The notes beneath the pieces were generated by a model. The model made no database searches and had not been told where the DNA came from. It saw only the letters and a list, made by a program, of their open reading frames with translations. Of a DNA stretch of 64,000 bases, positions 1 to 64,000 are shown in pieces. The stretch's first letter is position 1. Each line of letters starts with the position of its first letter. The stretch spans positions 2,108,001-2,172,000 of the forward strand of contig NC_017583.1 in the NCBI RefSeq assembly GCF_000184345.1. Direction: 5' to 3'. A program made the position numbers and the translations under genes. Source of the DNA: Spirochaeta thermophila DSM 6578 (GTDB lineage: Bacteria; Spirochaetota; Spirochaetia; Winmispirales; Winmispiraceae).

Positions 1-969
1 GGAGAAGGCCTGGGTAAAGGTCACCTTTCCCGAGGAGGCCACCTCCCCGCTGTCCACACAGAACGACGGAACCCCGTGATAGGTCGTGGGATCCTCCTCT
101 GCGTAGGGGTACCCCTTTCCCTTCCTCGTCTTCACATGGACCACCACCGGCCGCTGCATCTCCCTCACGTCCTGGAACACCTGGACGAGTCGATCGATCC
201 GGTGCCCGTCGATCGGCCCCACGTATTCGAACCCCAGGACCGAGAAGAGGTTCTGCTCATAGACCAGAGACTTCACACCGGCCTTCAGTCGTTCGACCAT
301 GTCCATGAGCCTTCCCCCGTAGTGGGGGATACCCGCGATGATCCCGTCCACCCACTCCCTGAAGTGCTGGTACGAGCTGGTAGACGAGAGCCTGCTGAAG
401 TAGTAGGAGAGGGCCCCCACGTTGGGGCTGATGGACATGTCGTTGTCGTTGAGGACGATGATCAGGTCCTTCTTGAGGTGTCCCGCGTGATTGAGGGCCT
501 CCAGGGCCATGCCGCCGGTGAGGGCGCCGTCCCCGATGACCGCCACCACCTTTCCCTCCCGCCGGAGGAGCTCCATGCCCATCCGGAGGCCCAGACCTAT
601 GGAGAGCGAGGTGGAGGCGTGCCCCGTCTCCACCACGTCGTGTTCGCTCTCCGAGGGCTTGGGGAACCCGCTTATCCCCCCCCTCTGGCGAAGGGTGGGG
701 AAGGCATCACGTCTGCCCGTGAGGATCTTGTGGGGGTAACACTGGTGCCCCACGTCCCAGATGATCCTGTCCTTCGGGCTCTCGAAGACATAGTGGAGGG
801 CAAGGGTGAGCTCTATCACGCCCAGATTGGATGCAAGATGTCCTCCCGTCCGGCTCACCGTCGCAAGGATATACTCCCGTATCTCCTCTGCCAGCTCGGA
901 AAGCTGGGAGAAGGAAAGTCTCTTGACATCCTCTGGCCCCTCTACCTGAGAGAGGTACGTGAAGTTCAC
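1..969 (-). CDS. dxs: 1-deoxy-D-xylulose-5-phosphate synthase, N-terminal part (runs off the window)
   Basis: The cytosolic enzyme joins pyruvate and glyceraldehyde-3-phosphate to DXP with thiamine diphosphate, the first step of the MEP isoprenoid pathway. About 323 residues are visible. SRTGGHLASNLGV near residue 40 carries the conserved His. GDGALTGGMALEALN, followed by NDND, near residue 150 is the ThDP/Mg site. The GTG start has GAGGGC about 9 bases upstream and lies 29 bases after the bS22-like gene, so both probably share the promoter at 1128-1156. The C-terminal pyrimidine-binding and transketolase domains lie outside the window. The family assignment is secure. Confidence 0.95.
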   Translation of the reverse strand, partial: MNFTYLSQVEGPEDVKRLSFSQLSELAEEIREYILATVSRTGGHLASNLGVIELTLALHYVFESPKDRIIWDVGHQCYPHKILTGRRDAFPTLRQRGGISGFPKPSESEHDVVETGHASTSLSIGLGLRMGMELLRREGKVVAVIGDGALTGGMALEALNHAGHLKKDLIIVLNDNDMSISPNVGALSYYFSRLSSTSSYQHFREWVDGIIAGIPHYGGRLMDMVERLKAGVKSLVYEQNLFSVLGFEYVGPIDGHRIDRLVQVFQDVREMQRPVVVHVKTRKGKGYPYAEEDPTTYHGVPSFCVDSGEVASSGKVTFTQAFS

Positions 970-998
970 CGGCCTGCCCTCTTTCGAGTCATGAAACC

Positions 999-1094
999 TC
1001 AGCGTTTCTTCTTTTTATGGCGGTTCTTCCGGAGTTTCTTCTTCCTCTTGTGCTTGGCGATCTTCTTCCGCTTACGCTTTCTTCCGCACGGCAC
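999..1094 (-). CDS. 31-residue bS22/COX24 (AURKAIP1)-like ribosomal mini-protein
   Basis: A very short, extremely basic protein beginning MPCGRKRKRKKIAKHKRKKK and ending in a Lys/Arg/His run, with about two thirds basic residues. This is the layout of the bacterial COX24/AURKAIP1-domain proteins, related to mitochondrial mS38 and mycobacterial bS22, which insert into small-subunit rRNA. The GTG start has GGAGAG seven bases upstream and an own promoter at 1128-1156. It is followed by dxs after 29 bases. Its size makes it easy to miss. The family is recognised from composition and motif order; the ribosomal role is inferred. Confidence 0.8.
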   Translation of the reverse strand: MPCGRKRKRKKIAKHKRKKKLRKNRHKKKKR

Positions 1095-1127
1095 CGATCT
1101 CTCTCCTCACAAAGAAGTGGTGGATGC

Positions 1128-1156
1128 ATTATGCGAACCCCGTCCCCTTTCGTCAA
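1128..1156 (-). promoter_or_regulatory. Sigma70-like promoter for bS22-like gene and dxs
   Basis: On the minus strand TTGACG (1156-1151) and CATAAT (1133-1128) are separated by exactly 17 bases. The start codon is 33 bases further down, leaving room for a short leader with a Shine-Dalgarno site. Confidence 0.6.
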
Positions 1157-1161
1157 GGGCC

Positions 1162-2172
1162 TCACCCCTGGAGTCGGTAGGTCTCCACGCTCACCCTCGA
1201 CCCCACGGCCTCCACGACATCCCTGAAAGGCAGCTCACCCTTGTCGAGGAACGAGAAATCGCCCGAGACACCCGCATGGGCGATCTCCCGGGAGAGGGGA
1301 ATACTCCCCAGGAACGGAATGCCGAGGCTCTCCGCGGTACGGGCCGTGAGCCCCTCGCCCCACACCTCGCCGGCCATGTTCTCTATGACACCCAACAGGG
1401 GTACCGAGAGCCGCTTGAAGGCGTCCACCCCGCGTCGCAGGTCCTCCTGGGCGAGGGGGTGCGGCGTGGCCACCAGGAGGGCACCGGTGAGCGGCAGGAG
1501 CTGGCTCGCGCTGAGCTGCACGTCCCCCGTGCCCGGGGGGAGATCGAGGAGGAGGTAATCGAGTACGGGCCACTCCACCTGGGTGATGAGCGACTGGAGC
1601 ATGCTGTGGAGCATGGGACCTCGCCAGACCAGGGCCTGCCCCTCCTCCACGAGGAACCCCACACTCATCACCACGATCCCCTCCCTCGTCCGGGCAGGGA
1701 CGATACGCTCACCCTCCGCCTCGGGACCCTGCACGGGCGGGAGGAGGCGGGGGATGTTGGGCCCGTAGATGTCGGCATCCAGGACCCCCACCTTGGCTCC
1801 CAACCTGTGGAAGAGGTGGGCGAGGAGGGCGGTGACCGTGGACTTACCCACCCCGCCTTTTCCGCTTCCCACCGCGAGCACGGTCTTCACGGGCACCGAG
1901 AGCCTCTCCTGGATGCGGGCGTCCTGACGGACACGCGCGCTCACGCGGATGTCCACCTCCCGCACCTCGGGGAAGGCCGAGAGGAGGGCCTCCCTGCACT
2001 GCGCCGTGAGCGTCTCTTTGAGCGGACACCCCGGAGTGGTGAGCTCGAGGGTGAAGGCGATCCTCCCATCCTCTATCGAAAGGTCCTTCACGAACCCCAG
2101 CTCCACGATGTTCCTGCCGAGTTCGGGATCCGTGACCTTCGACAACACCTCGTAGACTGCTTCAGGACTCAT
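1162..2172 (-). CDS. Mrp/ApbC-type P-loop ATPase (iron-sulfur carrier family) lacking the CxxC motif
   Basis: The protein has 336 residues. Residues 1-90 are a MIP18/DUF59 domain with the conserved TPGCP (46-50). The deviant Walker A GKGGVGKST lies at 104-112 and the rest is the Mrp/NBP35 NTPase fold. Family members usually load or carry Fe-S clusters in the cytosol. The segment after ENMAGEV (264-270), where Mrp proteins normally show CPxC for a dimer-bridging cluster, has no cysteine, so a classical carrier role is doubtful. The ATG sits six bases after a -10 element without a ribosome-binding site, so a leaderless mRNA is predicted. It precedes the bS22-like gene and dxs on the same strand. 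Confidence 0.88.
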   Translation of the reverse strand: MSPEAVYEVLSKVTDPELGRNIVELGFVKDLSIEDGRIAFTLELTTPGCPLKETLTAQCREALLSAFPEVREVDIRVSARVRQDARIQERLSVPVKTVLAVGSGKGGVGKSTVTALLAHLFHRLGAKVGVLDADIYGPNIPRLLPPVQGPEAEGERIVPARTREGIVVMSVGFLVEEGQALVWRGPMLHSMLQSLITQVEWPVLDYLLLDLPPGTGDVQLSASQLLPLTGALLVATPHPLAQEDLRRGVDAFKRLSVPLLGVIENMAGEVWGEGLTARTAESLGIPFLGSIPLSREIAHAGVSGDFSFLDKGELPFRDVVEAVGSRVSVETYRLQG

Positions 2173-2178
2173 GGGTCT

Positions 2179-2207
2179 AAGGTACTCACCCGATCCGGAG
2201 AAGGCAA
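2179..2207 (-). promoter_or_regulatory. Promoter of the Mrp-type gene, leaderless spacing
   Basis: TTGCCT (2207-2202), 17 bases, TACCTT (2184-2179), then six bases to the ATG. Transcription would begin at or next to the start codon. Confidence 0.6.
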
Positions 2208-2228
2208 GCGCCGGCCTCCCCCATGGGG

Positions 2229-3131
2229 TTACGGCCCCCCGTCCTCAGGGGGAGGGACGTCCCGAGCCGCCCCCACGACGGAGGGATCATGCACCTCATC
2301 CACCACCCGGACCGGAAAGGGCGAGGTGACCGATCCCGTGTAGACCGAGACGTGGGGGAAGGGTATCTCTATCCCCTCGGCATCGAAGCGCTGCTTGATC
2401 TCGTGCATGATGGAGTTCTTGAGCTTGAGGTAGTCGGTCTTTATGAACCACACCCCAAAGAAGATCTCGATCCCCGAGGCCCCAAAGGCCTTGAAGACGA
2501 TGAGGGGCTCCGGCTCGTCCAGACAGTAGGGATTCTTCTCGGCCACCTCGCGCAGTATGCGGGCCACACGGGTGAAGTCCTCCTTGTAGGCCACCGAGAG
2601 ATCGATGTCGAGGCGCCGTATGGGATAGTAGGTGATGTTCACGAGCTCCTGGTTGATGAGTCTCTCCGAGGGGATACGTACGAACCTGTTGTCGAAGGTG
2701 CGCACCTTCACCGAGAGGAGGTCCACCGAGACCACGAACCCGGTGATCTCGCCCACCTTGATGAGATCGCCTACGCTGAAAGGTCGCTCGGAGAGGAGGA
2801 AGATCCCGCTTATGAGGTTCGACATGCTCGTCTGCGCCGCGAACCCCACGGCTATACCGGCGATCCCCGCAGCTCCAAGGATGGTGGTCGGACTCACCCC
2901 AAGCTTCTGGAGCACCACCAGGATAAGCAGAAGGAGGCCGGAATAGTAGACAAACTTGGTGATCACCATGCTCGCATGGGGTGAGAGCTTCCGGAGCACC
3001 ACCTTGCGGAGAAAGAGGCTCAGCAGCTTGAGGCTGAGAAACCCTCCCACCACCAGGACGAGAATCCCGAGGGCATCCCCCCACCACTCCATGGAGAGGA
3101 GTCCAGACAGATCCACGGACGGCCACTTCAT
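2229..3131 (-). CDS. Small-conductance mechanosensitive channel, MscS family
   Basis: A 300-residue inner-membrane channel that releases osmolytes under membrane tension. Transmembrane segments lie near 18-40 and 58-80. The pore helix near 82-115 is rich in Gly and Ala (GAAGIAGIAVGFAAQTSMSN), the MscS TM3 signature. The cytoplasmic beta and alpha/beta domains follow (RPFSVGDLIKVGEITGFVV, then FVRIPSERLINQ). The start chosen is the ATG two bases after the stop of the DUF432-like gene. An upstream in-frame extension overlaps that gene and was rejected. It is very probably co-transcribed with, and may be modulated by, that partner. Confidence 0.93.
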   Translation of the reverse strand: MKWPSVDLSGLLSMEWWGDALGILVLVVGGFLSLKLLSLFLRKVVLRKLSPHASMVITKFVYYSGLLLLILVVLQKLGVSPTTILGAAGIAGIAVGFAAQTSMSNLISGIFLLSERPFSVGDLIKVGEITGFVVSVDLLSVKVRTFDNRFVRIPSERLINQELVNITYYPIRRLDIDLSVAYKEDFTRVARILREVAEKNPYCLDEPEPLIVFKAFGASGIEIFFGVWFIKTDYLKLKNSIMHEIKQRFDAEGIEIPFPHVSVYTGSVTSPFPVRVVDEVHDPSVVGAARDVPPPEDGGP

Positions 3132-3133
3132 AC

Positions 3134-3919
3134 TCAAAACCCCGTGAGACTGCGGATGAGGGAAGCCCCCATCACGAAGATGTTTCGAGTCGCCTTCTCC
3201 CTGGGACCCGAGACGAGCACCTCGCCCTCGGTGTACCCCGGAGCACCCCTCTCGAACTTCCACTGGAGCTCTCCGGTCTCTCCGCGGAACGAGAGCGATG
3301 CGCGGGAGGTGGTGAGCCTGTCCCCACCGCGGTAGAGGGAGAGGAAGGCAACGGGCACGACGAAACGCTCCAGAAGGAGCTCCCCCTGGGTCCGGTTGTG
3401 GAGACGTACCGCACAGAGGGCCCACATGCCCGGGGGACGATCCTCGGGTTCGGTCATGATCCTCGTCCTGAAGGAATAACCGAGCACTCCCGACTCGGGA
3501 GATCCGGACCACGTGTTGGAAAACACCATCGGCGGGAGATCGAACACTGTGTACTCGTACGAGTCGCCACGAAGGACGAGCTTCACCCACAGGGGGATGT
3601 GAAAGAAGATGCGGTGCTCGTTCCCTGGAAACACCCGCAGAGGATCCTCGAGAAACAGGATGAGGGGTTTGTCGGGCACCGCAGGGAGAAGGGAGAAAGA
3701 CCGCGCCGGCACGCTGAGGAGGATGCTCTGGGTGGTCACCTCCTCCGGAGGTCCGGTGATCGGGGTACCCGGACGGATATCGAGATCCACCTGACGTGAT
3801 CCGTACCGATACGCCAGCCTGCACATTCCCTTCTCGTACCCGAGGGAGAGCCTGAGCCGCCCCACCCGTACGCGGTATCCAGCCCCCTCCTCCAGGGTAT
3901 AGGCCTCCTCCGGTTGCAT
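3134..3919 (-). CDS. DUF432-like protein paired with MscS
   Basis: This 261-residue protein has no signal peptide or membrane segment and is rich in beta-type sequence (for example ILFLEDPLRVFPGNEHRIFF near 105). The pattern, and the place directly before an MscS gene, match the uncharacterised DUF432 family as remembered; no search was made. Its stop is two bases from the MscS start, so the pair forms one transcript. The ATG is six bases after TACACT and lacks a ribosome-binding site, so it is predicted leaderless. Function is unknown; a soluble regulator or partner of the channel is an inference from linkage. Confidence 0.55.
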   Translation of the reverse strand: MQPEEAYTLEEGAGYRVRVGRLRLSLGYEKGMCRLAYRYGSRQVDLDIRPGTPITGPPEEVTTQSILLSVPARSFSLLPAVPDKPLILFLEDPLRVFPGNEHRIFFHIPLWVKLVLRGDSYEYTVFDLPPMVFSNTWSGSPESGVLGYSFRTRIMTEPEDRPPGMWALCAVRLHNRTQGELLLERFVVPVAFLSLYRGGDRLTTSRASLSFRGETGELQWKFERGAPGYTEGEVLVSGPREKATRNIFVMGASLIRSLTGF

Positions 3920-3925
3920 GAAGTC

Positions 3926-3954
3926 AGTGTACCCTGAAGGAGCGAGGATGCCAA
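3926..3954 (-). promoter_or_regulatory. Promoter of the DUF432-mscS pair, leaderless spacing
   Basis: TTGGCA (3954-3949), 17 bases, TACACT (3931-3926), six bases, ATG. No Shine-Dalgarno sequence fits between. Confidence 0.6.
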
Positions 3955-3979
3955 GGACGCACCACTTGAGGAAGGAGGC

Positions 3980-5188
3980 TCACATGTGGGCGACGATCTG
4001 GTTACCGAACTCACTCGTGGAGACCTGTTCGGCCCCTTCCATGAGACGTGCGAAGTCGTAGGTGACCTTGCGGGAGGCGATCGCACCGGTGAGGCCCTTT
4101 TCGATGAGCGCAGCCGCCTCGTGCCAGCCGAGGTACTCGAACATCATCTTCCCCGAGAGGATCACGGAGCTCGGGTTGACCATGTCCTTCCCCGCATACT
4201 TGGGTGCGGTGCCGTGCGTGGCCTCGAAGATCGCATGCCCTGTGTCATAGTTGATGTTCGCCCCCGGAGCGATACCGATACCCCCCACCTGAGCTGCGAG
4301 GGCGTCGGAGACGTAGTCCCCGTTGAGGTTCATGGTGGCGATCACGTCGAACTCCGCAGGTCTGGTGAGGATCTGCTGGAGGAAGGCGTCGGCGATGGCG
4401 TCCTTCACGAGCACCTTCCCTTCCGGCACGACGCCGTCGGGGACATCCTCCCAGGTGACCACCCGATCGCCGAACTCCTCCTTCGCCACCTCGTAACCCC
4501 ACGCCCTGAAGGCCCCCTCGGTGTATTTCATGATGTTCCCCTTGTGCACGAGGGTCACGGAGCGCCTTCCGTGGTCGAGGGCGTACCTGATCGCGGCCCG
4601 TACGAGACGCTTCGTCCCCGTGGGGCTTATGGGCTTGACCCCGATCCCCGAATCCTCGCGGATCTGCCACCCGAACTCCCTCCTGCAGAACTCGATGAGA
4701 CGCTTCGTACGCTCATCCCCCGAGGGGAGCTCGAATCCGGCGTAGACGTCCTCGGTGTTCTCCCGGAAGACCACCATGTCCACCAGCTCCGGGTGTCGTA
4801 CCGGGGAGGGGATGCCGGGATAGTACTTCACCGGTCTCAGACACACGTAGAGATCGAGCATCTGCCTGAGCGTCACGTTGAGGCTCCGGAAGCCACCGCC
4901 GACGGGCGTGGTGAGGGGGCCTTTGATCCCCACCAGGTACTCCTTGAAGGCCTCGAGGGTCTCGTCCGGGAGCCACGTCCCCTTCTCCCGGTAGGCCCGT
5001 TCGCCGGCAAACACCTCCAGCCACGCCACCTTCCGCCTACCGCCGTAGGCCTTCTCCACCGCTGCATCGAAGACGCGAACCGCCGCACGCCATATGTCGG
5101 GACCGGTCCCATCTCCCTGGATGAAGGGGATGACGGGCTCGTCAGGTACGACGAGTCCTCCAGCTTCCTTTCGTATCTTCTCTCCCAC
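3980..5188 (-). CDS. icd: NADP-dependent isocitrate dehydrogenase
   Basis: The 402-residue cytosolic enzyme oxidatively decarboxylates isocitrate to 2-oxoglutarate and yields [25 protein letters not shown] holds the substrate-binding Ser and Arg residues. [13 protein letters not shown] follows. [15 protein letters not shown] contains the Lys-Tyr pair typical of NADP preference. Length and motif order match the E. coli type. The ATG has GGAAGGAG about 11 bases upstream and a promoter at 5231-5259. It is single and divergent from the TPR gene. No other TCA-cycle gene is in the window, so it may mainly supply 2-oxoglutarate and NADPH. Confidence 0.95.
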
Positions 5189-5230
5189 GGCTTCTTACTC
5201 CTTCCTGCAGGGGGATATGCATGGCATCTC

Positions 5231-5259
5231 ACTATAGCGGACCTGCACGCCCTTGCCAA
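5231..5259 (-). promoter_or_regulatory. icd promoter sharing its -35 with the divergent promoter
   Basis: TTGGCA (5259-5254), 17 bases, TATAGT (5236-5231). Five of the six -35 base pairs are also part of the opposite-strand -35 at 5253-5258. Confidence 0.65.
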
Positions 5260-5280
5260 CCCCTCGACTTACACTATAAG
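5253..5280 (+). promoter_or_regulatory. Promoter of the TPR-transglycosylase operon, leaderless spacing
   Basis: TTGCCA (5253-5258), 16 bases, TATAAG (5275-5280), then eight bases to the GTG start at 5289. No ribosome-binding site is present. Confidence 0.55.
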
Positions 5281-5288
5281 ATCGACCC

Positions 5289-6347
5289 GTGAGCAGCACC
5301 GTCCGTACCACGCTCATCCTCCTCACCCTCGTCGTCCTCTCCCTGTCCTTTTTCTTCGTGCCCTCACCCCCATGGGTGGACGGGTATCTCCTTCCGGAAC
5401 GACCTCCCGAACGGACACACATCGCCCGACTTCTCTCGTTGATCCCCGAGAGTTCACCCGAGACGAGACTCATCGCGGTCAAGGAGATAGCGGGTTTTCT
5501 CGCACAGGAAGGACTCTGGACGAAACGGGCCGCCTTCCTCTCCGGCCTCGCTTCCCGGACTCCCGACTCGCCCCTCACCGCCTATTACCTCTATCTCCTC
5601 GCCCGTCAGTACCAACGGGAGGGTGCGGAGCCTCTCGCCCTCCTCTACTACCGGAGGATCCTCGAGGGATATCCCGACCTGCTCATCGAAGGGATACCCC
5701 TCCATTTCCTCTGTCTCAGGGAGCTGGCCGACAAGGAGAAAGATCCGTACACCAGGATCCGCTACTACAATCTCCTCATCCAACGGTACGCCTCCCGGAT
5801 CGATGCTGGCGTCGCCTACTACTTCCTTGCCAAGTCCTACGAGCAGGCCGGGATGTGGGACGACGCCATCCGTACCTACCGGCTCTTCCTCAACTACCCC
5901 GCCACCAGCATCCCGGGTGAACCCGAGGCCTACCTCAAGGTTCAGGAACTCCTCGCCTTCCACGATTCGCCCAAGAACTGGCTCTTCGACGATCTCGAGA
6001 GTCTGTTCGACGCCGTCACGTACGCCATTCGCACCAGGAACGCCGCCCTCCTCTCGCGGTATCGGGCGAAGGTCAACTTCTTCTCCATCTCGTGGGAGCA
6101 GGAGCGGACCGCCAAGAACGCTCAGGTGATATTCGACTTCACCCCCTTCTTCTCCGGAACCAGGGTCCGCTATGCGAGCGAACTCGATCCTTCCTCCACC
6201 CCGAGCGAGGCCTACCTGAGGACCTGGGGGTGGTCGTACCGGATAAACGTCTGGTATCTCTACTTCAGGCGGGTGAACTATCCTTTCGATCCCGACATCG
6301 ACGGAAAGTGGGAATGGGCCGGTATCTATTTCGGCGAGAAGTTCTAG
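5289..6347 (+). CDS. Membrane-anchored TPR-like protein of unknown function
   Basis: The protein has 352 residues. A hydrophobic stretch at about 7-24 is a signal anchor or signal peptide; the rest would be periplasmic. Residues about 55-230 show helical repeats with TPR-style spacing (AYYLYLLARQYQREG, AYYFLAKSYEQAGMWDDAIR). The C-terminal third is rich in Trp and Tyr and unassigned. It overlaps the transglycosylase gene by 34 bases, which suggests coupled translation and a shared envelope role, perhaps as scaffold. The GTG lies eight bases after a -10 hexamer, so the mRNA is predicted leaderless. No specific family is recognised. Confidence 0.7.
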   Translation: MSSTVRTTLILLTLVVLSLSFFFVPSPPWVDGYLLPERPPERTHIARLLSLIPESSPETRLIAVKEIAGFLAQEGLWTKRAAFLSGLASRTPDSPLTAYYLYLLARQYQREGAEPLALLYYRRILEGYPDLLIEGIPLHFLCLRELADKEKDPYTRIRYYNLLIQRYASRIDAGVAYYFLAKSYEQAGMWDDAIRTYRLFLNYPATSIPGEPEAYLKVQELLAFHDSPKNWLFDDLESLFDAVTYAIRTRNAALLSRYRAKVNFFSISWEQERTAKNAQVIFDFTPFFSGTRVRYASELDPSSTPSEAYLRTWGWSYRINVWYLYFRRVNYPFDPDIDGKWEWAGIYFGEKF

Positions 6348-7588
6348 CCTGCATCCTCCTTTCGGCGGCCATCCTCCCGGGGGAAGAGGCGCCGTCACGC
6401 CCCCTCCGCACCGGACCCGCCGAGGTTCCTTCCTGGTCACACCACGCCGGCCCACGGGGCTACTCCCTCCGGGTGCCCCCCCACCCGCTCATCGAGGCCG
6501 AACGGGAACGGCTCCTTTCGAGAGAAGGAAAGACGTGGCTCGCACGCAGCCTCGAGCGTGCGAGGCCCTTCTGGCACTTCATCTCCCTCAGCATCATGGA
6601 AGCGGGACTCCCCTGGGAACTCGTCTACCTTCCGGTGGTGGAGTCGGCCTACAACGTACGCGCGGTCTCCCGCTCGGGGGCCGTGGGGCTCTGGCAGTTC
6701 ATGGAGAACTCCATGCACCCGTGGCTCACGAAGAACGAGTGGATCGATGAACGGCGGGACTTCGTCCTCTCCACCCGCGCGGCCATCGAAAAACTCTCCT
6801 ACAACTACTCCGTCCTGGGAGACTGGCTCCTCGCCCTCGCCGCCTACAACTGCGGCCTCAACCGCATGCTCTCCATCATACACCTCACGGGACTCACGGA
6901 TTACTTCGCCCTCGCCGAAGGAGGTCACCTTCCCCACCAGACCACACACTACGTGGCCCGGTTCATCGCCGTGGTGGAAATAGCATCCCAGGCGGCCCGA
7001 CACGGGCTTCCCATCTCGTGGGAAGAACCATGGGAATGGGAGGGGCTCTCCGTGGACAGACCGGTCTCGCTCCGTCTCCTCTCCGCACGGACGGGGGTCC
7101 CGCTCGACATCCTCGAGGAGGCGAACGCCTCCTTCCTCCTGGGGATCGCCCCTCCCTCCAGCGTGATCAGGATCCCCCGACACTATGCCCCGGCAGTGAG
7201 GGAAGCCCTGGAATCAGTCCCCTTGATGGACATCACCCTCCACACTGTACGTACAGGCGACACACTCTCCGCCCTCTCACGGTACTACGGAATCCCCCTC
7301 TCCCTCCTCTACCTCTACAATCCGGACGTCCGTCCACGCGCCCTCACGCCGGGCATGACCCTCATCATCCCCCTCGTCTCCCCCCGGACCCCTCCACCCC
7401 CTCCCGCCCTCCCCGCCTCCCTCAGGTGGGAACACCACACGGTCGAGGAAGGCGAATCCCTCTGGCGGATCGCGCGCACCTACGGCTCCACCGTGGAGTG
7501 GATCGCCCTCGCGAACGGCCTATCCCCTTCCGCGGTCATCCATCCGGGAATGCGGCTCAAGATACCCGTGCCCCTGGTCGAGGAATAA
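6314..7588 (+). CDS. MltD-like lytic transglycosylase with two LysM domains
   Basis: This 424-residue exported enzyme cleaves peptidoglycan glycan strands non-hydrolytically. A signal peptide covers about 1-22. The SLT catalytic domain begins near residue 80, with the catalytic Glu in LPVVESAYNV, followed by SGAVGLWQFM and ALAAYNCGLNRM. Two LysM peptidoglycan-binding domains (HTVRTGDTLSALSRYYGI and HTVEEGESLWRIARTYGS) occupy the last 130 residues, after a proline-rich linker. The ATG within the upstream gene was chosen because it gives the signal peptide; the longer frame does not. The next gene starts three bases after the stop. Confidence 0.9.
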   Translation: MGRYLFRREVLACILLSAAILPGEEAPSRPLRTGPAEVPSWSHHAGPRGYSLRVPPHPLIEAERERLLSREGKTWLARSLERARPFWHFISLSIMEAGLPWELVYLPVVESAYNVRAVSRSGAVGLWQFMENSMHPWLTKNEWIDERRDFVLSTRAAIEKLSYNYSVLGDWLLALAAYNCGLNRMLSIIHLTGLTDYFALAEGGHLPHQTTHYVARFIAVVEIASQAARHGLPISWEEPWEWEGLSVDRPVSLRLLSARTGVPLDILEEANASFLLGIAPPSSVIRIPRHYAPAVREALESVPLMDITLHTVRTGDTLSALSRYYGIPLSLLYLYNPDVRPRALTPGMTLIIPLVSPRTPPPPPALPASLRWEHHTVEEGESLWRIARTYGSTVEWIALANGLSPSAVIHPGMRLKIPVPLVEE

Positions 7589-7591
7589 GAG

Positions 7592-8446
7592 ATGAGGCGC
7601 ATCTTCCTCTTCGCAGGCATCCTCCTGTCGCTCCCCGTCCTCACCCAGGAAGCCCCTCCTGCCATCCACTGGAGGCTGGACTGGGAGGCCCAGACCCTCG
7701 AACTGACCATCGGGCTCGCACCCCCGGCCGGCCGGCTCACCCCCGACGCACCCCACCGCACCCTCCAAGACATCCAGACGCTCCTCCCCCTCTCCCTCAG
7801 GCAGACCCTCTCCACCCTCCGCATTTCCTCCCGCATCACCGGAGAGGACTTCTTCCGCTCCAACCCCGATCGCCTCCTCTCCCTCCTCGCGCTCCCCGAG
7901 ACCAAGCGCCCCGACCTCATCACCTACAGCCAGGACCTCTCGCGTATCACCGCCCGCTACACCTTCTCCGTGCCCCGCGAAATCCTCCCACACCTCCTCC
8001 TCCACCACGACCCCGACCCCCTCCCCGAGCGCATCGGATGGGTACCCGCCGACACCTTCTCCGGACTCGTCATCGACGCGAAGGGCACCTTCCCCGTATA
8101 TGGAAAGCAAGGGGAAACCGCCGCACTCACCCCCTCCCTCTTCCCCCGCCTCTACAGCACCACCGGGGAGCTCGTCCTGAGCGAACGCATGATCCCTCCC
8201 CAGGTACTCACCCGTTGGGGAGCCGTGGCCTTCACCACCTCCTACCGGGAGGAACCCCATCTCGAACGCATAGGCGCACATCCCCTGCGCATCCGGGCGG
8301 AAGCCGTCTTCGGCCAGGGGAGGACCGATCTCGTGATTCCCGAGGAAGCGGTGAGGATGCTCCTCGCCCATCCCGAGAACCAACGCATCCTCACCGAGGG
8401 AAGGATCCTCGTCATCTGCGAAAACGTAGTGCAAGAAGGGCCATGA
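7592..8446 (+). CDS. Exported protein of unknown function
   Basis: The protein has 284 residues and a clear signal peptide (about 1-18, cleavage near VLTQ-EAP), no lipobox and no other membrane segment. The body is mixed alpha/beta with no recognised motif. Its start is three bases after the transglycosylase stop, with only GAGATG-type pairing, so translation is probably coupled to the upstream gene. Third gene of the TPR-transglycosylase unit, so an envelope role is likely but unproven. Its 3' end overlaps the convergent M20 peptidase gene by 35 bases. Confidence 0.7.
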   Translation: MRRIFLFAGILLSLPVLTQEAPPAIHWRLDWEAQTLELTIGLAPPAGRLTPDAPHRTLQDIQTLLPLSLRQTLSTLRISSRITGEDFFRSNPDRLLSLLALPETKRPDLITYSQDLSRITARYTFSVPREILPHLLLHHDPDPLPERIGWVPADTFSGLVIDAKGTFPVYGKQGETAALTPSLFPRLYSTTGELVLSERMIPPQVLTRWGAVAFTTSYREEPHLERIGAHPLRIRAEAVFGQGRTDLVIPEEAVRMLLAHPENQRILTEGRILVICENVVQEGP

Positions 8447-9680
8447 CCCCCGCGTCCTTCACCATGTGCTCGATGACGCAGTACTCATTGGGCTGGTGAG
8501 CGGTCTCGTCCACGGTCGACCACACCACACAGTCGAACCCCTCGTTCCGAAGGGGAGCGGCCACCGTGCCCCCTCCTATCCCCATGGGACGCGCCTCGAC
8601 ACCGTAGACCTCCTCCACCGCGGCCTTCAGGGCATCCACGAGCGGGGCATCCGCGGGTGTGGGCCTCGAGACGATCCGCTGCACCACCTCCACCGAGATC
8701 TCGACGCCGTAGGCCGCCTCCACCTCGCGGCAGAGGGCCTCGACCGCCCCCATGACCTCGGCAAGGTCCACCTCCGGGAGCACCCGGCAGTCCATGTAGA
8801 ACACGTCCTCGCCCGGCACGGTGTTGATGTTGGGCACGTTGGGGTCCTTACGGGAAGGCACGAAGGTGGAACAGGGAGGCACGAACAGATCGTTCCGCCG
8901 GGGGAACCGCTCATCGAGCCGGGAGAGCCTCACCACCAGATCCGAAGCCGCCACGAAGGCGTTCTTCCCCAGATCGGGCCTCGAGGCATGGCACTGGCGT
9001 CCCCGTGTGGTGAACTTGAGCCACAGGAGCTGCTTCTCCGCCACCTCGATCATGGAGCCGTCGGGGAGTCCCCCGTCCGGCACCAGGAACACGTCCCCCT
9101 CCTTGAAGAGACTCCTGTGGGAGGTCACGAGCGCCTGGATACCGTAACGGTTGCCGAACTCCTCGTCCGCCACGAAGAGGAGCTTCAGGGGCCGCTCGGG
9201 CGCAAGGCCGAGGGCCACCAGGGCACGCGCCGCGAAGATCGAACTCGTCATCGACTGCTGGTTGTCCTCGGTTCCCCGTCCGTAGATACGCCCCTCCTTT
9301 ACCACCGCGGTGAAGGGATCCCCGTTCCACAGTGCGACTTCGCCCGGCGGCACCACGTCGAGGTGCGTCATGATCCAGAAGGCAGGTCCGTTCCTGTCGT
9401 GCCAGAGTTCCACCAGGATCGAAGGCCTGGAACCGCGTTCGGCCCGCTCGTCAGGCACCTCCACCACCGAGAGGGATGCCGCCACCCCCTTCTCGCGCGC
9501 CTCGCGCAGGAGATGGGCCTCCAGCCACTCGACGAGGGCCTGGGCCTTCTCCCACTCTCCTCGACCACCCACCTCGGGCGAGAGGGCGGGGTGAGAGGTG
9601 AGCAGCCGCTGCAGCTCGACCATCTCCTCGGTGTGTGCCTCCATGTAGGAAAGCATCCTCTTGCTCGTATCCTCGTGCAT
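8412..9680 (-). CDS. M20 family metallopeptidase (dipeptidase/deacylase type)
   Basis: A 422-residue cytosolic di-zinc hydrolase that likely cleaves small peptides or N-acyl amino acids. The metal ligands are visible in order: THLDVVPPGE (His and catalytic Asp), GRGTEDNQQS (bridging Asp), DEEFGN (catalytic base and ligand Glu), PDGGLPDG, and a late His in ETAHQPNE. The lid/dimerisation domain sits in the middle. The substrate cannot be read from sequence. AAGGAG stands six bases before the ATG, and the start is one base after the yigZ stop, so the two form an operon. It overlaps the convergent exported gene by 35 bases. Confidence 0.88.
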   Translation of the reverse strand: MHEDTSKRMLSYMEAHTEEMVELQRLLTSHPALSPEVGGRGEWEKAQALVEWLEAHLLREAREKGVAASLSVVEVPDERAERGSRPSILVELWHDRNGPAFWIMTHLDVVPPGEVALWNGDPFTAVVKEGRIYGRGTEDNQQSMTSSIFAARALVALGLAPERPLKLLFVADEEFGNRYGIQALVTSHRSLFKEGDVFLVPDGGLPDGSMIEVAEKQLLWLKFTTRGRQCHASRPDLGKNAFVAASDLVVRLSRLDERFPRRNDLFVPPCSTFVPSRKDPNVPNINTVPGEDVFYMDCRVLPEVDLAEVMGAVEALCREVEAAYGVEISVEVVQRIVSRPTPADAPLVDALKAAVEEVYGVEARPMGIGGGTVAAPLRNEGFDCVVWSTVDETAHQPNEYCVIEHMVKDAGVMALLALRFRR

Positions 9681-9681
9681 G

Positions 9682-10299
9682 TCACGCTCCTTCCTCTTCC
9701 AGAATGTCGACGTCGCTCCCCGATCCGAGATCCCGAAGCCCCTTCGAGAAGCCCTCGAGGCACCGCCGGGGGAGACGACACGTGAGCGAGATCTCGGAAG
9801 TGAACTCCTGCTCGAGCACCGTCACCTCGTACTCCTCGAGCAAGGGCCCCAATCGTGAGAACAGAGGATAGGGAACCACGAGCCGGATCCGCGCCATGGG
9901 GACGAAGGGCCGCACGGGGAGACGGTCGAGGGCCCTGCGGGCCGCTTCCGCATAGGCATGGACGAGCCCGCCCGTACCGAGCTTCACGCCGCCGAAGTAG
10001 CGGACCACCGTGACCACCACGTTCCAGAGCCTCCTCCCCCTGATGAGGGCCATGACGGGTCTCGCAGCCGTACCGTGAGGCTCGCCGTCGTCGCTCATCC
10101 CCTGGACCTCCGAACGCGGACTTCCCACCACATAGGCGTAGACCACGTGTGTGGCATCACTCCACTCCCTCCGTCTCTCCTCGATGACATCCCGTGCCTC
10201 TGCGACCGAAAAAGCCGGCACCGCATGGGCGATGAAGCGGGAACGCCGCATCTCCAGCTCGGCCCTCGCCTCTCCTGCAGGAACGAGGAACTCGGACAT
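9682..10299 (-). CDS. yigZ: YigZ/IMPACT family protein
   Basis: A 205-residue cytosolic protein. The IMPACT N-terminal domain carries RRSRFIAHAVPAFSVAEAR, then DATHVVYAYVVG, DDGEPHGTAARPV and VVTVVRYFGGVKLGTGGLV, which together are diagnostic of the family. The C-terminal part resembles the DUF1949 ferredoxin-like domain. The molecular role is not settled; relatives are linked to translation and stress. The ATG is six bases after TACTCT with no ribosome-binding site, so a leaderless mRNA is predicted, while the following M20 gene has a normal one. Confidence 0.9.
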   Translation of the reverse strand: MSEFLVPAGEARAELEMRRSRFIAHAVPAFSVAEARDVIEERRREWSDATHVVYAYVVGSPRSEVQGMSDDGEPHGTAARPVMALIRGRRLWNVVVTVVRYFGGVKLGTGGLVHAYAEAARRALDRLPVRPFVPMARIRLVVPYPLFSRLGPLLEEYEVTVLEQEFTSEISLTCRLPRRCLEGFSKGLRDLGSGSDVDILEEEGA

Positions 10300-10305
10300 G
10301 GCACA

Positions 10306-10334
10306 AGAGTACCGGATACGCTCCGATGTGGCAA
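10306..10334 (-). promoter_or_regulatory. yigZ promoter, leaderless spacing
   Basis: TTGCCA (10334-10329), 17 bases, TACTCT (10311-10306), six bases, ATG. It lies in the 38-base gap after the regulator gene. Confidence 0.6.
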
Positions 10335-10337
10335 CGC

Positions 10338-11453
10338 CTACCGTGAGGGAGATCCCATGGACTCGCGCTCCACGATCCCGGGCACCAGCTTCACCACCCT
10401 CGGGGAACGATCCCCGGAATCGATGGCCTCGAAGAGGAGGTCGGCGGCCTTCCTTCCCAGCTCTTCCTTGGGATGGACGAGCGAGGTGAGAGGTATCTCG
10501 GCGTAGTGGGCGTACTCCGAATCGTCGAACCCCAGGATGGAGACATCTCCGGGCACCGACAACCCCGCCTTCCTGATCTCCTGCAACCCCTGAATCGCAC
10601 AGAGATCGTTGTAGAAGAAGAGGGCGGTGGGCCGTCGTTCAGGAGGGAGGGAGAGGAACGCCGCCACCAGCTTACGGGCGGGATCCATGCCCGGTTGGTC
10701 CTCCGCTTCGGTGAACCCCCACACCCACTCCTCCCGAAGTTCACCCCCTCGGGAACGGACCACCTCACGGAACCCCTGGAGGCGGAGGACACCCGGCACC
10801 ACGTCCTTCTTGTAGACGATCCCCACCCTCCTGTGCCCCCAGTTCATGAGGTAAGAGGCGGCGAGCCTTCCCCCTTCCACATCGTCGGGTGTCACGAAGG
10901 AGAAGGGGAGATCCTCGTAGTAGCAATCCATGAACACCACGGGAATCGAGAGCCTCTCCAGGGCCGTGAGGAGTCGGGTGTTCGACTTGAGATGCGCGCT
11001 CATCGCAGGTTCTATGATGAGTCCCTCGATCCCCCGCTGGAGCATGTTCTGGAGGAGATGCCACTCCTTCTCCGTATCGCCTCCGGAGTTCCCCAGGATG
11101 AGGCTGTAGCGCCTCTCGTAGGCGCAGTCCTCTATACCCTGCAGGATGGAAGGGTAGATGTACTTCTTGGTGAGGGGGGTGATCACCCCCACGAGATAGG
11201 GCTTCTTCTCGCTCCCCCGCCCTTTCCCCTTGTAGAACGTACCCTTCCCCTGAATACGATAGACGACTCCCTCCTGGACCAGGAGGTCGATGGCCTGGCG
11301 CACCGTGTTCCTGCTCACCCCATAGGTCTGGATGAGAGTGGGCTCGGAGGGGATCCTGTCCCCCTCCTTGAGCCCTTCCTTTTCTATGTTGTGCATCAGG
11401 ATGTCGTAGAGCTGACGGTACTTGGGTATGTGGAGATCGTCTCGAATGTGCAT
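10338..11453 (-). CDS. GntR/LacI hybrid transcriptional regulator (AraR-like)
   Basis: The protein has 371 residues. Residues 5-72 form a GntR winged helix (IPSEPTLIQTYGVSRNTVRQ as recognition part, then YRIQGKGTFYKGKG as wing). Residues 80-365 form a LacI-type periplasmic-binding-like sugar sensor (YLVGVITPLTKKYIYPSILQ to the end). This combination is that of AraR, the arabinose repressor of Bacillus. It is the last gene after the binding protein, two permeases and GH43. A TTGT-N4-ACAA dyad, the core of the AraR operator, lies in the leader of the first gene. The likely role is sugar-relieved repression of this operon; the inducer is inferred to be a pentose or xylo-oligosaccharide. Confidence 0.88.
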   Translation of the reverse strand: MHIRDDLHIPKYRQLYDILMHNIEKEGLKEGDRIPSEPTLIQTYGVSRNTVRQAIDLLVQEGVVYRIQGKGTFYKGKGRGSEKKPYLVGVITPLTKKYIYPSILQGIEDCAYERRYSLILGNSGGDTEKEWHLLQNMLQRGIEGLIIEPAMSAHLKSNTRLLTALERLSIPVVFMDCYYEDLPFSFVTPDDVEGGRLAASYLMNWGHRRVGIVYKKDVVPGVLRLQGFREVVRSRGGELREEWVWGFTEAEDQPGMDPARKLVAAFLSLPPERRPTALFFYNDLCAIQGLQEIRKAGLSVPGDVSILGFDDSEYAHYAEIPLTSLVHPKEELGRKAADLLFEAIDSGDRSPRVVKLVPGIVERESMGSPSR

Positions 11454-11468
11454 GCCTGCCTCGCATAC

Positions 11469-11491
11469 GGAAGTCTTATCTTATGACTTCC
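11469..11491. repeat. Inverted repeat between GH43 and regulator genes
   Basis: GGAAGTC (11469-11475) and GACTTCC (11485-11491) flank nine AT-rich bases, and imperfect CATAC/GTATG arms extend it on both sides. There is no U-tract on the minus strand after it. It could be an RNA hairpin setting regulator level or an operator for autoregulation. Confidence 0.45.
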
Positions 11492-11509
11492 AGTATGCCG
11501 CAAAAAAGA

Positions 11510-13156
11510 CTATCCGTCCAGCGCTTCATAAAGAAAGTAATCGAAGTCCGCCCACACCCCCGTCCCCCTGAGGTCCTGGCATGCGATCCCCACGAACATG
11601 CCCGTGAAGCCCAGCGGTACCACGTAGTCGTCCGAGAGCTTCCACGAGGGGAGCACAGGTCCAATCTCCTTCCACTCCACTCCGTCGATCGAGTAGGAGA
11701 AGCGGACGTCGTAGAGATCCATCTCGACCCTGAGGAAGACCGGCCCCTCATCGGGGAGCACCACCTCGTCGTCTCCCAGGGGCATGGAGAGGAGGCCCCT
11801 ATCGTAGACCAGGAGCCCCAAGACTCTCCGTCCCCCGTCGTCCGCAGAGATACGGAGATAGTACTGGTTCGACTCGTCGTAGCGTACGAGGAGGCCCGCC
11901 ATGTGCTGAAAGCTCGTCGGCGAGAACTCCACGGCCGTCTGGGCCCGCCATCTGAAGTGTTCCACCCTCCGGGCCAGGAGGCTCTGGTCGAACTCCGAGA
12001 GGATCGATTCGCGTCCGTAGAGGCGTACGAAACCCGGCCGCTCGGTGAGCGAGTACTTCCCCTCAAGCGGCATCCTGAGGAACTGGTACTCGGGCCTCAA
12101 GCCCGGGCCGTCGAAATCGTCCTTGAACACGGCCCCACCCCGCTTCTCCACAGGATCACCGGGCAGGCGCACCTCGGTCTGCGGATGGGGGCCTCCCTCC
12201 ACGTGGGGCCAGTCATCTTCGCCCCACCGCACCGCCTGGAGGGCCGTCTCCCTCCCGAGCGGGCAGTAAAGGGTTCCCGGAAGGGGCCTGCCGCACAGGT
12301 GGACGAGTACCCACAGGTCGTCGGTGTAAGGACACATACTCGCGTGTCCCGCCTTCTGGAGCCCCTCGGCAAGGTACGGGCGGACGTCCCCTCCATACGC
12401 CACCGCCCGATCGAAGCCCTCCCTCTCCCTCACGCTCGTGAGGATGGGATTCTGCGGGTGCACCTCGTACGGGCCAGTGATGCTCCTCGATCGCGCACAC
12501 GTGACCGCATGGGCATAGGTGGTCCCGCCCTCCGCGACGATGAGGTAGTACCAGCCGTTCCGCTTGTAGAGGTGCGGCCCTTCGGTGAGGCCGATGGAGG
12601 TGCCGGTGAAGATCTTGTACACCGGCCCCACGAGGCGCTTGGCCCCGGGATCGTACTCCTGGAGGAGGATCCCCGAGAAGTGGTTGTGTCCCTCACGGTA
12701 GTCCCACTCCATGTTGAGGAGCCACTTCTTCCCATCGTCGTCGTGGAAGAGCGAAGGATCGAACCCGCTCGAGTTGAGGTAGACCGGCTCGCTCCACGGA
12801 CCTCTCACGTCTTCAGCCGTGGTGAGGAAGTTGTGCACATCCTTGGGCCCCTCGGAGTTCCCCCGATCGGTCCAGGTGCGCACGATCGAGAAGATGAGGT
12901 AGAACCGTTCGCCGTCGTGGCTCAGGCACGGGGCCCACACTCCGGCCGAAGCCCGTACCCCCTGGAGGGGGAGCGCCCCCGGGTCGTCCAGGGGGCGGCT
13001 CACGAGCTCCCAGTTCACCAGATCCCTGCTGTGGTGGATCTGCACACCGGGAAACCACTCGAAGGTGGACGTGGCGATGTAGAAGTCGTCTCCCACACGC
13101 ACGATGGAAGGATCGGGATTGAAGCCGGGGAGAATCGGATTCCGTATGGTCCGCAT
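11510..13156 (-). CDS. Glycoside hydrolase family 43 beta-xylosidase / arabinofuranosidase
   Basis: This 548-residue enzyme has no signal peptide, so it acts in the cytosol on imported oligosaccharides. The five-bladed propeller starts with NPILPGFNPDPSI, whose Asp15 is the expected base. FDPSLFHDDDGKKWL carries the pKa-modulating Asp, and LTEGPHLYKRNGWYYL the acid Glu. A C-terminal beta-sandwich (from about residue 330) is typical of the XynB-type subfamilies. The ATG has AAGGAG upstream and lies two bases after the permease stop. Release of xylose or arabinose from arabinoxylan oligomers is inferred from family and neighbours. Confidence 0.9.
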   Translation of the reverse strand: MRTIRNPILPGFNPDPSIVRVGDDFYIATSTFEWFPGVQIHHSRDLVNWELVSRPLDDPGALPLQGVRASAGVWAPCLSHDGERFYLIFSIVRTWTDRGNSEGPKDVHNFLTTAEDVRGPWSEPVYLNSSGFDPSLFHDDDGKKWLLNMEWDYREGHNHFSGILLQEYDPGAKRLVGPVYKIFTGTSIGLTEGPHLYKRNGWYYLIVAEGGTTYAHAVTCARSRSITGPYEVHPQNPILTSVREREGFDRAVAYGGDVRPYLAEGLQKAGHASMCPYTDDLWVLVHLCGRPLPGTLYCPLGRETALQAVRWGEDDWPHVEGGPHPQTEVRLPGDPVEKRGGAVFKDDFDGPGLRPEYQFLRMPLEGKYSLTERPGFVRLYGRESILSEFDQSLLARRVEHFRWRAQTAVEFSPTSFQHMAGLLVRYDESNQYYLRISADDGGRRVLGLLVYDRGLLSMPLGDDEVVLPDEGPVFLRVEMDLYDVRFSYSIDGVEWKEIGPVLPSWKLSDDYVVPLGFTGMFVGIACQDLRGTGVWADFDYFLYEALDG

Positions 13157-13158
13157 GC

Positions 13159-14022
13159 CTACTCCTTGAGTGCGCCGAGGCTGATGCCCTCGATGATGAA
13201 CCTCGAGGCGATCGAGTACACGATGAGGATGGGGAGCAGGGAAAGGGCGATCGCCAGGTAGAGCATACCGAAGTCGGTCTTGTAGGTACTGGTATTGAGC
13301 TGCCCTATGATGATGGGCACCGTGAACTTCTCATTCGAAAAGAGCACGACGAGGGGGAGCAGGTAGTTGTTCCAGTTCCCCACGAAGGCGAAGATCCCCA
13401 TGGTGGCGAGCCCCGGGGTCAGGAGCGGAAGCCCCAACCAGTGGAAGATCTGCAACTCCCCTGCACCCTCGATGCGGGCCGCCTGGAGCATCTCCTGATC
13501 GATGATCGAGGAGGCGTACTGACGCAGGAAGAAGACCGCGAAGGCGTTCGCCCCTCCCGGCAGGATGAGGGCCCAGAAGGTGTCGAGCATGTGGTACGCA
13601 CTCAGGAGCTGGAAGTAGCCTATGATACCCAGCTGTGCGGGCACCATGATCACCCCCAGGACCACGGCGAACAGGAACCGTTTCGCCGGGAAGTTGTAGA
13701 AGGCGAACCCGAAACCCGCGAGGGCCGCCACGTAGAGGCCGAGGAGGGTGGCGGACGTCGCCACGAAGAAGCTGTTCCTCAGTCCCCGAAAGATGTTGAG
13801 ATTCTCCCCCTTCCCTTTGCCCCACAGGGCGACGAGGTTCTTCCCCAGAGAACTCCCGGGGAGGAGACTCAGTCCCTGATTGATCTCCATGCTCGAACGC
13901 GTGGCGTTCACGAACGTGATGTAGAAGGGAAGGAGACAGATCACCGCGAGGATGACGAGGAACACGTAGACCAGCACCCGCTGGATGAACATCCTTGTCG
14001 AATAGGATTCCATTCCGATCAT
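13159..14022 (-). CDS. Sugar ABC transporter permease, MalG-like
   Basis: This 287-residue inner-membrane protein has six predicted segments. The EAA loop reads EMLQAARIEGAGELQIFHWL near residue 190, the contact for the ATPase. AGGAGG precedes the ATG, which overlaps the stop of the other permease by four bases. No ATPase is encoded in the operon, so it probably uses a shared MsmX/UgpC-type ATPase from elsewhere. It is part of the oligosaccharide importer with the lipoprotein upstream and the GH43 enzyme downstream. Confidence 0.9.
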   Translation of the reverse strand: MIGMESYSTRMFIQRVLVYVFLVILAVICLLPFYITFVNATRSSMEINQGLSLLPGSSLGKNLVALWGKGKGENLNIFRGLRNSFFVATSATLLGLYVAALAGFGFAFYNFPAKRFLFAVVLGVIMVPAQLGIIGYFQLLSAYHMLDTFWALILPGGANAFAVFFLRQYASSIIDQEMLQAARIEGAGELQIFHWLGLPLLTPGLATMGIFAFVGNWNNYLLPLVVLFSNEKFTVPIIIGQLNTSTYKTDFGMLYLAIALSLLPILIVYSIASRFIIEGISLGALKE

Positions 14023-14912
14023 CGTTTCCTCCTGTTCTCTCGACCCGCGAGTACGAAGTAGAGGAGTGAGAATATTACGATCAGGAAGAAGAGCACCCAG
14101 GCCACCGATGCCGCATAGCCCATGCGGTGGTAGCGGAATCCACGGTCGTAGAGGTATATCACCGTGGTGGTGACCGCCTGACCGCTCTCCCCTGCGAGTC
14201 CCATACGGAGGATGTAGGGGATATCGAAGATCTGCATACCACCGATGAGACTGGTGATGAGCACGAAGGTGATCACCGGGGCAAGGAGCGGCATGGTGAT
14301 CGACCAGAAGACCTGCCAGGCGGTCGCGCCGTCCACATAGGCCGCCTCATAGTACGTCTTCGGGATACCCTGGATCCCCGTGGTGAGGATGATGGCCGTG
14401 TACCCGAACCAGAGCCAGGTCTGAACGATCGAGACGATGAACTGGGTCCTCACGGGATCCCTGAACCAATCGATGAAGGCCTCTTCGTTGGCCGCGAAGA
14501 GGATCTGGTTGAGCGCTCCGTGCTTCCAGTCGAGGAGCACGTTGATGAGCAGGGCGATGGTCGCCGCGGTCACCAGGTTGGGGAAGTAGTAGACCGCCCG
14601 GAACACGCTTATCCCCTTGATCCTGTACCTGATGTCGGTGAAGAAGAAGGCCACGAGAAAGGCGAGTGCCAGCTGCATGAGGATGTTGGGGAGCCAAATC
14701 CGCCACGTGTTGAAGAAGGCGAGCCAGAAGTACTTGTCCACGATGAGGTCTGCGTAGTTCTTCAGGCCCACCCAGTCCATCTTCTTGAGGCCGTCGTAGT
14801 TGGTGAAACTCAACATGAGGGTGTTGATGATGGGATAGAACTGGAACACCACCAAAAAGAGGAAGAACGGGGCGACGAACCCGAGCCCCACGATCTGTAA
14901 GTATCGTTTCAC
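14019..14912 (-). CDS. Sugar ABC transporter permease, MalF-like
   Basis: A permease of about 297 residues with six membrane segments. The EAA loop reads YYEAAYVDGATAWQVFWSIT near residue 210. The GTG at 14912 was chosen because GGAGG stands five bases before it; an ATG at 14924 has only the base of a hairpin upstream. It pairs with the MalG-like protein as the heterodimeric channel for the CUT1-type importer. A strong hairpin separates it from the binding-protein gene, which would let the lipoprotein be made in excess over the permeases. Confidence 0.88.
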   Translation of the reverse strand: MKRYLQIVGLGFVAPFFLFLVVFQFYPIINTLMLSFTNYDGLKKMDWVGLKNYADLIVDKYFWLAFFNTWRIWLPNILMQLALAFLVAFFFTDIRYRIKGISVFRAVYYFPNLVTAATIALLINVLLDWKHGALNQILFAANEEAFIDWFRDPVRTQFIVSIVQTWLWFGYTAIILTTGIQGIPKTYYEAAYVDGATAWQVFWSITMPLLAPVITFVLITSLIGGMQIFDIPYILRMGLAGESGQAVTTTVIYLYDRGFRYHRMGYAASVAWVLFFLIVIFSLLYFVLAGRENRRKR

Positions 14913-14930
14913 GGTTCCCTCCATGAAAAT

Positions 14931-14959
14931 GGGGGCTGCAGAGGTCCTCTGCAGCCCCC
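14931..14959 (-). terminator. Perfect hairpin between binding-protein and permease genes
   Basis: A 14-base arm (GGGGGCTGCAGAGG) is followed by one base and its exact complement. On the transcript it is followed only by a short ATTTTC, so it is more likely a partial terminator or a mRNA-stabilising 3' hairpin than a full stop. Confidence 0.6.
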
Positions 14960-14975
14960 GTAATGCTTCACATGC

Positions 14976-16238
14976 TTACTCCACAGTGAGCTCAGGATAG
15001 GCGTTCTTCACCTGTTCCTTGATCCACTGGATCGCCTCTTCCTTGCTCTTCACACCATTGGCGTAATCGGCCACCGCCTGGTTGATGAAGGCGAGGATGT
15101 TCTGGTCCTTGCCGGTCACGAGCGAACCGTTCACCTTCGGCGCGAGATCCGCGAAGAAGTCATAGTGGTTCTGACCACCGAGATAGGGTTCGGCGAAGGT
15201 GTCCTTGATCTTCTCCACCACCTTCCGGTTGCTGATGAAGTCGCCCGTCTCCTTCGCCCACCACTCGAGGGTCTCCTCTTCGAGGGTGAACATGTGGACG
15301 AACTTCCAGGCGTTCTCCTTGTTCTTGCTGTCGGAGTAGATACCGAGCCAGGTCCCGCCCCAGAAGTAGAAGGCCGGCGGAGAGGTGAGTCCCCAGTCAC
15401 CCTCTGAATCGGGGGCATTGGCCTTGAGCACGTAGTGGAGGAACCACGTACAACCGAAGTAGGCGAAGATATTGGAGTCCTTCTTCATCCCGTCGAACCA
15501 GGCGGGCCCCCACTGTCCTGCCTCGGCGGTGAGTCCTTCGTCACGAAGGGTCTTCACGAAGTCGAAGTAGGGCAGATATGCATCGTCCAGGATGAACTTC
15601 CCGTCCTCCACGAAGGCGTGTTTCCGCTGGGCGTAGGGAATCCACTGGGTTTCCACCAGGGTGGGGAGGAACTTCACGGTATCACCGCTCTTCTCCTTCA
15701 TCATTCGGGCGGTCTCGAGCATCTTGTCCAGGCTGGCGAAGTACTTACCCACTTCCTGGGGATCGTCGGTTCCGAGGTACTCCTTCGCGATTCCCCTCCT
15801 ATAGAACACACCGCCCGGGGTCGTCTGCCAGGTGAGCCCCCTCAGCTTGCCGTCCGCGTCCGTCGCCATCTCGACGGCATAGGGATACATGTCGGACACA
15901 TCGGCGTTGTACGGAGGACCGGAGAGGTCGTCCCAGTAGCCGCTCTCCACCAACTCCCGCACGAACTGCTGCTCACCGGTGAACACGTCAGGCACGTTCA
16001 CACCGGAGGCGAGCACCTGTCTGAGCTTCGTCATGTAGTCCTCGTGGGGCACGATGGTGAACTCGTAGTCGATGCCGGTCTTTTCCTTGAACCGATCGAT
16101 CGGTTTCTGGAGCTCGTCGGTGAAGGACCACACCACGATCTTGGCAGGAGCAGCTGCCGCAGCCTCCTCCTTCTTCGCACATCCTGCGAGGAGCACTGCC
16201 ACAACGAGTCCTACCAGAAGAAAGGAGAGCTTCTTCAT
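14976..16238 (-). CDS. Sugar ABC transporter substrate-binding lipoprotein
   Basis: The protein has 420 residues. The signal peptide ends in the lipobox LLAGC (Cys20), so the mature protein is tethered on the outside of the inner membrane. The remainder is a family-1 type solute-binding fold (KIVVWSFTDELQKPIDRFKE, later YFGCTWFLHYVLKANAPD). The ATG at 16238 has AGGAGG six bases upstream; the longer frame adds a non-signal extension and was rejected. It is first in the operon with two permeases, GH43 and the AraR-like regulator. Ligand inferred to be a xylo- or arabino-oligosaccharide. Confidence 0.92.
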   Translation of the reverse strand: MKKLSFLLVGLVVAVLLAGCAKKEEAAAAAPAKIVVWSFTDELQKPIDRFKEKTGIDYEFTIVPHEDYMTKLRQVLASGVNVPDVFTGEQQFVRELVESGYWDDLSGPPYNADVSDMYPYAVEMATDADGKLRGLTWQTTPGGVFYRRGIAKEYLGTDDPQEVGKYFASLDKMLETARMMKEKSGDTVKFLPTLVETQWIPYAQRKHAFVEDGKFILDDAYLPYFDFVKTLRDEGLTAEAGQWGPAWFDGMKKDSNIFAYFGCTWFLHYVLKANAPDSEGDWGLTSPPAFYFWGGTWLGIYSDSKNKENAWKFVHMFTLEEETLEWWAKETGDFISNRKVVEKIKDTFAEPYLGGQNHYDFFADLAPKVNGSLVTGKDQNILAFINQAVADYANGVKSKEEAIQWIKEQVKNAYPELTVE

Positions 16239-16266
16239 ACGATACCTCCTGGTAGATAGATATTGA

Positions 16267-16280
16267 GTTGTAGGAACAAC
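16267..16280 (-). promoter_or_regulatory. Candidate AraR-like operator (TTGT-N4-ACAA)
   Basis: GTTGT, four bases, ACAAC, between the -10 element and the Shine-Dalgarno site of the binding-protein gene. The core equals that of the Bacillus AraR site, and the operon's last gene encodes an AraR-like protein. Confidence 0.5.
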
Positions 16281-16287
16281 CAGAGAA

Positions 16288-16316
16288 AGTATAGCACGGG
16301 TTCTGAGGTGTGACAA
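16288..16316 (-). promoter_or_regulatory. Promoter of the oligosaccharide-importer operon
   Basis: TTGTCA (16316-16311), 17 bases, TATACT (16293-16288). The leader is about 45 bases and holds the candidate operator. Confidence 0.7.
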
Positions 16317-16358
16317 GAGGAAATTTCACGCAATCAACTATTCCACGGTCGACGAAGA

Positions 16359-16387
16359 TTGCCTCACGACGGTCTTCCCTCTATACT
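16359..16387 (+). promoter_or_regulatory. Promoter of mgsA-rdgB-pepF
   Basis: TTGCCT (16359-16364), 17 bases, TATACT (16382-16387). The mgsA ATG is 32 bases beyond the -10, with GAGAGGAG in the leader. Confidence 0.6.
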
Positions 16388-16419
16388 GCAGCTGTACATC
16401 CCCGCGAGAGGAGACGCAC

Positions 16420-16914
16420 ATGGACTTCGTGAAGACCATAGGCCTCGTGGCCCACGACAACCGGAAACAGGACCTCATCGAATGGGTGAGGTGGAACTAC
16501 AAGACCCTCATTCAACACAGGCTGGTCTGCACGGGGACCACCGGGAGACTCGTCCAGCAGACCATAGAGGAGCTCATGGAGCCCGGCGACCGACAGGCCC
16601 ACCCCATCGTCCAGCTCAAATCAGGCCCTCTCGGAGGAGACCAGCAGATGGGAGCCATGATAGCGGAAGGGAAGATAGACATCCTCATCTTCCTCTGGGA
16701 TCCCATGGAACCACAACCTCACGACGTGGATGTAAAGGCCCTCCTCAGGATCGCCGTGCTTTACAACATCCCTGTTGCCAACAACAGGTCGACGGCCGAC
16801 TTCATCATCTCCTCCCCCCTCTTCTATCAACAGTACGAGCCCGTCCGGAAGGACTATTCCGTGTACCTCAGGCGGAGCATCCCCGGCGTCGACGCCCGAG
16901 GAGGAATCTCGTGA
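16420..16914 (+). CDS. mgsA: Methylglyoxal synthase
   Basis: The 164-residue cytosolic enzyme converts dihydroxyacetone phosphate to methylglyoxal and phosphate, relieving sugar-phosphate stress. GLVAHDNRK (N-terminal), CTGTTGRLV (phosphate-binding), SGPLGGDQQMGA (catalytic Asp) and MEPQPHDVDVKALLR (catalytic His) are all intact. GAGGAG-type pairing lies upstream and the stop overlaps the rdgB start (GTGA). It sits next to a sugar-import operon on the opposite strand, which fits a role as glycolytic overflow valve. Confidence 0.96.
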   Translation: MDFVKTIGLVAHDNRKQDLIEWVRWNYKTLIQHRLVCTGTTGRLVQQTIEELMEPGDRQAHPIVQLKSGPLGGDQQMGAMIAEGKIDILIFLWDPMEPQPHDVDVKALLRIAVLYNIPVANNRSTADFIISSPLFYQQYEPVRKDYSVYLRRSIPGVDARGGIS

Positions 16915-17495
16915 CCATCTATCTCGCGAGCAACAACCGCCACAAGAAAGAGGAGATCGCCCCCCTCCTCTCGCCCCATCGTCTCCTCCTTCCGGAAGAG
17001 GAGGGAATCGAATTCCGCTGTGAGGAGAAGGGGGCCACCTTCTTGGAAAATGCGCTCGCCAAGGCCCAGGCACTCCATGACCTGGTGAGCGCACCGGTCC
17101 TTGCCGACGACTCGGGCCTCGTGGTGGAGGCATTGGGCGGTGCTCCGGGCGTGCGATCGGCCCGCTTCGGGGAGGAGGCAGGGAGGAGCCTCTCGGCAGA
17201 GGAGAAGAACGCCCTCCTTCTCGGGATGCTCGATGACGAGAGCGACAGGAGGGCCGCCTTCGTATGCTGTATGGTGCTCCTCCTCTCCCCGCAACGGTTC
17301 TACATCGTCCAGGAAACCCTCGAGGGTACCATCGCACGCGAATCACGGGGCACCCACGGCTTCGGCTACGATCCCATCTTTCTCCTCCCCGACGGTCGGC
17401 ACCTCGCCGAGGTCTCACTCGAGGAGAAGAACCGGATTTCCCACAGGGGCAAGGCTGCCCGGAAACTACGTCTACTCATGGAGGACCTCACATGA
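16911..17495 (+). CDS. rdgB: XTP/dITP diphosphatase (RdgB/HAM1)
   Basis: The 194-residue enzyme hydrolyses ITP, dITP and XTP to monophosphates and keeps deaminated purines out of nucleic acids. Motifs are the N-terminal ASNNRHKKEE, FLENALAKA, LADDSGLVVEALGGAPGV and the C-terminal THGFGYDPIFLL and SHRGKA. The GTG start overlaps the mgsA stop and has GAGGAGGA upstream. The stop overlaps the pepF start as ATGA, so translation of all three is coupled. A longer in-frame extension inside mgsA was rejected. Confidence 0.95.
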   Translation: MTIYLASNNRHKKEEIAPLLSPHRLLLPEEEGIEFRCEEKGATFLENALAKAQALHDLVSAPVLADDSGLVVEALGGAPGVRSARFGEEAGRSLSAEEKNALLLGMLDDESDRRAAFVCCMVLLLSPQRFYIVQETLEGTIARESRGTHGFGYDPIFLLPDGRHLAEVSLEEKNRISHRGKAARKLRLLMEDLT

Positions 17496-19294
17496 CCGAC
17501 CTTCCTACCCGAGACCAACAGAGCCTGGAAGACTGCTGGGATCTCTCCTCCCTCTTTCCCTCGGACGGGGCATGGGAGGAGGCCCTCACCGAGGTCAAAG
17601 GCATGCTCCCCGACCTCACCTCGTACAGGGGAAGACTCGCCGGGGGAGATGCACTCACCGTAGGGGGCTTCCTCCGCCGGTATTTCGAAGTCCTCGAGGA
17701 GATGGAGGCCCTGGGTGTCTACGCCTACCTCCGTCTCTCGGAGGACGGCGGGGACCCCGACCGCCAGAGGCTCTGGAATACCTACCTCTCCTGGAGCACG
17801 GAGTTCCAGAGCGCACTCAGCTTCGTGGAACCGGAGCTCGTACGCCTCAGCGAGACAGTGGTGGAGGAACTCCTCCATCGCGAAGATCTTGCCGACTTCC
17901 GCATATGGCTCGAGAAGCTCCTCCGCTATCGTCCCCACATCCTCCCCGAAGAGCAGGAACGTATCCTCGCCACCCTCGCCATGCCCCGCTCCCTCGCGAG
18001 ACGCACCTTCTCCTCACTCAACGACGTCGACCTCACCTTCGGGACCATCCTTACCCCTGAAGGCGAGCGGCCCCTCACCCACGGGACCTACCTCTGGTTC
18101 ATGGAGCATCCCGATCGGACCCTCCGGGAACAGGCGTACAGCCGCTACCTCGAGGCCTACAAGTCCCATCAGCATACCATCTCCACCCTCTACGCCACCC
18201 AGGTCCAGCAGGACGCCGCCGAAGCCCGACTCAGGAACCACCCCTCCTCCCTCCACGCCGCCCTCTTCGCCGACAACGTGCCGGTGGAGCTCTACACCCA
18301 TCTGATCACCCAGGTGGAGACGGCCATCCCTCTCCTCCACGAGTACTGGAGAGTGCGCGCCGACCTTCTCGAGCTGCACCCCTTGCGACTCTTCGACACG
18401 AAGGTCCCTCTCGTGAAGGAGGTGGAGGTGCACTATCCGTACGAGCGGGCCGTGAACCTCGTGGCCGAGGCACTCTCCCCCCTGGGAGAGGACTATACCC
18501 GCACCATGCGGGACGGGCTCCTCGGCGGATGGGTGGACCGCTACGAGAACAGAGGAAAGCGATCCGGCGCCTTCTCCTACGGCAGCTACAGGGGGGCCCC
18601 CTACATCCTCCTCAACTACGACCCCCGGGTCATCCGCCACGTCTTCACCCTCGCCCACGAGGCGGGCCACTCCATGCACTCCTACTACAGCGCCCGGTCC
18701 AACCCCTTCCCCCACTACCAGTACTCCATCTTCGAAGCCGAGGTCGCCTCCACCTTCAACGAAGAGCTCCTCCTCTCCTACCTGTTTTCCACGACAGAAG
18801 ACGCGCGGCTTATCCTCTACCTCCACAACCGTCACCTCGACGAAATCATAGGGACCTACTTCAGGCAGACGATGTTCGCCGAGTTCGAACTCATCTGTCA
18901 TCGTGCGGCCGAGGAGGGACACGCCCTCACCACGAACTTCTTCCTCGAGACCTACCACGCCCTGCTCGAGAAGTACTTCGGTCCCGCCGTCTCGATAGAA
19001 GGACTCGACCCCTACGAGTGTTTCCGGATCCCCCACTTCTACCGCTCCTTCTACGTCTATCAGTACGCCACCGGTATCACCGCCGCCGTCACCCTCTCGA
19101 AGGCCGTGATAGAGGGGAAGGAAGGCGCCGTGGAGGCCTACCTCAGGTTCCTCTCGCGTGGCGGAAGCAGCTTCCCACTCGAGACACTCAGGGAAGCGGG
19201 GGTGGACCTCCTCTCCGAGGACCCCTACCAGGTGCTCCACCGTGTTTTCGAGGAGCACCTCGAGGCGCTCAAAGCAGGGCTATCCAGGACGTGA
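17492..19294 (+). CDS. pepF: Oligoendopeptidase F (M3 family)
   Basis: A 600-residue cytosolic zinc peptidase that degrades short peptides. HEAGH at 389-393 supplies two zinc ligands and the catalytic Glu; the third ligand Glu is in SIFEAEVASTFNEELL about 28 residues on. The N-terminal 200 residues are the helical M3 lid. Length is normal for PepF. The ATG overlaps the rdgB stop by four bases. The gene ends four bases before the convergent lnt stop with no clear terminator between them. Confidence 0.95.
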   Translation: MTDLPTRDQQSLEDCWDLSSLFPSDGAWEEALTEVKGMLPDLTSYRGRLAGGDALTVGGFLRRYFEVLEEMEALGVYAYLRLSEDGGDPDRQRLWNTYLSWSTEFQSALSFVEPELVRLSETVVEELLHREDLADFRIWLEKLLRYRPHILPEEQERILATLAMPRSLARRTFSSLNDVDLTFGTILTPEGERPLTHGTYLWFMEHPDRTLREQAYSRYLEAYKSHQHTISTLYATQVQQDAAEARLRNHPSSLHAALFADNVPVELYTHLITQVETAIPLLHEYWRVRADLLELHPLRLFDTKVPLVKEVEVHYPYERAVNLVAEALSPLGEDYTRTMRDGLLGGWVDRYENRGKRSGAFSYGSYRGAPYILLNYDPRVIRHVFTLAHEAGHSMHSYYSARSNPFPHYQYSIFEAEVASTFNEELLLSYLFSTTEDARLILYLHNRHLDEIIGTYFRQTMFAEFELICHRAAEEGHALTTNFFLETYHALLEKYFGPAVSIEGLDPYECFRIPHFYRSFYVYQYATGITAAVTLSKAVIEGKEGAVEAYLRFLSRGGSSFPLETLREAGVDLLSEDPYQVLHRVFEEHLEALKAGLSRT

Positions 19295-19298
19295 GACG

Positions 19299-20912
19299 TC
19301 AACGCGAACGGAGGAGGCGTCTTCCGAGGCGGAAGACGAGGCCCCCTGCGAGGAGGAGGGAGGCAAGGGAGAGGACGAACCAGGCGAACCAGTCGCCCCA
19401 ACGGGTATAGAGGGTCGTGCGTCCGGTGAAGACAGGCACCTCACAGACGAGGTAGTCCTGCACGAACGGGGGGAGGCTGGCGAGGATCTCGCCGTTGGGG
19501 GAGATGGCGGTGGTGATCCCCCCGTTCGTACTCCGTACGAGGGACCGCCTGTTCTCCACCGCCCTGAAGACCGAGATCGTCATGTGTTGCATCGCATTGC
19601 TCGGGAGCCCGGACCAGCTGTCGTTGGTGAGGTTCACGAGCACCTCCGCCCCCCGCCGGACGAACTCCCGGGAAAGGTACCCGAAGGTGTCCTCGAAGCA
19701 CACGAGGGTGGAAAGCCTCACCTTGCCCAGGTCGAACACCGTGTAATCGGAGCCCTTCTCCCAGAAGTGGGTGTCGGCGTTCTTGAGCCACTGGTAGATC
19801 CCCGGCAGCTGACGTTCATAGGGGAAGTGCTCGGTGAAGGGCACGAGATGGATCTTGCGGTACGGCCCGAGGAGCTCGCCGTCCTTCCACACGTAGACCG
19901 CGTTGTAGTCCACGCGAGACATCCTGCCCTGTGCATCCTTCACCGGCCGGCCGTCGTCGTTCCCGAACACGAACACCACCGGATCCCGTGAATCGAGATA
20001 TGTGAGGAGGCGGTTCACGAGCGCCGTGGACTCGGGATCCGTTCCCACGTGGAGGTGCCAGTAGATGCTGGGCACGAAGGCCGTCTCGGACCAGACCACG
20101 GCCTCGATCCTGGGATCCTCCTCGAGAGCCTCGTCGCTCAACCGCATGAGGCGTTCGAGCCCGTCACGGTAGGCCGCGAGCCCGCCCTTCCACGGGTCCT
20201 TGTCGTGCTGGACGAGGGCCACCTTCCACCTCGGAGCCGTCGAGTAGTCCACCGGGGCGAAGAGGCCGTAGACGAGCGCAACGAGGAGAAGGAGGCCGTA
20301 TCCGGCGATGACCCATCGCTCCCTTGCGCACCACTCCCTCAGACGGTGCACCCCATGCATCAGGCCCCATCCAAGGAAGGCCGAAGGGAAGACCACGAGG
20401 AGAGAGACACCCCAGACCCCGGTCACGTCCGCGATCTGGATGAGAGGGAGGAAGGCGTACTGGGAATACCCCATGATCCCGTAGGCGTAGCCCAGGAAGC
20501 CGGTGGTCTTGAGGTACTCGTACCCGATCCAGACGAGGGTCTGGACCAGATACCCCCGCCTGGGAAACAGTACGTCGGCGAGTTTGAGCAGGGGGAAGAC
20601 CATCAGGAAATAGGTGGCATAGATCACCGGCACGATGATGATCGCCAACGGGTGGAACGGAGCGAGCCAGTAGTTGAACAGGGCGTACGAAAGAAAGCCG
20701 TAGAAGATACCGTAGAAGGGCATCTCGAACCAACGGCCGTACCGTACCACCGGAAAGACCGGCACCAGTGCGACATAGGCGAGAAGAGGGATCCCTTCGA
20801 GAACGACATGATTGGGGAAAGAGAGGGCGAAAAGAATGCTGCTCACCACCAGGAGACAGAACCTCCCGCCTCCCGTCCGTCCCTCGCACCATACCCGCAT
20901 CCGGCTGCTCAC
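19299..20912 (-). CDS. lnt: Apolipoprotein N-acyltransferase
   Basis: An integral membrane enzyme of about 537 residues that adds the third acyl chain to lipoprotein N-termini. The N-terminal half has several hydrophobic segments (to about residue 200). The nitrilase-like periplasmic domain carries the triad: Glu in EAVVWSETAF, Lys in GPYRKIHLVPFTE, Cys in LVCFEDTFGY. A last membrane helix is at the C-terminus. The GTG at 20912 has AGGAGAGG six bases upstream and was preferred over a start at 20957 inside the HU gene. It follows rpsT and HU. Several lipoproteins in this window would be its substrates. Confidence 0.92.
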   Translation of the reverse strand: MSSRMRVWCEGRTGGGRFCLLVVSSILFALSFPNHVVLEGIPLLAYVALVPVFPVVRYGRWFEMPFYGIFYGFLSYALFNYWLAPFHPLAIIIVPVIYATYFLMVFPLLKLADVLFPRRGYLVQTLVWIGYEYLKTTGFLGYAYGIMGYSQYAFLPLIQIADVTGVWGVSLLVVFPSAFLGWGLMHGVHRLREWCARERWVIAGYGLLLLVALVYGLFAPVDYSTAPRWKVALVQHDKDPWKGGLAAYRDGLERLMRLSDEALEEDPRIEAVVWSETAFVPSIYWHLHVGTDPESTALVNRLLTYLDSRDPVVFVFGNDDGRPVKDAQGRMSRVDYNAVYVWKDGELLGPYRKIHLVPFTEHFPYERQLPGIYQWLKNADTHFWEKGSDYTVFDLGKVRLSTLVCFEDTFGYLSREFVRRGAEVLVNLTNDSWSGLPSNAMQHMTISVFRAVENRRSLVRSTNGGITTAISPNGEILASLPPFVQDYLVCEVPVFTGRTTLYTRWGDWFAWFVLSLASLLLAGGLVFRLGRRLLRSR

Positions 20913-20938
20913 CAGTGCCCTCTCCTGGGAAAGGTCTC

Positions 20939-21247
20939 TCACATCCTCACGTTCCACACGGAATCTTTCAGTTCCTTGCCCGGACGGAAGACCGCCACTC
21001 CATGATCCTCGACCTTCACGATCTCACCCGTCTTCGGATTGCGGGCACGCTCCCTGCCCTTCCTCACGCGGATCTCGAAGGTCCCGAACCCCCGCAGTTC
21101 CACGGTCTTTCCTTCCACAAGTGCCCGCTTCACCTCGGAAAAAAAAGAATCGATGACGAACTGGATATCCTTCTTGCTCAGGTCACAGTGCTGCGAAATA
21201 TTCTCAACGATCTGGGCCTTGGTCAGTTTTTCCGTCTTCCTTGCCAC
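20939..21247 (-). CDS. HU-family DNA-binding protein
   Basis: The protein has about 102 residues. KLTKAQIVENISQHCDLSKK (N-terminal helices), VELRGFGTFEIR and the beta-arm RARNPKTGEIVKV are the HU/IHF signature; the Pro of the arm tip is present. It bends and compacts DNA as a dimer. The second of two GTG codons (21247) was chosen because AAGGAG stands five bases before it, while it overlaps the first. The C-terminus is a few residues longer than typical HU. It is between rpsT and lnt on one transcript. Confidence 0.95.
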   Translation of the reverse strand: MARKTEKLTKAQIVENISQHCDLSKKDIQFVIDSFFSEVKRALVEGKTVELRGFGTFEIRVRKGRERARNPKTGEIVKVEDHGVAVFRPGKELKDSVWNVRM

Positions 21248-21286
21248 AGGCACTCCTTTTGCCAGGGGGCTCCCCCCTGAGGGATG

Positions 21287-21553
21287 TTATCCCGCACTCA
21301 TGGCATTCAACTTCTTGTAGAGGCGGGACTTCTTCCGGGCCGCCGTGTTCGGGTGGATGATGCCTTTCCTCGCATAGGTGTCGAGATACTTCACCGCCAC
21401 ACGCAGCTGGGCCTCGGCCTTCTCCTTGTCGCCCTCGCCCACCGCAGCCAGGAACTTCTTCACCTCGGTCCGTATACGGCTCTTCGCAGCCTTGTTCCGC
21501 AGATAGCGCTTCACACTCTGCCTGTGCCGCTTCAATGCACTCTTGGTAGCCAA
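21287..21553 (-). CDS. rpsT: 30S ribosomal protein S20 (bS20)
   Basis: An 88-residue basic helical protein (ATKSALKRHRQSVKRYLRNK at the start; GIIHPNTAARKKSRLYKKLN near the end) that binds 16S rRNA in the body of the small subunit. The start is TTG with GGGAGGAG six bases upstream, reminiscent of the non-ATG starts used for S20 autocontrol elsewhere. It is first in the rpsT-HU-lnt unit, with a promoter at 21581-21608. Confidence 0.97.
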   Translation of the reverse strand: MATKSALKRHRQSVKRYLRNKAAKSRIRTEVKKFLAAVGEGDKEKAEAQLRVAVKYLDTYARKGIIHPNTAARKKSRLYKKLNAMSAG

Positions 21554-21580
21554 AACACTCCTCCCGACTCTTAGTACTTA

Positions 21581-21608
21581 AGATAACACACAAGTATCGA
21601 CAGGTCAA
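21581..21608 (-). promoter_or_regulatory. rpsT promoter
   Basis: TTGACC (21608-21603), 16 bases, TTATCT (21586-21581), about 27 bases before the TTG start. Confidence 0.5.
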
Positions 21609-21623
21609 TATTTTAAAACAGAT

Positions 21624-21794
21624 TTACACGAAATCTTTCGGCCTCCGCTCGGTCCGCTTGCATTTCTCGCAGACGGCCTGGAGTTTCATCTTGCCGTTCT
21701 GGAACACGGCCTTCATCTTCACCTCGCCGCCGCACGGACAGAAGAACTTCTGCGCACCACGGCCCACTTTCGCGTTTTTGCTTATCTTCCCCAT
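21624..21794 (-). CDS. 56-residue zinc-ribbon mini-protein
   Basis: A basic protein starting MGKISKNAKVGRGAQKFF. Cys19 and Cys21 (CPC) and Cys42 and Cys45 (CEKC) form a probable four-cysteine zinc site. It ends RRPKDFV. The ATG has CGGAGGAG about six bases upstream and an own promoter at 21828-21857. It lies between rpsT and the RicT-like gene. The size, charge and zinc ribbon recall small ribosome-associated proteins, but no family is recognised and the role is unknown. Confidence 0.75.
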   Translation of the reverse strand: MGKISKNAKVGRGAQKFFCPCGGEVKMKAVFQNGKMKLQAVCEKCKRTERRPKDFV

Positions 21795-21827
21795 CTTTCT
21801 CCTCCGAAATCCTTTACGGTGGAAGGA

Positions 21828-21857
21828 ATACTAACACACGCTCGCTCGATGTGTCAA
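21828..21857 (-). promoter_or_regulatory. Promoter of the zinc-ribbon gene
   Basis: TTGACA (21857-21852), 18 bases, TAGTAT (21833-21828). The perfect -35 overlaps the last codons of the RicT-like gene. Confidence 0.6.
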
Positions 21858-22777
21858 TCGAGCGACGAGAGGGCTCCCTCCTTGAAGCTCCACGTCTTTC
21901 CGTCCTCGTCCCGGACGAAGGCCTCCTCCGGGAGCACGAGCCGCTGCCCTTCGGGCCCTGCGAGGATCACCTGCCGGGTGAGGATGTTCACCTCCAGCAC
22001 CTTGTAGTGTGCACCTTCGTAGCGGAGGCGCGTATTCTCCGGCGGGAAGTGGGCCCTCTCCACCTCGTAGGTCTCGGCCTCATAGGCGAGACAGCAGAGG
22101 AGCCTTCCGCAAGGTCCCGATATCTTCATCGAGTTGAGGGAGAGGTTCTGCGCCTTGGCCATCCTGATGGAAACCGGGACGAGGTGATCGGTGACGGCAT
22201 GGCAGCAGAGTCCACGACCGCAGATCCCCACCCCACCCAGGAGACGGGTCTCATCCCGGACGCCGATCTGGCGGAGCTCTATCCGCTTCTTGAAGATCGC
22301 CACGAGATCCCGGACGAGGGCCCGGAAATCGACCCTTCCCTCGGCGGTGAAGAAGAAGAGGATCTTCGGCTCGTCCGTGAGATAGTGCACCGAGACCAGC
22401 TTCATGTCGAGACGGTGCTCCTCGATCTTCTGGATGCAGATCCGGAAGGCGCGGTCCTCTTCCCCCTTGAGGTGTTCGTACCGCTCGATATCCTCGGCCG
22501 TGGCCTTGCGGTGGATGCGCCGAAGCACCTCTTCGGGCTTCCTCCCCTGGAGGAATCGGGAGATGTCCCGCACCGGTCCGAGCACCTTCCCCAGATCCTT
22601 TCCGTACTTGCTCTCTACGATCACATGATCTCCGGGGAGCGGGGTCCACCCTTGCGGCTCTCTGCAGATCTCGGTCTCGCTCGTATGGACAACCTTCACC
22701 ACCCAGGCGGCGGGGCTCCCCTCGGTGTGAGGTTCACACCCCCCGCAGGAGGCACAGGGGCTCTGCTGTTCGTTCAT
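21854..22777 (-). CDS. PSP1/RicT-type cysteine-rich protein
   Basis: The protein has 307 residues. An N-terminal CASCGGC cluster precedes the PSP1 domain. GVGICGRGLCCHA and SGPCGRLLCCLAYE repeat a C-x4-CC pattern typical of RicT (YaaT), which in Bacillus joins RicA and RicF around Fe-S clusters to steer RNase Y. That role is known for Bacillus only. The ATG at 22777 is preferred to a TTG two codons earlier; neither has a strong ribosome-binding site. It is last of a four-gene unit with M23 peptidase, bactofilin and YaaR, and in Bacillus yaaR and yaaT are also neighbours. Confidence 0.88.
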   Translation of the reverse strand: MNEQQSPCASCGGCEPHTEGSPAAWVVKVVHTSETEICREPQGWTPLPGDHVIVESKYGKDLGKVLGPVRDISRFLQGRKPEEVLRRIHRKATAEDIERYEHLKGEEDRAFRICIQKIEEHRLDMKLVSVHYLTDEPKILFFFTAEGRVDFRALVRDLVAIFKKRIELRQIGVRDETRLLGGVGICGRGLCCHAVTDHLVPVSIRMAKAQNLSLNSMKISGPCGRLLCCLAYEAETYEVERAHFPPENTRLRYEGAHYKVLEVNILTRQVILAGPEGQRLVLPEEAFVRDEDGKTWSFKEGALSSLD

Positions 22778-22797
22778 ACCCAACGACTCTACTCGTT

Positions 22798-23298
22798 TCA
22801 GGAAAATAAATCAACGAGGAGGCCTTGGATCTCCTCCACCCGTGCGAGAAGGGAAAGCTGATCCACCTGTTGCAAGAGGATCCCCGAGATCAAACGCTCC
22901 AGCTTCTCGTCGATCACCCTCACGAGGGCGTACTTCTTCCTCCGGACGAGGTGAGATCCTGAAGTGTGCTCTTCGAGCGTGAGCATGTGCTTTACGGCGT
23001 AGGAGAGGAGGCGTTTCACCGCCTCCCTGTAGGCCCGCGCCTGGGAGAGCGTAGGATGTTCTTTCAGGCGCTCGCCGGCCTCGTGCACCCCATCGACGAG
23101 GGCCTCGAGGCTCTGTACCGTCCCCCCACCCTCGTCCACTCCGGGATGTCCATCCACCTCCGGCGCCGTCTCCCTGGGGAACAGGGACCGGAAGGACACA
23201 CGCTTCCCTTTCCGGGATCTCTTCCCACGGGGAGGCGCACCTGCTTCGGGATGGAGCGAGGCGAAGAAGTAGCCGGCTCCCGGCTCCACCGGTTCCAT
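22798..23298 (-). CDS. YaaR/DUF327 family protein
   Basis: The protein has 166 residues. A basic, low-complexity N-terminus (to about 45) is followed by an all-helical domain ending VRVIDEKLERLISGILLQQV, which fits DUF327/YaaR. The ATG overlaps the bactofilin stop as ATGA, so translation is coupled. The upstream in-frame extension lies inside bactofilin and was rejected. Function is unknown. The pairing with a RicT homologue matches the Bacillus yaaR-yaaT order and supports the call. Confidence 0.75.
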   Translation of the reverse strand: MEPVEPGAGYFFASLHPEAGAPPRGKRSRKGKRVSFRSLFPRETAPEVDGHPGVDEGGGTVQSLEALVDGVHEAGERLKEHPTLSQARAYREAVKRLLSYAVKHMLTLEEHTSGSHLVRRKKYALVRVIDEKLERLISGILLQQVDQLSLLARVEEIQGLLVDLFS

Positions 23299-23678
23299 CA
23301 GCCCGCCGCCCTGGAAGGATGGATGACCGGCGTGTCCCCGTCCTGGGCTGCCTCCGGACGGACCGCACACCGGGCATGGAAAACCGCACCCTCATCGATC
23401 CTGAGGGCCGGCGCCCGCACGGTCCCCATCACCACCCCGGAGGAAAGGAGATGAACCCCCTTCCTCACCTCCATCTCGCCCCTGAAGACCCCACCGACCG
23501 TCACCTTCCCCGCCCTGAGCACTCCCTCACAGCGGGCGTTCTTTCCGATGACCACCTCTCCACTCACCTCGATGGTCCCTATCACATCCCCGTCGACACG
23601 GAGGAAGTGGGCACCCTTTATCGTGCCCTCCAGGAGTGTACCTGCGCCGATGACGGAATTGACGTGTGTCTCGCTCAT
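23298..23678 (-). CDS. Bactofilin
   Basis: A 126-residue polymer-forming cytoskeletal protein. The central part is a right-handed beta-helix with short repeats (GTLLEGTIKGAHFLRVDGDV, GTIEVSGEVVIGKNARCEGV, then GKVTVGGVFRGEM), flanked by short disordered tails. It would form filaments at the inner membrane without nucleotide. The ATG overlaps the M23 peptidase stop and its stop overlaps yaaR. Bactofilins coupled to M23 peptidases shape curved and helical cells (CcmA with Csd proteins in Helicobacter), so a role in cell shape is a reasonable inference. Confidence 0.92.
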   Translation of the reverse strand: MSETHVNSVIGAGTLLEGTIKGAHFLRVDGDVIGTIEVSGEVVIGKNARCEGVLRAGKVTVGGVFRGEMEVRKGVHLLSSGVVMGTVRAPALRIDEGAVFHARCAVRPEAAQDGDTPVIHPSRAAG

Positions 23679-24712
23679 CAATCCTCTACCACCACATGCT
23701 GGTGAGAGATATTCAAGAACTTGAGAGGATCGATCACCTCGGAACCGATCATCACCTCGTAGTGGAGGTGCCGACCCGTGGAGAGGCCGGTGGACCCCAT
23801 CATCCCGATCACCTGTCCCTGATGGACCTCCTGCCCCTTCTTCACCAGATAGTACTGGAGATGGGCGTAACGGGTATAGAATCCATAGCGATGGCGGATG
23901 ACCACGTAGTTCCCCCATCCAAGGGGATCCGACTTCGCCTCCACCACCTTGCCGTTCGCGGTGGCCAAGACGGGCACCGCATAGGGATAGGCGATATCCA
24001 CCCCCTTGTGAAGGTACCAGTACTTGTAGAAGGGATGGATCGAGGGACCGAAGTACTGGGTGATGATACCCCTGCCGCCCTGGACGGGCCATATGCTCGG
24101 GATATTCACCAACAGTTCCTTCTGAGCATTCAACACGTTCTGTACCTGGGAAAGCGAATCGACCGCCTGCTGGAGGGAAACCTTGAGCTCCCGGATCTCC
24201 GCGAGCTCCTTGACGTCTCCTGCACTCAAGGAGAGTTCGTGAGAGATCCCTGCGAGATCACCCTCTTCCTGGAGATCGTCGCCGGGGTCGTCCCCCGTCT
24301 CTCCCAGGAGCGAGGCGGTCTGGGCGAGGGACTGCTTGAAAAGGGCCGCCACCTCCCGGAGCTCCGAGAGCTCGCCCTTCACCTTGTCCAGGTTCGCCTC
24401 CACGGAGGAGAGCGAGGCCTCCTTCTGTTCGAGGAGGGCCGTGATGCCCGTGACCCTCGAGCCGGTCCACACGAAGCCCGCTATCACCCCCACGAGGAGG
24501 GCGCCCAGAAAGAAGAGGAGGAAGAGGGACACCTGGATATTGATCACCTTGTCTTCGAAGTGGGGGATGAGCATGATGGTGTACTTCTTTTTTAGAATGC
24601 CCCCAAACCTGCCGAGGACCCCACCTATCGCCCGCCCCAGCCGCTTGATGCGCCAGAAGGCCTTCCTGCTCGCCGCCTCTTCCAGACGTTTATAATTACG
24701 TGTCACTGACAC
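23678..24712 (-). CDS. Membrane-anchored M23 (LytM) peptidoglycan peptidase
   Basis: The protein has about 344 residues. A basic cytoplasmic N-terminus is followed by one membrane helix at about 62-84, a coiled coil at about 90-200, and an M23 domain. LHKGVDIAYP and HLHYEV give the His-x3-Asp and HxH zinc ligands. It likely cuts peptide cross-links. GTG at 24712 has AAGGGG eight bases upstream; a GTG two codons later is also possible. It is first of the unit M23-bactofilin-yaaR-ricT, with a promoter at 24745-24774. Confidence 0.92.
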   Translation of the reverse strand: MSVTRNYKRLEEAASRKAFWRIKRLGRAIGGVLGRFGGILKKKYTIMLIPHFEDKVINIQVSLFLLFFLGALLVGVIAGFVWTGSRVTGITALLEQKEASLSSVEANLDKVKGELSELREVAALFKQSLAQTASLLGETGDDPGDDLQEEGDLAGISHELSLSAGDVKELAEIRELKVSLQQAVDSLSQVQNVLNAQKELLVNIPSIWPVQGGRGIITQYFGPSIHPFYKYWYLHKGVDIAYPYAVPVLATANGKVVEAKSDPLGWGNYVVIRHRYGFYTRYAHLQYYLVKKGQEVHQGQVIGMMGSTGLSTGRHLHYEVMIGSEVIDPLKFLNISHQHVVVED

Positions 24713-24744
24713 GGAGGTACCCCTTTTTCACATCTCTTGATCAA

Positions 24745-24774
24745 AGAGTAGCATGAAGGGAAAGAGTTTGTCAA
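24745..24774 (-). promoter_or_regulatory. Promoter of the M23-bactofilin operon
   Basis: TTGACA (24774-24769), 18 bases, TACTCT (24750-24745). It is back to back with the tatD promoter; the two -35 hexamers are 14 bases apart. Confidence 0.6.
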
Positions 24775-24788
24775 ACGGAAATAATCGA

Positions 24789-24817
24789 TTGACGGGAGGG
24801 GGAGATCATGGTATGGT
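24789..24817 (+). promoter_or_regulatory. Promoter of tatD-dusB
   Basis: TTGACG (24789-24794), 17 bases, TATGGT (24812-24817). The ATG is 41 bases downstream with GGAG before it. Confidence 0.55.
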
Positions 24818-24858
24818 AGTGACAAGTTCCCGACATCATCATACAAAGCAGGAGACAT

Positions 24859-25632
24859 ATGCGATTGTTTGACTCGCATGCACATATAGGACTGATCCAC
24901 GAAGACCCCATCGAGCAGCTCATCGTCGTTCAGGAGGCGAAGCAGGCGGGCGTGGTGGGCATCGTGAGCATCTGCAACAGCCTGCGCGATTTCTCCACCG
25001 TCTATGAAAACCTCAAGTCGGTCTCTCATGTATACCACGCCGTGGGGGTCGCGCCTTCAGAGGTCACCAGTCCCGGGAGAGACTGGGAACTCAAGATCGA
25101 GGAGAGCGTACGCCTCCCCCGTGTTGTAGCTATCGGCGAAACAGGTCTGGATTATTACCGAAAATTCGGCGATCGGGACTCCCAGATCGAACTGTTCATC
25201 AGGCAGCTTGAACTGGCCGAGAAGTTCGACCTCCCCGTGATCATTCACAACCGTGAAGCGGGCAAAGACGTGCTCGAGATACTGCGGGAGAAGCTTCCCC
25301 CTCGCGGCGGCATTCTGCACTGTTTCTCCGAAAATTGGGACTTCGCCCGGAAGGCCCTCGAACTCAATCTCTACATCTCCTTCGCGGGAAACGTGACCTA
25401 CAGGAACGCCCGCGACCTCCAGGAAGTCGCACGTAAGATTCCCCTCGACCGCATGCTGGTGGAGACCGAGAGTCCCTTCATGGTCCCCTCGGTCTATCGA
25501 GGGAAGCGTAACCGTCCCTCATACCTGGCGGAGACCGTGAAGTTTCTCGCCGAGATCAGGGAGGAGAGTCCCGAGGAGATCGCCGAGGTCACGTGTCAAA
25601 ACGCCCTCACCTTCTTCCGGATAGCACAATAG
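24859..25632 (+). CDS. TatD family metal-dependent hydrolase
   Basis: A 257-residue TIM-barrel with the usual metal ligands: FDSHAHIG at the N-terminus, AIGETGLDYYRK (Glu), VIIHNREA (His), ILHCFSE (His) and LVETESPFM. TatD proteins are 3'-5' exonucleases or D-aminoacyl-type hydrolases. The last motif reads ETESP where most relatives have ETDAP, so one metal-site Asp appears replaced by Glu or Ser. It has a promoter of its own and is eight bases upstream of dusB. Confidence 0.93.
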   Translation: MRLFDSHAHIGLIHEDPIEQLIVVQEAKQAGVVGIVSICNSLRDFSTVYENLKSVSHVYHAVGVAPSEVTSPGRDWELKIEESVRLPRVVAIGETGLDYYRKFGDRDSQIELFIRQLELAEKFDLPVIIHNREAGKDVLEILREKLPPRGGILHCFSENWDFARKALELNLYISFAGNVTYRNARDLQEVARKIPLDRMLVETESPFMVPSVYRGKRNRPSYLAETVKFLAEIREESPEEIAEVTCQNALTFFRIAQ

Positions 25633-25639
25633 ATCACAC

Positions 25640-26641
25640 ATGAACGGACATGCCCGTACGGAGTCCCTGAGGATAGGGGACCGTCTCATCCCAGGCAATC
25701 TGTTCCTCGCCCCGCTCGCAGGTGTCTCGGACCTCCCCTTCCGGGAGGTCTGCATCTCCTTCGGCGCATCCATGACCTATACGGAGATGGTCTCGGCGGA
25801 AGGAATCGTCTACAATACGGGAAAGACATTTTCCCTCGTCCGGAGAAGCCCGAAGGAACGATTCTGGGGCATACAGCTGTTCAGCTCACGTCCCGATATG
25901 CTCGCCCGTGCCGTGGAGATGCTCAGTCCCCTCGCCCCCACCCTCTTCGACCTCAACTGTGGATGTCCCATCCCCAAGGTGGTGAAAACCGGTGCAGGGG
26001 CGGCACTCATGAGAGACCCGGAACGCGTGTACGCCATGGTGAAGGCCATGAGGGAAGCCTCATCCGTACCGGTGACCGTGAAGATCCGCTCGGGATGGGA
26101 CGACCTCTCGCTCACCTACCGGGAGGTGGCCCAGGCGGCCTTCGAGGCGGGAGCAGGAGCGGTCTGCCTCCATCCCCGTACCCGGGCTCAAGGCTATGCC
26201 GGAGCCGCCCGATGGGAACACATCGCAGATCTCAAGGCACGACATCCCTCACACCCGGTCATCGCTTCGGGCGACATCCTCTCCCCCGAAGCCGCGCGGG
26301 CGGTCCTGGAGGAGACGGGTTGTGACGCCGTGTTGGTTGCCCGTGGGGCTCTCGGCGCTCCGTGGATCTTCCGCCAGATCCGCGACCTGCTGGAAACGGG
26401 CGGGTATGCACCCATCTCCCTTCGGGAACGGGTGGAGACGATGCGCGAGCATCTCGAGCGTGCCATCGCATACAAGGGAGAAGAGATCGCCTGCAGGGAG
26501 ATGAGGAAGCACATGGGCTGGTACGTGAAAGGTCTTCCCGGCGCCGCTCGGGTGAGGGAACGTCTCGTGAGGGCCTCGACCCGGGAGGCCTACCTCACCA
26601 TCCTGGAGGAACTCCTCCCGGATGGGGAATCCGTCCGCTAG
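25640..26641 (+). CDS. dus: tRNA-dihydrouridine synthase (DusB-like)
   Basis: The 333-residue FMN enzyme reduces uridines in the tRNA D-loop. FLAPLAGVSDLPFRE (FMN-binding start), FDLNCGCPIPKVVKTGAG with the catalytic Cys, VTVKIRSGWDD, LHPRTRAQGYAGAARW, IASGDILSP and VLVARGALGAPWIF are all present. The C-terminal helical tRNA-binding part is included. It lies eight bases after tatD. The last four bases overlap the convergent rlmB gene. DusB is favoured over other paralogues by the motif pattern, with moderate certainty. Confidence 0.93.
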   Translation: MNGHARTESLRIGDRLIPGNLFLAPLAGVSDLPFREVCISFGASMTYTEMVSAEGIVYNTGKTFSLVRRSPKERFWGIQLFSSRPDMLARAVEMLSPLAPTLFDLNCGCPIPKVVKTGAGAALMRDPERVYAMVKAMREASSVPVTVKIRSGWDDLSLTYREVAQAAFEAGAGAVCLHPRTRAQGYAGAARWEHIADLKARHPSHPVIASGDILSPEAARAVLEETGCDAVLVARGALGAPWIFRQIRDLLETGGYAPISLRERVETMREHLERAIAYKGEEIACREMRKHMGWYVKGLPGAARVRERLVRASTREAYLTILEELLPDGESVR

Positions 26642-27363
26642 AACCACCCCTGCTGCCTGCGCACCTCGTACATGAGGATGCCGGCCGCCACCGAGACGTT
26701 GAACGAGTCCACGTGCCCGTGGGCGGGGACGGCGACGAGCAGGTCGACTTCCTCCCGGAGGAGGCGGGAGAGCCCTTTGCCCTCGGCTCCGAGCACCAGA
26801 CAGACCCGCCCGGAGAGATCCACCTCGTGTACGGGCTGCCCTTCCATGTCGGCACCGTAGACCCAGAACCCCGCCTTCTTCACGTGGAGGAGGGCCCGCC
26901 GGAGGTTCGTCTCCACCACCACCGGCACGAAGGCATCGGCCCCGCTCGAACTCTTGGAGATGGACGCGGCGTCCTTCACCGCACGCCGTTCCGGGATGAT
27001 GACCCCAAGGGCTCCGAACTGATCCGCGGAACGGAGGATGGCGCCCACGTTGTGCGGGTCCTGGAGATGATCGAGCGCCACGAGGAGGGCGTTCTCCTGC
27101 GCTTGTCCGCACAGATCCTCGAGGGTAGCCTCCTTGAAGGTACGGAGCACTTCGAGCGCGAATCCCCTGTGGGTTCCCACGTATCTGGAGAGTTCCTGTG
27201 CGGAACAGACCTCGCTCCGTATGCCGGCCTCCCGTGCGAGCGAAAGGAAGTGGCGGTGATGGTGCGGATCGGTCACATAGAGGCAGACCACCCGCTCCTT
27301 CACCCCGGGGTCGACGAGATAGGTCTCAACGGCCCTCTTCCCCGTGATATACACCGAGCGCAT
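26638..27363 (-). CDS. 23S rRNA 2'-O-ribose methyltransferase, TrmH/RlmB type
   Basis: This 241-residue SPOUT enzyme has an N-terminal substrate-binding domain (to about 80). Motif 1 is LDHLQDPHNVGAILRSADQF, motif 2 LVLGAEGKGLSRLL and motif 3 HGHVDSFNVSVAAGI at the knot. It probably methylates G2251 of 23S rRNA as RlmB does; another target in tRNA or rRNA cannot be excluded. The start is three bases after the upstream calcium-repeat gene, so both share a transcript. It overlaps dus by four bases at the 3' end. Confidence 0.9.
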   Translation of the reverse strand: MRSVYITGKRAVETYLVDPGVKERVVCLYVTDPHHHRHFLSLAREAGIRSEVCSAQELSRYVGTHRGFALEVLRTFKEATLEDLCGQAQENALLVALDHLQDPHNVGAILRSADQFGALGVIIPERRAVKDAASISKSSSGADAFVPVVVETNLRRALLHVKKAGFWVYGADMEGQPVHEVDLSGRVCLVLGAEGKGLSRLLREEVDLLVAVPAHGHVDSFNVSVAAGILMYEVRRQQGWF

Positions 27364-27366
27364 GTC

Positions 27367-27810
27367 TCATTCCCCTTCCTCGGCGGCATAGTCCTTGACG
27401 AGATCGATCTCTCCGTCGAAGTCCGTATCCTGCTCGTACCTCCGGACGAAGACCCCGTCCTCGAGGAAGACCCACAGATCGATCACATCGTCGAAATTGG
27501 TATCCACCTCCTCCCGAATGAGGATACCCTTCTCGTAATAGTAGAAGTCATCCATCCTTCCGTCGAGATTGTAGTCCATTTCCTCGTAGAGCTTCCTCCC
27601 CTCCTCGTCCATCTGTGCCCGGTAGTCGACGATACCGTCGTAGTTCGTGTCGTAGACGAACCAAAAGGTATCCTCCTCTCCCAGCTCGAGCCACTGATCC
27701 TCCACCCCGTCATCGTTCTCGTCCACCGGATTCATCCTCTCCTGCCCGACGAGGGGGAAGGCCCCTCCCAACAAGGCCACCAGGGCGATCACAAGTCCCG
27801 TCCGATTCAC
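27367..27810 (-). CDS. Exported protein with five calcium-loop repeats
   Basis: A 147-residue, very acidic protein with a signal peptide (about 1-22). Five loops of the DxNxDGxxD kind begin at Asp30, 54, 79, 103 and 128, a spacing of 24 or 25 residues. The segments between are Tyr/Trp/Phe-rich strands such as FVYDTNYDGIVDY. The fourth loop has Asp for Gly. The loops should bind calcium like dockerin/EF-hand loops, but no EF-hand helices flank them. The GTG has GAGGAG upstream. It is co-transcribed with rlmB by position. Function unknown. Confidence 0.72.
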   Translation of the reverse strand: MNRTGLVIALVALLGGAFPLVGQERMNPVDENDDGVEDQWLELGEEDTFWFVYDTNYDGIVDYRAQMDEEGRKLYEEMDYNLDGRMDDFYYYEKGILIREEVDTNFDDVIDLWVFLEDGVFVRRYEQDTDFDGEIDLVKDYAAEEGE

Positions 27811-27897
27811 TGTAGACTCCTCAGGTCCGCGTTTTGGCTCACTAGCATAGTTATCGTCAGGGGAGAGGAACCCGCTTGAGGAAAACGTGCCGCATCC

Positions 27898-30972
<3,075 letters not shown>

Positions 30973-30973
30973 G

Positions 30974-31711
30974 TCACTCCTCTCCTTTTCCTTCGGAAGT
31001 TGTATCCGGCGTGTGTTCCTGAGTACAGACGGCCTGGGTCTCCTCGGACCGATTGCGCGCAGGCATTCCCACCTTCACGCGCGCAGGCCGGAGTATGCGT
31101 CCATGAAGGGCGTAGCCCTTTTCGTACTCCTCTATCACAGTGGGTTCCTCGAAGTCCCCCTCCTCCATCTGAAGGGCCTCGTGGCGGTTCGGATCGAAGG
31201 GCTGTCCCGCTGCGGAGAACTTCACCAGTCCCCATCGGGACTCGAGAACCGCATGGAGCCGCTCCGAGATCATGGCCACACCCTCGTGAAGGGTCTTCAC
31301 GTCATCGGTCTGCTCGGCCGCCTCTATCGCCCGCTCGAAGTCGTCGAGTACGGGGAGGAGATCCTCGAGGAGTTTCTGGGTGAGGAACTTCGCCCGTTCC
31401 TCGGTCTCCCGCTGCATGCGTTTCTTGTAGTTCTCGAAGTCGGCCCGTGCCCTGAGATACGCGTCCCGGAGGAAGGCATTCTCCTCCTCGAGCGCGGCAC
31501 TGCGCTCCTTGAGGCTCGCAAGTTCCTCCTCAGGGGTGAGCTCCCGCTCTCCCTCTCCTTCCGCAGAGGGGTGGTCCGCATCCCCTTCCTGGATATCGGT
31601 CCCACCACCGGAGGATTCGTAGTCTCCAGAGGCCTCGTCCTGCGGTCGTGTCTCTTCGTTATCCATGCGCTCCTCTTTGTCCTGGAGTTCCTCGTTCTTC
31701 TCCCGTGTCAT
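30974..31711 (-). CDS. grpE: Nucleotide exchange factor GrpE
   Basis: About 245 residues. An acidic, disordered N-terminus of about 65 residues precedes a coiled coil and the GrpE beta domain ([60 protein letters not shown]). It releases ADP from DnaK. The C-terminal 30 residues extend past the family core. The ATG at 31711 has GGAG seven bases upstream and was preferred to a GTG five codons earlier. It is first of grpE-dnaK-dnaJ. Confidence 0.95.
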
Positions 31712-31757
31712 TCCCCGACTCCACACTTTTAGAGTATGAAACTTGTTGTCAGTCCGA

Positions 31758-31787
31758 AAAATACTAACAGAGGAAAAGCACCGTCAA
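31758..31787 (-). promoter_or_regulatory. Candidate grpE-dnaK-dnaJ promoter
   Basis: TTGACG (31787-31782), then TAGTAT after 15 bases (31766-31761) or TATTTT after 18 bases (31763-31758). No CIRCE-like dyad is near, so heat control, if any, uses another signal. Confidence 0.4.
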
Positions 31788-31802
31788 CCCACCTCGCACA
31801 CC

Positions 31803-34800
31803 CTACTGCTTCGGGATCTCGAGGATGAGTTCGACCTCCCCTCTGCTGAGCCTGGTGGCACGCGCGATCTCCTCCACGCTCCATCCCTGCCGTGCGAGTT
31901 TGATGACCGTCTCCCGCTCCGAGAGCGTGGGAGCGCCGCGATCCTTCCTCCGCTTCTCCTCCCCCTCGAGCAGGGTTCCCAGGAGCTTCACCTGCTCCTC
32001 CGCCTTTTTCGCCACCTCCTCGAGGCGTGTCTCGGTACGGGCGAGCCACTCCCTCGCCTGCTGGAGACGTCCGGCCCGCTCCTCCATCTCGTCAAGCAGC
32101 GCATCCAGCGTGCCGAGCTTCTCCACGGCCGCCCTTATCTGCCCCTCCTCCGACGCCACCCGCTCCACCTGGATCCTGATCTCCTCCACCCGCTCCGGGA
32201 GGGCGTCCAGGATCTCTCGGTAGCCTTCCAGCTCTTCCTCTATCTTCTGGATCATCTGGAAGTTGCGATCCACGGCCTCGGTGGTCACCTCGATTACCTG
32301 CCTCCGCTTCTCGAGACGCTCGAAGGCCCGCTCCACCTGACCTTGGGCCTCCTCGATGGCCCTGAGTCGGGCCTGGATGGCCTGGATCTCGTCGTGGCTG
32401 TCGGTGATCTGCTGGAGCTTCAGATCCACCGCCTGAGAGAGGCCGAGAAGACGCTTGAAATCGTCCTCGAGGCTGTCTATGCGTCTCCGCTCGGAGAGGA
32501 AGCGCGCAAGCCTGCCGGACACCTCTTCCCCGAGCTTCTTCACCTGCTGGAACTGCCCCTCCATGCTCCTCGTCTCCTTGAGGTGAGCCTCCACCCTGGA
32601 GATCTCCTCCTTGAGGAGAGCCAGGTTGCGCTCGAGCACCTCCTTGAGGTGATCGGCCCGGTCGAATATCCTCGTCTGTTCGACGAAGGCCTTCTGGCGG
32701 CGTTCTATCTCGGTGAGCGTGGACGAAAGCCGCGCACCGTCATCCTCGAGCTTGGCGAACAGGCGCTGCTGGAGGGTGGTGAACTGGTTCCTGGTATCCA
32801 CCAGGAAATGCTTGAACTCCCGTGTCCTGTCCTCCACCTCCTGGAGCACCTCCTCACGATACTGCTCGAAGCGATCCTGGAGGGCACCGTAGCGCTCCGA
32901 GAAGGCCTGGAACGCCTCCTCCGTGACCCGATCGAGGCGTCCGGAGAGGACGGCCATCCCCTCCTCCACCTCCCCCAGGCGGGCGACGAGGGCCTCCCTC
33001 CGCTCCTCGGCCGCATCGAGGACCTGCTGGCGCTCCGCATCGAAGGTCTCCCTGATGATCTGCAGGCTCTCCTCCATCTGTGATCTGAGCAGATCGATCT
33101 GGCCGGAGAGGTCGCCCCGCGCAGAGGAAAGCTTTGCCGCAAGATCCGACTGCCAACGGGTCAGGTCCTCCCTCGCGGCCTGGAGCATGGCCTCCACCGA
33201 GGTCTCGTGCTGCCTGAGACGTTCCCGCACCTCGTCGAGACGCTGATCCACGTCGGCCCGGTGGGAGAGGATCTGTTCCTCCACCCTCTGCGCATGGGCG
33301 GCGAGCTCCTGGGCCACCGAAGCCTCGGATTGCCGTCGCAGCTCCTCGATCCTCGCTGCGATCGTCTCCTGAAAGCCCTTGAGGGTCTCCTCCTGGGCGT
33401 CGAGCCTCTCCCTCAGGCTCTGTTCGAACTGGCCCACCTGGTCTTGAAAGCGCTCCAGCTGGGAGTAGAGCCTGGTCTGGAACTCAGAGAGCCTGGCACG
33501 CATCTCTCCGGTATGGGTTTCCTCGAGTCTGGCCCGTTCCTCCTCCTGCCGGGCTCCCACCTCCACGAGCTTCCGCTCGAACTCCTCCTCCCATGCAGCG
33601 ACCCTCGCTCCCAACTCCTCGCCGCGGGCCTCGAGGTCCTTGAAGAACCCCTCCTCGAAGGCCGTGAGCCTCGAAGAGATACGATCGTACGCCTCCTGCT
33701 TGAGGGCCTCCACTTCCTGCTGGAGGGTTCCGAGCTCGGCACGAACCTCCTCCATCCGTGCGAACACCGCCTCCCTGTCCCTCTCGCCGGCCTCCTTGAG
33801 CCCCTGGTAGAACCGCTCCTGTTCCTGATGGATACGTTCCCTGGTGGCCTCCAGCATCCTGGAAAGGGCATCCTCCAGATCCTGGATCTGGGCGCTCACG
33901 CCCTCGACCCTCCGCATCCGGTACTCCAGGTCACCCGCATACTCGGCGAGCTGGGCCTCCAAGGCGGCGAGGACCTCCTGCTCCCTCTGCACCCCCCGCT
34001 GCTCCACCGCCTTCCACATCTCATCCTGCCGCCCCTGCATCCGCTCCCTCAAGGCGCCGAGCTCGGCCTCGAGCCGCTCCTCCGCCGAGGCGAGGAGCCT
34101 GCGCACCTCGTCCGCCACCTCGCCCACCCGCATCCCAAGGGCCGCCTCCTGTTCCTCCACCTGCCGCACCCTCCCCTCGAGCCGCCCCTCCACCTCACCC
34201 AGGCGCTCCTCGTGCGTCCGTACGAAGGCCACCACCCTGCCCTCGAACTCTCCCATCTGGCCCTCCACACGCTCCTCCGCCCCGAGGAGCCGCTCCTGCA
34301 CCTCGGCCTCCCACCGGGCGATCCGTTCGTCGAGCGCTCCGAGCTGACCCTGGAGACGCTCCTGGAAGGCTTCCACCTCCCGGCCGAACTCCCGGACCAT
34401 ACGCTCCACCTCGCTCCTCACCGCCCCCACCATCTCCCGTCCGCGTTCCTCCACGGCCGAAGCCGCTCCCGAAAGCTCCTGCTCGAGCCGAACGAGGGCC
34501 TGCTCGAGGTCCTCGCGCACCTGCGCCATCCTCCCACGCCCCTCCTCCTCGAAGGTCCTCATCCGCTCATCCACCCCTTCCACACGCCGTACCACCCCCT
34601 CCTGCCACTCCGTGACCCGCCCCTCCAACGCCGCCACTTCATCCCGAAGCCCTGCCTCGTACTCCTTCATCCGCTCCCTCACCCCCCCCATCGTTGCATC
34701 GAGCTCCCCCCTCACCCGCTCGAGCCAGTCCCTGCTCTCCTGGACGAACCCGTCCACATCGGCGAGAAGACCCTCCCTGACCTCCTCGAGCCGCGCCTCG

Positions 34801-36884
34801 AGCTCGGTCCTGAGCCCACCCAACCTCGAGTCCTGCAGCTCCTCGAGCCGTGCCACACGCCCCTCCATCGCAGCCACACGCTCCCCCACCCCCTGCTCCA
34901 GGGCCTCCATGCGGAGGGAGAGCCGCTCCTCCCAGGACGCCGCCTCACCGAGCACCCGCTCCAGCTCCTTCTCCACCTGCTGCTCGCGCTGCTGGAGCAC
35001 GGCCCGGATCTTCGCAAAACCGTGTTCCACCATATCACGCGCCTCGGCCCTCCGCTTCTCCAACAGCGCACGTACCTCGTCCCTGAGCGACTCGCCCTCC
35101 TCCGCCGCGAACCCCTTGAGCTCCCTGAACCGCTCCTCCAACACCCCCACGACCCGCTCCTGCTCCTCCCTGAGCACCTCCTGCGCCCGTCCCAGCTCCT
35201 CCCTGAGGCGTGCCGCCTCATCCTGGAAGGCCCGCTCCAATGCCCCGAACGTCTCCCGCTGCCGGGCCTCGAACTCGCCAGCCTGCGCAGTGAGCCGCGA
35301 GATCCGCTCCTCAAGGGAAGACGTGTAGTCCTCCATCCTCGCGGTCCACCCGTCCACCTGCTCCTTGAGGTCGGAGAAGACCTCCTCCACCCTTCCCCTC
35401 GCCTGATCCAGTTCCTCCTTGAGGGCCTCGAGCTGTTGCACCGCATCGGCCCGCAGGCTCCCCGTCTGGGCCTCCACGTCCTGGTGCACCCTGAGGAGGA
35501 TCCCCTCCACCTCCTCCCGCACCCGCTCCCTCGCTTCCTCGACCCGCTCCCCGAGCTCCTGCTCCAGCCGGAACACCCCGGCCTCCACCTCCTCCGCCTT
35601 GCCCTGCACCATCCGCTCCACCTCCTGGAGCTCCTCGTCCACCCGGTTCGCCCACGTCTCCACCTCGGTCAGCAGCTCGGAGGTCTTGCGCTCCAACGAC
35701 GTACGCACCTCGGCGAGGGCCTCGCCGAGCGCCGCCTCACGACCCGCGAGCCACTCCCTGATCTGGGCATCCTTCGCCTCCAGGAGGCTCCTCGCCTCCC
35801 CCTCCCAGAGCCCCACATCGGCCCGCACACGGGAGAGCTGCTCCTCCACCCCGCTCCGCACCTCCTCCACACGACCCGCCACCTCGCCGGAGAAACGCTC
35901 CAGGGAGGAGAGGAGCCCCTCCTCCCGCTTCTTCACGAGCGCCACCACCCTGGCGAAGGCCTGATCCTCGAGCGCGGCCGCACGCTTCGCGGCATCCTCC
36001 AGAGCCTTCCCATGCTCGGCCGCCACGGCCCTGCATCGCTCCCGCAGCCCCTCCACGAGCCCATCCACCCCTTCCCTCTCCCGGGCGAGACGTCGTGCGA
36101 GGTCCTGGAGGAGCGTCTCCACCTGGCCGGTGAGCTCCTCCACACGCCCTCGGATCCGCTCCAGCACACCCTCCCCCTCCTGCTCGAGGGCCGCCTTGAG
36201 CTCGCCGAACCGCTCCTTGAGGAGGGCCTCGGCCTCGATCCCCAGCGTCCGCAGTTTCTCGCCCTGGCGCTCCACGGCCGCAGCGAGATCCTCCTGCCGC
36301 TCCCGAGCCGCCTCCACCTCGCGGTGGAGGTCCTCCACCTCCTTCCTCGCCTGCAACTGCACCTCGGCCTTCACCTGGGCGAGCTGCTCACCGTTGAGCT
36401 GGGCGAACCGCTTGAGCATCCCGGGCAGGGCCTTCTCCACCTTCTCCAGCTGGGCGGCCACCACCCGGACCCGCTTGCCCACCCGATCAATGAACTCCGA
36501 TTCGTTCCTGATCCGGGAGAGGTTCTCCTCGGCCCGAGCCGTCATATCCACCAGCTCGGCGAGGACCCTGTCGTATTCCTGGATCCGCTTCTCGAGCTCA
36601 CCCACCTCCCTGTCACGCTCACGGATCTGACCGAGCCGCTCCTCCATGTAGGAGAGCATCTCGCGGAGGGTATTCTGATAGGTGTCGATTTCTATGGTGA
36701 TGTCGCGGAGCCGCGCCGTACGCTCCTGGACGAGGGCGTCGAGATCCTCCTTCACCCTGTCCGCATACCTCCTCACCTTCTCGAGGCTCCGGTTGTTCCT
36801 GTCGAGCTGACGGAAGACGACGAGCGCCGCGGCCACCAGGCCGAGGATGACAATGTCCATCACGGTAATCATATCCCCTCCCAT
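31803..36884 (-). CDS. Giant SpiroCoCo-type coiled-coil protein with a membrane anchor
   Basis: The protein has 1,693 residues. A single hydrophobic segment lies near residues 10-25 (VMDIVILGLVAAALVVF). From about 30 to 1,640 there is almost unbroken heptad sequence rich in Glu, Arg, Leu and Gln. The C-terminus (ETVIKLARQGWSVEEIARAT) resembles a helix-turn-helix. This fits the long coiled-coil family known from spirochaetes. Fully extended it could reach over 200 nm. Several ATG/GTG starts within 30 bases are possible; GGAGGGG favours the ATG at 36872. It follows the HAD gene by seven bases. Role unknown; a structural or spacing element is inferred. Confidence 0.88.
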   Translation of the reverse strand: MGGDMITVMDIVILGLVAAALVVFRQLDRNNRSLEKVRRYADRVKEDLDALVQERTARLRDITIEIDTYQNTLREMLSYMEERLGQIRERDREVGELEKRIQEYDRVLAELVDMTARAEENLSRIRNESEFIDRVGKRVRVVAAQLEKVEKALPGMLKRFAQLNGEQLAQVKAEVQLQARKEVEDLHREVEAARERQEDLAAAVERQGEKLRTLGIEAEALLKERFGELKAALEQEGEGVLERIRGRVEELTGQVETLLQDLARRLAREREGVDGLVEGLRERCRAVAAEHGKALEDAAKRAAALEDQAFARVVALVKKREEGLLSSLERFSGEVAGRVEEVRSGVEEQLSRVRADVGLWEGEARSLLEAKDAQIREWLAGREAALGEALAEVRTSLERKTSELLTEVETWANRVDEELQEVERMVQGKAEEVEAGVFRLEQELGERVEEARERVREEVEGILLRVHQDVEAQTGSLRADAVQQLEALKEELDQARGRVEEVFSDLKEQVDGWTARMEDYTSSLEERISRLTAQAGEFEARQRETFGALERAFQDEAARLREELGRAQEVLREEQERVVGVLEERFRELKGFAAEEGESLRDEVRALLEKRRAEARDMVEHGFAKIRAVLQQREQQVEKELERVLGEAASWEERLSLRMEALEQGVGERVAAMEGRVARLEELQDSRLGGLRTELEARLEEVREGLLADVDGFVQESRDWLERVRGELDATMGGVRERMKEYEAGLRDEVAALEGRVTEWQEGVVRRVEGVDERMRTFEEEGRGRMAQVREDLEQALVRLEQELSGAASAVEERGREMVGAVRSEVERMVREFGREVEAFQERLQGQLGALDERIARWEAEVQERLLGAEERVEGQMGEFEGRVVAFVRTHEERLGEVEGRLEGRVRQVEEQEAALGMRVGEVADEVRRLLASAEERLEAELGALRERMQGRQDEMWKAVEQRGVQREQEVLAALEAQLAEYAGDLEYRMRRVEGVSAQIQDLEDALSRMLEATRERIHQEQERFYQGLKEAGERDREAVFARMEEVRAELGTLQQEVEALKQEAYDRISSRLTAFEEGFFKDLEARGEELGARVAAWEEEFERKLVEVGARQEEERARLEETHTGEMRARLSEFQTRLYSQLERFQDQVGQFEQSLRERLDAQEETLKGFQETIAARIEELRRQSEASVAQELAAHAQRVEEQILSHRADVDQRLDEVRERLRQHETSVEAMLQAAREDLTRWQSDLAAKLSSARGDLSGQIDLLRSQMEESLQIIRETFDAERQQVLDAAEERREALVARLGEVEEGMAVLSGRLDRVTEEAFQAFSERYGALQDRFEQYREEVLQEVEDRTREFKHFLVDTRNQFTTLQQRLFAKLEDDGARLSSTLTEIERRQKAFVEQTRIFDRADHLKEVLERNLALLKEEISRVEAHLKETRSMEGQFQQVKKLGEEVSGRLARFLSERRRIDSLEDDFKRLLGLSQAVDLKLQQITDSHDEIQAIQARLRAIEEAQGQVERAFERLEKRRQVIEVTTEAVDRNFQMIQKIEEELEGYREILDALPERVEEIRIQVERVASEEGQIRAAVEKLGTLDALLDEMEERAGRLQQAREWLARTETRLEEVAKKAEEQVKLLGTLLEGEEKRRKDRGAPTLSERETVIKLARQGWSVEEIARATRLSRGEVELILEIPKQ

Positions 36885-36891
36885 ACCCCCT

Positions 36892-37554
36892 TCAGGACGA
36901 TCGCATGCCCCGCACCCACGTGAGGAGCTCGGGATAGGTGCGGAAACTCACGTCGGCGATCGAACCCTTCGGAGGCCTGCGTACGAGGTGGGCGGTCCTG
37001 AGGCCCGCCGCATGTCCGCCCACTATATCATAGGCATAGCTGTTGCCCACGTAGAGGATCTGTTCCGGCACGAAACCCAACCGTTCGGCGAGGAGGAGGA
37101 AGGGCTCGGGATTCGGTTTGAGGTATCCCGACTCCTCGGTGCACATCGCCACGTCCCAGAACCCGTCGAGCCCGAGGAACTCCAGCTTGGCCAATACGGG
37201 AAAATCCGAGAGCACCGCGAGACGATACCCATCCTCCGCCAGGGCCGCCAGTACCTCCTTAAGATGAGGGTAGGGCCTGAGACGTCTGAGCGATTGCTCC
37301 CATCGGGTGTAGATCTTCTCCTCGATGAGGGAACGCGCCTCCTCCTCGGAGATGCCCATCCTGCCTGCGAGCATCCTCGCCTGTACGGCCCTGAAGTCGT
37401 CGATGGGCCGCACCCTCCTGATCTCGCTCCGTACCCGTCCGAAGTGCCACACCAGGCGAGGATGCCTCACCCCAAGCCCGAGGGAGGCCAGGTACATCAT
37501 GTAGTGCGGATAGAGCGTACCGTCCAGATCGAATGCGATCGCCTTAAGGTCCAT
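36892..37554 (-). CDS. HAD-superfamily phosphatase
   Basis: This 220-residue cytosolic hydrolase has FDLDGTLYPHYMM with the nucleophile and acid Asp (motif I), VLSDFP (motif II), a Lys in YLKPNPEPF (motif III) and YVGNSYAYDIVGGHAAGL (motif IV). A helical cap lies near 30-90. In motif IV Asn replaces the usual first Asp (GDS to GNS). The substrate cannot be predicted. The ATG at 37554 follows AGAGAGG and a promoter at 37580-37608. It is co-transcribed with the coiled-coil gene downstream. Confidence 0.88.
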   Translation of the reverse strand: MDLKAIAFDLDGTLYPHYMMYLASLGLGVRHPRLVWHFGRVRSEIRRVRPIDDFRAVQARMLAGRMGISEEEARSLIEEKIYTRWEQSLRRLRPYPHLKEVLAALAEDGYRLAVLSDFPVLAKLEFLGLDGFWDVAMCTEESGYLKPNPEPFLLLAERLGFVPEQILYVGNSYAYDIVGGHAAGLRTAHLVRRPPKGSIADVSFRTYPELLTWVRGMRSS

Positions 37555-37579
37555 GCAGCCTCTCTCTGGTTTTGGTAGT

Positions 37580-37608
37580 ATAATACGGGCAGTCGGTCGA
37601 AAATGCAA
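37580..37608 (-). promoter_or_regulatory. Promoter of HAD phosphatase and SpiroCoCo genes
   Basis: TTGCAT (37608-37603), 17 bases, TATTAT (37585-37580), about 25 bases before the ATG. The rest of the 115-base gap after larB shows no other feature. Confidence 0.6.
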
Positions 37609-37669
37609 GGCATAGTGCAAGTGACGGAATCTTCGAGACATAGGACTTTCGGGGAGGAATGCGGAACGA

Positions 37670-38419
37670 TCAGAGCCTCGCGATGAGGCTCGCGAGGTAG
37701 CCCGCACCGAATCCGTTGTCGATGTTCACCACCGCGAGCCCCGGGACGCAGCTCGTGAGCATGGCGAGGAGAGGCGTCATCCCCTCGAGGGCGGCGCCGT
37801 AGCCCACGCTCGTGGGCACGCCGATCACCGGTCTGTCCACGAGGCCGGCCACCACGCTGGGAAGGGCGCCCTCCATCCCGGCCACCACCACCAGCGCACG
37901 CAAGGAGCGCATCTCCTCGAGGCGGGCGAGGAGTCGGTTGATCCCCGCCACCCCCACATCGTAGACCCGCTCCACCCCCACCCCGTAGAACTCGCAGGTG
38001 ATCGCAGCCTCCTCGGCCACCGGCACATCCGAGGTGCCGCCAGTGACCACCCCCACACGGTGGGCGCAGGGGGGAGGAGGACTCGCCACATGGGTACAGC
38101 ACCGCGCCTCGGCATGGTACACGAGCCGTGGGAACCGTTCGAGGAGAGGCCCCAGCTGGTCCTCCCTCACCCGCGAGACGAGGAGGTTCTCCCCCCGCGA
38201 GAGAAAGACCTCCACGATCTCCAGGAGGTGCTCCGTCTTCTTCCCCTCCGCGAAGACCACCTCGCCCCGACCCGTACGCACGGGCCTCGCCATGTCGAGC
38301 GTGGAGTGTCCGAGCCGTACGAAGGAGAGCTCCTCAAGCCGGGAGATCGCCTCCTCCTCGGGCACCCGCCCCTCCCGGTAGGCGGCCAGCAGACGACGCA
38401 TCCGCTCACGCCGATCCAC
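37670..38419 (-). CDS. larB: Nickel-pincer cofactor biosynthesis protein LarB
   Basis: The 249-residue enzyme carboxylates the pyridinium ring of nicotinic acid adenine dinucleotide and cleaves its phosphoanhydride, the first step to the nickel-pincer nucleotide. GVVTGGTSDVPVAEEA, VVVAGMEGALPSVVAGLV and GVPTSVGYGA are the AIR-carboxylase-like nucleotide and substrate motifs. The GTG has AAGGAGG upstream. It overlaps larE by 14 bases and is last of larC-larE-larB. Confidence 0.93.
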   Translation of the reverse strand: MDRRERMRRLLAAYREGRVPEEEAISRLEELSFVRLGHSTLDMARPVRTGRGEVVFAEGKKTEHLLEIVEVFLSRGENLLVSRVREDQLGPLLERFPRLVYHAEARCCTHVASPPPPCAHRVGVVTGGTSDVPVAEEAAITCEFYGVGVERVYDVGVAGINRLLARLEEMRSLRALVVVAGMEGALPSVVAGLVDRPVIGVPTSVGYGAALEGMTPLLAMLTSCVPGLAVVNIDNGFGAGYLASLIARL

Positions 38420-39233
38420 AGGTGCCCTCCTTGACGGACATACTCCCCGTCCTGTAGCCCTCCAGATCGAGGGTCACATAGCGGTACCCGAGTTCCTTGC
38501 ACCGGGCCACGATCCCGTCCCGGTCCCCGGAGGAGAGGAAACGCTCGAGGTCGTCACTCCCGAGCTCGATCCGGGCCAGATCCCCGTGATGGCGCACCCG
38601 CACCTGCCGGAAACCCGCCCTGAGGAACAGGAGCTCGGCCTCCTCGATACGCCTGAAGAGGGCCTCGTCGACACGAACACCGTGCGGAATCCGGGTGATG
38701 AGGCACGAGTACGGCGGCTTGTCCCAGGTGGGAAGCCCGAACGCGCGGGAGAGATCCCGTATCCGTTCCTTGGTGAGACCGGCCTCCCGCAGCGGGCTCC
38801 TCACCCCCAGCTCCCTCAGGGCTCGCATCCCCGGCCTGTCCTCCTCGGGATCGCTCGCATTGGTGCCGTCGCACACCACCGGATACCCGTCCTCCTCCGC
38901 CATCCGCTTGATGGCCCCAAAAAGGATCCGCTTGCACCGGTAGCACCGATCGGGAGGGTTCTCCCGGACCTCCTCGACGAACGGCACCTCGATGAGGCGG
39001 TGTGGCAGGTCGAAGCGCCGCGCGAGCTCGGCCGCCTCCGCGGCCTCCCAACGTGCCACATGGGGCGGAAGGAGGGTATAGGCCCTCACCGCATCTTTCC
39101 CGAGCACCTCCCTCGCCACCACGGCGAGGAAGGTGCTGTCCACCCCTCCAGAGAAACCGACCGCGATCCTGCCATATCCCTTGAGGACCTCCACGAGCCT
39201 ATCTTCCTCTTTTTCGATAAGAGAAAGATCCAT
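38406..39233 (-). CDS. larE: LarE sulfur transferase, three-cysteine type
   Basis: About 275 residues. The PP-loop SGGVDST (28-34) binds ATP to activate the pyridine dicarboxylate before sulfur insertion. Cys97 and Cys100 (CYRC) and Cys177 (PPYSCLITR) are present. Lactobacillus LarE uses one sacrificial Cys at the last position, whereas three-Cys forms can bind a 4Fe-4S cluster and act repeatedly; this protein looks like the latter. ATG at 39233 was chosen because of homologous length and AGGGGG upstream; starts at 39251 or 39257 are possible. It overlaps larB by 14 bases. Confidence 0.93.
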   Translation of the reverse strand: MDLSLIEKEEDRLVEVLKGYGRIAVGFSGGVDSTFLAVVAREVLGKDAVRAYTLLPPHVARWEAAEAAELARRFDLPHRLIEVPFVEEVRENPPDRCYRCKRILFGAIKRMAEEDGYPVVCDGTNASDPEEDRPGMRALRELGVRSPLREAGLTKERIRDLSRAFGLPTWDKPPYSCLITRIPHGVRVDEALFRRIEEAELLFLRAGFRQVRVRHHGDLARIELGSDDLERFLSSGDRDGIVARCKELGYRYVTLDLEGYRTGSMSVKEGTCGSA

Positions 39234-39270
39234 ATCCGCCCCCTGATTCATGAGCATTTCACCCCGAAAA

Positions 39271-40632
39271 TCATAGACGCCCATCCCCTTTCTGTCCATA
39301 CGCGTCTGCGAGGTACCTTCCCAGGAGGGCCCTGAGCCGGGGGATGGGTATCCCGGTCCGCCGGGAGGACGCTTCCAGGTCGCGGTACTCCCACTTGACC
39401 GAGGAAGGTTCCCCCCCGAGCGAGGCTCGCTTCAATCTGAACGTGCCGTAAGGGGTCTGGACCTCCTCGAAAGAACGCTCGAGCTCCACCTTGCCCACGG
39501 TGTGGAGCCTGCACCCGAACGTGGTGGTATGCCGGAGGAGGAGATACACCATCCTCTCGGCGAGGGCCTGATCGGCGAGGACCGAAACCTCATGGCCCGG
39601 ACGCCCCCGCTTCATGATCACGGGTCGCACCACCACATCGCGGGCCCCGGCCTCGAGGAGGACATCCACCGCCCGGCTCACATCCTCGGGGAGCATGTCG
39701 TCGACCGTACAGGAGACCACCACCTGCTCCGTGCGGGCAAGCCCCTCGGAAGCCTCCCCCAGGTAGACCCTGAGCACGTTCGGTACGGAGAGCCTGCGGG
39801 TTCCCACCCCGTAGCCCACCCGCAGGGGCACGAATGCGGGCCGCTCCACGAACCGGTCCACCACCGCCGCCAGGACGGCCGCCCCCGTGGGGGTGGTGAG
39901 CTCCCTCTCCACGAGTCCCATACGCACCGGCATACCCTTCACGATCTCCGCCGTGGCGGGTGCGGGCACGGGGAGGACGCCATGGGCGCACCTCACCCAC
40001 CCCCCACCGAGCTGCACGGGCGAGGCCCACACCTCGTCCACACCGAGGTACTCGAGCGCGAGGGCCGCCCCCACCACATCGACCAGGGCATCCTTGGCCC
40101 CCACCTCGTGGAAGTGCACCTCTTCGGGGGTGCTGCCGTGGACCTTCGCCTCGGCCTCGGCGATCGTGCGGAATATGGCCAGCGACCGCCTCTTCACCCC
40201 TTCGGACAACCCGCTCCGTTCGATGAGCGCAGCGATCTCCCCGAACGTGCGGTGCTCGTGATGGTGGTGATGGGCAGATCCCTTCCCATGGTGGGAGCGC
40301 CCCTCGTCGTGGTGGAGATGGGTGGCGTGCCCATGCCCATGGGCTGCCCCTTCGGCATGGCTATGTCCCGCATGACCATGATCCTCCTCATGAGGATGCG
40401 ACCCTTCGGCATCCTCCTCCACCCACTCCTCCACGCCCCTCACCTTGATCCGTTTCCCCTTTATCCCGGCGCGTTCCTCCTCCCACACGTCGAACTCGAG
40501 CGGCTCGTCGACTCCAAGCGAGGAGAGTCCTTCCCTCACGTATTCCACCGGAACCCCCAGGTCGACGAGCGCCCCCAGGTTCATATCCCCTGCGATACCC
40601 ACACTGCAATCGTAGTAGAGAATCTTTCTCAC
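39271..40632 (-). CDS. larC: Nickel-insertion protein LarC, single uninterrupted frame
   Basis: The 453-residue CTP-dependent cyclometallase inserts nickel into the pincer nucleotide. DCSVGIAGDMNLGALVDLGV opens the family domain, and VHFHEVGAKDALVDVVGA and TTPTGAAVLAAV follow. Residues 79-127 contain 20 His, a probable nickel store. In Lactobacillus larC1 and larC2 are joined by frameshifting; here one frame covers both. The GTG has GGGAGG upstream. No larA or nickel transporter is in the window. Confidence 0.95.
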   Translation of the reverse strand: MRKILYYDCSVGIAGDMNLGALVDLGVPVEYVREGLSSLGVDEPLEFDVWEEERAGIKGKRIKVRGVEEWVEEDAEGSHPHEEDHGHAGHSHAEGAAHGHGHATHLHHDEGRSHHGKGSAHHHHHEHRTFGEIAALIERSGLSEGVKRRSLAIFRTIAEAEAKVHGSTPEEVHFHEVGAKDALVDVVGAALALEYLGVDEVWASPVQLGGGWVRCAHGVLPVPAPATAEIVKGMPVRMGLVERELTTPTGAAVLAAVVDRFVERPAFVPLRVGYGVGTRRLSVPNVLRVYLGEASEGLARTEQVVVSCTVDDMLPEDVSRAVDVLLEAGARDVVVRPVIMKRGRPGHEVSVLADQALAERMVYLLLRHTTTFGCRLHTVGKVELERSFEEVQTPYGTFRLKRASLGGEPSSVKWEYRDLEASSRRTGIPIPRLRALLGRYLADAYGQKGDGRL

Positions 40633-40651
40633 CGAGTCCTCCCGAAAAAAC

Positions 40652-40680
40652 TTGAGGATTTCCCCATTCTGTCACATACT
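40652..40680 (+). promoter_or_regulatory. Promoter of the 7TM receptor gene, near-leaderless spacing
   Basis: TTGAGG (40652-40657), 17 bases, CATACT (40675-40680), nine bases to the ATG. A GGAA just upstream of the ATG is too weak and too close to the start site to act as a normal ribosome-binding site. Confidence 0.5.
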
Positions 40681-40689
40681 GGAAATATA

Positions 40690-42762
40690 ATGAAGATTCA
40701 CCGCCTGCTGTACCTTCTGGTGCTGGGGGGAGGGTTGCTCGGCGCATTGGAGGGTGAGGGGGGAATCTATCGTCTCGAACGAGAGGACCTCACACACGGC
40801 ACCTTCCTCGAAGGGAACGTGCCCTTCTACTGGGAAAGGCTCATCCAGGAACCGCCGCGTGAAGGCCCCACGCTCCTCCTCCCGGTCGACAGACCGTGGA
40901 CGCGGGCCGTCAACCCGAGAACCGGTGTGCCGTTCCCGGCCGCTGGGTACGCCACCTACCGGTTCCATCTCATCCTCCCTCAGCACCCTCCGGAGGAACC
41001 TCTCGCCATCAGGCTCCAGAACATCACGAGCGCCCATCGCCTCCTCCTCGGGGGAAAGACCATCCTCGAGGAAGGCCGCATCTCGCCCGATGCCGCCCGC
41101 CATGTCGCAGGCATCCGCACCCGGATGATCACCTTCTGGCCTCCCTCGGGGGAATTCGACCTCTGGCTCCAGGTCCAGAACGTGGAGGACCGCCTCGGAG
41201 GCCTCCAGAATCCCCCTTACCTGGGCTACGCCTCGGCCGTACGTTCCTTCCACGAGCGCAAACTCATGCTCGACCTGTTCGTCTTCGGGAGTATCCTCAT
41301 CATCGCCGTCTACCACCTCATCCTCTTCTTCACCCGCTCGAAGGAGAAGGAATACCTCTTCTTCGGGCTCTTCGCCTCTTCCCTCGCCCTCCGTGCCGGG
41401 CTCACCGAGACACGGTTCCTCCACGACCTCCTCTCCTTCCTCCCCTGCCCCCTCCTCATCAGGGCGGAGATCATCTCCGTCTATGTCGCGGCCGCGTCGC
41501 TGTTCCTCTACTTCCACCGGCTTTTCCCCCACGAGGAGCTACGCCCCCTCTCCGTCCTCCACTACACCGTCACCGGGGCCTTCACCCTCATGGGGGTGTT
41601 CCTTCCGTTCCGTCTCTTCACCGAACTCCACATCTACTACGAGTACTACCTCGTCGCCTCGTGTCTGGTGTTGCTCGCCTGGCTCGTACGGGCCCTCGTC
41701 CATCGGAGGGAACAGGCCCTCCTCTTCACCATGGGTATGCTCGTCCTCACCTTCACGGTGATGAACGACGTGCTCTTCAGCATCTACCAGAGGGGGAGCG
41801 GGTACCTCTCCCAGTACGGCCTCATCGTCTTCCTCCTCGTCCAGGCCCTCATCCTCGCACGCAAGTACGCTCACGTGTACAATGCCATGAGGGAGGCCTC
41901 CTGGAAGGCCGAGACCATGGCCACCCTCTACTCCCGTTTCGTGCCGTTCACCATACTGCGCCTCTTGGGCAAGGAGGGAGTGGAAAGCCTGAGAGGAGGG
42001 GAACACACCACATGCGAGCTCTCGGTGATGGTCTGTTCACTCATGCCTCTCGTCTCGCTCTCGGAGAAGATAGCCCCGCACCAGACGAGCGCCTTCCTCT
42101 CCTCCTACGCCCGCCAGATCATCCCCGTGGTGAAGGACCACGGCGGGATCTTCGAGTCCTTCCTGGGAGAGAAGATGACCTTCCTCTTCCCCGGCGAGCC
42201 CGAGGAAGCGGTGCAGAGCATCTTCGCCCTGTTCCGCTTCCTGCGTGAGTACAACGCGGGCCGTGCCGCCGCAGGTTACGAACCCGCAGGTCTCTCCATC
42301 GGCGCCTCCCATGGCCGGGCACTCCTCGCCATGGTCTCCGCGGGCGACAGACTCGCCTACACCGGCATCGGGGAGGTCTTCTCCCTGGCCGCCGAGGTGG
42401 AGGGGCTCACCCGGGTGTTCGGAGCCGCGGTCCTCATCACCGACCAGCTCTTCCCCGCCCTCGCGAGGGTGGAAGAGTCCTCCTACCGGTTCCTGGGCCG
42501 GCTCCGCACCCCCCAGAGGGTGATCCCCCTCTTCGAGGTCATAGATCCTGAGGACGCGGTGAAGCGATCGACCGCGTCCATGTTCGAACGAGCGCTCTAC
42601 GCCTACTGCCTGGGAGCACTGGACGAGGCCGAGAAGGGCTTCCTGGAGGTGCTCTCCCACGCACCCGAGGACAAGGCGGCGGCCTTCTACCTCAAACGCG
42701 TGCAGATCCACACCGGGGAGGGGACCCAGCGGCTCGAGAGCGGCCATCCCGAAATCCTCTGA
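40690..42762 (+). CDS. 7TM-DISM receptor with a degenerate adenylate/guanylate cyclase domain
   Basis: The protein has 690 residues. A signal peptide (about 1-22) and a beta-sandwich sensor (DISM type, to about 170) precede seven membrane helices at about 190-400 and a cytoplasmic class III cyclase-like domain (430-640). Catalytic positions look lost: Cys449 stands where the first metal Asp is expected, Glu494 replaces the second (FLGEKMTF), and Ser565 and Glu569 replace the Asn and Arg of the VNLAAR motif. It may be a signalling pseudoenzyme. Mate of larC in a divergent pair. The long upstream frame over larC was rejected. Confidence 0.85.
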   Translation: MKIHRLLYLLVLGGGLLGALEGEGGIYRLEREDLTHGTFLEGNVPFYWERLIQEPPREGPTLLLPVDRPWTRAVNPRTGVPFPAAGYATYRFHLILPQHPPEEPLAIRLQNITSAHRLLLGGKTILEEGRISPDAARHVAGIRTRMITFWPPSGEFDLWLQVQNVEDRLGGLQNPPYLGYASAVRSFHERKLMLDLFVFGSILIIAVYHLILFFTRSKEKEYLFFGLFASSLALRAGLTETRFLHDLLSFLPCPLLIRAEIISVYVAAASLFLYFHRLFPHEELRPLSVLHYTVTGAFTLMGVFLPFRLFTELHIYYEYYLVASCLVLLAWLVRALVHRREQALLFTMGMLVLTFTVMNDVLFSIYQRGSGYLSQYGLIVFLLVQALILARKYAHVYNAMREASWKAETMATLYSRFVPFTILRLLGKEGVESLRGGEHTTCELSVMVCSLMPLVSLSEKIAPHQTSAFLSSYARQIIPVVKDHGGIFESFLGEKMTFLFPGEPEEAVQSIFALFRFLREYNAGRAAAGYEPAGLSIGASHGRALLAMVSAGDRLAYTGIGEVFSLAAEVEGLTRVFGAAVLITDQLFPALARVEESSYRFLGRLRTPQRVIPLFEVIDPEDAVKRSTASMFERALYAYCLGALDEAEKGFLEVLSHAPEDKAAAFYLKRVQIHTGEGTQRLESGHPEIL

Positions 42763-42779
42763 GACGCCACACACATGAA

Positions 42780-42803
42780 GAGGGCGTCCGACTGGACGCC
42801 CTC
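42780..42803. terminator. Hairpin between convergent genes
   Basis: GAGGGCGTCC, loop GACT, GGACGCCCTC: a perfect 10-bp stem 18 bases after the receptor gene and 22 bases after the trpB2 stop. No T-tract on either side, so it may act for both strands with Rho or as an RNA end protector. Confidence 0.65.
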
Positions 42804-42824
42804 CCGTCCGTGCGGAGAACGGAT

Positions 42825-44177
42825 TCAGACCTGGGGGAGCGCCGAGAGCGCCTCCCTGATCTTCTCCTCGGGATACTCGTAATCCTCGAGCCTGCCCTCG
42901 AAGTACTGCTGGTAGGCCGCCATGTCGAAGTGCCCGTGACCCGATGCGTTCACCAGGATGACCCGCTCCTTCCCTTCTTCCTTCGCCGCGAGGGCCTCGT
43001 CCACGCAGGCCTTGATCGCATGGGCCGTCTCGGGCGCCACGATGAACCCCTCGGTGCGGGCGAAGAGGACCGCGGCCTCGAAGACCGCCCTCTGATGGTA
43101 GGCACGGGCCTCGACCACCCCCTCCTTCACCAGACGTGAGACGATGGGCGCCATGCCGTGATACCGCAGGCCTCCTGCATGGATGCCCGGCGGGACGAAG
43201 TCGTGCCCCAGGGTGTGCATCCTCACGATGGGGGTCATCTTCCCCGTGTCGCCGTAGTCGTACGTATAGACCCCTTTGGTGAGGGTGGGACACGCCGACG
43301 GCTCCACCGCCACGAGGCGTACGTCCTTCCCATGGATCTTGTCGTAGGCGAAGGGAAGGGCGATACCCCCGAAGTTCGATCCCCCACCCACACAGCCTAT
43401 GACCACATCGGGATAGTCACTCGCGAGTTCGAGCTGCTTCCTGCACTCGAGGCCGATCACGGTCTGGTGGAGCAGCACGTGGTTGAGCACCGAACCGAGG
43501 GCGTAGTGGGTGTCCTCCCGTTCCACCGCCTCCTCCACGGCCTCGCTTATGGCGATACCGAGGGAACCGGGCGAGTCGGGATCCTTCTCGAGGATGGCCT
43601 TGCCCACCTTGGTGCGGGGTGAGGGACTGGGTATGCACTCGGCGCCCCACGTCTCCATCATGATGCGCCTGTAGGGCTTGCCCTCGTAGCTCACCTTCAC
43701 CATGTAGACCCGCACCTCCATCCCGAAGAGCCTGCCCGCGAAGGCGAGGCTGCTCCCCCACTGGCCCGCCCCCGTCTCCGTGGTGAGCCTGGTGATCCCT
43801 TCCTTCCTGTTGTAGTAGGCCTGGGCCACCGAGGTATTGGGCTTGTGGGAACCCGGAGGAGAGGCACCCTCCCACTTGAAGTAGATACGAGCCGGGGTCT
43901 CGAGGGCCTGTTCAAGCTGGTAGGCCCGGTAGAGCGGCGTGGGCCGCCAGAGGGCGAGGATCTTCCGCACCTCCTCGGGAATCTCGATCCACCGCTCGCC
44001 GCTCATCTCCTGTTCGATGAGGGCCCGGGGGAAGAGGGCGGAGAGCTCATCCGGCGAGAGCGGCTGCTTCGTGACCGGATGGAGGGGCGGGTCGAGCGGC
44101 CCACCCGGCAGGTCCGCGAGGATGTTGTACCAGTGCGAGGGAAGATCCTTTTCACTGAGCAGGATTTTTCTTTGCAT
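42825..44177 (-). CDS. trpB: TrpB2-type tryptophan synthase beta-like PLP enzyme
   Basis: The 450-residue cytosolic enzyme makes tryptophan from indole and serine. The PLP Lys112 lies in [11 protein letters not shown], and [11 protein letters not shown] is the phosphate-binding loop. [15 protein letters not shown] and GRPTPLYRA-like elements ([14 protein letters not shown]) match the TrpB2 branch common in thermophiles and archaea, which often works without TrpA. The start overlaps trpR by 26 bases, so a Trp-responsive regulator and Trp enzyme are translated together. No other trp genes are in the window. Confidence 0.92.
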
Positions 44178-44466
44178 GCGCTTCCTCCATACGTTCGAGC
44201 AGTTCCCACGTGACCGAGGAAGGATTCTTGAGGATCTTCGCTCCCCTCGTCACCTTGCACAGGCTCACCCCCAGACGGTCGGCCACCTCGCGCTGGGTGT
44301 ACCCGTGCGCGAGGAGCACCATGAGCTCCCACCTGAGGGCGAAGCGGGCGCGTTCGGCAGGGGTGAAGAGCTCATCGAAGAAACGGGCGAGCTTCTCCGG
44401 GTCATCGACCGAGGCGATGGCCTCCACGAGCTCGTTGTAGTAGTTGCGTACATCGTTTTTTCCCAT
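44152..44466 (-). CDS. trpR: Trp operon repressor (TrpR family)
   Basis: A 104-residue all-helical dimeric regulator. [18 protein letters not shown] leads to the [23 protein letters not shown], which matches TrpR rather than the shorter YerC type. It would bind DNA with L-Trp as co-repressor. The ATG is six bases after TATCAT and has no ribosome-binding site, so a leaderless mRNA is predicted. An inverted repeat covers the -35 region, suggesting autoregulation. It is directly fused in transcription to trpB2. Confidence 0.88.
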
Positions 44467-44472
44467 AGAAAC

Positions 44473-44510
44473 ATGATAACCTGATATATGAGATTTGTAA
44501 AGGGAAATCT
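44473..44510 (-). promoter_or_regulatory. trpR-trpB promoter with overlapping operator candidate
   Basis: TTTACA (44501-44496), 17 bases, TATCAT (44478-44473), six bases, ATG. The dyad AGATTT-N8-AAATCT (44491-44510) covers the -35 hexamer, a place where a bound repressor would block polymerase. Confidence 0.6.
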
Positions 44511-44511
44511 A

Positions 44512-44541
44512 CAAAAAAACTCCGGTGATCCGGCACCGGAG
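44512..44541 (-). terminator. Intrinsic terminator after the Clp-fold protease gene
   Basis: CTCCGGTG, six bases, CACCGGAG (44541-44520 on the minus strand), followed by a run of seven T. It is 24 bases after the stop codon and insulates the trpR promoter. Confidence 0.85.
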
Positions 44542-44565
44542 CGGGATCCCCCGTAGGGGCCACCA

Positions 44566-45420
44566 TCATGTGCGCGACGATCCGTTCCTGAACCGGGGAG
44601 GTTCTCCCTCTTTCGTCCTGGGCGAGGGGATGTACTCCACCGAGGGCCTCCTCTGTGCGGTCTGGGGGTAGAGGGCCATGATCTCGTACACCTCGGCCGG
44701 CATCTCGGTGCTCACGGTAAGCCCCAGCTCTCGTGCCTCGTCCACGGTGATGGGATAGTCGTGCGTGAACTCGCCGGTGGCGAGCCTGGTGGCGATCTCC
44801 TCTACCTTGTCCCCGGGGAGACGCCCTTCGAGCAGGGTCTTCACCACCCGCTTCACCTGGCGGATGGCCTTCTCCGCCACGTCGGCGAGGATGATGGTCT
44901 CGTCGTCCACTTCGGCGATGGGCTTCCGCTCGAGGACCTTGAGGATGCTCGCCGCAGGCTGCTGGCCGATCTGTGGATCCACCGGGCCGAGGACCGCGTT
45001 CTCGTCCATCACCACCTCGTCGGCGGCCAGGGCGATGAGCGTGCCGCCCGACATGGCGTAGTGGGGGACAAAGACCGTGACCTTCGCCGGATGCTTCTTC
45101 AGGGCGTAGGCGATCTGCTCGGCGGCGACCACGAGGCCTCCCGGGGTGTGGAGGATGAGGTCGATCGGGACATCGTCGTCGGTCATCTTGATGGCCCTGA
45201 GCACGGCCTCGGAGTCGTCGATGTCGATGTACCTCACGAGAGGAAACCCGAGAAACCCCATGGTCTCCTGGCGATGGATGAGGGTGATGACCCTGCTCTT
45301 CCGTTTGCGTTCGAGTGCCCTCAAGGCCTTGAGCCGTGCACTCTCCAGCATGTTCTGTCTCAGGACCGGCTGGAGCGAGGAGATGATGAGGAACAACCAG
45401 AACAACCACCACAGATCCAT
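44566..45420 (-). CDS. Membrane-anchored ClpP-fold serine protease (SDH/SppA-like)
   Basis: The protein has 284 residues. An N-terminal membrane helix (MDLWWLFWLFLIISSLQPVL) is followed by a crotonase/ClpP fold. LHTPGGLVVAAEQIA gives the oxyanion strand and VPHYAMSGGTLIALAADEVV the nucleophile Ser in MSGG. DENAVLGPVDPQIG follows. This is the SDH_sah serine proteinase family, related to signal-peptide peptidase. The ATG has AAGGAGGG upstream; the longer frame was rejected. The active site would lie on the cytosolic side if the anchor is N-out, which is uncertain. A rhomboid protease gene lies 43 bases upstream. Confidence 0.88.
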   Translation of the reverse strand: MDLWWLFWLFLIISSLQPVLRQNMLESARLKALRALERKRKSRVITLIHRQETMGFLGFPLVRYIDIDDSEAVLRAIKMTDDDVPIDLILHTPGGLVVAAEQIAYALKKHPAKVTVFVPHYAMSGGTLIALAADEVVMDENAVLGPVDPQIGQQPAASILKVLERKPIAEVDDETIILADVAEKAIRQVKRVVKTLLEGRLPGDKVEEIATRLATGEFTHDYPITVDEARELGLTVSTEMPAEVYEIMALYPQTAQRRPSVEYIPSPRTKEGEPPRFRNGSSRT

Positions 45421-45463
45421 GTGACCCTCCTTGCGCGTATGATATGTGAAACATCGTATGCCC

Positions 45464-46159
45464 CTACCAGGGGAAGTATTCGTCACGGTAGACCCGCCGC
45501 CTGTAGGTACGGGCCCTGAAAGCCGGGAGCATGAGGGCCCCTGCCACGAAACCGCCCACGTGGGCCCACCACGCCACACCTCCGAAAGCCCCCACCCCGG
45601 TGACGATCGTGGCAAAGCCGTTGAGGAGCTGAGAGACGAACCAGCCCCCTATGTAGAAGAGCGCAGGGATCTCTACGAACAAGGGCAGGAAAAACACAGG
45701 GATGAGGGTGATCACACGGGCGGTGGGGAACATGAGCACATAGGCGGCGAGTACCCCGCTTATGGCACCGCTCGCCCCCACCATGGGCACGGTGGAGTGA
45801 GGGAACAGGGCGATGTGCACCACCGAAGCTGCAATGCCAGAGAGGAGATAGAAGATGAGGTAGCGCCCGCTCCCCAGCCTGTCCTCCACGTTGTCGCCGA
45901 AGATGTAGAGGGCGAGCATGTTGCTGAACAGGTGTGCCCATCCACCGTGGAGGAACATGGCGGTGAGGAACTGCACGAACACCCCGGGATCTCCACTCCC
46001 CACCACATACGCAGGGGTAAGTCCAAAGCGCCGCACCACGAGCTCCGCCTCAGGCCCCAGCCCCACCATCCAGAGAAAGACGAGCACATTCGTGACGATG
46101 AGCCCCCAGTTCACCCAGGGAAACGACCACGAGCGTACCGTATCCTTGATCGGAAGCAT
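45464..46159 (-). CDS. Rhomboid-family intramembrane serine protease
   Basis: A 231-residue protein with six or seven membrane helices. FLHGGWAHLFSNMLAL is the HxxxN region, GASGAISG contains the catalytic Ser, and AHVGGFVAGAL the catalytic His. It cleaves substrates within the membrane near the outer face. AAGGAGG precedes the ATG. It is followed by the Clp-fold protease on the same strand, so two membrane proteases may be co-expressed. The 170-base gap upstream holds a TTAGTAT -10-like sequence near 46190 but no convincing -35. Confidence 0.93.
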   Translation of the reverse strand: MLPIKDTVRSWSFPWVNWGLIVTNVLVFLWMVGLGPEAELVVRRFGLTPAYVVGSGDPGVFVQFLTAMFLHGGWAHLFSNMLALYIFGDNVEDRLGSGRYLIFYLLSGIAASVVHIALFPHSTVPMVGASGAISGVLAAYVLMFPTARVITLIPVFFLPLFVEIPALFYIGGWFVSQLLNGFATIVTGVGAFGGVAWWAHVGGFVAGALMLPAFRARTYRRRVYRDEYFPW

Positions 46160-46265
46160 GAGACCTCCTTACTTTCTCTTCCCGAGAAAACATACTAACT
46201 ATCTGCACTATCGTCATCTTTACGCACGACGGACATCTTGCAGATGGAAAAACGCACGTTTTTTG

Positions 46266-46294
46266 TTTACAATCTTCCTACAATCCATTACCAT
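46266..46294 (+). promoter_or_regulatory. Candidate promoter of the CDGSH gene
   Basis: TTTACA (46266-46271), 17 bases, TACCAT (46289-46294), with the ATG 35 bases on after GGGAG. Hexamers are only moderate. Confidence 0.4.
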
Positions 46295-46329
46295 GTGTGT
46301 AGTGATTTCATTGTAAAAGGGAGCACTCC

Positions 46330-46560
46330 ATGAGCGAGAAGAAAGGCCCTATCGAAGTAAAGGAAAAACCCGGAGTGGTTCACTACTGTATGTGTGGGAA
46401 GAGCACCACCCTCCCCTACTGTGACGGCAAGAGTCACGAGGGAACGGGCTTCACTCCCTACGAGTACAAGGTAGAACAGGAGGAAGTGGTCAGGCTCTGT
46501 ACGTGCGGCCAGTCGAGCAACAAGCCGTTCTGCGACGGCACCCACATGCTCTGTCCCTGA
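46330..46560 (+). CDS. Dual CDGSH iron-sulfur domain protein
   Basis: A 76-residue soluble protein with two C-x-C-x2-S-x3-P-x-C-D-G-x2-H motifs: CMCGKSTTLPYCDGKSH and CTCGQSSNKPFCDGTH. Each should ligate one 2Fe-2S cluster by three Cys and one His, as in mitoNEET-like proteins. Residues 35-52 link them. It is a single-gene unit with promoter and terminator. Redox or cluster-transfer functions are known for relatives; the partner here is unknown. Confidence 0.92.
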   Translation: MSEKKGPIEVKEKPGVVHYCMCGKSTTLPYCDGKSHEGTGFTPYEYKVEQEEVVRLCTCGQSSNKPFCDGTHMLCP

Positions 46561-46569
46561 AAAGCGGCC

Positions 46570-46596
46570 GGGGTGCAGCAGGGCCTGCACCCCTTT
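46570..46596 (+). terminator. Terminator of the CDGSH gene
   Basis: GGGGTGCAG, six bases, CTGCACCCC (46570-46593), followed by a short TTT. It lies ten bases after the stop codon, between convergent genes. Confidence 0.7.
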
Positions 46597-46603
46597 CTCA
46601 TCG

Positions 46604-47385
46604 TCAGGGGTGATCGGCCTTCACCCAGTGGAGGACCGACCCCGCGTATCCCGCGGCCGAGGTGAGGACCACCAGCACATAGCTCGCCGGTGAGAGGAGG
46701 TGGAGGGCCTCCTCGCCCGCGGCACCGGAATGGATGGCCACCACCGACCAGGGGAAGTACCCGCCTCCCCCCACGAGAGGGAAGAGCTGACCCAACACCG
46801 TACAGAGCACGAGCACGCCTATAGGACCGAAGACCCCCCGGACGAGGAGGGCCGCGCACCCGATGATCGTACCCAGGGACATGGCGAGCACGCCTGTGGT
46901 GACGAGCCTCCTGAATCCGGCCCACACGAGCCCTCCCTCCCATCCGGGAAGACCTAACGCCCGGCCGAATATGAGACCCAGGCCTATCACCTCCAGGAGG
47001 AGCGCGGTGTTCCATAGAAGGTACACGGTGTACCGGGCATGGATGACCACCCCCCTCCCTGCGGGCACCACGAGGAGATCCCGGTAGGTCCCGTAGAGGA
47101 AATCCCTGCCGAAGAGGAAGCTCGCCACGAAGCCGCCCATCACCATACCGGCCACTGCGGTCATCTGGGAGAGCATGGCGAGGTGGCCCGCCCAGGTGGT
47201 CACGGCTGAGAAGAGGGAGATCTTGGTTCGGAGGAGACCGGTGGAGGGGATGAGATGGGGATGCATCATCAGGTAGATCATGAGCCCCACCATCGTGGTA
47301 CCGAAGGCCATGGCAAGAGCGCTGAGCCACACAATGGGCGATCGCCTGAGCGAGAGAAGCTCGGCGTGCACCATGCGTCCGTACG

Positions 47386-47389
<4 letters not shown>
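46604..47389 (-). CDS. ABC-2 type exporter permease
   Basis: A 261-residue membrane protein with six predicted helices (for example near 22-42, 58-80, 85-105, 120-145, 165-190 and 230-250) and the two short amphipathic stretches usual for ABC-2 permeases (FLFGRDFLYGTYRDLLVVPA in the intracellular loop). It overlaps the ATPase stop by four bases. Together they form an exporter of unknown cargo under the adjacent TetR regulator. Confidence 0.8.
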
Positions 47390-48293
<904 letters not shown>

Positions 48294-48297
<4 letters not shown>

Positions 48298-48944
48298 GTA
48301 TTCCTCCTGGGATCGGTGTGGGATTCCTCGAGCTGAGATAAAAACGAGAGTGCCCTGTCCCCCCTGAACCATCCTCCCACCGTGCTCCTCACCACATAGG
48401 TGAAGACGAGCTCCTCGAGGTCCTCCTCGGTGCGGTGTGTCTCGAGCAGGGTGAAGAGTCCTTCCCAGAAGGCGCGGGCGAGCGCCCGGGCGAGGGGCTC
48501 GTGGAGGTGCCCCGGGAGGGTGTTGTCCTCTTTGAAGTGGTGAAGGATGTTGTCCGCCATGGCCCGAACGAAGAGAGGGAGCGTCCCTGCGAAGGGGCTT
48601 CCCCCGCTCTTCTTGCAGAGGAGGATGAGAGGGATCCGTTGCTCCACGATGAAGTCGAAGAAGGATCGGAAGGTCTCGAGCTCCCCACCCACAGCCCACG
48701 CAGGACTGTGCCACCCCTCGTCATGGTGATGGTGGAAGAGGTCGAGGAGCGATGCGTAGAGCTCACCCACCAGGGCCTCGAAGAGGGCTTCCTTCGAAGG
48801 GAAGTAGGTGTAGAGGTTGGAGGTGGAGGTACCGGCGAGACGGGCGATGCGGCGCATCGATGCGCCGGAAAACCCGTGTTCCATGAACTCCTCCTGCGCC
48901 GCCCTCAGGATACGCATGCGCACATCGTCCTTTTTATACTGCAC
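48294..48944 (-). CDS. TetR-family regulator of the adjacent ABC exporter
   Basis: The protein has 216 residues. The HTH GFSGASMRRIARLAGTSTSN and TYFPSKEALFEALV match the TetR DNA-binding domain (residues 8-55). The C-terminal ligand domain is helical and has a run of four His near residue 72, which may bind metal or be incidental. The GTG at 48944 has AGGAG six bases upstream. It is first in the tetR-ATPase-permease unit and should repress it by the dyad at 49015-49026. Confidence 0.9.
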
Positions 48945-49014
48945 GGCGCTCCTCTCGGGTCCTTGTTGCGGCGAGAGGCATGATGCCATCGGGGGATGAC
49001 ACCCTCTCAAAAAC

Positions 49015-49026
49015 GAACACATGTTC
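49015..49026 (-). promoter_or_regulatory. Candidate TetR operator
   Basis: GAACA-CA-TGTTC perfect dyad starting two bases after the -10 element of the tetR promoter, on the expected start site. Confidence 0.5.
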
Positions 49027-49027
49027 A

Positions 49028-49057
49028 ATAATAAGGCATGGTTTCTCCTCTTGTCAA
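49028..49057 (-). promoter_or_regulatory. tetR-exporter promoter
   Basis: Consensus TTGACA (49057-49052), 18 bases, TATTAT (49033-49028). Confidence 0.7.
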
Positions 49058-49102
49058 GCGGTACTTTATCTTTCACGCGTCCGTCTGGTAGGCTTTCCGT
49101 CC

Positions 49103-50344
49103 ATGGAGGGACTTCCCGACTATACGCGCACCCCGGCCTTCGAGCGGCGGGTAAGGCGTCACGTGAAGGCACAGGAGCACCGCATCTTCGTGGAGGGGGT
49201 GGAGGCGTTTCTCCCCGAGCTCGAGGCGGAGCTGGTAGCCCTGGGGTATGCGCCCGTACGGGAACAGGGGGGATTCGGGGTGCAGGGACGGCAGGAGGAT
49301 GTGTACCGCCTCAACCTCCACCTCGCGACGGCCTCTCGTGTGTGGCTCGAGGTGGCCTCCTTCCACGCCACGGCCGCCGAGGGCCTCTTCGCCGGCGCGG
49401 TGCGGGTGCCGTGGGAGGTCTTCCTCAACCCGCTCCTCCCGATACGCGTGGAGGCACGGCTCACACACAGTCCGATCGGCCACGAGGGTCGGGCGGCGGG
49501 GGCGGTGCGGGATGCGGTGGCGCGCAGGTTCAGGGAGGCGGTGGGGACCGCGGTGCGCTGGGACGAGGGGACCGGGGGAGCGTGGGTGCAGCGGGTGTGC
49601 GTGGTGGGGGTGCGCAACCGGTGCCGCATCCTCCTGGATACGACGGGGCCTGCCCTCTCGTTCCGAGGCTACCGGGTGGTGCAGGGCGAGGCGCCACTGC
49701 GGGAGCACCTGGCGGCCGGGCTGGTGCGGAGGGCGCTGAGGGTGTGCGGCGCATGGCCGCGGGTGCCGGATGACCTTGTGGTGGCGGATCTGTTCTGCGG
49801 GTCCGGCACGCTCGCGGTGGAGGCGGCCTTCGCAGTGTACGGGGTGGCGCCGGGGAGGGGAAGGGGGTTCCTGTTCGAGCGGATGCCCTGGCACAGGGAG
49901 GGCGCGTGGGGCTTCGTGCGGAGGAAGGCGGAAGGGGAGGCGAAAGGGGGACGGGTGATCGCGGGGGATGTGGACGGCGAGGCGGTGGAGGCGGCGCGGG
50001 CGAATGCGAGCCGGGCGGGAGTCGAAAGAGGGATCCGCTTCCTCCAGAGGGACTTCTTCGCCCTGGACGCGCAGCATCTGGGGGGCGAGCGGGGCCTCCT
50101 CGTGAGCAACCTGCCGTACGGCGGACGCCTTCCCCTTCCCCGGGACCTTCACACGCACGTGCTCCGCCACTTCGTGCAGGTCTTCCCCGGCTGGTGGGGG
50201 CTCTTCCTCCTCCCCTCACGCATCGGGTCGTCCTTCACTCCGGGGCTCTCGGTACGCCTCGTGGCTCGATTCAACCACGGGGGCATACCCGTCTCTGCGA
50301 TCTACGTCGGTCCACAACGGGTGGACAGCGATCCCAAAGCGTAG
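49103..50344 (+). CDS. THUMP-domain RNA methyltransferase, RlmL/RlmK-N type
   Basis: The 413-residue SAM enzyme probably forms m2G in 23S rRNA. A THUMP-like domain occupies about 50-150. The Rossmann fold has DLFCGSGTLAVEAAF (motif I) and SNLPYGGRLP (motif IV NLPY) for the catalytic N-methylation. It lacks the C-terminal RlmK part of the E. coli fusion. The 3' half is much richer in G (for example 49500-50000) than neighbours. The ATG has no ribosome-binding site; a weak TAGGCT ends eight bases before it, so it may be another leaderless gene. Confidence 0.85.
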   Translation: MEGLPDYTRTPAFERRVRRHVKAQEHRIFVEGVEAFLPELEAELVALGYAPVREQGGFGVQGRQEDVYRLNLHLATASRVWLEVASFHATAAEGLFAGAVRVPWEVFLNPLLPIRVEARLTHSPIGHEGRAAGAVRDAVARRFREAVGTAVRWDEGTGGAWVQRVCVVGVRNRCRILLDTTGPALSFRGYRVVQGEAPLREHLAAGLVRRALRVCGAWPRVPDDLVVADLFCGSGTLAVEAAFAVYGVAPGRGRGFLFERMPWHREGAWGFVRRKAEGEAKGGRVIAGDVDGEAVEAARANASRAGVERGIRFLQRDFFALDAQHLGGERGLLVSNLPYGGRLPLPRDLHTHVLRHFVQVFPGWWGLFLLPSRIGSSFTPGLSVRLVARFNHGGIPVSAIYVGPQRVDSDPKA

Positions 50345-50366
50345 TATATTTACACTATAGTCGATA

Positions 50367-50381
50367 TTGGAATCATTACAG
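50367..50381 (+). promoter_or_regulatory. PerR-box-like site upstream of perR
   Basis: The 15 bases TTGGAATCATTACAG match 11 of the 14 defined positions of the Bacillus PerR box (TTATAATNATTATAA), 8 bases before the perR ATG. Confidence 0.5.
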
Positions 50382-50388
50382 AGTGTAT

Positions 50389-50826
50389 ATGAACAGAACA
50401 GCAGAGGCCTTACGAAAAAAAGATGCAGTGGCCGTCCTCAGGGAACACGGGATAAAGGTCTCCCACCAGAGGGTCCTCGTCCTCGAGTACCTGCTCGAGC
50501 ACGACACCCATCCTACGGTGGATACCATCTATCAGGACCTCCTCCCCCACGTACCCGGTCTCTCCAAGACCACCGTCTACAATACGGTGAGGCTCTTCGT
50601 CGAGAAGGGCATCGCCCAGGAGCTCACCATCGAGGGGACCGAATTCCGCTACGACATCGCCGACCCATCCCATGCCCATTTCAAGTGTGTGCGCTGTGGT
50701 GCGCTCTACGACCTCCCCCTCCCCCAGGAACTCTCCGCAGCTCTCAGGGTCCCTCCCGGTTTCAGACTCGAGGAATCGCACCTCTACCTCAAGGGAGTCT
50801 GTCCCTCCTGCACACGCACGAATTGA
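50389..50826 (+). CDS. perR: PerR-type peroxide regulator (Fur family)
   Basis: The protein has 145 residues. A winged helix (HQRVLVLEYLLEHDTHPTVD, then GLSKTTVYNTV) precedes a metal-binding dimerisation domain. CVRC (100-103) and CPSC near the C-terminus make the structural zinc site. His41, Asp89, His95, His97 and Asp108 align with His37, Asp85, His91, His93 and Asp104 of Bacillus PerR at a constant offset of four; the two Asp favour PerR over Fur. It would sense peroxide by iron-driven His oxidation. A PerR-like box precedes it and another precedes dps. The longer upstream frame was rejected. Confidence 0.9.
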   Translation: MNRTAEALRKKDAVAVLREHGIKVSHQRVLVLEYLLEHDTHPTVDTIYQDLLPHVPGLSKTTVYNTVRLFVEKGIAQELTIEGTEFRYDIADPSHAHFKCVRCGALYDLPLPQELSAALRVPPGFRLEESHLYLKGVCPSCTRTN

Positions 50827-50878
50827 CCGGCGGGAATCCAAGGGGTAGACGGGAGGAGGGATTTTTGGTATACTTAAA

Positions 50879-50904
50879 TTGTACTAATTACAAATTAGTA
50901 TAAA
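50879..50904 (+). promoter_or_regulatory. PerR-box-like operator on the dps promoter
   Basis: TTGTACTAATTACAA (50879-50893) matches 11 of 14 PerR-box positions, and an overlapping perfect dyad TACTAATT-ACA-AATTAGTA spans 50882-50900. TATAAA at 50899-50904 is the likely -10, so a bound repressor would cover the promoter. Confidence 0.6.
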
Positions 50905-50925
50905 TACCAATTTTGGAGGTGCCAC

Positions 50926-51378
50926 ATGGCTGCCGTATCCAATCCCGAAACCGCACGATTTCTCAACGAGTACCTCGCCGATCTCTCGGTGCTCTACCAG
51001 AAACTCAGGTCTTTCCACTGGAACGTGGAGGGCCCGGCCTTCTTCACACTCCACGCAAAGACCGAGGAGTACTACGACGAGGTCGCCGAGGAGATAGACG
51101 ATGTCGCGGAGCGCATCCTGATGATCGGCTCCAGGCCCGTCTCCACGCTCAAGGAGTATCTCGAGAGGGCATCCCTCAAAGAGGCCCCCGCAAAGGTGTA
51201 CCGAGCCGAGGAGATAGTGGGACACCTGGTGGACGACTTCTCCACCCTGGTGGAGGCCCTGCATCGGGGGATCGCCGTAGCCGAAAAGGAAGGGGACCCG
51301 GGGACGGTGGACCTACTCACCGGATCACTCCAGCGCTACGAAAAGGAGCTCTGGATGCTCAAGGCCTTCTCGGCCTGA
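50926..51378 (+). CDS. dps: Dps-family ferritin-like protein
   Basis: A 150-residue protein of the four-helix Dps fold. LRSFHWNVEGPAFFTLHAKTEEYYDE carries the ferroxidase His, His, Asp and Glu that lie between subunits of a 12-mer. It oxidises iron with peroxide and stores it. There is no long basic N-terminal tail, so DNA binding is not evident. GGAGG precedes the ATG. Control by PerR is inferred from the operator and from the neighbouring perR gene. Confidence 0.95.
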   Translation: MAAVSNPETARFLNEYLADLSVLYQKLRSFHWNVEGPAFFTLHAKTEEYYDEVAEEIDDVAERILMIGSRPVSTLKEYLERASLKEAPAKVYRAEEIVGHLVDDFSTLVEALHRGIAVAEKEGDPGTVDLLTGSLQRYEKELWMLKAFSA

Positions 51379-51395
51379 GACCATCACGGATGAAA

Positions 51396-51420
51396 AGAGG
51401 GGAGCGTTCGCTCCCCTCTC
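51396..51420 (+). terminator. dps terminator
   Basis: AGAGGGGAGC, loop GTTC, GCTCCCCTCT (51396-51419), followed by CTCTGTAG. It lies 17 bases after dps, between convergent genes. Confidence 0.75.
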
Positions 51421-51442
51421 TCTGTAGTGCATACACAGGGGT

Positions 51443-53080
51443 TTACTTCGCCTTGTAGCCGTAGAACTGCTCCATCTTGGCCTTTCGCTCGTCGATGATG
51501 GCCTGTCCTCCGGAGCTGAGGTAATCCCTCATACCCTGATCGAAGACCTTGTCGAAGTCCGAAGGCTTGGCGATGACCGCCTGGACCAGGAGGTTGTTGC
51601 GCTTCTCGGAGAGGGCGGGACCCATCCCCTCTTCCGCCTTGATCTCTCCCACGTTGAACCGCTTGATCAGGCGAAGATCTTTCGACCAGAGATCGAGGGA
51701 GCGCACGATGTACTCGGGCTCCACCTCGGGATAGCCGAGGGCCATGGACTTCCTGGTGATCTCCGGATCGCCGAGATCGAGACCGTTGAGGGTGATGGTG
51801 TAGTCGTAGTTAAAGGGGCCGTGCATCGCAAGCTCGCCCTCCACCTTGAGCATCCGGATGGTCCCATCGGCCAGCACCTCGTGGTGCACACCCTCCTGTC
51901 CGATCTGGAGGAAGCGCCGCTTCGCGGGATCGCTGATCCAGTTCACGTACAGGAGCGATGCGAGCGGTTCCTTGTTGGAAGCGGGGAAGAAGATCTTGCG
52001 GTCAACCGGGATTCCGGAGTACTTCCTGTACTTGCCGCCGTCGTTCTTGAAGGTATCGATCGCCACGAACGCCGCATCGGGCCCCACGATCCTCTTCAGG
52101 TTCGCATGGATCGAGTCCTCACCACCGCGGTACGGATAGTCGTGGTTCTGGATGAACGCCCCCACATACCCGGCCTTCGCGAGGTTGTCAGGGGTCGGAT
52201 CACCCACAGGATAGAGGGGGAAGTCCTTCCAGATGAGGCCCTCGTTGTACCACTTGTTGAGGAGTCGGATGGCCTCCTTGGTTCCCGGGTGGAGGAGGTT
52301 CCTGTCGTCGAATCCATAGATGTAGTACTCCTCGTCGGAGATCTTGTCCGGGATGAACGACCAGATGAGATTCCTCGCATACCAGGCCACGTCCACCGTG
52401 AGGAGGAAGGGGATCATCTTGTCCGCATCCTTGCCCAAGAGCGTCTCCGCATTGTCACGGAAGGCCCTGATCGTCCTCTCGAACTCCTGACGGGTCTTGG
52501 GTTCCTTGAGACCGAGCTTCTTGAGCCAGTCCTGACGGATGAAGGTCACGGTGCCGGTGATCGGTTTGCGGATCCCCTCGATGGCCCACAGGGTGCCGGT
52601 GACCGGATCCTGATCGAAGTAGATGAACTCGTCACCCAGGAGATCCCAGAGAGCCTTCAGCTGCGGCTTGTACTGGTCGAGGAGCGGAGCCAGATCCAAC
52701 ACACCGCCCATGTTCGCATAGGTCTGGATGGTGGGATAGTCATAGGTGTAACACACGTCAGGGGCCTCACCCGCAGCGAGCAGGTTGTTGAGCACCTGCA
52801 CCTCCTGCCAGCGCGGCACGGGCTTGAAGATCACTTCCACGTTGTGATCCCGGAGCATCCCTTCCTTGATGTAGTCGGTCCAGATGTTGTCGTCGGCGGG
52901 GGTACCACCGCGATCCCAGATCTCCACCGTGATCGTCCGCGTAGTGGTGAAACGGCCGTTCACCAGCTCCTCCGTGCCCGCCGTCGGCGCGGCCTCGCCG
53001 CCCTTCTCTCCTTGTCCTTCCGCGAAGGCGAAGGAGACCGCCGTGAGGAGGCACAGAAGCACGATCAATGCCTTTTTCAT
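51443..53080 (-). CDS. Extracellular solute-binding protein of a LplA-like sugar importer
   Basis: A 545-residue exported protein. The signal peptide ends near SFAFA-EGQ (about residue 20) without a lipobox Cys, so it would be free in the periplasm, unlike the lipoprotein at 14976. The rest is a two-lobed binding fold of the large LplA/YtcQ type (ITVEIWDRGGTPADDNIW; GEAPDVCYTYDYPTIQTYAN). AGGAGG precedes the ATG. It is last after two permeases. The ligand is unknown; the divergent GH2 suggests a beta-linked oligosaccharide. Confidence 0.88.
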   Translation of the reverse strand: MKKALIVLLCLLTAVSFAFAEGQGEKGGEAAPTAGTEELVNGRFTTTRTITVEIWDRGGTPADDNIWTDYIKEGMLRDHNVEVIFKPVPRWQEVQVLNNLLAAGEAPDVCYTYDYPTIQTYANMGGVLDLAPLLDQYKPQLKALWDLLGDEFIYFDQDPVTGTLWAIEGIRKPITGTVTFIRQDWLKKLGLKEPKTRQEFERTIRAFRDNAETLLGKDADKMIPFLLTVDVAWYARNLIWSFIPDKISDEEYYIYGFDDRNLLHPGTKEAIRLLNKWYNEGLIWKDFPLYPVGDPTPDNLAKAGYVGAFIQNHDYPYRGGEDSIHANLKRIVGPDAAFVAIDTFKNDGGKYRKYSGIPVDRKIFFPASNKEPLASLLYVNWISDPAKRRFLQIGQEGVHHEVLADGTIRMLKVEGELAMHGPFNYDYTITLNGLDLGDPEITRKSMALGYPEVEPEYIVRSLDLWSKDLRLIKRFNVGEIKAEEGMGPALSEKRNNLLVQAVIAKPSDFDKVFDQGMRDYLSSGGQAIIDERKAKMEQFYGYKAK

Positions 53081-53142
53081 GGTATCCTCCTATGATATAA
53101 GATGATAGAAGCCGCACACAACGGTGCGGCGGAACGCCCCTC

Positions 53143-54012
53143 CTATTCCTTGATGGACCCCAGAGTCACCCCCTGAATGAAGTAACGCTGGAGCCACGGA
53201 TACACCAGGAGTATCGGCACCGTGGCGAACATGACCGCGGCCGCCTTGAGACTCTCGCTGAGACCGAGTGGGATGTTTCCCTCGAGGGAGTAGGTCTCCA
53301 CCTCGCTCACCGATTGGATGAGGAAGTAGAGGAGGAGGGAGATGGGATAGAACTCTCGCTTGTTCATGAACATGAGGGCATCCGAATAGGTGTTCCACCT
53401 CCCTACCGCGTAGAAGAGCGCGAGGGTGGCGATGATCGGCAGGGAGAGCGGCAGGTAGATGCTCACGAGTATGCGCACCGGGTTCGCACCGTCCATCTCC
53501 GCCGACTCCCGGAGGCTCGTCGGTATCGTATAGAAGTAGTTCCTCATGAGGATGATGTTGAAGACGCTCAGGCAGTAGGGCACGATGAGCACGAGGGGGT
53601 GGTTCAGGAGCCTGATGTCCTTGAGGAGCAGGTACATGGGGATGGTACCCGCATTGAAGTACATGGTGAAGAGGATGAGGGACATGATCACGCTCCGTCC
53701 CTTGAGATGATCGTAGGTGAGCGGGTAGGCGCAGATCGCCGTCATGAAGAGCGAGAGCATGGTCCCAGCCGCGGTGATGATGACCGTCCAGACGAAGGCC
53801 CACGTGTACTTCGTATCCTCGAGCACGAGACGGTAGGCCTCGAAGTTGAGCCCCTTGGGCCAGAGACCCACCTCTCCCCTCACCAGATATTCCGAATCGC
53901 TCAGAGACCTTGCCAGCAGATTGAGCATGGGCAGGAGACACACGACGATGACCAGGATGCTCACTGCGACCGCGATATAATCGAGATATTTCGAATCCCG
54001 TGACATTCTCAT
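53143..54012 (-). CDS. Sugar ABC transporter permease, LplC/YtcP type
   Basis: About 289 residues and six membrane helices. The EAA loop reads LRESAEMDGANPVRILVSIY near residue 180. The C-terminus YFIQGVTLGSIKE is the usual ending of this permease class. ATG at 54012 was chosen because GGGAGG lies seven bases upstream; a GTG two codons earlier is possible. It pairs with the LplB-like permease, and no ATPase is encoded here. Confidence 0.9.
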   Translation of the reverse strand: MRMSRDSKYLDYIAVAVSILVIVVCLLPMLNLLARSLSDSEYLVRGEVGLWPKGLNFEAYRLVLEDTKYTWAFVWTVIITAAGTMLSLFMTAICAYPLTYDHLKGRSVIMSLILFTMYFNAGTIPMYLLLKDIRLLNHPLVLIVPYCLSVFNIILMRNYFYTIPTSLRESAEMDGANPVRILVSIYLPLSLPIIATLALFYAVGRWNTYSDALMFMNKREFYPISLLLYFLIQSVSEVETYSLEGNIPLGLSESLKAAAVMFATVPILLVYPWLQRYFIQGVTLGSIKE

Positions 54013-54026
54013 CTTCACACCTCCCC

Positions 54027-54971
54027 TTACAGGATACCGCGCTCACCGAATCGCTTGGCCAGACGATCGGCCAGCACCAGAAGCATCACGTTGATGACCG
54101 ACTGGAACAGCCCCACCGCCGTGGTGAGGGAGAACTGGAGTCCCCGGATGCCATAGTTGTACACGAAGATGGCGATCACATCCGAGACGTCCTTCACCAG
54201 CGGATTACGGAGTGCGTAGGGCCTGTCGAAGTAGCTCCCCATGAGATGTCCCAGGGAGAGAATGAGCAGGATCACTATGGTGGGACGTATTCCGGGCAGG
54301 GTGACGTGCCAAATACGGCGGAGCCGCCCGGCCCCGTCTATGGCAGCGGCCTCGTAGAGCTCCGGGTTGATGCTCGTCATGGCCGCGAGATAGATGATGG
54401 TGTTCCATCCCACGCTCTGCCAGATCCCGAGGGCCACATAAGTACCGACCCAGTAGTTCGGGTCGTTGAGGAAGGGTATCGGACCGGCTCCCAGCTTCTT
54501 CAGCCAGATGTTGAGGAGGCCCGTATTGGGGGCGAGGAGCTGGAGGGCCATCCCGGCGATGATCACCCATGAAAGGAAGTGGGGCATGTAGGCGATGGTC
54601 TGGGTGACCCTCTTGAAGCGGCGGTACGGGAGCTCGTTCAGGATGAGGGCCAGGATGATGGGCGCCGGGAACCCGAAGAGGAGATCGAGGGAGTTGAGCA
54701 TGAGGGTGTTGCGGAGCGCGAGGAGGAAGTCCTTGTTCTTGAAGGCTATTATGAAGTACTCGAACCCGTGATTGTCGGCCCAGGGCATCTCCCAGGGACT
54801 CTTCACTATGCTGTACTTCTTGAAGGCGATCTGGATATAGGTCATAGGGATGTACTTGAAAATGAAGAAGTACAGCATCGGCAAGAGGAGCATGAGATAG
54901 AGCGTCCAGTACTTGCTCAGATAGGTCCTCAAATCCTTCGTCTTCACTGCTATACTCGGCGTTCTGTTCAT
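54027..54971 (-). CDS. Sugar ABC transporter permease, LplB/YtcO type
   Basis: A 314-residue inner-membrane protein. Helices lie near 22-45, 95-115, 130-155, 185-205, 230-250 and 285-305. The EAA loop reads LYEAAAIDGAGRLRRIWHVT near residue 210. The ATG at 54971 begins six bases after TATACT with only a GGTG overlapping the -10 region, so a leaderless mRNA is predicted. It is first of the permease-permease-binding protein unit, an order opposite to the 13-16 kb importer. Confidence 0.9.
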   Translation of the reverse strand: MNRTPSIAVKTKDLRTYLSKYWTLYLMLLLPMLYFFIFKYIPMTYIQIAFKKYSIVKSPWEMPWADNHGFEYFIIAFKNKDFLLALRNTLMLNSLDLLFGFPAPIILALILNELPYRRFKRVTQTIAYMPHFLSWVIIAGMALQLLAPNTGLLNIWLKKLGAGPIPFLNDPNYWVGTYVALGIWQSVGWNTIIYLAAMTSINPELYEAAAIDGAGRLRRIWHVTLPGIRPTIVILLILSLGHLMGSYFDRPYALRNPLVKDVSDVIAIFVYNYGIRGLQFSLTTAVGLFQSVINVMLLVLADRLAKRFGERGIL

Positions 54972-54977
54972 GTCACC

Positions 54978-55007
54978 AGTATAGTACCAGGTTTTCGATC
55001 CTGTCAA
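54978..55007 (-). promoter_or_regulatory. Importer promoter, leaderless spacing
   Basis: TTGACA (55007-55002), 18 bases, TATACT (54983-54978), six bases, ATG. The AT-rich run directly upstream could act as an UP element. Confidence 0.7.
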
Positions 55008-55343
55008 TAAAAAATTTTTTAAAATACCTTTAATAAGTCTGTCAAAACAATACCGGCTTCTCCCTCTCCCTCCTCCTCTCCGCCCCTCGTCCTGCCGGGC
55101 ACGCGAACAGGGGACGTCCCTCGTGTACAACTTCATCCACTATAAAAATCTAACGCTCCGGCTCTCCGGGCGTGGGGAGGACACGGCCGCCTTCCCGGAC
55201 AGAGGATCGACAGACAAGAGGACAACCCGATGACCGTGTAACCCTTGTGGGGGGGCCGGCCCGCCTGCGAGGTGCCTGCAGGGTTGTGCGGACATCTCCT
55301 TTCTGATGTAATATCCCCCATCCACGAAGGTCCACAAAGGGAG

Positions 55344-55349
55344 TATATA
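55344..55349 (+). promoter_or_regulatory. GH2 -10 element, leaderless spacing
   Basis: TATATA ends six bases before the ATG. The -35 is poor (TCCACG, 17 bases upstream), which suggests an activator. The nearest AGGGAG is too far for a ribosome-binding site. Confidence 0.45.
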
Positions 55350-55355
55350 CCACCC

Positions 55356-58300
55356 ATGAACCGGATGCAACTTTTCAACAACGACTGGGAGTTCGCCGTA
55401 ACACCGCCCGGCACCGAGGAGTGGCACGGGCTTTCCTTCCGCCCGGTGGAGATCCCCCACGACTGGCTCATCGGTGACAGTACGCGTCTCTACGAGGACT
55501 CGACAGGCTGGTACAGGAAGATCCTCGTCTGGGAGGGGCGAGCGACGCACGCGTCCCTCTACTTCGAGGGAGTGTACATGGACAGCACCCTCTACGTGAA
55601 CGGGAGGGAGGCCGGCAACTGGAAATACGGGTACTCCTCGTTCGAGCACGAGATCACCCCCTTTCTCAGGGAGGGTGAGAACGAGCTCGTGGTGAAGGTG
55701 GTGCACCGGGCCCCCAACAGCAGATGGTACTCGGGAGCGGGAATCTATCGGAACGTGTGGCTCATCCTCCGGGGAGCGAGCTACATCCCCACCCATGGGG
55801 TGTACGTGACAGTGCGAAAAGGCGAAGAGACGTGGAGCGTGGAGATCGAGACCGAGCTCCACCTCACGCAGGAGGCGGTCCTCGAGCACACCCTGTGGTA
55901 CCGGAGGAGACCGGTCTCCTCCTGCCGGAAGATGGTCTCAAGGGACACCTCCCTCGACGCATCATCTCTCGAGGTACGAGACCCCCTCCTGTGGAGCCCC
56001 GAGGCGCCTCACCTCTACACCCTTCTCACCCTCCTCTACGACGGCGAAGGAACCATCATCGAGGAAATTCCCACCCCCGTGGGGTTCCGCCACCTCGCCT
56101 TCCATCCCCATCGCGGCCTGCTGGTGAACGGGATGCCCACCAAGCTCCATGGCACCTGCGAACACCACGACCTCGGCGCCCTGGGCGCGGTCTTCAATCG
56201 GGCGGCGATGCGCCACCGGCTCTCCCTCCTCAAGTCGATGGGGGTGAACGCCCTCCGGACGGCCCACAACATGCCGGCACCCGATCTCATGCACCTCGCC
56301 GACGAGATGGGATTCTTCGTGGTGTCCGAGGCCTTCGACATGTGGGAACGGCCCAAGACGCGATACGACTACGCACGATTCTTCCCCGAGTGGTACGAAA
56401 GGGACGTGGCGAGCTGGGTGCGGAGGGACAGGAACCATCCCTCCCTCCTCATGTGGAGCATCGGCAACGAAATCTACGACACCCACGTGAGCGAGCGGGG
56501 AGTGGAACTCACCCGCCTCCTCGCCGCCGAGGTGCGGAAGCACGACCCCAAGGGGAACGCCCCCGTCACCATGGGGTCGAACTACATGCCCTGGGAGGGA
56601 GCGCAGCGATGCGCCGATATCCTCAAGGTGATAGGTTACAACTACGGTGAGGCCTACTACCACGAACACCACGAGGCCCACCCCGATTGGGTCATCTACG
56701 GGAGCGAGACCGCCTCGGTGGTCCAGAGCCGGGGGGTATACCACTTCCCCTTCGACTGCACGATCCTGGCGGAGGAAGACGAGCAGTGCTCGGCACTGGG
56801 CAACAGCTCTACGAGCTGGGGTGCTCCTTCGCATGAGGCGTGTATCGCCGCCGACAGGGACGCCCCCTTCTCCCTGGGACACTTCATCTGGAGCGGGTTC
56901 GACTACCTTGGGGAACCCACGCCCTATCATACCAAGAACTCGTATTTCGGTCAGATCGACACTGCGGGGTTCCCCAAGGATTCCTTCTATATATACAAAG
57001 CGGCATGGACCGACTACCGACGTGATCCCTTCGTCCACATCTTCCCCTACTGGGACTGGAACCCCGGACAACTCATCGACGTGAGAGTGTGCTCCAACGC
57101 CCCCCGGATCGCCCTCTACCTCAACGGCCGCCTCATCGGGATCAAAGACATAGACCATCAGCACGGCACCGAGCAGACAGGGTGGTGGAAGATCCCCTAC
57201 GAACCCGGGGAGCTCGTGGCCCTCGCCTACGACGACGAGGGCAGGTGCGTGGCACGAGCGGTCCGCAGGTCCTTCGGGGATCCCGCCCGACTCAGGCTCA
57301 CCCCCTCACGGGAGTTTATCGAAGCCGACGGCCGGGACGTCGTCTTCGTGACCATAGAGATCCTCGATGCGGAGGGGAACCCCGTGGAGAATGCCTCCAA
57401 CCGGGTGCGGGTGGAGGTTCGGGGGGCGGGACGCCTTCTCGGGCTCGACAACGGCGACAGCACCGACTACGATTCGTACCATGCCACGAGCAGGCGTCTC
57501 TTCAACGGGAAACTCATGGCCCTCATCGGCGCCACCAGGGAGACGGGCCCCGTCGAGATGGTCGTCCACTCCAAGGACCTCCCCCCCGCGCGTCTCATCC
57601 TCACCGCCGTCCCCTCGGAGAGGACCGACCTCGACTGCATCTCGGTGATCCACCGGGCGGAGGAGAAACCCTGCCGCACCGGCCGGGAAGACGAGATCCC
57701 GGTGAGGAAGATCGAACTCACGGTGATCGAGGGGACGCGGATGCTCACCCCCGACTCCCCCTCAGTACGCATCGAGGCGCGACTCCTTCCGGAGAACACC
57801 TCGTACCGCGAGGTGGAATGGAAGGCGGTCACCCCCAACGGCATCGAGACCCCCCTCGCCCTCGTCCGGCCGGAAGGTCTCGAGGCCGTGGTCACCGCCC
57901 GCGGCGACGGGAGTTTCTTCGTACGGTGTACCAGCAGAAACGGCACTGACACGGTACGCCTCATCTCCCAGCTCGAGTGCACGGCCGAGGGCTTCGGCCG
58001 ACTCCACAAGGATCCGTACTCCTTCATCTCCGCAGGGCTCTACGACGACAGCAACGGGAAGGTCACGCCGGGGAACGAGAAAGGCATCGCCACCGCCCGG
58101 GATGGGATCACCATAGTGGGATTCACCGACCTCGACTTCGGACCCGACGGGTCGGACACCATCACCATCCCCATCTTCGCCCTGAGTGCCGACCCCTACC
58201 GGCTCCAGATCTGGCGAGGCCATCCCGAAGCCCCGGAGAGCGAGCTCCTCGCAGATGTGATCTATCGGAAAGACCCCGTCTGGAATGTGTATCAGGAGGC

Positions 58301-58781
58301 CCGCTATCGCCTCAGACGAAGGCTCCGAGGCGTGCAGTCGCTCTACTTCCTCACCGAAGCCAAGATGCACATGAAGGGTTTCGTCTTCGAACGCCAAGTG
58401 CGGGCCTACTCCACCATCCATGCCCACGAGTACGACGTGATCTACGGAGACGACTGCGAGATCACCTCGCAGGGTGTGGAACGCATAGGAAACAACGTCA
58501 CCCTCACGTTCGAAAACCTCGATTTCGGCGACGAACCACCGAAGAACCTCACCATCTACGGCCGTTCACGCACCGACAACAACAGCATCCAGATCCGTTT
58601 CGAGCAAGAAGACCGACGGATCGTCCACCTCATAGAGTTCCCCTACTCCGTGGACTCCGTGGAACGCACCTACCCCCTTCCGCCCCTCCCTGCAGGCCGC
58701 ATGGATGTCTCGTTCGTCTTCCTCCCCGGCTCCTCGTTCGACCTCGGTTGGTTCAGGTTCGGAAGAGACCCCGGTCCCTGA
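55356..58781 (+). CDS. Glycoside hydrolase family 2 with long C-terminal extension
   Basis: The protein has 1,141 residues and no signal peptide, so it is cytosolic. Residues 1-150 are the jelly-roll domain (IPHDWLIGD, then GWYRK), 160-260 the Ig-like domain, and 265-560 the TIM barrel. The acid/base Glu is in MWSIGNEIYD and the nucleophile Glu in VIYGSETASV. Ig-like domains follow, and the last 290 residues contain two related segments (IVGFTDLDFGPDGSDTITIP, then LTFENLDFGDEPPKNLTIYG) that resemble CBM6-like beta-sandwiches. The substrate may be a beta-galactoside or other beta-glycoside brought in by the divergent importer. Confidence 0.88.
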   Translation: MNRMQLFNNDWEFAVTPPGTEEWHGLSFRPVEIPHDWLIGDSTRLYEDSTGWYRKILVWEGRATHASLYFEGVYMDSTLYVNGREAGNWKYGYSSFEHEITPFLREGENELVVKVVHRAPNSRWYSGAGIYRNVWLILRGASYIPTHGVYVTVRKGEETWSVEIETELHLTQEAVLEHTLWYRRRPVSSCRKMVSRDTSLDASSLEVRDPLLWSPEAPHLYTLLTLLYDGEGTIIEEIPTPVGFRHLAFHPHRGLLVNGMPTKLHGTCEHHDLGALGAVFNRAAMRHRLSLLKSMGVNALRTAHNMPAPDLMHLADEMGFFVVSEAFDMWERPKTRYDYARFFPEWYERDVASWVRRDRNHPSLLMWSIGNEIYDTHVSERGVELTRLLAAEVRKHDPKGNAPVTMGSNYMPWEGAQRCADILKVIGYNYGEAYYHEHHEAHPDWVIYGSETASVVQSRGVYHFPFDCTILAEEDEQCSALGNSSTSWGAPSHEACIAADRDAPFSLGHFIWSGFDYLGEPTPYHTKNSYFGQIDTAGFPKDSFYIYKAAWTDYRRDPFVHIFPYWDWNPGQLIDVRVCSNAPRIALYLNGRLIGIKDIDHQHGTEQTGWWKIPYEPGELVALAYDDEGRCVARAVRRSFGDPARLRLTPSREFIEADGRDVVFVTIEILDAEGNPVENASNRVRVEVRGAGRLLGLDNGDSTDYDSYHATSRRLFNGKLMALIGATRETGPVEMVVHSKDLPPARLILTAVPSERTDLDCISVIHRAEEKPCRTGREDEIPVRKIELTVIEGTRMLTPDSPSVRIEARLLPENTSYREVEWKAVTPNGIETPLALVRPEGLEAVVTARGDGSFFVRCTSRNGTDTVRLISQLECTAEGFGRLHKDPYSFISAGLYDDSNGKVTPGNEKGIATARDGITIVGFTDLDFGPDGSDTITIPIFALSADPYRLQIWRGHPEAPESELLADVIYRKDPVWNVYQEARYRLRRRLRGVQSLYFLTEAKMHMKGFVFERQVRAYSTIHAHEYDVIYGDDCEITSQGVERIGNNVTLTFENLDFGDEPPKNLTIYGRSRTDNNSIQIRFEQEDRRIVHLIEFPYSVDSVERTYPLPPLPAGRMDVSFVFLPGSSFDLGWFRFGRDPGP

Positions 58782-58852
58782 AGGGGCGTGGGGATCGCGC
58801 TAAGGAGATCATCGCCACACACGCCACACGCCCGCCCGGACCATTGCCTCCG

Positions 58853-58881
58853 TTGCATCCTGCGCGCTTTTCTTACATACT
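58853..58881 (+). promoter_or_regulatory. Promoter of the 58.9-kb orphan, leaderless spacing
   Basis: TTGCAT (58853-58858), 17 bases, CATACT (58876-58881), seven bases, ATG. No ribosome-binding site. A TATACA overlapping the -10 is an alternative. Confidence 0.55.
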
Positions 58882-58888
58882 ATACACT

Positions 58889-60313
58889 ATGTCCGACTAT
58901 CAGGTCTCCTTCCAGGAATTCACCGAGCAGCTCGAACACCTCCTCACCGAACGCACCCACTACCTCAACACCACCACCCTCCCCAGGCTGAAGGACGAGC
59001 TGCGAAGCTTCCACACCGCCTACAAGACCGTCTACGAGCTGCTCCTCAAGAAGGGCCTGGTGCACGAGGACCCTTACCAGTACGAGCAGCGATCCGCGGA
59101 AATCGAGATCCCCCCGAGAGACCCCTTCCCCGAACACGAAGCGGCAGACCAGATGAGCATCAGGCTCGCCGCCTTCGACACACAGCTCAACTTCCTCCTC
59201 ACCTACTACCAGTTCACCATCGAGTTCCTCTCCCTGGAACGGATCAGGAGGATCCTCCAACTCGTGAACTACATCCAGTGGGAGGCCTTCACCGCAACTT
59301 CGACCGACATCACCACACGTCATGCCGCCGTCCTCGTCCAGAAACTGCGCCAAGGGAACGACACCCTCTCAGGCAAGATCGCAGGCTCCTCCCTCGACGC
59401 CCTCACCCAGACGAAACAACGCATCCTCTCCCTCCTCAGGGAGCTCTCCCTCTTCCATCGGGAGGCCTACAAGTTCCGCGTCCGTCAGCTCCTCCTCCTG
59501 CAGCACCCCGCCCCTGCGGGCGCAGGGCCCCAGGAGTTCGCCTCCCACGTAAAACGCCACTTCCGGGCGACCATGGGTGATCAGCCCTATTACCGCGACC
59601 TCGTCCAGGAGATCTATGAAGAGGACCTCGGACCCCACTCGGAACAGAAGCGGGCCGAGGTCCTCGCCCGCCTCGCAAGCCCCAGGGAAGACAGAGACCG
59701 GGAGAGGCGGCGGAAGGAAGACGCGCTCCTCCTGCTCCTCCTCGAGTCCCTCACCACCCTCCTCTCCACCTCCACACCCCTCAGGGAAGCCTTACGCATC
59801 CTCAACGCGAACCTCGCCCTCTATACAGGCAGGAAGCGGACCCTCTGGGAGAAGTTCAAGGACTGGATCATCTCCCTTACCCACTCCGACAGAAAGGGCC
59901 CTGTGTTCGAGCTGGACTACGTGGACATCACCACGGGCAGACAGACCACCGAATCCCTCGACATGGGGGAATTCGGCGCCTTCCTCTCACGCCTCGCCAC
60001 TTCCATGGACACCTACCGGAGGAAACTCCAGCAGAGGGGACTCGAACTCCTGAGGGGGCAGGAGGACGAAGCCCTCGAGTACCTCGCCCGCACCCTCGAG
60101 CACCTGACCCGTACCATTCGAAGGCTGAAGGCCACCGAGACCTATCTCAAGACCGAGCTCCAGCGGACCGAACGGGAGAAGATCCTCCCGTTCAAGAACG
60201 AAGTCTCACAGATCCAGACCCTCATGCAGCGCTCGAATCAGAAACGCCACGAGTACATCGCCCGGAAAGAGGAAGAGGAACAGCTCAGACGACTCGGCAT
60301 AGAAGAGGAGTGA
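58889..60313 (+). CDS. Soluble helical/coiled-coil protein of unknown function
   Basis: The protein has 474 residues, no signal peptide and no membrane helix. It is rich in Leu, Glu, Arg and Thr, with long predicted helices at 8-55, 145-200 and 360-470, and a less regular middle containing DYVDITTGRQTTESLDMGEF. No family is recognised. The start MSDYQVSFQEF lies seven bases after a -10 hexamer and lacks a ribosome-binding site. It is a single-gene unit between GH2 and the convergent aromatic-synthesis fusion. A spirochaete-restricted protein is a guess. Confidence 0.72.
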   Translation: MSDYQVSFQEFTEQLEHLLTERTHYLNTTTLPRLKDELRSFHTAYKTVYELLLKKGLVHEDPYQYEQRSAEIEIPPRDPFPEHEAADQMSIRLAAFDTQLNFLLTYYQFTIEFLSLERIRRILQLVNYIQWEAFTATSTDITTRHAAVLVQKLRQGNDTLSGKIAGSSLDALTQTKQRILSLLRELSLFHREAYKFRVRQLLLLQHPAPAGAGPQEFASHVKRHFRATMGDQPYYRDLVQEIYEEDLGPHSEQKRAEVLARLASPREDRDRERRRKEDALLLLLLESLTTLLSTSTPLREALRILNANLALYTGRKRTLWEKFKDWIISLTHSDRKGPVFELDYVDITTGRQTTESLDMGEFGAFLSRLATSMDTYRRKLQQRGLELLRGQEDEALEYLARTLEHLTRTIRRLKATETYLKTELQRTEREKILPFKNEVSQIQTLMQRSNQKRHEYIARKEEEEQLRRLGIEEE

Positions 60314-60316
60314 GGT

Positions 60317-62221
60317 CTAGATCCTGCTCCGATAGAGCCCCAACACCTTCAGGTTCTCCGCGACCCCGTCCAGCACTTCCATGGTCCGGTGGAAGACCGA
60401 GAGATCCTCTGGCAACTCCATGTCGAGGAAGAACATGTAGTTCCAGGGCTTACCCAGTATGGGACGCGACTCGAGCTTCTTGAGGTTGAGCTGTGCCTCG
60501 GCGATCACCCCGAGACACCTGAAGAGGGCACCCGGCTGGTCGGGCGTCTGGAAACTGATCGAAGCCTTGGTCGGCCGGGGCACCTCCGGGTGCTCGAGCC
60601 GGGCGATGATGAAGAAGCGTGTATAGTTCCTCGGATTCGTCTCGATACCCTGTTTGAGCACCTTCATCCCGTAGTAGCCGGCCGCCACCTCGTTGGCGAT
60701 CGCGGCCAGAGAAGGGTCGCCCTCCCGGGCGATGAAGGCCACGGCACCCGCGGTATCATAGAAGGGTACCCGCTCCCAGGAGGGGAACCGATCGAGGAAC
60801 CGGGCGCACTGGGCGAACCCCTGGGGGTGCGAATACACCTTTTTTATGTCCTCGAGTCTCGCCGAAGGCAGCCCTATGAGACTGTGCTCCACCCGTATCT
60901 GGGTCTCACCCACGATCTTCACGTCGGGATACTGCAGGAGGAGGTCGTAGTTCTCCAGGATGGACCCGGAGAGCGAGTTCTCGATGGGGATGATCCCATA
61001 GTCCACCTTTCCCTCGAGCACTGCATCGAACACCGCGGAAAAGGAAGGAGTCGGTACTCCCGAGACCTTCCGATCCGCGAAATAGAGGGCGAGCGCCTTC
61101 TCCGAAAAGGCCCCATGCTCCCCCTGGAAGGCCACCAGGAGTGATCCCGCCTCACGGTCCGGATGTGGAGCCGCCGCCACGGGGATGGGCCGACGTTCGG
61201 GCACGCGCTCCACCTCCTTGCCGAGGACCGGGGCGAGGGCCTCGAGATCCCTCATGAGCTTCTCGAACTGCTCGGGATAGAGCGACTGGGCGCCGTCCGA
61301 GAGCGCCCGGTCGGGATCCACGTGCACCTCCACCATGATCCCGTCCGCGCCGGCCGCCACTGCGGCAAGGGCCATGGGAGGGACTTTGGTGCGGATCCCG
61401 GTGGCATGGCTCGGGTCCACGATCACCGGGAGGTGGCTCAGCTTCTTCACCACGGGGATGGCCGAGAGATCGAGGGTGTTCCGAGTGTACGTCTCGAACG
61501 TCCGGATCCCCCGCTCGCAGAGGATCACGTCCTCGGCACCGTGGGCGAGGAGGTACTCCGCGGCCATGAGCCACTCTTCTATGGTGGCGGCAAGACCGCG
61601 CTTCAAGAGCACGGGCTTCCCCGTGGCGCCCACACGTTTGAGGAGTTCGAAGTTCTGCATGTTACGCGCCCCTATCTGGAGCACGTCCACATACCGGCAC
61701 AGGAGGTCCACATGTTCGGTGGCCACCACCTCCGAGACCACGGGGAGCCCCGTCTCCTCGGACGCCTCCTTGAGGTACTCGAGCCCCTTCTCTCCCAGCC
61801 CCTGGAACGAGTACGGCGAGGTCCTCGGTTTGAAGGCACCGCCGCGGAGGATCACGGCCCCCGACTCCTTCACCCGGTGGGCCACCTCCAGGATCTGGTT
61901 CCTGCCCTCGACAGCGCACGGGCCCGCGATCACCGTGATCCGATTGCCCCCTAGCCGCACCCCATCTCGCAGGGTCACCACGGTATCCGTTTTCTTGAAC
62001 TCTCTCGAGGCGAGTTTGTAAGGCTTGGTGATGGGGATCACGCGGGCCACACCCGGAAGGAGTTCCACCTCCCTGAGGTCCACCGTCACCTGTCCCACCG
62101 CTCCGAGGATGGTCTCCTCCTCACCCACGATCTCACGGACCTTCAGGTTCCTGCTCTCCAGGAACGCCCTTATGCGGGCCTTCTTCTCCGGGGAGACCCC
62201 CCGTTCCAGCACGATGACCAT
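60317..62221 (-). CDS. Fused DAHP synthase - prephenate dehydratase
   Basis: A 634-residue bifunctional enzyme. Residues 1-67 are a small ferredoxin-like regulatory domain. Residues 90-340 form the type-I-beta DAHP synthase (VIAGPCAVEGRNQI, RGGAFKPRTSPYSFQG, IVDPSHATG), the entry to the shikimate pathway. Residues 363-545 form prephenate dehydratase (AFQGEHGAFSEKAL, GIIPIENSLSGS, YDTAGAVAF with the catalytic Thr-Ala context). Residues 553-630 are an ACT domain (SFQTPDQPGALFRCLG, then KKLESRP) for Phe feedback. The first and the Phe-specific step on one chain may be controlled together. It follows the SLT gene by ten bases. Confidence 0.93.
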   Translation of the reverse strand: MVIVLERGVSPEKKARIRAFLESRNLKVREIVGEEETILGAVGQVTVDLREVELLPGVARVIPITKPYKLASREFKKTDTVVTLRDGVRLGGNRITVIAGPCAVEGRNQILEVAHRVKESGAVILRGGAFKPRTSPYSFQGLGEKGLEYLKEASEETGLPVVSEVVATEHVDLLCRYVDVLQIGARNMQNFELLKRVGATGKPVLLKRGLAATIEEWLMAAEYLLAHGAEDVILCERGIRTFETYTRNTLDLSAIPVVKKLSHLPVIVDPSHATGIRTKVPPMALAAVAAGADGIMVEVHVDPDRALSDGAQSLYPEQFEKLMRDLEALAPVLGKEVERVPERRPIPVAAAPHPDREAGSLLVAFQGEHGAFSEKALALYFADRKVSGVPTPSFSAVFDAVLEGKVDYGIIPIENSLSGSILENYDLLLQYPDVKIVGETQIRVEHSLIGLPSARLEDIKKVYSHPQGFAQCARFLDRFPSWERVPFYDTAGAVAFIAREGDPSLAAIANEVAAGYYGMKVLKQGIETNPRNYTRFFIIARLEHPEVPRPTKASISFQTPDQPGALFRCLGVIAEAQLNLKKLESRPILGKPWNYMFFLDMELPEDLSVFHRTMEVLDGVAENLKVLGLYRSRI

Positions 62222-62231
62222 GCACCAGAGG

Positions 62232-62978
62232 TTAGTGCGAAGGTTTCCTCATGTCAACCGGCTGGAGTCTCCCCAGCTCGGTCTTGAAGAAACGCTCGAG
62301 ATCGGTGGGACGAATCACAGAGGAGAGATAGGAGAAGAACTCCTTTTCGAGGCGCGTTCTATAGGCGAAGAACTTGTCGATGTACCGCAACGTCATGGCC
62401 GGGGCCCCTCTGGTGAAGACCCGATGTTTCCCCGCATTGTACATCGCCAGGGCCAGGACCTCGCTCCCCCCCTCTTCCAGACAGTACTTGAGGTAGGAGA
62501 TCCCATAGCGGGCATTGATCTCGGGATCGAAGAACTCCTCCTCGGTGAGGAAGGGGAAGGTGCGGGAATTGAGTTGGAAGAGCCCCCTGTCCACCGACGA
62601 GGGATTCTCGTTCACGGCGAAGGGATAGAACTCGCTCTCCACATAGGCGAGGGAGAACGCAAGGAAAAGGGGGACGTCGAACTTGTCGGCGTACCGGAGG
62701 ATCGGGAGCGCCACCTCCGGGTCGCCGGTCAGGTTGATGAAGAAGTCTTCCACCAGAGGCCGGGTGAGCTCCTCCCGGTAGAGGAAGAGCGCCGGCGCTC
62801 TCTCCTCATGGGCCTCCTCCAGGAGCGAGAGGATCACCGGCCTGTCCTCCGGGGAAACCGCATCCCTCTGGGGGAGCGGCATCCATTCCCCTGGAGACTG
62901 GACATAGGGAACCTCGGTACAACTCAAGAGCAGAATCCCTCCCCCAAGCACCATCCAACGCAAGAGTATCTGTCTCAT
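62232..62978 (-). CDS. SLT-type lytic transglycosylase lipoprotein
   Basis: The protein has 248 residues. Lipobox LLLSC with Cys20. The SLT fold carries the catalytic Glu in AYVESEFYPFAVNENPSS, then DRGLFQLNSRTF and LALAMYNAGKHRV. It would cut peptidoglycan while anchored to a membrane. GAGAGG is about 11 bases before the ATG. It precedes the aromatic fusion enzyme on the same strand with no functional link apparent. A TAGTAT near 63064 could be its -10, but no good -35 was found. Confidence 0.88.
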   Translation of the reverse strand: MRQILLRWMVLGGGILLLSCTEVPYVQSPGEWMPLPQRDAVSPEDRPVILSLLEEAHEERAPALFLYREELTRPLVEDFFINLTGDPEVALPILRYADKFDVPLFLAFSLAYVESEFYPFAVNENPSSVDRGLFQLNSRTFPFLTEEEFFDPEINARYGISYLKYCLEEGGSEVLALAMYNAGKHRVFTRGAPAMTLRYIDKFFAYRTRLEKEFFSYLSSVIRPTDLERFFKTELGRLQPVDMRKPSH

Positions 62979-63192
62979 TGTTCTGCATCCTCTCCCTGCG
63001 TGTCATCCGGGGTGATCGTGTGACACAGCACACACTGCAATCGAACGTTTTGCCCTATTAAAGATACTAAAAGCGGCCGTGAGGTAAAGTGAGTATGCCC
63101 CTATTCCCCGAAAAGATCAAGCATGGAGATTCTGGAGATATGAGAGATTTTAAAGATTTTTGCAGAGGACGTTTCGGCCTGAGGGAGAGAAG

Positions 63193-63213
63193 GAGCCCGC
63201 ATCCCGCGGGCTC
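63193..63213. terminator. Hairpin in the SLT-GH10 intergenic region
   Basis: GAGCCCGC, five bases, GCGGGCTC. There is no T-tract. It is far from both flanking genes, so it may end an unseen small transcript or be a leader structure. Confidence 0.4.
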
Positions 63214-63380
63214 ACATCCGGTTTACACACCATTCATGGAGGAAGGTCTTTCCTATTAACGGCCGCCCTGAAGAAAACTTGATGAAAAATCATCCCGGAC
63301 GCCCCTCTCCACCTGTCGGACATCCCGACGGGCCCACCTCCCGGGCCGGCGAATTTACACTGGCGGTATCACGAGGGACA

Positions 63381-63407
63381 TGGTATAATGCCTTTATAAA
63401 GGTATTA
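63381..63407 (+). promoter_or_regulatory. GH10 promoter with overlapping 22-bp palindrome
   Basis: Extended -10 TGGTATAAT (63381-63389) without a good -35. The near-perfect palindrome from TAAT to ATTA (63386-63407, core CCTTTATAAAGG) covers the end of the -10 and the start site, the position of a repressor operator. Confidence 0.6.
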
Positions 63408-63429
63408 AACTTAAATCAGGAGAGCATCG

Positions 63430-64000
63430 ATGAAAACGTCACGATCCATCTTCCTCCTGGGGCTGGCTGCCCTGGTTCTCTTCGCCTCCTGTCAGCCGGG
63501 GACCATGCGCGGACTGGCCGACAGACGGGACTTCCTCTTCGGAGTGGCCGTCGCCTCCACCGATCTTCTCGACCCCACGGCATCGAAGATCCTGCAAGAG
63601 AACTTCAACCTCCTGGTGGCGGAGAACATCATGAAGCTCCAGTATCTCCGCCCGAGCCCCACGCTCTGGAACTGGCGCCCTGTCGACGACCTCGTGAACT
63701 TCGCGAAAGAGCAGAGGATGAAGCTCAGGGGCCACACCTTTCTCTGGCACAACCAGAACCCGCCCTTCATCAACAGACTGGGCAGGAACGACAGAGATCA
63801 GGCCATCACCATCCTCGAGGAGACCATCACCGGCGTCCTCACCCGCTACAAAGGAGTCTTCTACGAGTACGATGTGTGCAACGAAGTGATAGACGATGAG
63901 GGAAGATTCCGGGAGAACTCCCCGTGGTACCGGGCCATTGGCCCAGAATACATAGACATGGCCTTCCACACGGCCCGCAAGGCGGATCCGAACGTGAAGC
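63430..64000 (+). CDS. Glycoside hydrolase family 10 endo-xylanase lipoprotein, N-terminal part
   Basis: 190 residues are visible and the gene runs off the window. The signal peptide ends in LFASC (Cys21), so the enzyme is a lipoprotein exposed on a membrane surface. GH10 motifs are FGVAVAST, LVAENIMKLQYLRP, GHTFLWHNQNP (106-111 for WHNQNP) and YDVCNEVIDD with acid/base Glu152. The nucleophile Glu lies downstream of the window. CAGGAG precedes the ATG. It hydrolyses internal beta-1,4-xylan bonds, producing oligomers for importers such as the one at 13-16 kb. Confidence 0.94.
   Translation, partial: MKTSRSIFLLGLAALVLFASCQPGTMRGLADRRDFLFGVAVASTDLLDPTASKILQENFNLLVAENIMKLQYLRPSPTLWNWRPVDDLVNFAKEQRMKLRGHTFLWHNQNPPFINRLGRNDRDQAITILEETITGVLTRYKGVFYEYDVCNEVIDDEGRFRENSPWYRAIGPEYIDMAFHTARKADPNVK

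Follow-up and report, generated by a model that had tools for sequence, protein, structure and literature searches.

Four genes follow one another on one strand of the genome of Spirochaeta thermophila DSM 6578: those of an M23 peptidase, a bactofilin, a YaaR (DUF327) protein and RicT. A sequence-only reading saw in them a bactofilin-M23 shape module whose joint expression with YaaR and RicT links the cytoskeleton to RNA decay. What holds these four genes together, and which of them belong together in function?

The four genes and their products

The window, that is, the whole stretch of 64,000 nucleotides that was analysed (NC_017583.1, positions 2,108,001 to 2,172,000), holds the four genes in the layout and at the position first given for them, and in a Pfam search of the window each ORF exceeds the curated cut-off of its own family (Table 1). 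The overlaps of one base reported for the M23 and bactofilin genes, and for the bactofilin gene and yaaR, both take the form TGATG; ricT does lie close behind yaaR, with a gap of 14 nt from a TTG start or 20 nt from an ATG start. The promoter-like site at the far end would fit ricT being the last gene of the unit.

Table 1. Features of the four-gene locus (positions in the window)
Feature	Position	Strand	Basis
M23 peptidase	23678-24712	minus	PF01551, 109.9 bits
Bactofilin	23298-23678	minus	PF04519, 84.6 bits
YaaR	22798-23298	minus	PF03885 (DUF327), 95.5 bits (cut-off 25.8)
RicT	21854-22777 (ATG start) or 21854-22783 (TTG start)	minus	PF04468 (PSP1), 114.1 bits
TGATG junction, M23 stop/bactofilin start, 1-base overlap	23678-23680	minus	sequence
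TGATG junction, bactofilin stop/yaaR start, 1-base overlap	23298-23300	minus	sequence
Promoter-like TTGACA-18-TAGTAT across ricT stop	21828-21857	minus	consensus match only

The M23 peptidase is predicted to be a bitopic, LmdC-like protein with a short cytoplasmic N-terminus followed by one transmembrane helix. A motif and hydropathy scan places YTIMLIPHFEDKVINIQVS in the cytoplasmic stretch, immediately N-terminal to the helix, which lies at the hydropathy peak around residue 63; the M23 domain is C-terminal to it. A simple hydropathy scan finds such a peak in 62 of 65 M23 proteins, and in an alignment of family representatives a TIMLIPHSEKKIFNFQIS-type stretch ahead of the transmembrane helix is conserved across them. 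The metal-binding HxxxD and HxH are both present in the window protein (H235KGVD, and HLH at 315). Since the strict M23 active-site pattern fits 44 of the 65, it cannot be assumed that all homologues are active. The bactofilin (126 residues, starting MSETHVNSV) is without an MFSKKKK-like membrane-targeting N-terminus, and a loose form of that pattern fits only one of the 85 bactofilins linked to YaaR (their starts being taken from the longest ORFs).

YaaR, at 166 residues, belongs to a widespread family without known function. Its structural model (mean pLDDT 70.7) has some 58 initial residues of low confidence and then a four-helix bundle, for which the closest folds are 2qup (Z 15.1) and 2p61 (Z 14.9), both of them DUF327 proteins. 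(Similarity to FAT domains and catenin, at a Z of about 12, reflects a common helical-bundle arrangement and is no sign of kinship. A wide YaaR alignment offered no stretch conserved enough for scanning; a smaller alignment was usable.)

Gene order across the spirochaetes

Other genomes share this gene order; it recurs phylum-wide, and the four genes are part of an old cluster. Of 138 spirochaete genomes with YaaR, 12 (all of the family f16) were left out and 126 fetched; one locus (G120) is a contig-end fragment, which leaves 125, any that are cut by contig ends being scored as without the neighbour. All four genes stand in this order at 33 of the 125 loci (12 of 40 families), nine of them with tmk between the bactofilin gene and yaaR. 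Bactofilin is directly upstream of YaaR at 85 loci, in 31 families. YaaR is flanked by neither bactofilin nor RicT in nine of the 40 families, and the named solo YaaR genes adjoin ruvA, a tsaB-like gene, tsaE or folE2, none of them flagellar. No ORF at a spirochaete locus matches two of the four profiles, as a gene fusion would.

What is new here is that YaaR is a conserved third member beside the known M23-bactofilin pair through much of the phylum; we found no description of that role in the open-licence literature. The bactofilins concerned, including the Borrelia-like copies in the position of BbbG, form a single clade (support 99/92) with the window copy inside it, in a tree that sets 48 linked rows (no family contributing more than two, the window and its own genome copy being counted separately) against 24 other spirochaete bactofilins, most of which are the best of a longer match list.

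Could this be nothing but inertia of gene order, an M23-bactofilin pair having chanced upstream of tmk-yaaR-holB-ricT in the ancestor of the phylum, with YaaR functionally unrelated to bactofilin? The presence of tmk between bactofilin and YaaR at 12 spirochaete loci speaks for it, since the adjacency may then stem from loss of tmk, as does the want of any association between DUF327 and bactofilin among 149 Bacillota (47 with both, 23 with DUF327 only, 48 with bactofilin only and 31 with neither; p 0.5, kinship ignored). Yet in six families (f4, f5, f12, f23, f40 and f42) bactofilin and YaaR are still paired where tmk, holB and RicT are gone from the neighbourhood; at two loci of another (f27) M23 directly adjoins YaaR, the bactofilin gene having disappeared from between them; and 65 of the 85 bactofilin-YaaR pairs are spaced at -80 to +30 bases, with starts taken from the longest ORFs. 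We regard inertia as the strongest of the competing explanations and nevertheless as unlikely.

The M23-bactofilin part of the locus has known counterparts. In the LmdC-BacA systems of Hyphomonas and Rhodospirillum (PMC10945521) the M23 gene likewise adjoins the bactofilin gene, and the peptidase is bitopic, with a cytoplasmic segment ahead of its transmembrane helix that binds its bactofilin partner, BacA, by way of a conserved beta-hairpin. Unlike them, the window adds YaaR as a conserved third gene, then RicT, and its bactofilin is without the usual membrane-targeting start. In Borrelia burgdorferi (PMC13393453) an M23 gene lies upstream of bbbG in the bb0246-bbbG-bb0244 group and bb0244 is cotranscribed downstream; zonal wall insertion cannot proceed without BbbG, and cells in which native bbbG and bb0244 are both turned down but mCherry-BbbG is supplied have normal growth and normal wall insertion. 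Here bb0244 corresponds to YaaR, its primers mapping inside the YaaR ORF at three of four Borrelia-like loci; the main text of that paper nowhere uses the word yaaR. (The name Borrelia-like was given to f4 from primers and chromosome layout; Leptospira-like for f23 and Brachyspira-like for f16 are inferred labels too.) RicT was not found in the four Borrelia-like genomes. The Borrelia study reports that BbbG has no close relationship with the remaining Leptospiraceae clusters, whereas BbbG-position and Leptospira-like linked copies group together in our tree.

YaaR and flagella

The wider distribution of DUF327 was followed in the Bacillota. A seeded set of 80 loci came from an alignment headed by the Bacillus halodurans protein and is biased towards its flagellar context; for that reason an unseeded draw was also made, and 40 of its 70 DUF327 loci were taken. 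Of these 40, 34 are at tmk/holB/ricT (any of tmk, holB, ricT or darA marked within 1.7 kb) and three are flagellar. No bactofilin profile match was found at the 80 seeded loci, nor at the 40 unseeded ones with up to eight neighbours each. (One M23-profile match beside DUF327, at L272, is probably spurious, relatives having DUF6115 there.)

In some Bacillota the DUF327 gene lies in flagellar neighbourhoods, which are of three kinds; in seven of seven genomes it is single-copy, and in four of those seven its neighbourhood is flagellar. Nor did we find, in the open-licence literature, any account of this single-copy gene in flagellar loci of Bacillota. FliK-like, FlhF, FlhG and SigD are our own readings of the neighbours: Pfam gives no match for the first, and the other three, which lie beside FlhA, hit SRP54, ParA-type and sigma-70 models. 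On the DUF327 gene tree, four changes between flagellar and other contexts are needed, two of them forced by starred branches, but as a FastTree of 150 columns with long branches it does not fix the number of moves. FlhA is present in 68 of 70 DUF327-positive Bacillota (the exceptions being G180 and G300, the latter negative by elimination only), and over the 149 genomes the counts are 68 with both, 2 with DUF327 only, 60 with FlhA only and 19 with neither (p 2e-4, kinship ignored); DUF327 is thus missing from 60 of 128 FlhA-positive genomes. All 149 sampled spirochaetes have FlhA.

These neighbourhoods, the near restriction of DUF327 to FlhA-positive Bacillota and the universal FlhA of the spirochaetes would all suit a YaaR that is associated with flagella in its own right, its spirochaete neighbours signifying co-expression with envelope genes and no shared complex. 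The spirochaete link to a single bactofilin clade is closer than such co-expression would require, however, and tmk/holB/ricT is the commonest context in the unseeded Bacillota sample; we consider this explanation improbable, somewhat more so than inertia.

RicT and the question of RNA decay

RicT lies within 1.5 kb downstream of YaaR on the same strand at 59 of the 125 spirochaete loci. Related loci hold tmk or holB in the gaps (holB between YaaR and RicT at 20; one member of each cluster of intervening genes was identified by Pfam), giving tmk-yaaR-holB-ricT, and the adjacency of RicT is therefore best read as a legacy of that older string. The Bacillota tmk-(darA)-yaaR-holB-ricT string likewise places YaaR ahead of RicT on one strand, and some spirochaete loci have its tmk or holB in place; it differs in that no bactofilin-M23 pair was seen upstream. 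STRING puts yaaR in one group together with tmk, holB and yaaT (PMC3814617).

The identity of RicT is borne out by its cysteines, C-x4-CC ... C-x4-CC from residue 188 in the window; all six, whose ligand roles are given in PMC6751060, are kept in 71 of 71 RicT ORFs of at least 200 residues from spirochaete loci. These motifs, and the RNase Y gene present in this genome, recall the RicAFT (Y-complex) of Bacillus (PMC6751060 and PMC10470536), in which RicT requires RicA/RicF to bind RNase Y; the difference is that RicA/RicF (Com_YlbF family) had no match in this genome, nor in 126 of 149 spirochaetes.

RicT tracks RNase Y, whereas M23, bactofilin and YaaR cohere in RicT-less genomes. RicT was found in 110 spirochaete genomes and not in 39 of the 149 (a single-protein RicT scan of genome contigs gave no match); RNase Y is in 32 of the 33 RicT-positive genomes that were tested and in 11 of all 39 RicT-negative ones (p 8e-10, kinship ignored). 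M23-bactofilin-YaaR loci without RicT directly downstream number 25, in nine families, and 21 of the 25 genomes have no RicT match anywhere. DUF327 is kept in 27 of 28 spirochaete genomes that lack RicT as well as RNase Y over the cut-off, and among the titles and abstract openings listed from the open-licence literature none ties YaaR to RNA decay. The sequence-only reading thus fares unevenly: its M23-bactofilin shape module, the conservation in spirochaetes and the RicT cysteines stand, and its placing of YaaR in RNA decay is not supported. Because RicT is best read as inherited and follows RNase Y, the other three persist without it and RicA/RicF were not found, the link from cytoskeleton to RNA decay is weakly supported, and a working operon of all four genes, with RicT and YaaR forging that link, is the least probable explanation, quite improbable in our judgement, for all the closeness of RicT, its intact cysteines, the RNase Y gene and the bactofilin gene, distinct from the linked one, that lies divergently beside a RicA/RicF-family gene in at least seven further spirochaete genomes.

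A possible adaptor between wall and flagella

The explanation that we prefer, and to which we give an even chance, is that the locus represents the LmdC-BacA pair as it occurs in spirochaetes, with YaaR as a third member, an adaptor to flagella, and with RicT separate. Bactofilin would polymerise beneath the inner membrane; having no recognisable membrane-targeting start, it would stay there by attachment to the cytoplasmic part of the bitopic M23 protein, which it would in turn concentrate. M23 would then cut peptidoglycan along the polymer and in this way set the zones of growth or the helical pitch, or the two together. YaaR, as a small four-helix bundle encoded by a gene that overlaps that of the bactofilin, would most likely serve as adaptor between the bactofilin-M23 assembly and the flagellar apparatus, not in growth, and RicT, as heir of the ancient string, would act separately with RNase Y. 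We propose, by inference, that through YaaR the wall remodelling which bactofilin directs is joined to flagella. (Hook and filament assembly in Bacillus subtilis needs bactofilins, according to PMC4627819, and motility effects of bactofilins there are strain-dependent, according to PMC9103452.) Against the preferred explanation we count these strain-dependent effects, the lack of a DUF327-bactofilin association or a bactofilin neighbour in Bacillota, the three flagellar loci in 40, the 60 of 128 FlhA-positive genomes without DUF327, the non-flagellar setting of solo YaaR genes, the nine unlinked families in 40 and the 44 of 65 M23 pattern matches.

A broader version, in which DUF327 proteins are flagellum-cytoskeleton adaptors that serve flagella directly in Bacillota and bind bactofilin-M23 in spirochaetes, so that wall cutting is coordinated with the assembly or seating of periplasmic flagella, is more speculative and rather doubtful. 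The M23-bactofilin pair was known already, and its Borrelia copy has recently been shown to direct wall growth. The persistence of YaaR beside bactofilin and its flagellar loci in Bacillota make it a testable candidate for a link between wall remodelling and flagella; bb0244 gains a family name and a prediction, that its loss would give a defect of motility or pitch and not of growth. If true, the adaptor reading would mean that a single operon ties the shape of the cell to its motility.

The four-gene locus and its spread among spirochaetes

The genes for the M23 peptidase, bactofilin, YaaR and RicT are arranged as the sequence-only reading had described them, the first three overlapping and ricT close behind: the M23/bactofilin and bactofilin/yaaR junctions are each a TGATG with one common base, and 14 nt (to a TTG) or 20 nt (to an ATG) separate the yaaR stop from the ricT start. 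A divergent tatD gene (Pfam match, PF01026) lies upstream of the M23 gene. Since a promoter-like site, recognised only by its match to the consensus, lies across the ricT stop, ricT may be the last gene of the unit. A small ORF between ricT and rpsT, to which no search gave a name, carries a CPC and CEKC pair with, by eye, the look of a zinc ribbon; the same promoter-like site stands before it.

Features discussed and their positions (G, sampled genome, G000 being that of the window)
Feature	Position	Strand or orientation	Remark
M23 peptidase, bactofilin, YaaR (DUF327), RicT (PSP1 domain)	24712 down to 21854	minus	each above Pfam family cut-off
56-codon ORF	21624-21794	minus	
Second RNase_Y_N match	G000 C1:1068077-1068286		22.8 bits, below cut-off
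RicA/RicF-family gene beside non-YaaR-linked bactofilin	G007 C3, G042 C7, G064 C49, G102 C28, G122 C28, G127 C64, G135 C169	divergent	coordinates of matches

Among 149 spirochaete genomes drawn across the phylum, bactofilin and FlhA are present in all, DUF327 in 138 and PSP1/RicT in 110. DUF327 regions were fetched for 126 of the 138 (the remaining 12 all belong to family f16), giving a usable YaaR ORF in 125, and the genes at these loci were mapped with profiles made from the window proteins. Bactofilin lies upstream of YaaR on the same strand, within 1.3 kb, at 85 of the 125 loci (31 of 40 families), and RicT downstream, within 1.5 kb, at 59 (22 families). The proposed check on gene order in spirochaetes finds it conserved, with the complete M23-bactofilin-YaaR-RicT order at 33 of the 125 loci, in 12 families; nine of the 33 have tmk between bactofilin and YaaR. 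M23-bactofilin-YaaR without RicT just downstream occurs at 25 loci (9 families), 21 of them in genomes without any RicT match and four (G001, G012, G025, G046) in genomes with RicT elsewhere; 27 loci have bactofilin-YaaR without M23. At two loci of family f27 (L106, L116) M23 adjoins YaaR with no bactofilin between them, and in the single f27 protein aligned the stretch preceding the transmembrane helix, conserved elsewhere, appears degraded. One genome of family f8 (G146, rated 99% complete) keeps M23-bactofilin-RicT (L190) and has no DUF327 match; a second bactofilin lies further along. In 9 of the 40 families mapped, YaaR has neither bactofilin nor RicT alongside. Solo YaaR genes are followed in f16 (L093, L104 and other loci) by a tsaB-like gene (TsaD-family match) and in f21 (L097, L108, L123) by tsaE, two distinct t6A genes in two lineages.

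The YaaR-linked bactofilin and published systems

A tree of 72 rows compared 48 YaaR-linked bactofilins (no family giving more than two, and both the window copy and its genome copy counted) with 24 unlinked spirochaete bactofilins, 20 of these hand-picked among the best matches listed and the other Borrelia bactofilins left out. The linked copies form one clade (support 99/92), with the Borrelia-like and Leptospira-like copies inside; the 24 unlinked ones, the two others of the S. thermophila genome among them, fall outside. A loose membrane-targeting start is found in one of 85 linked bactofilins; the commonest N-terminal motif of spirochaete bactofilins is reported to be unlike the usual one (PMC12448750).

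The suggested M23-bactofilin shape module is of a kind already known, to which YaaR is a conserved additional member. Bactofilin-M23 gene pairs are reported from 226 species, and BacA is described as bound by the cytoplasmic region of LmdC (PMC10945521). In all four Borrelia-like loci the bbbG and bb0246 primers of PMC13393453 lie in the bactofilin and M23 ORFs, respectively; the bb0244 primers match the YaaR ORF, with 4-6 mismatches, in three of the four (both primers at two loci and a single primer at another; neither matches at L078). Because growth, along with morphology and wall insertion, is reported as unaffected in Borrelia with native bbbG and bb0244 turned down and mCherry-BbbG supplied (PMC13393453), the essential growth function probably does without YaaR. 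BB_0244 of Borrelia burgdorferi, which occupies the YaaR position, has an annotated antisense RNA, ncRNA0043, altered in csrA and badR mutants according to the tables of PMC6117026. Loss of LbbD in L. biflexa compresses the helix and lowers motility (as cited in PMC11442865); that source names LIMLP_13115 as a bactofilin and LIMLP_13120 as an M23 gene and gives the LbbD orthologue as LIMLP_13155 instead. In B. subtilis, hook and filament assembly is reported to require bactofilins in one study (PMC4627819), and the effect to be strain-dependent in another (PMC9103452).

RicT and RNA decay

The further proposal, that RicT links the bactofilin cytoskeleton to RNA decay, fares less well: only position ties RicT to bactofilin, no other connection having been found in the analysis, and the association is most likely an inherited neighbourhood. 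At 12 spirochaete loci tmk lies between bactofilin and YaaR (a 13th tmk stands before YaaR in G028, at the end of a contig), and at 20 holB lies between YaaR and RicT, metG coming next in 18; tmk and holB were each named by Pfam from one cluster member. A tmk/holB/ricT context surrounds 34 of 40 DUF327 loci sampled, unseeded, from Bacillota. In the simplest history, an ancestral tmk-yaaR-holB-ricT string followed an M23-bactofilin pair, and tmk and holB later dropped out in separate lineages.

RicT itself tracks RNase Y, which is above cut-off in 32 of 33 RicT-positive genomes tested versus 11 of 39 RicT-negative ones (p = 8e-10, ignoring kinship). All four Borrelia-like genomes keep RNase Y and have no RicT; 27 of the 28 genomes with neither RicT nor RNase Y above cut-off keep DUF327. 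The S. thermophila genome has a second, weak RNase_Y_N match, and comparable ones occur in several relatives. A family search of the 149 spirochaete genomes finds RicA/RicF-family genes in 23 and none in S. thermophila. In Bacillus, RicA and RicF are reported as required for a stable RicT-RNase Y complex (PMC10470536), and their cysteines for cluster 2 (PMC6751060); since no gene of this family is found here, RicT of S. thermophila may have another mode of acting with RNase Y. At least seven of the 23 positive genomes have a RicA/RicF-family gene no more than about 500 bases from an unlinked bactofilin gene and divergent from it.

YaaR and a possible tie to the flagellum

In the predicted YaaR model (mean pLDDT 70.7), a low-confidence start precedes a four-helix bundle at residues 59-165; the model resembles both solved DUF327 proteins. 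Of 80 Bacillota loci obtained with the B. halodurans protein as seed, and so biased to its flagellar context, 70 are flagellar, nine tmk/holB/ricT and one neither; the unseeded 40 include three flagellar loci and three of neither kind. The 73 flagellar neighbourhoods, their genes named from representatives, are of three kinds: flagellin/FliS/FlhB-like with allied genes (59), FlhG-SigD-DUF6115 (12) and MotB-CheR (2, one with MotA too). DUF327 is single-copy in all seven Bacillota genomes tested, and in four of these it stands in a flagellar neighbourhood; in those four the gene itself has therefore moved. Across 149 Bacillota genomes DUF327 shows no association with bactofilin (47 of 70 DUF327-positive versus 48 of 79 negative; p = 0.5); FlhA is present in 68 of the 70 versus 60 of the 79 (p = 2e-4, uncorrected). 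The interesting part is a possible connection of YaaR with the flagellum, which we infer.
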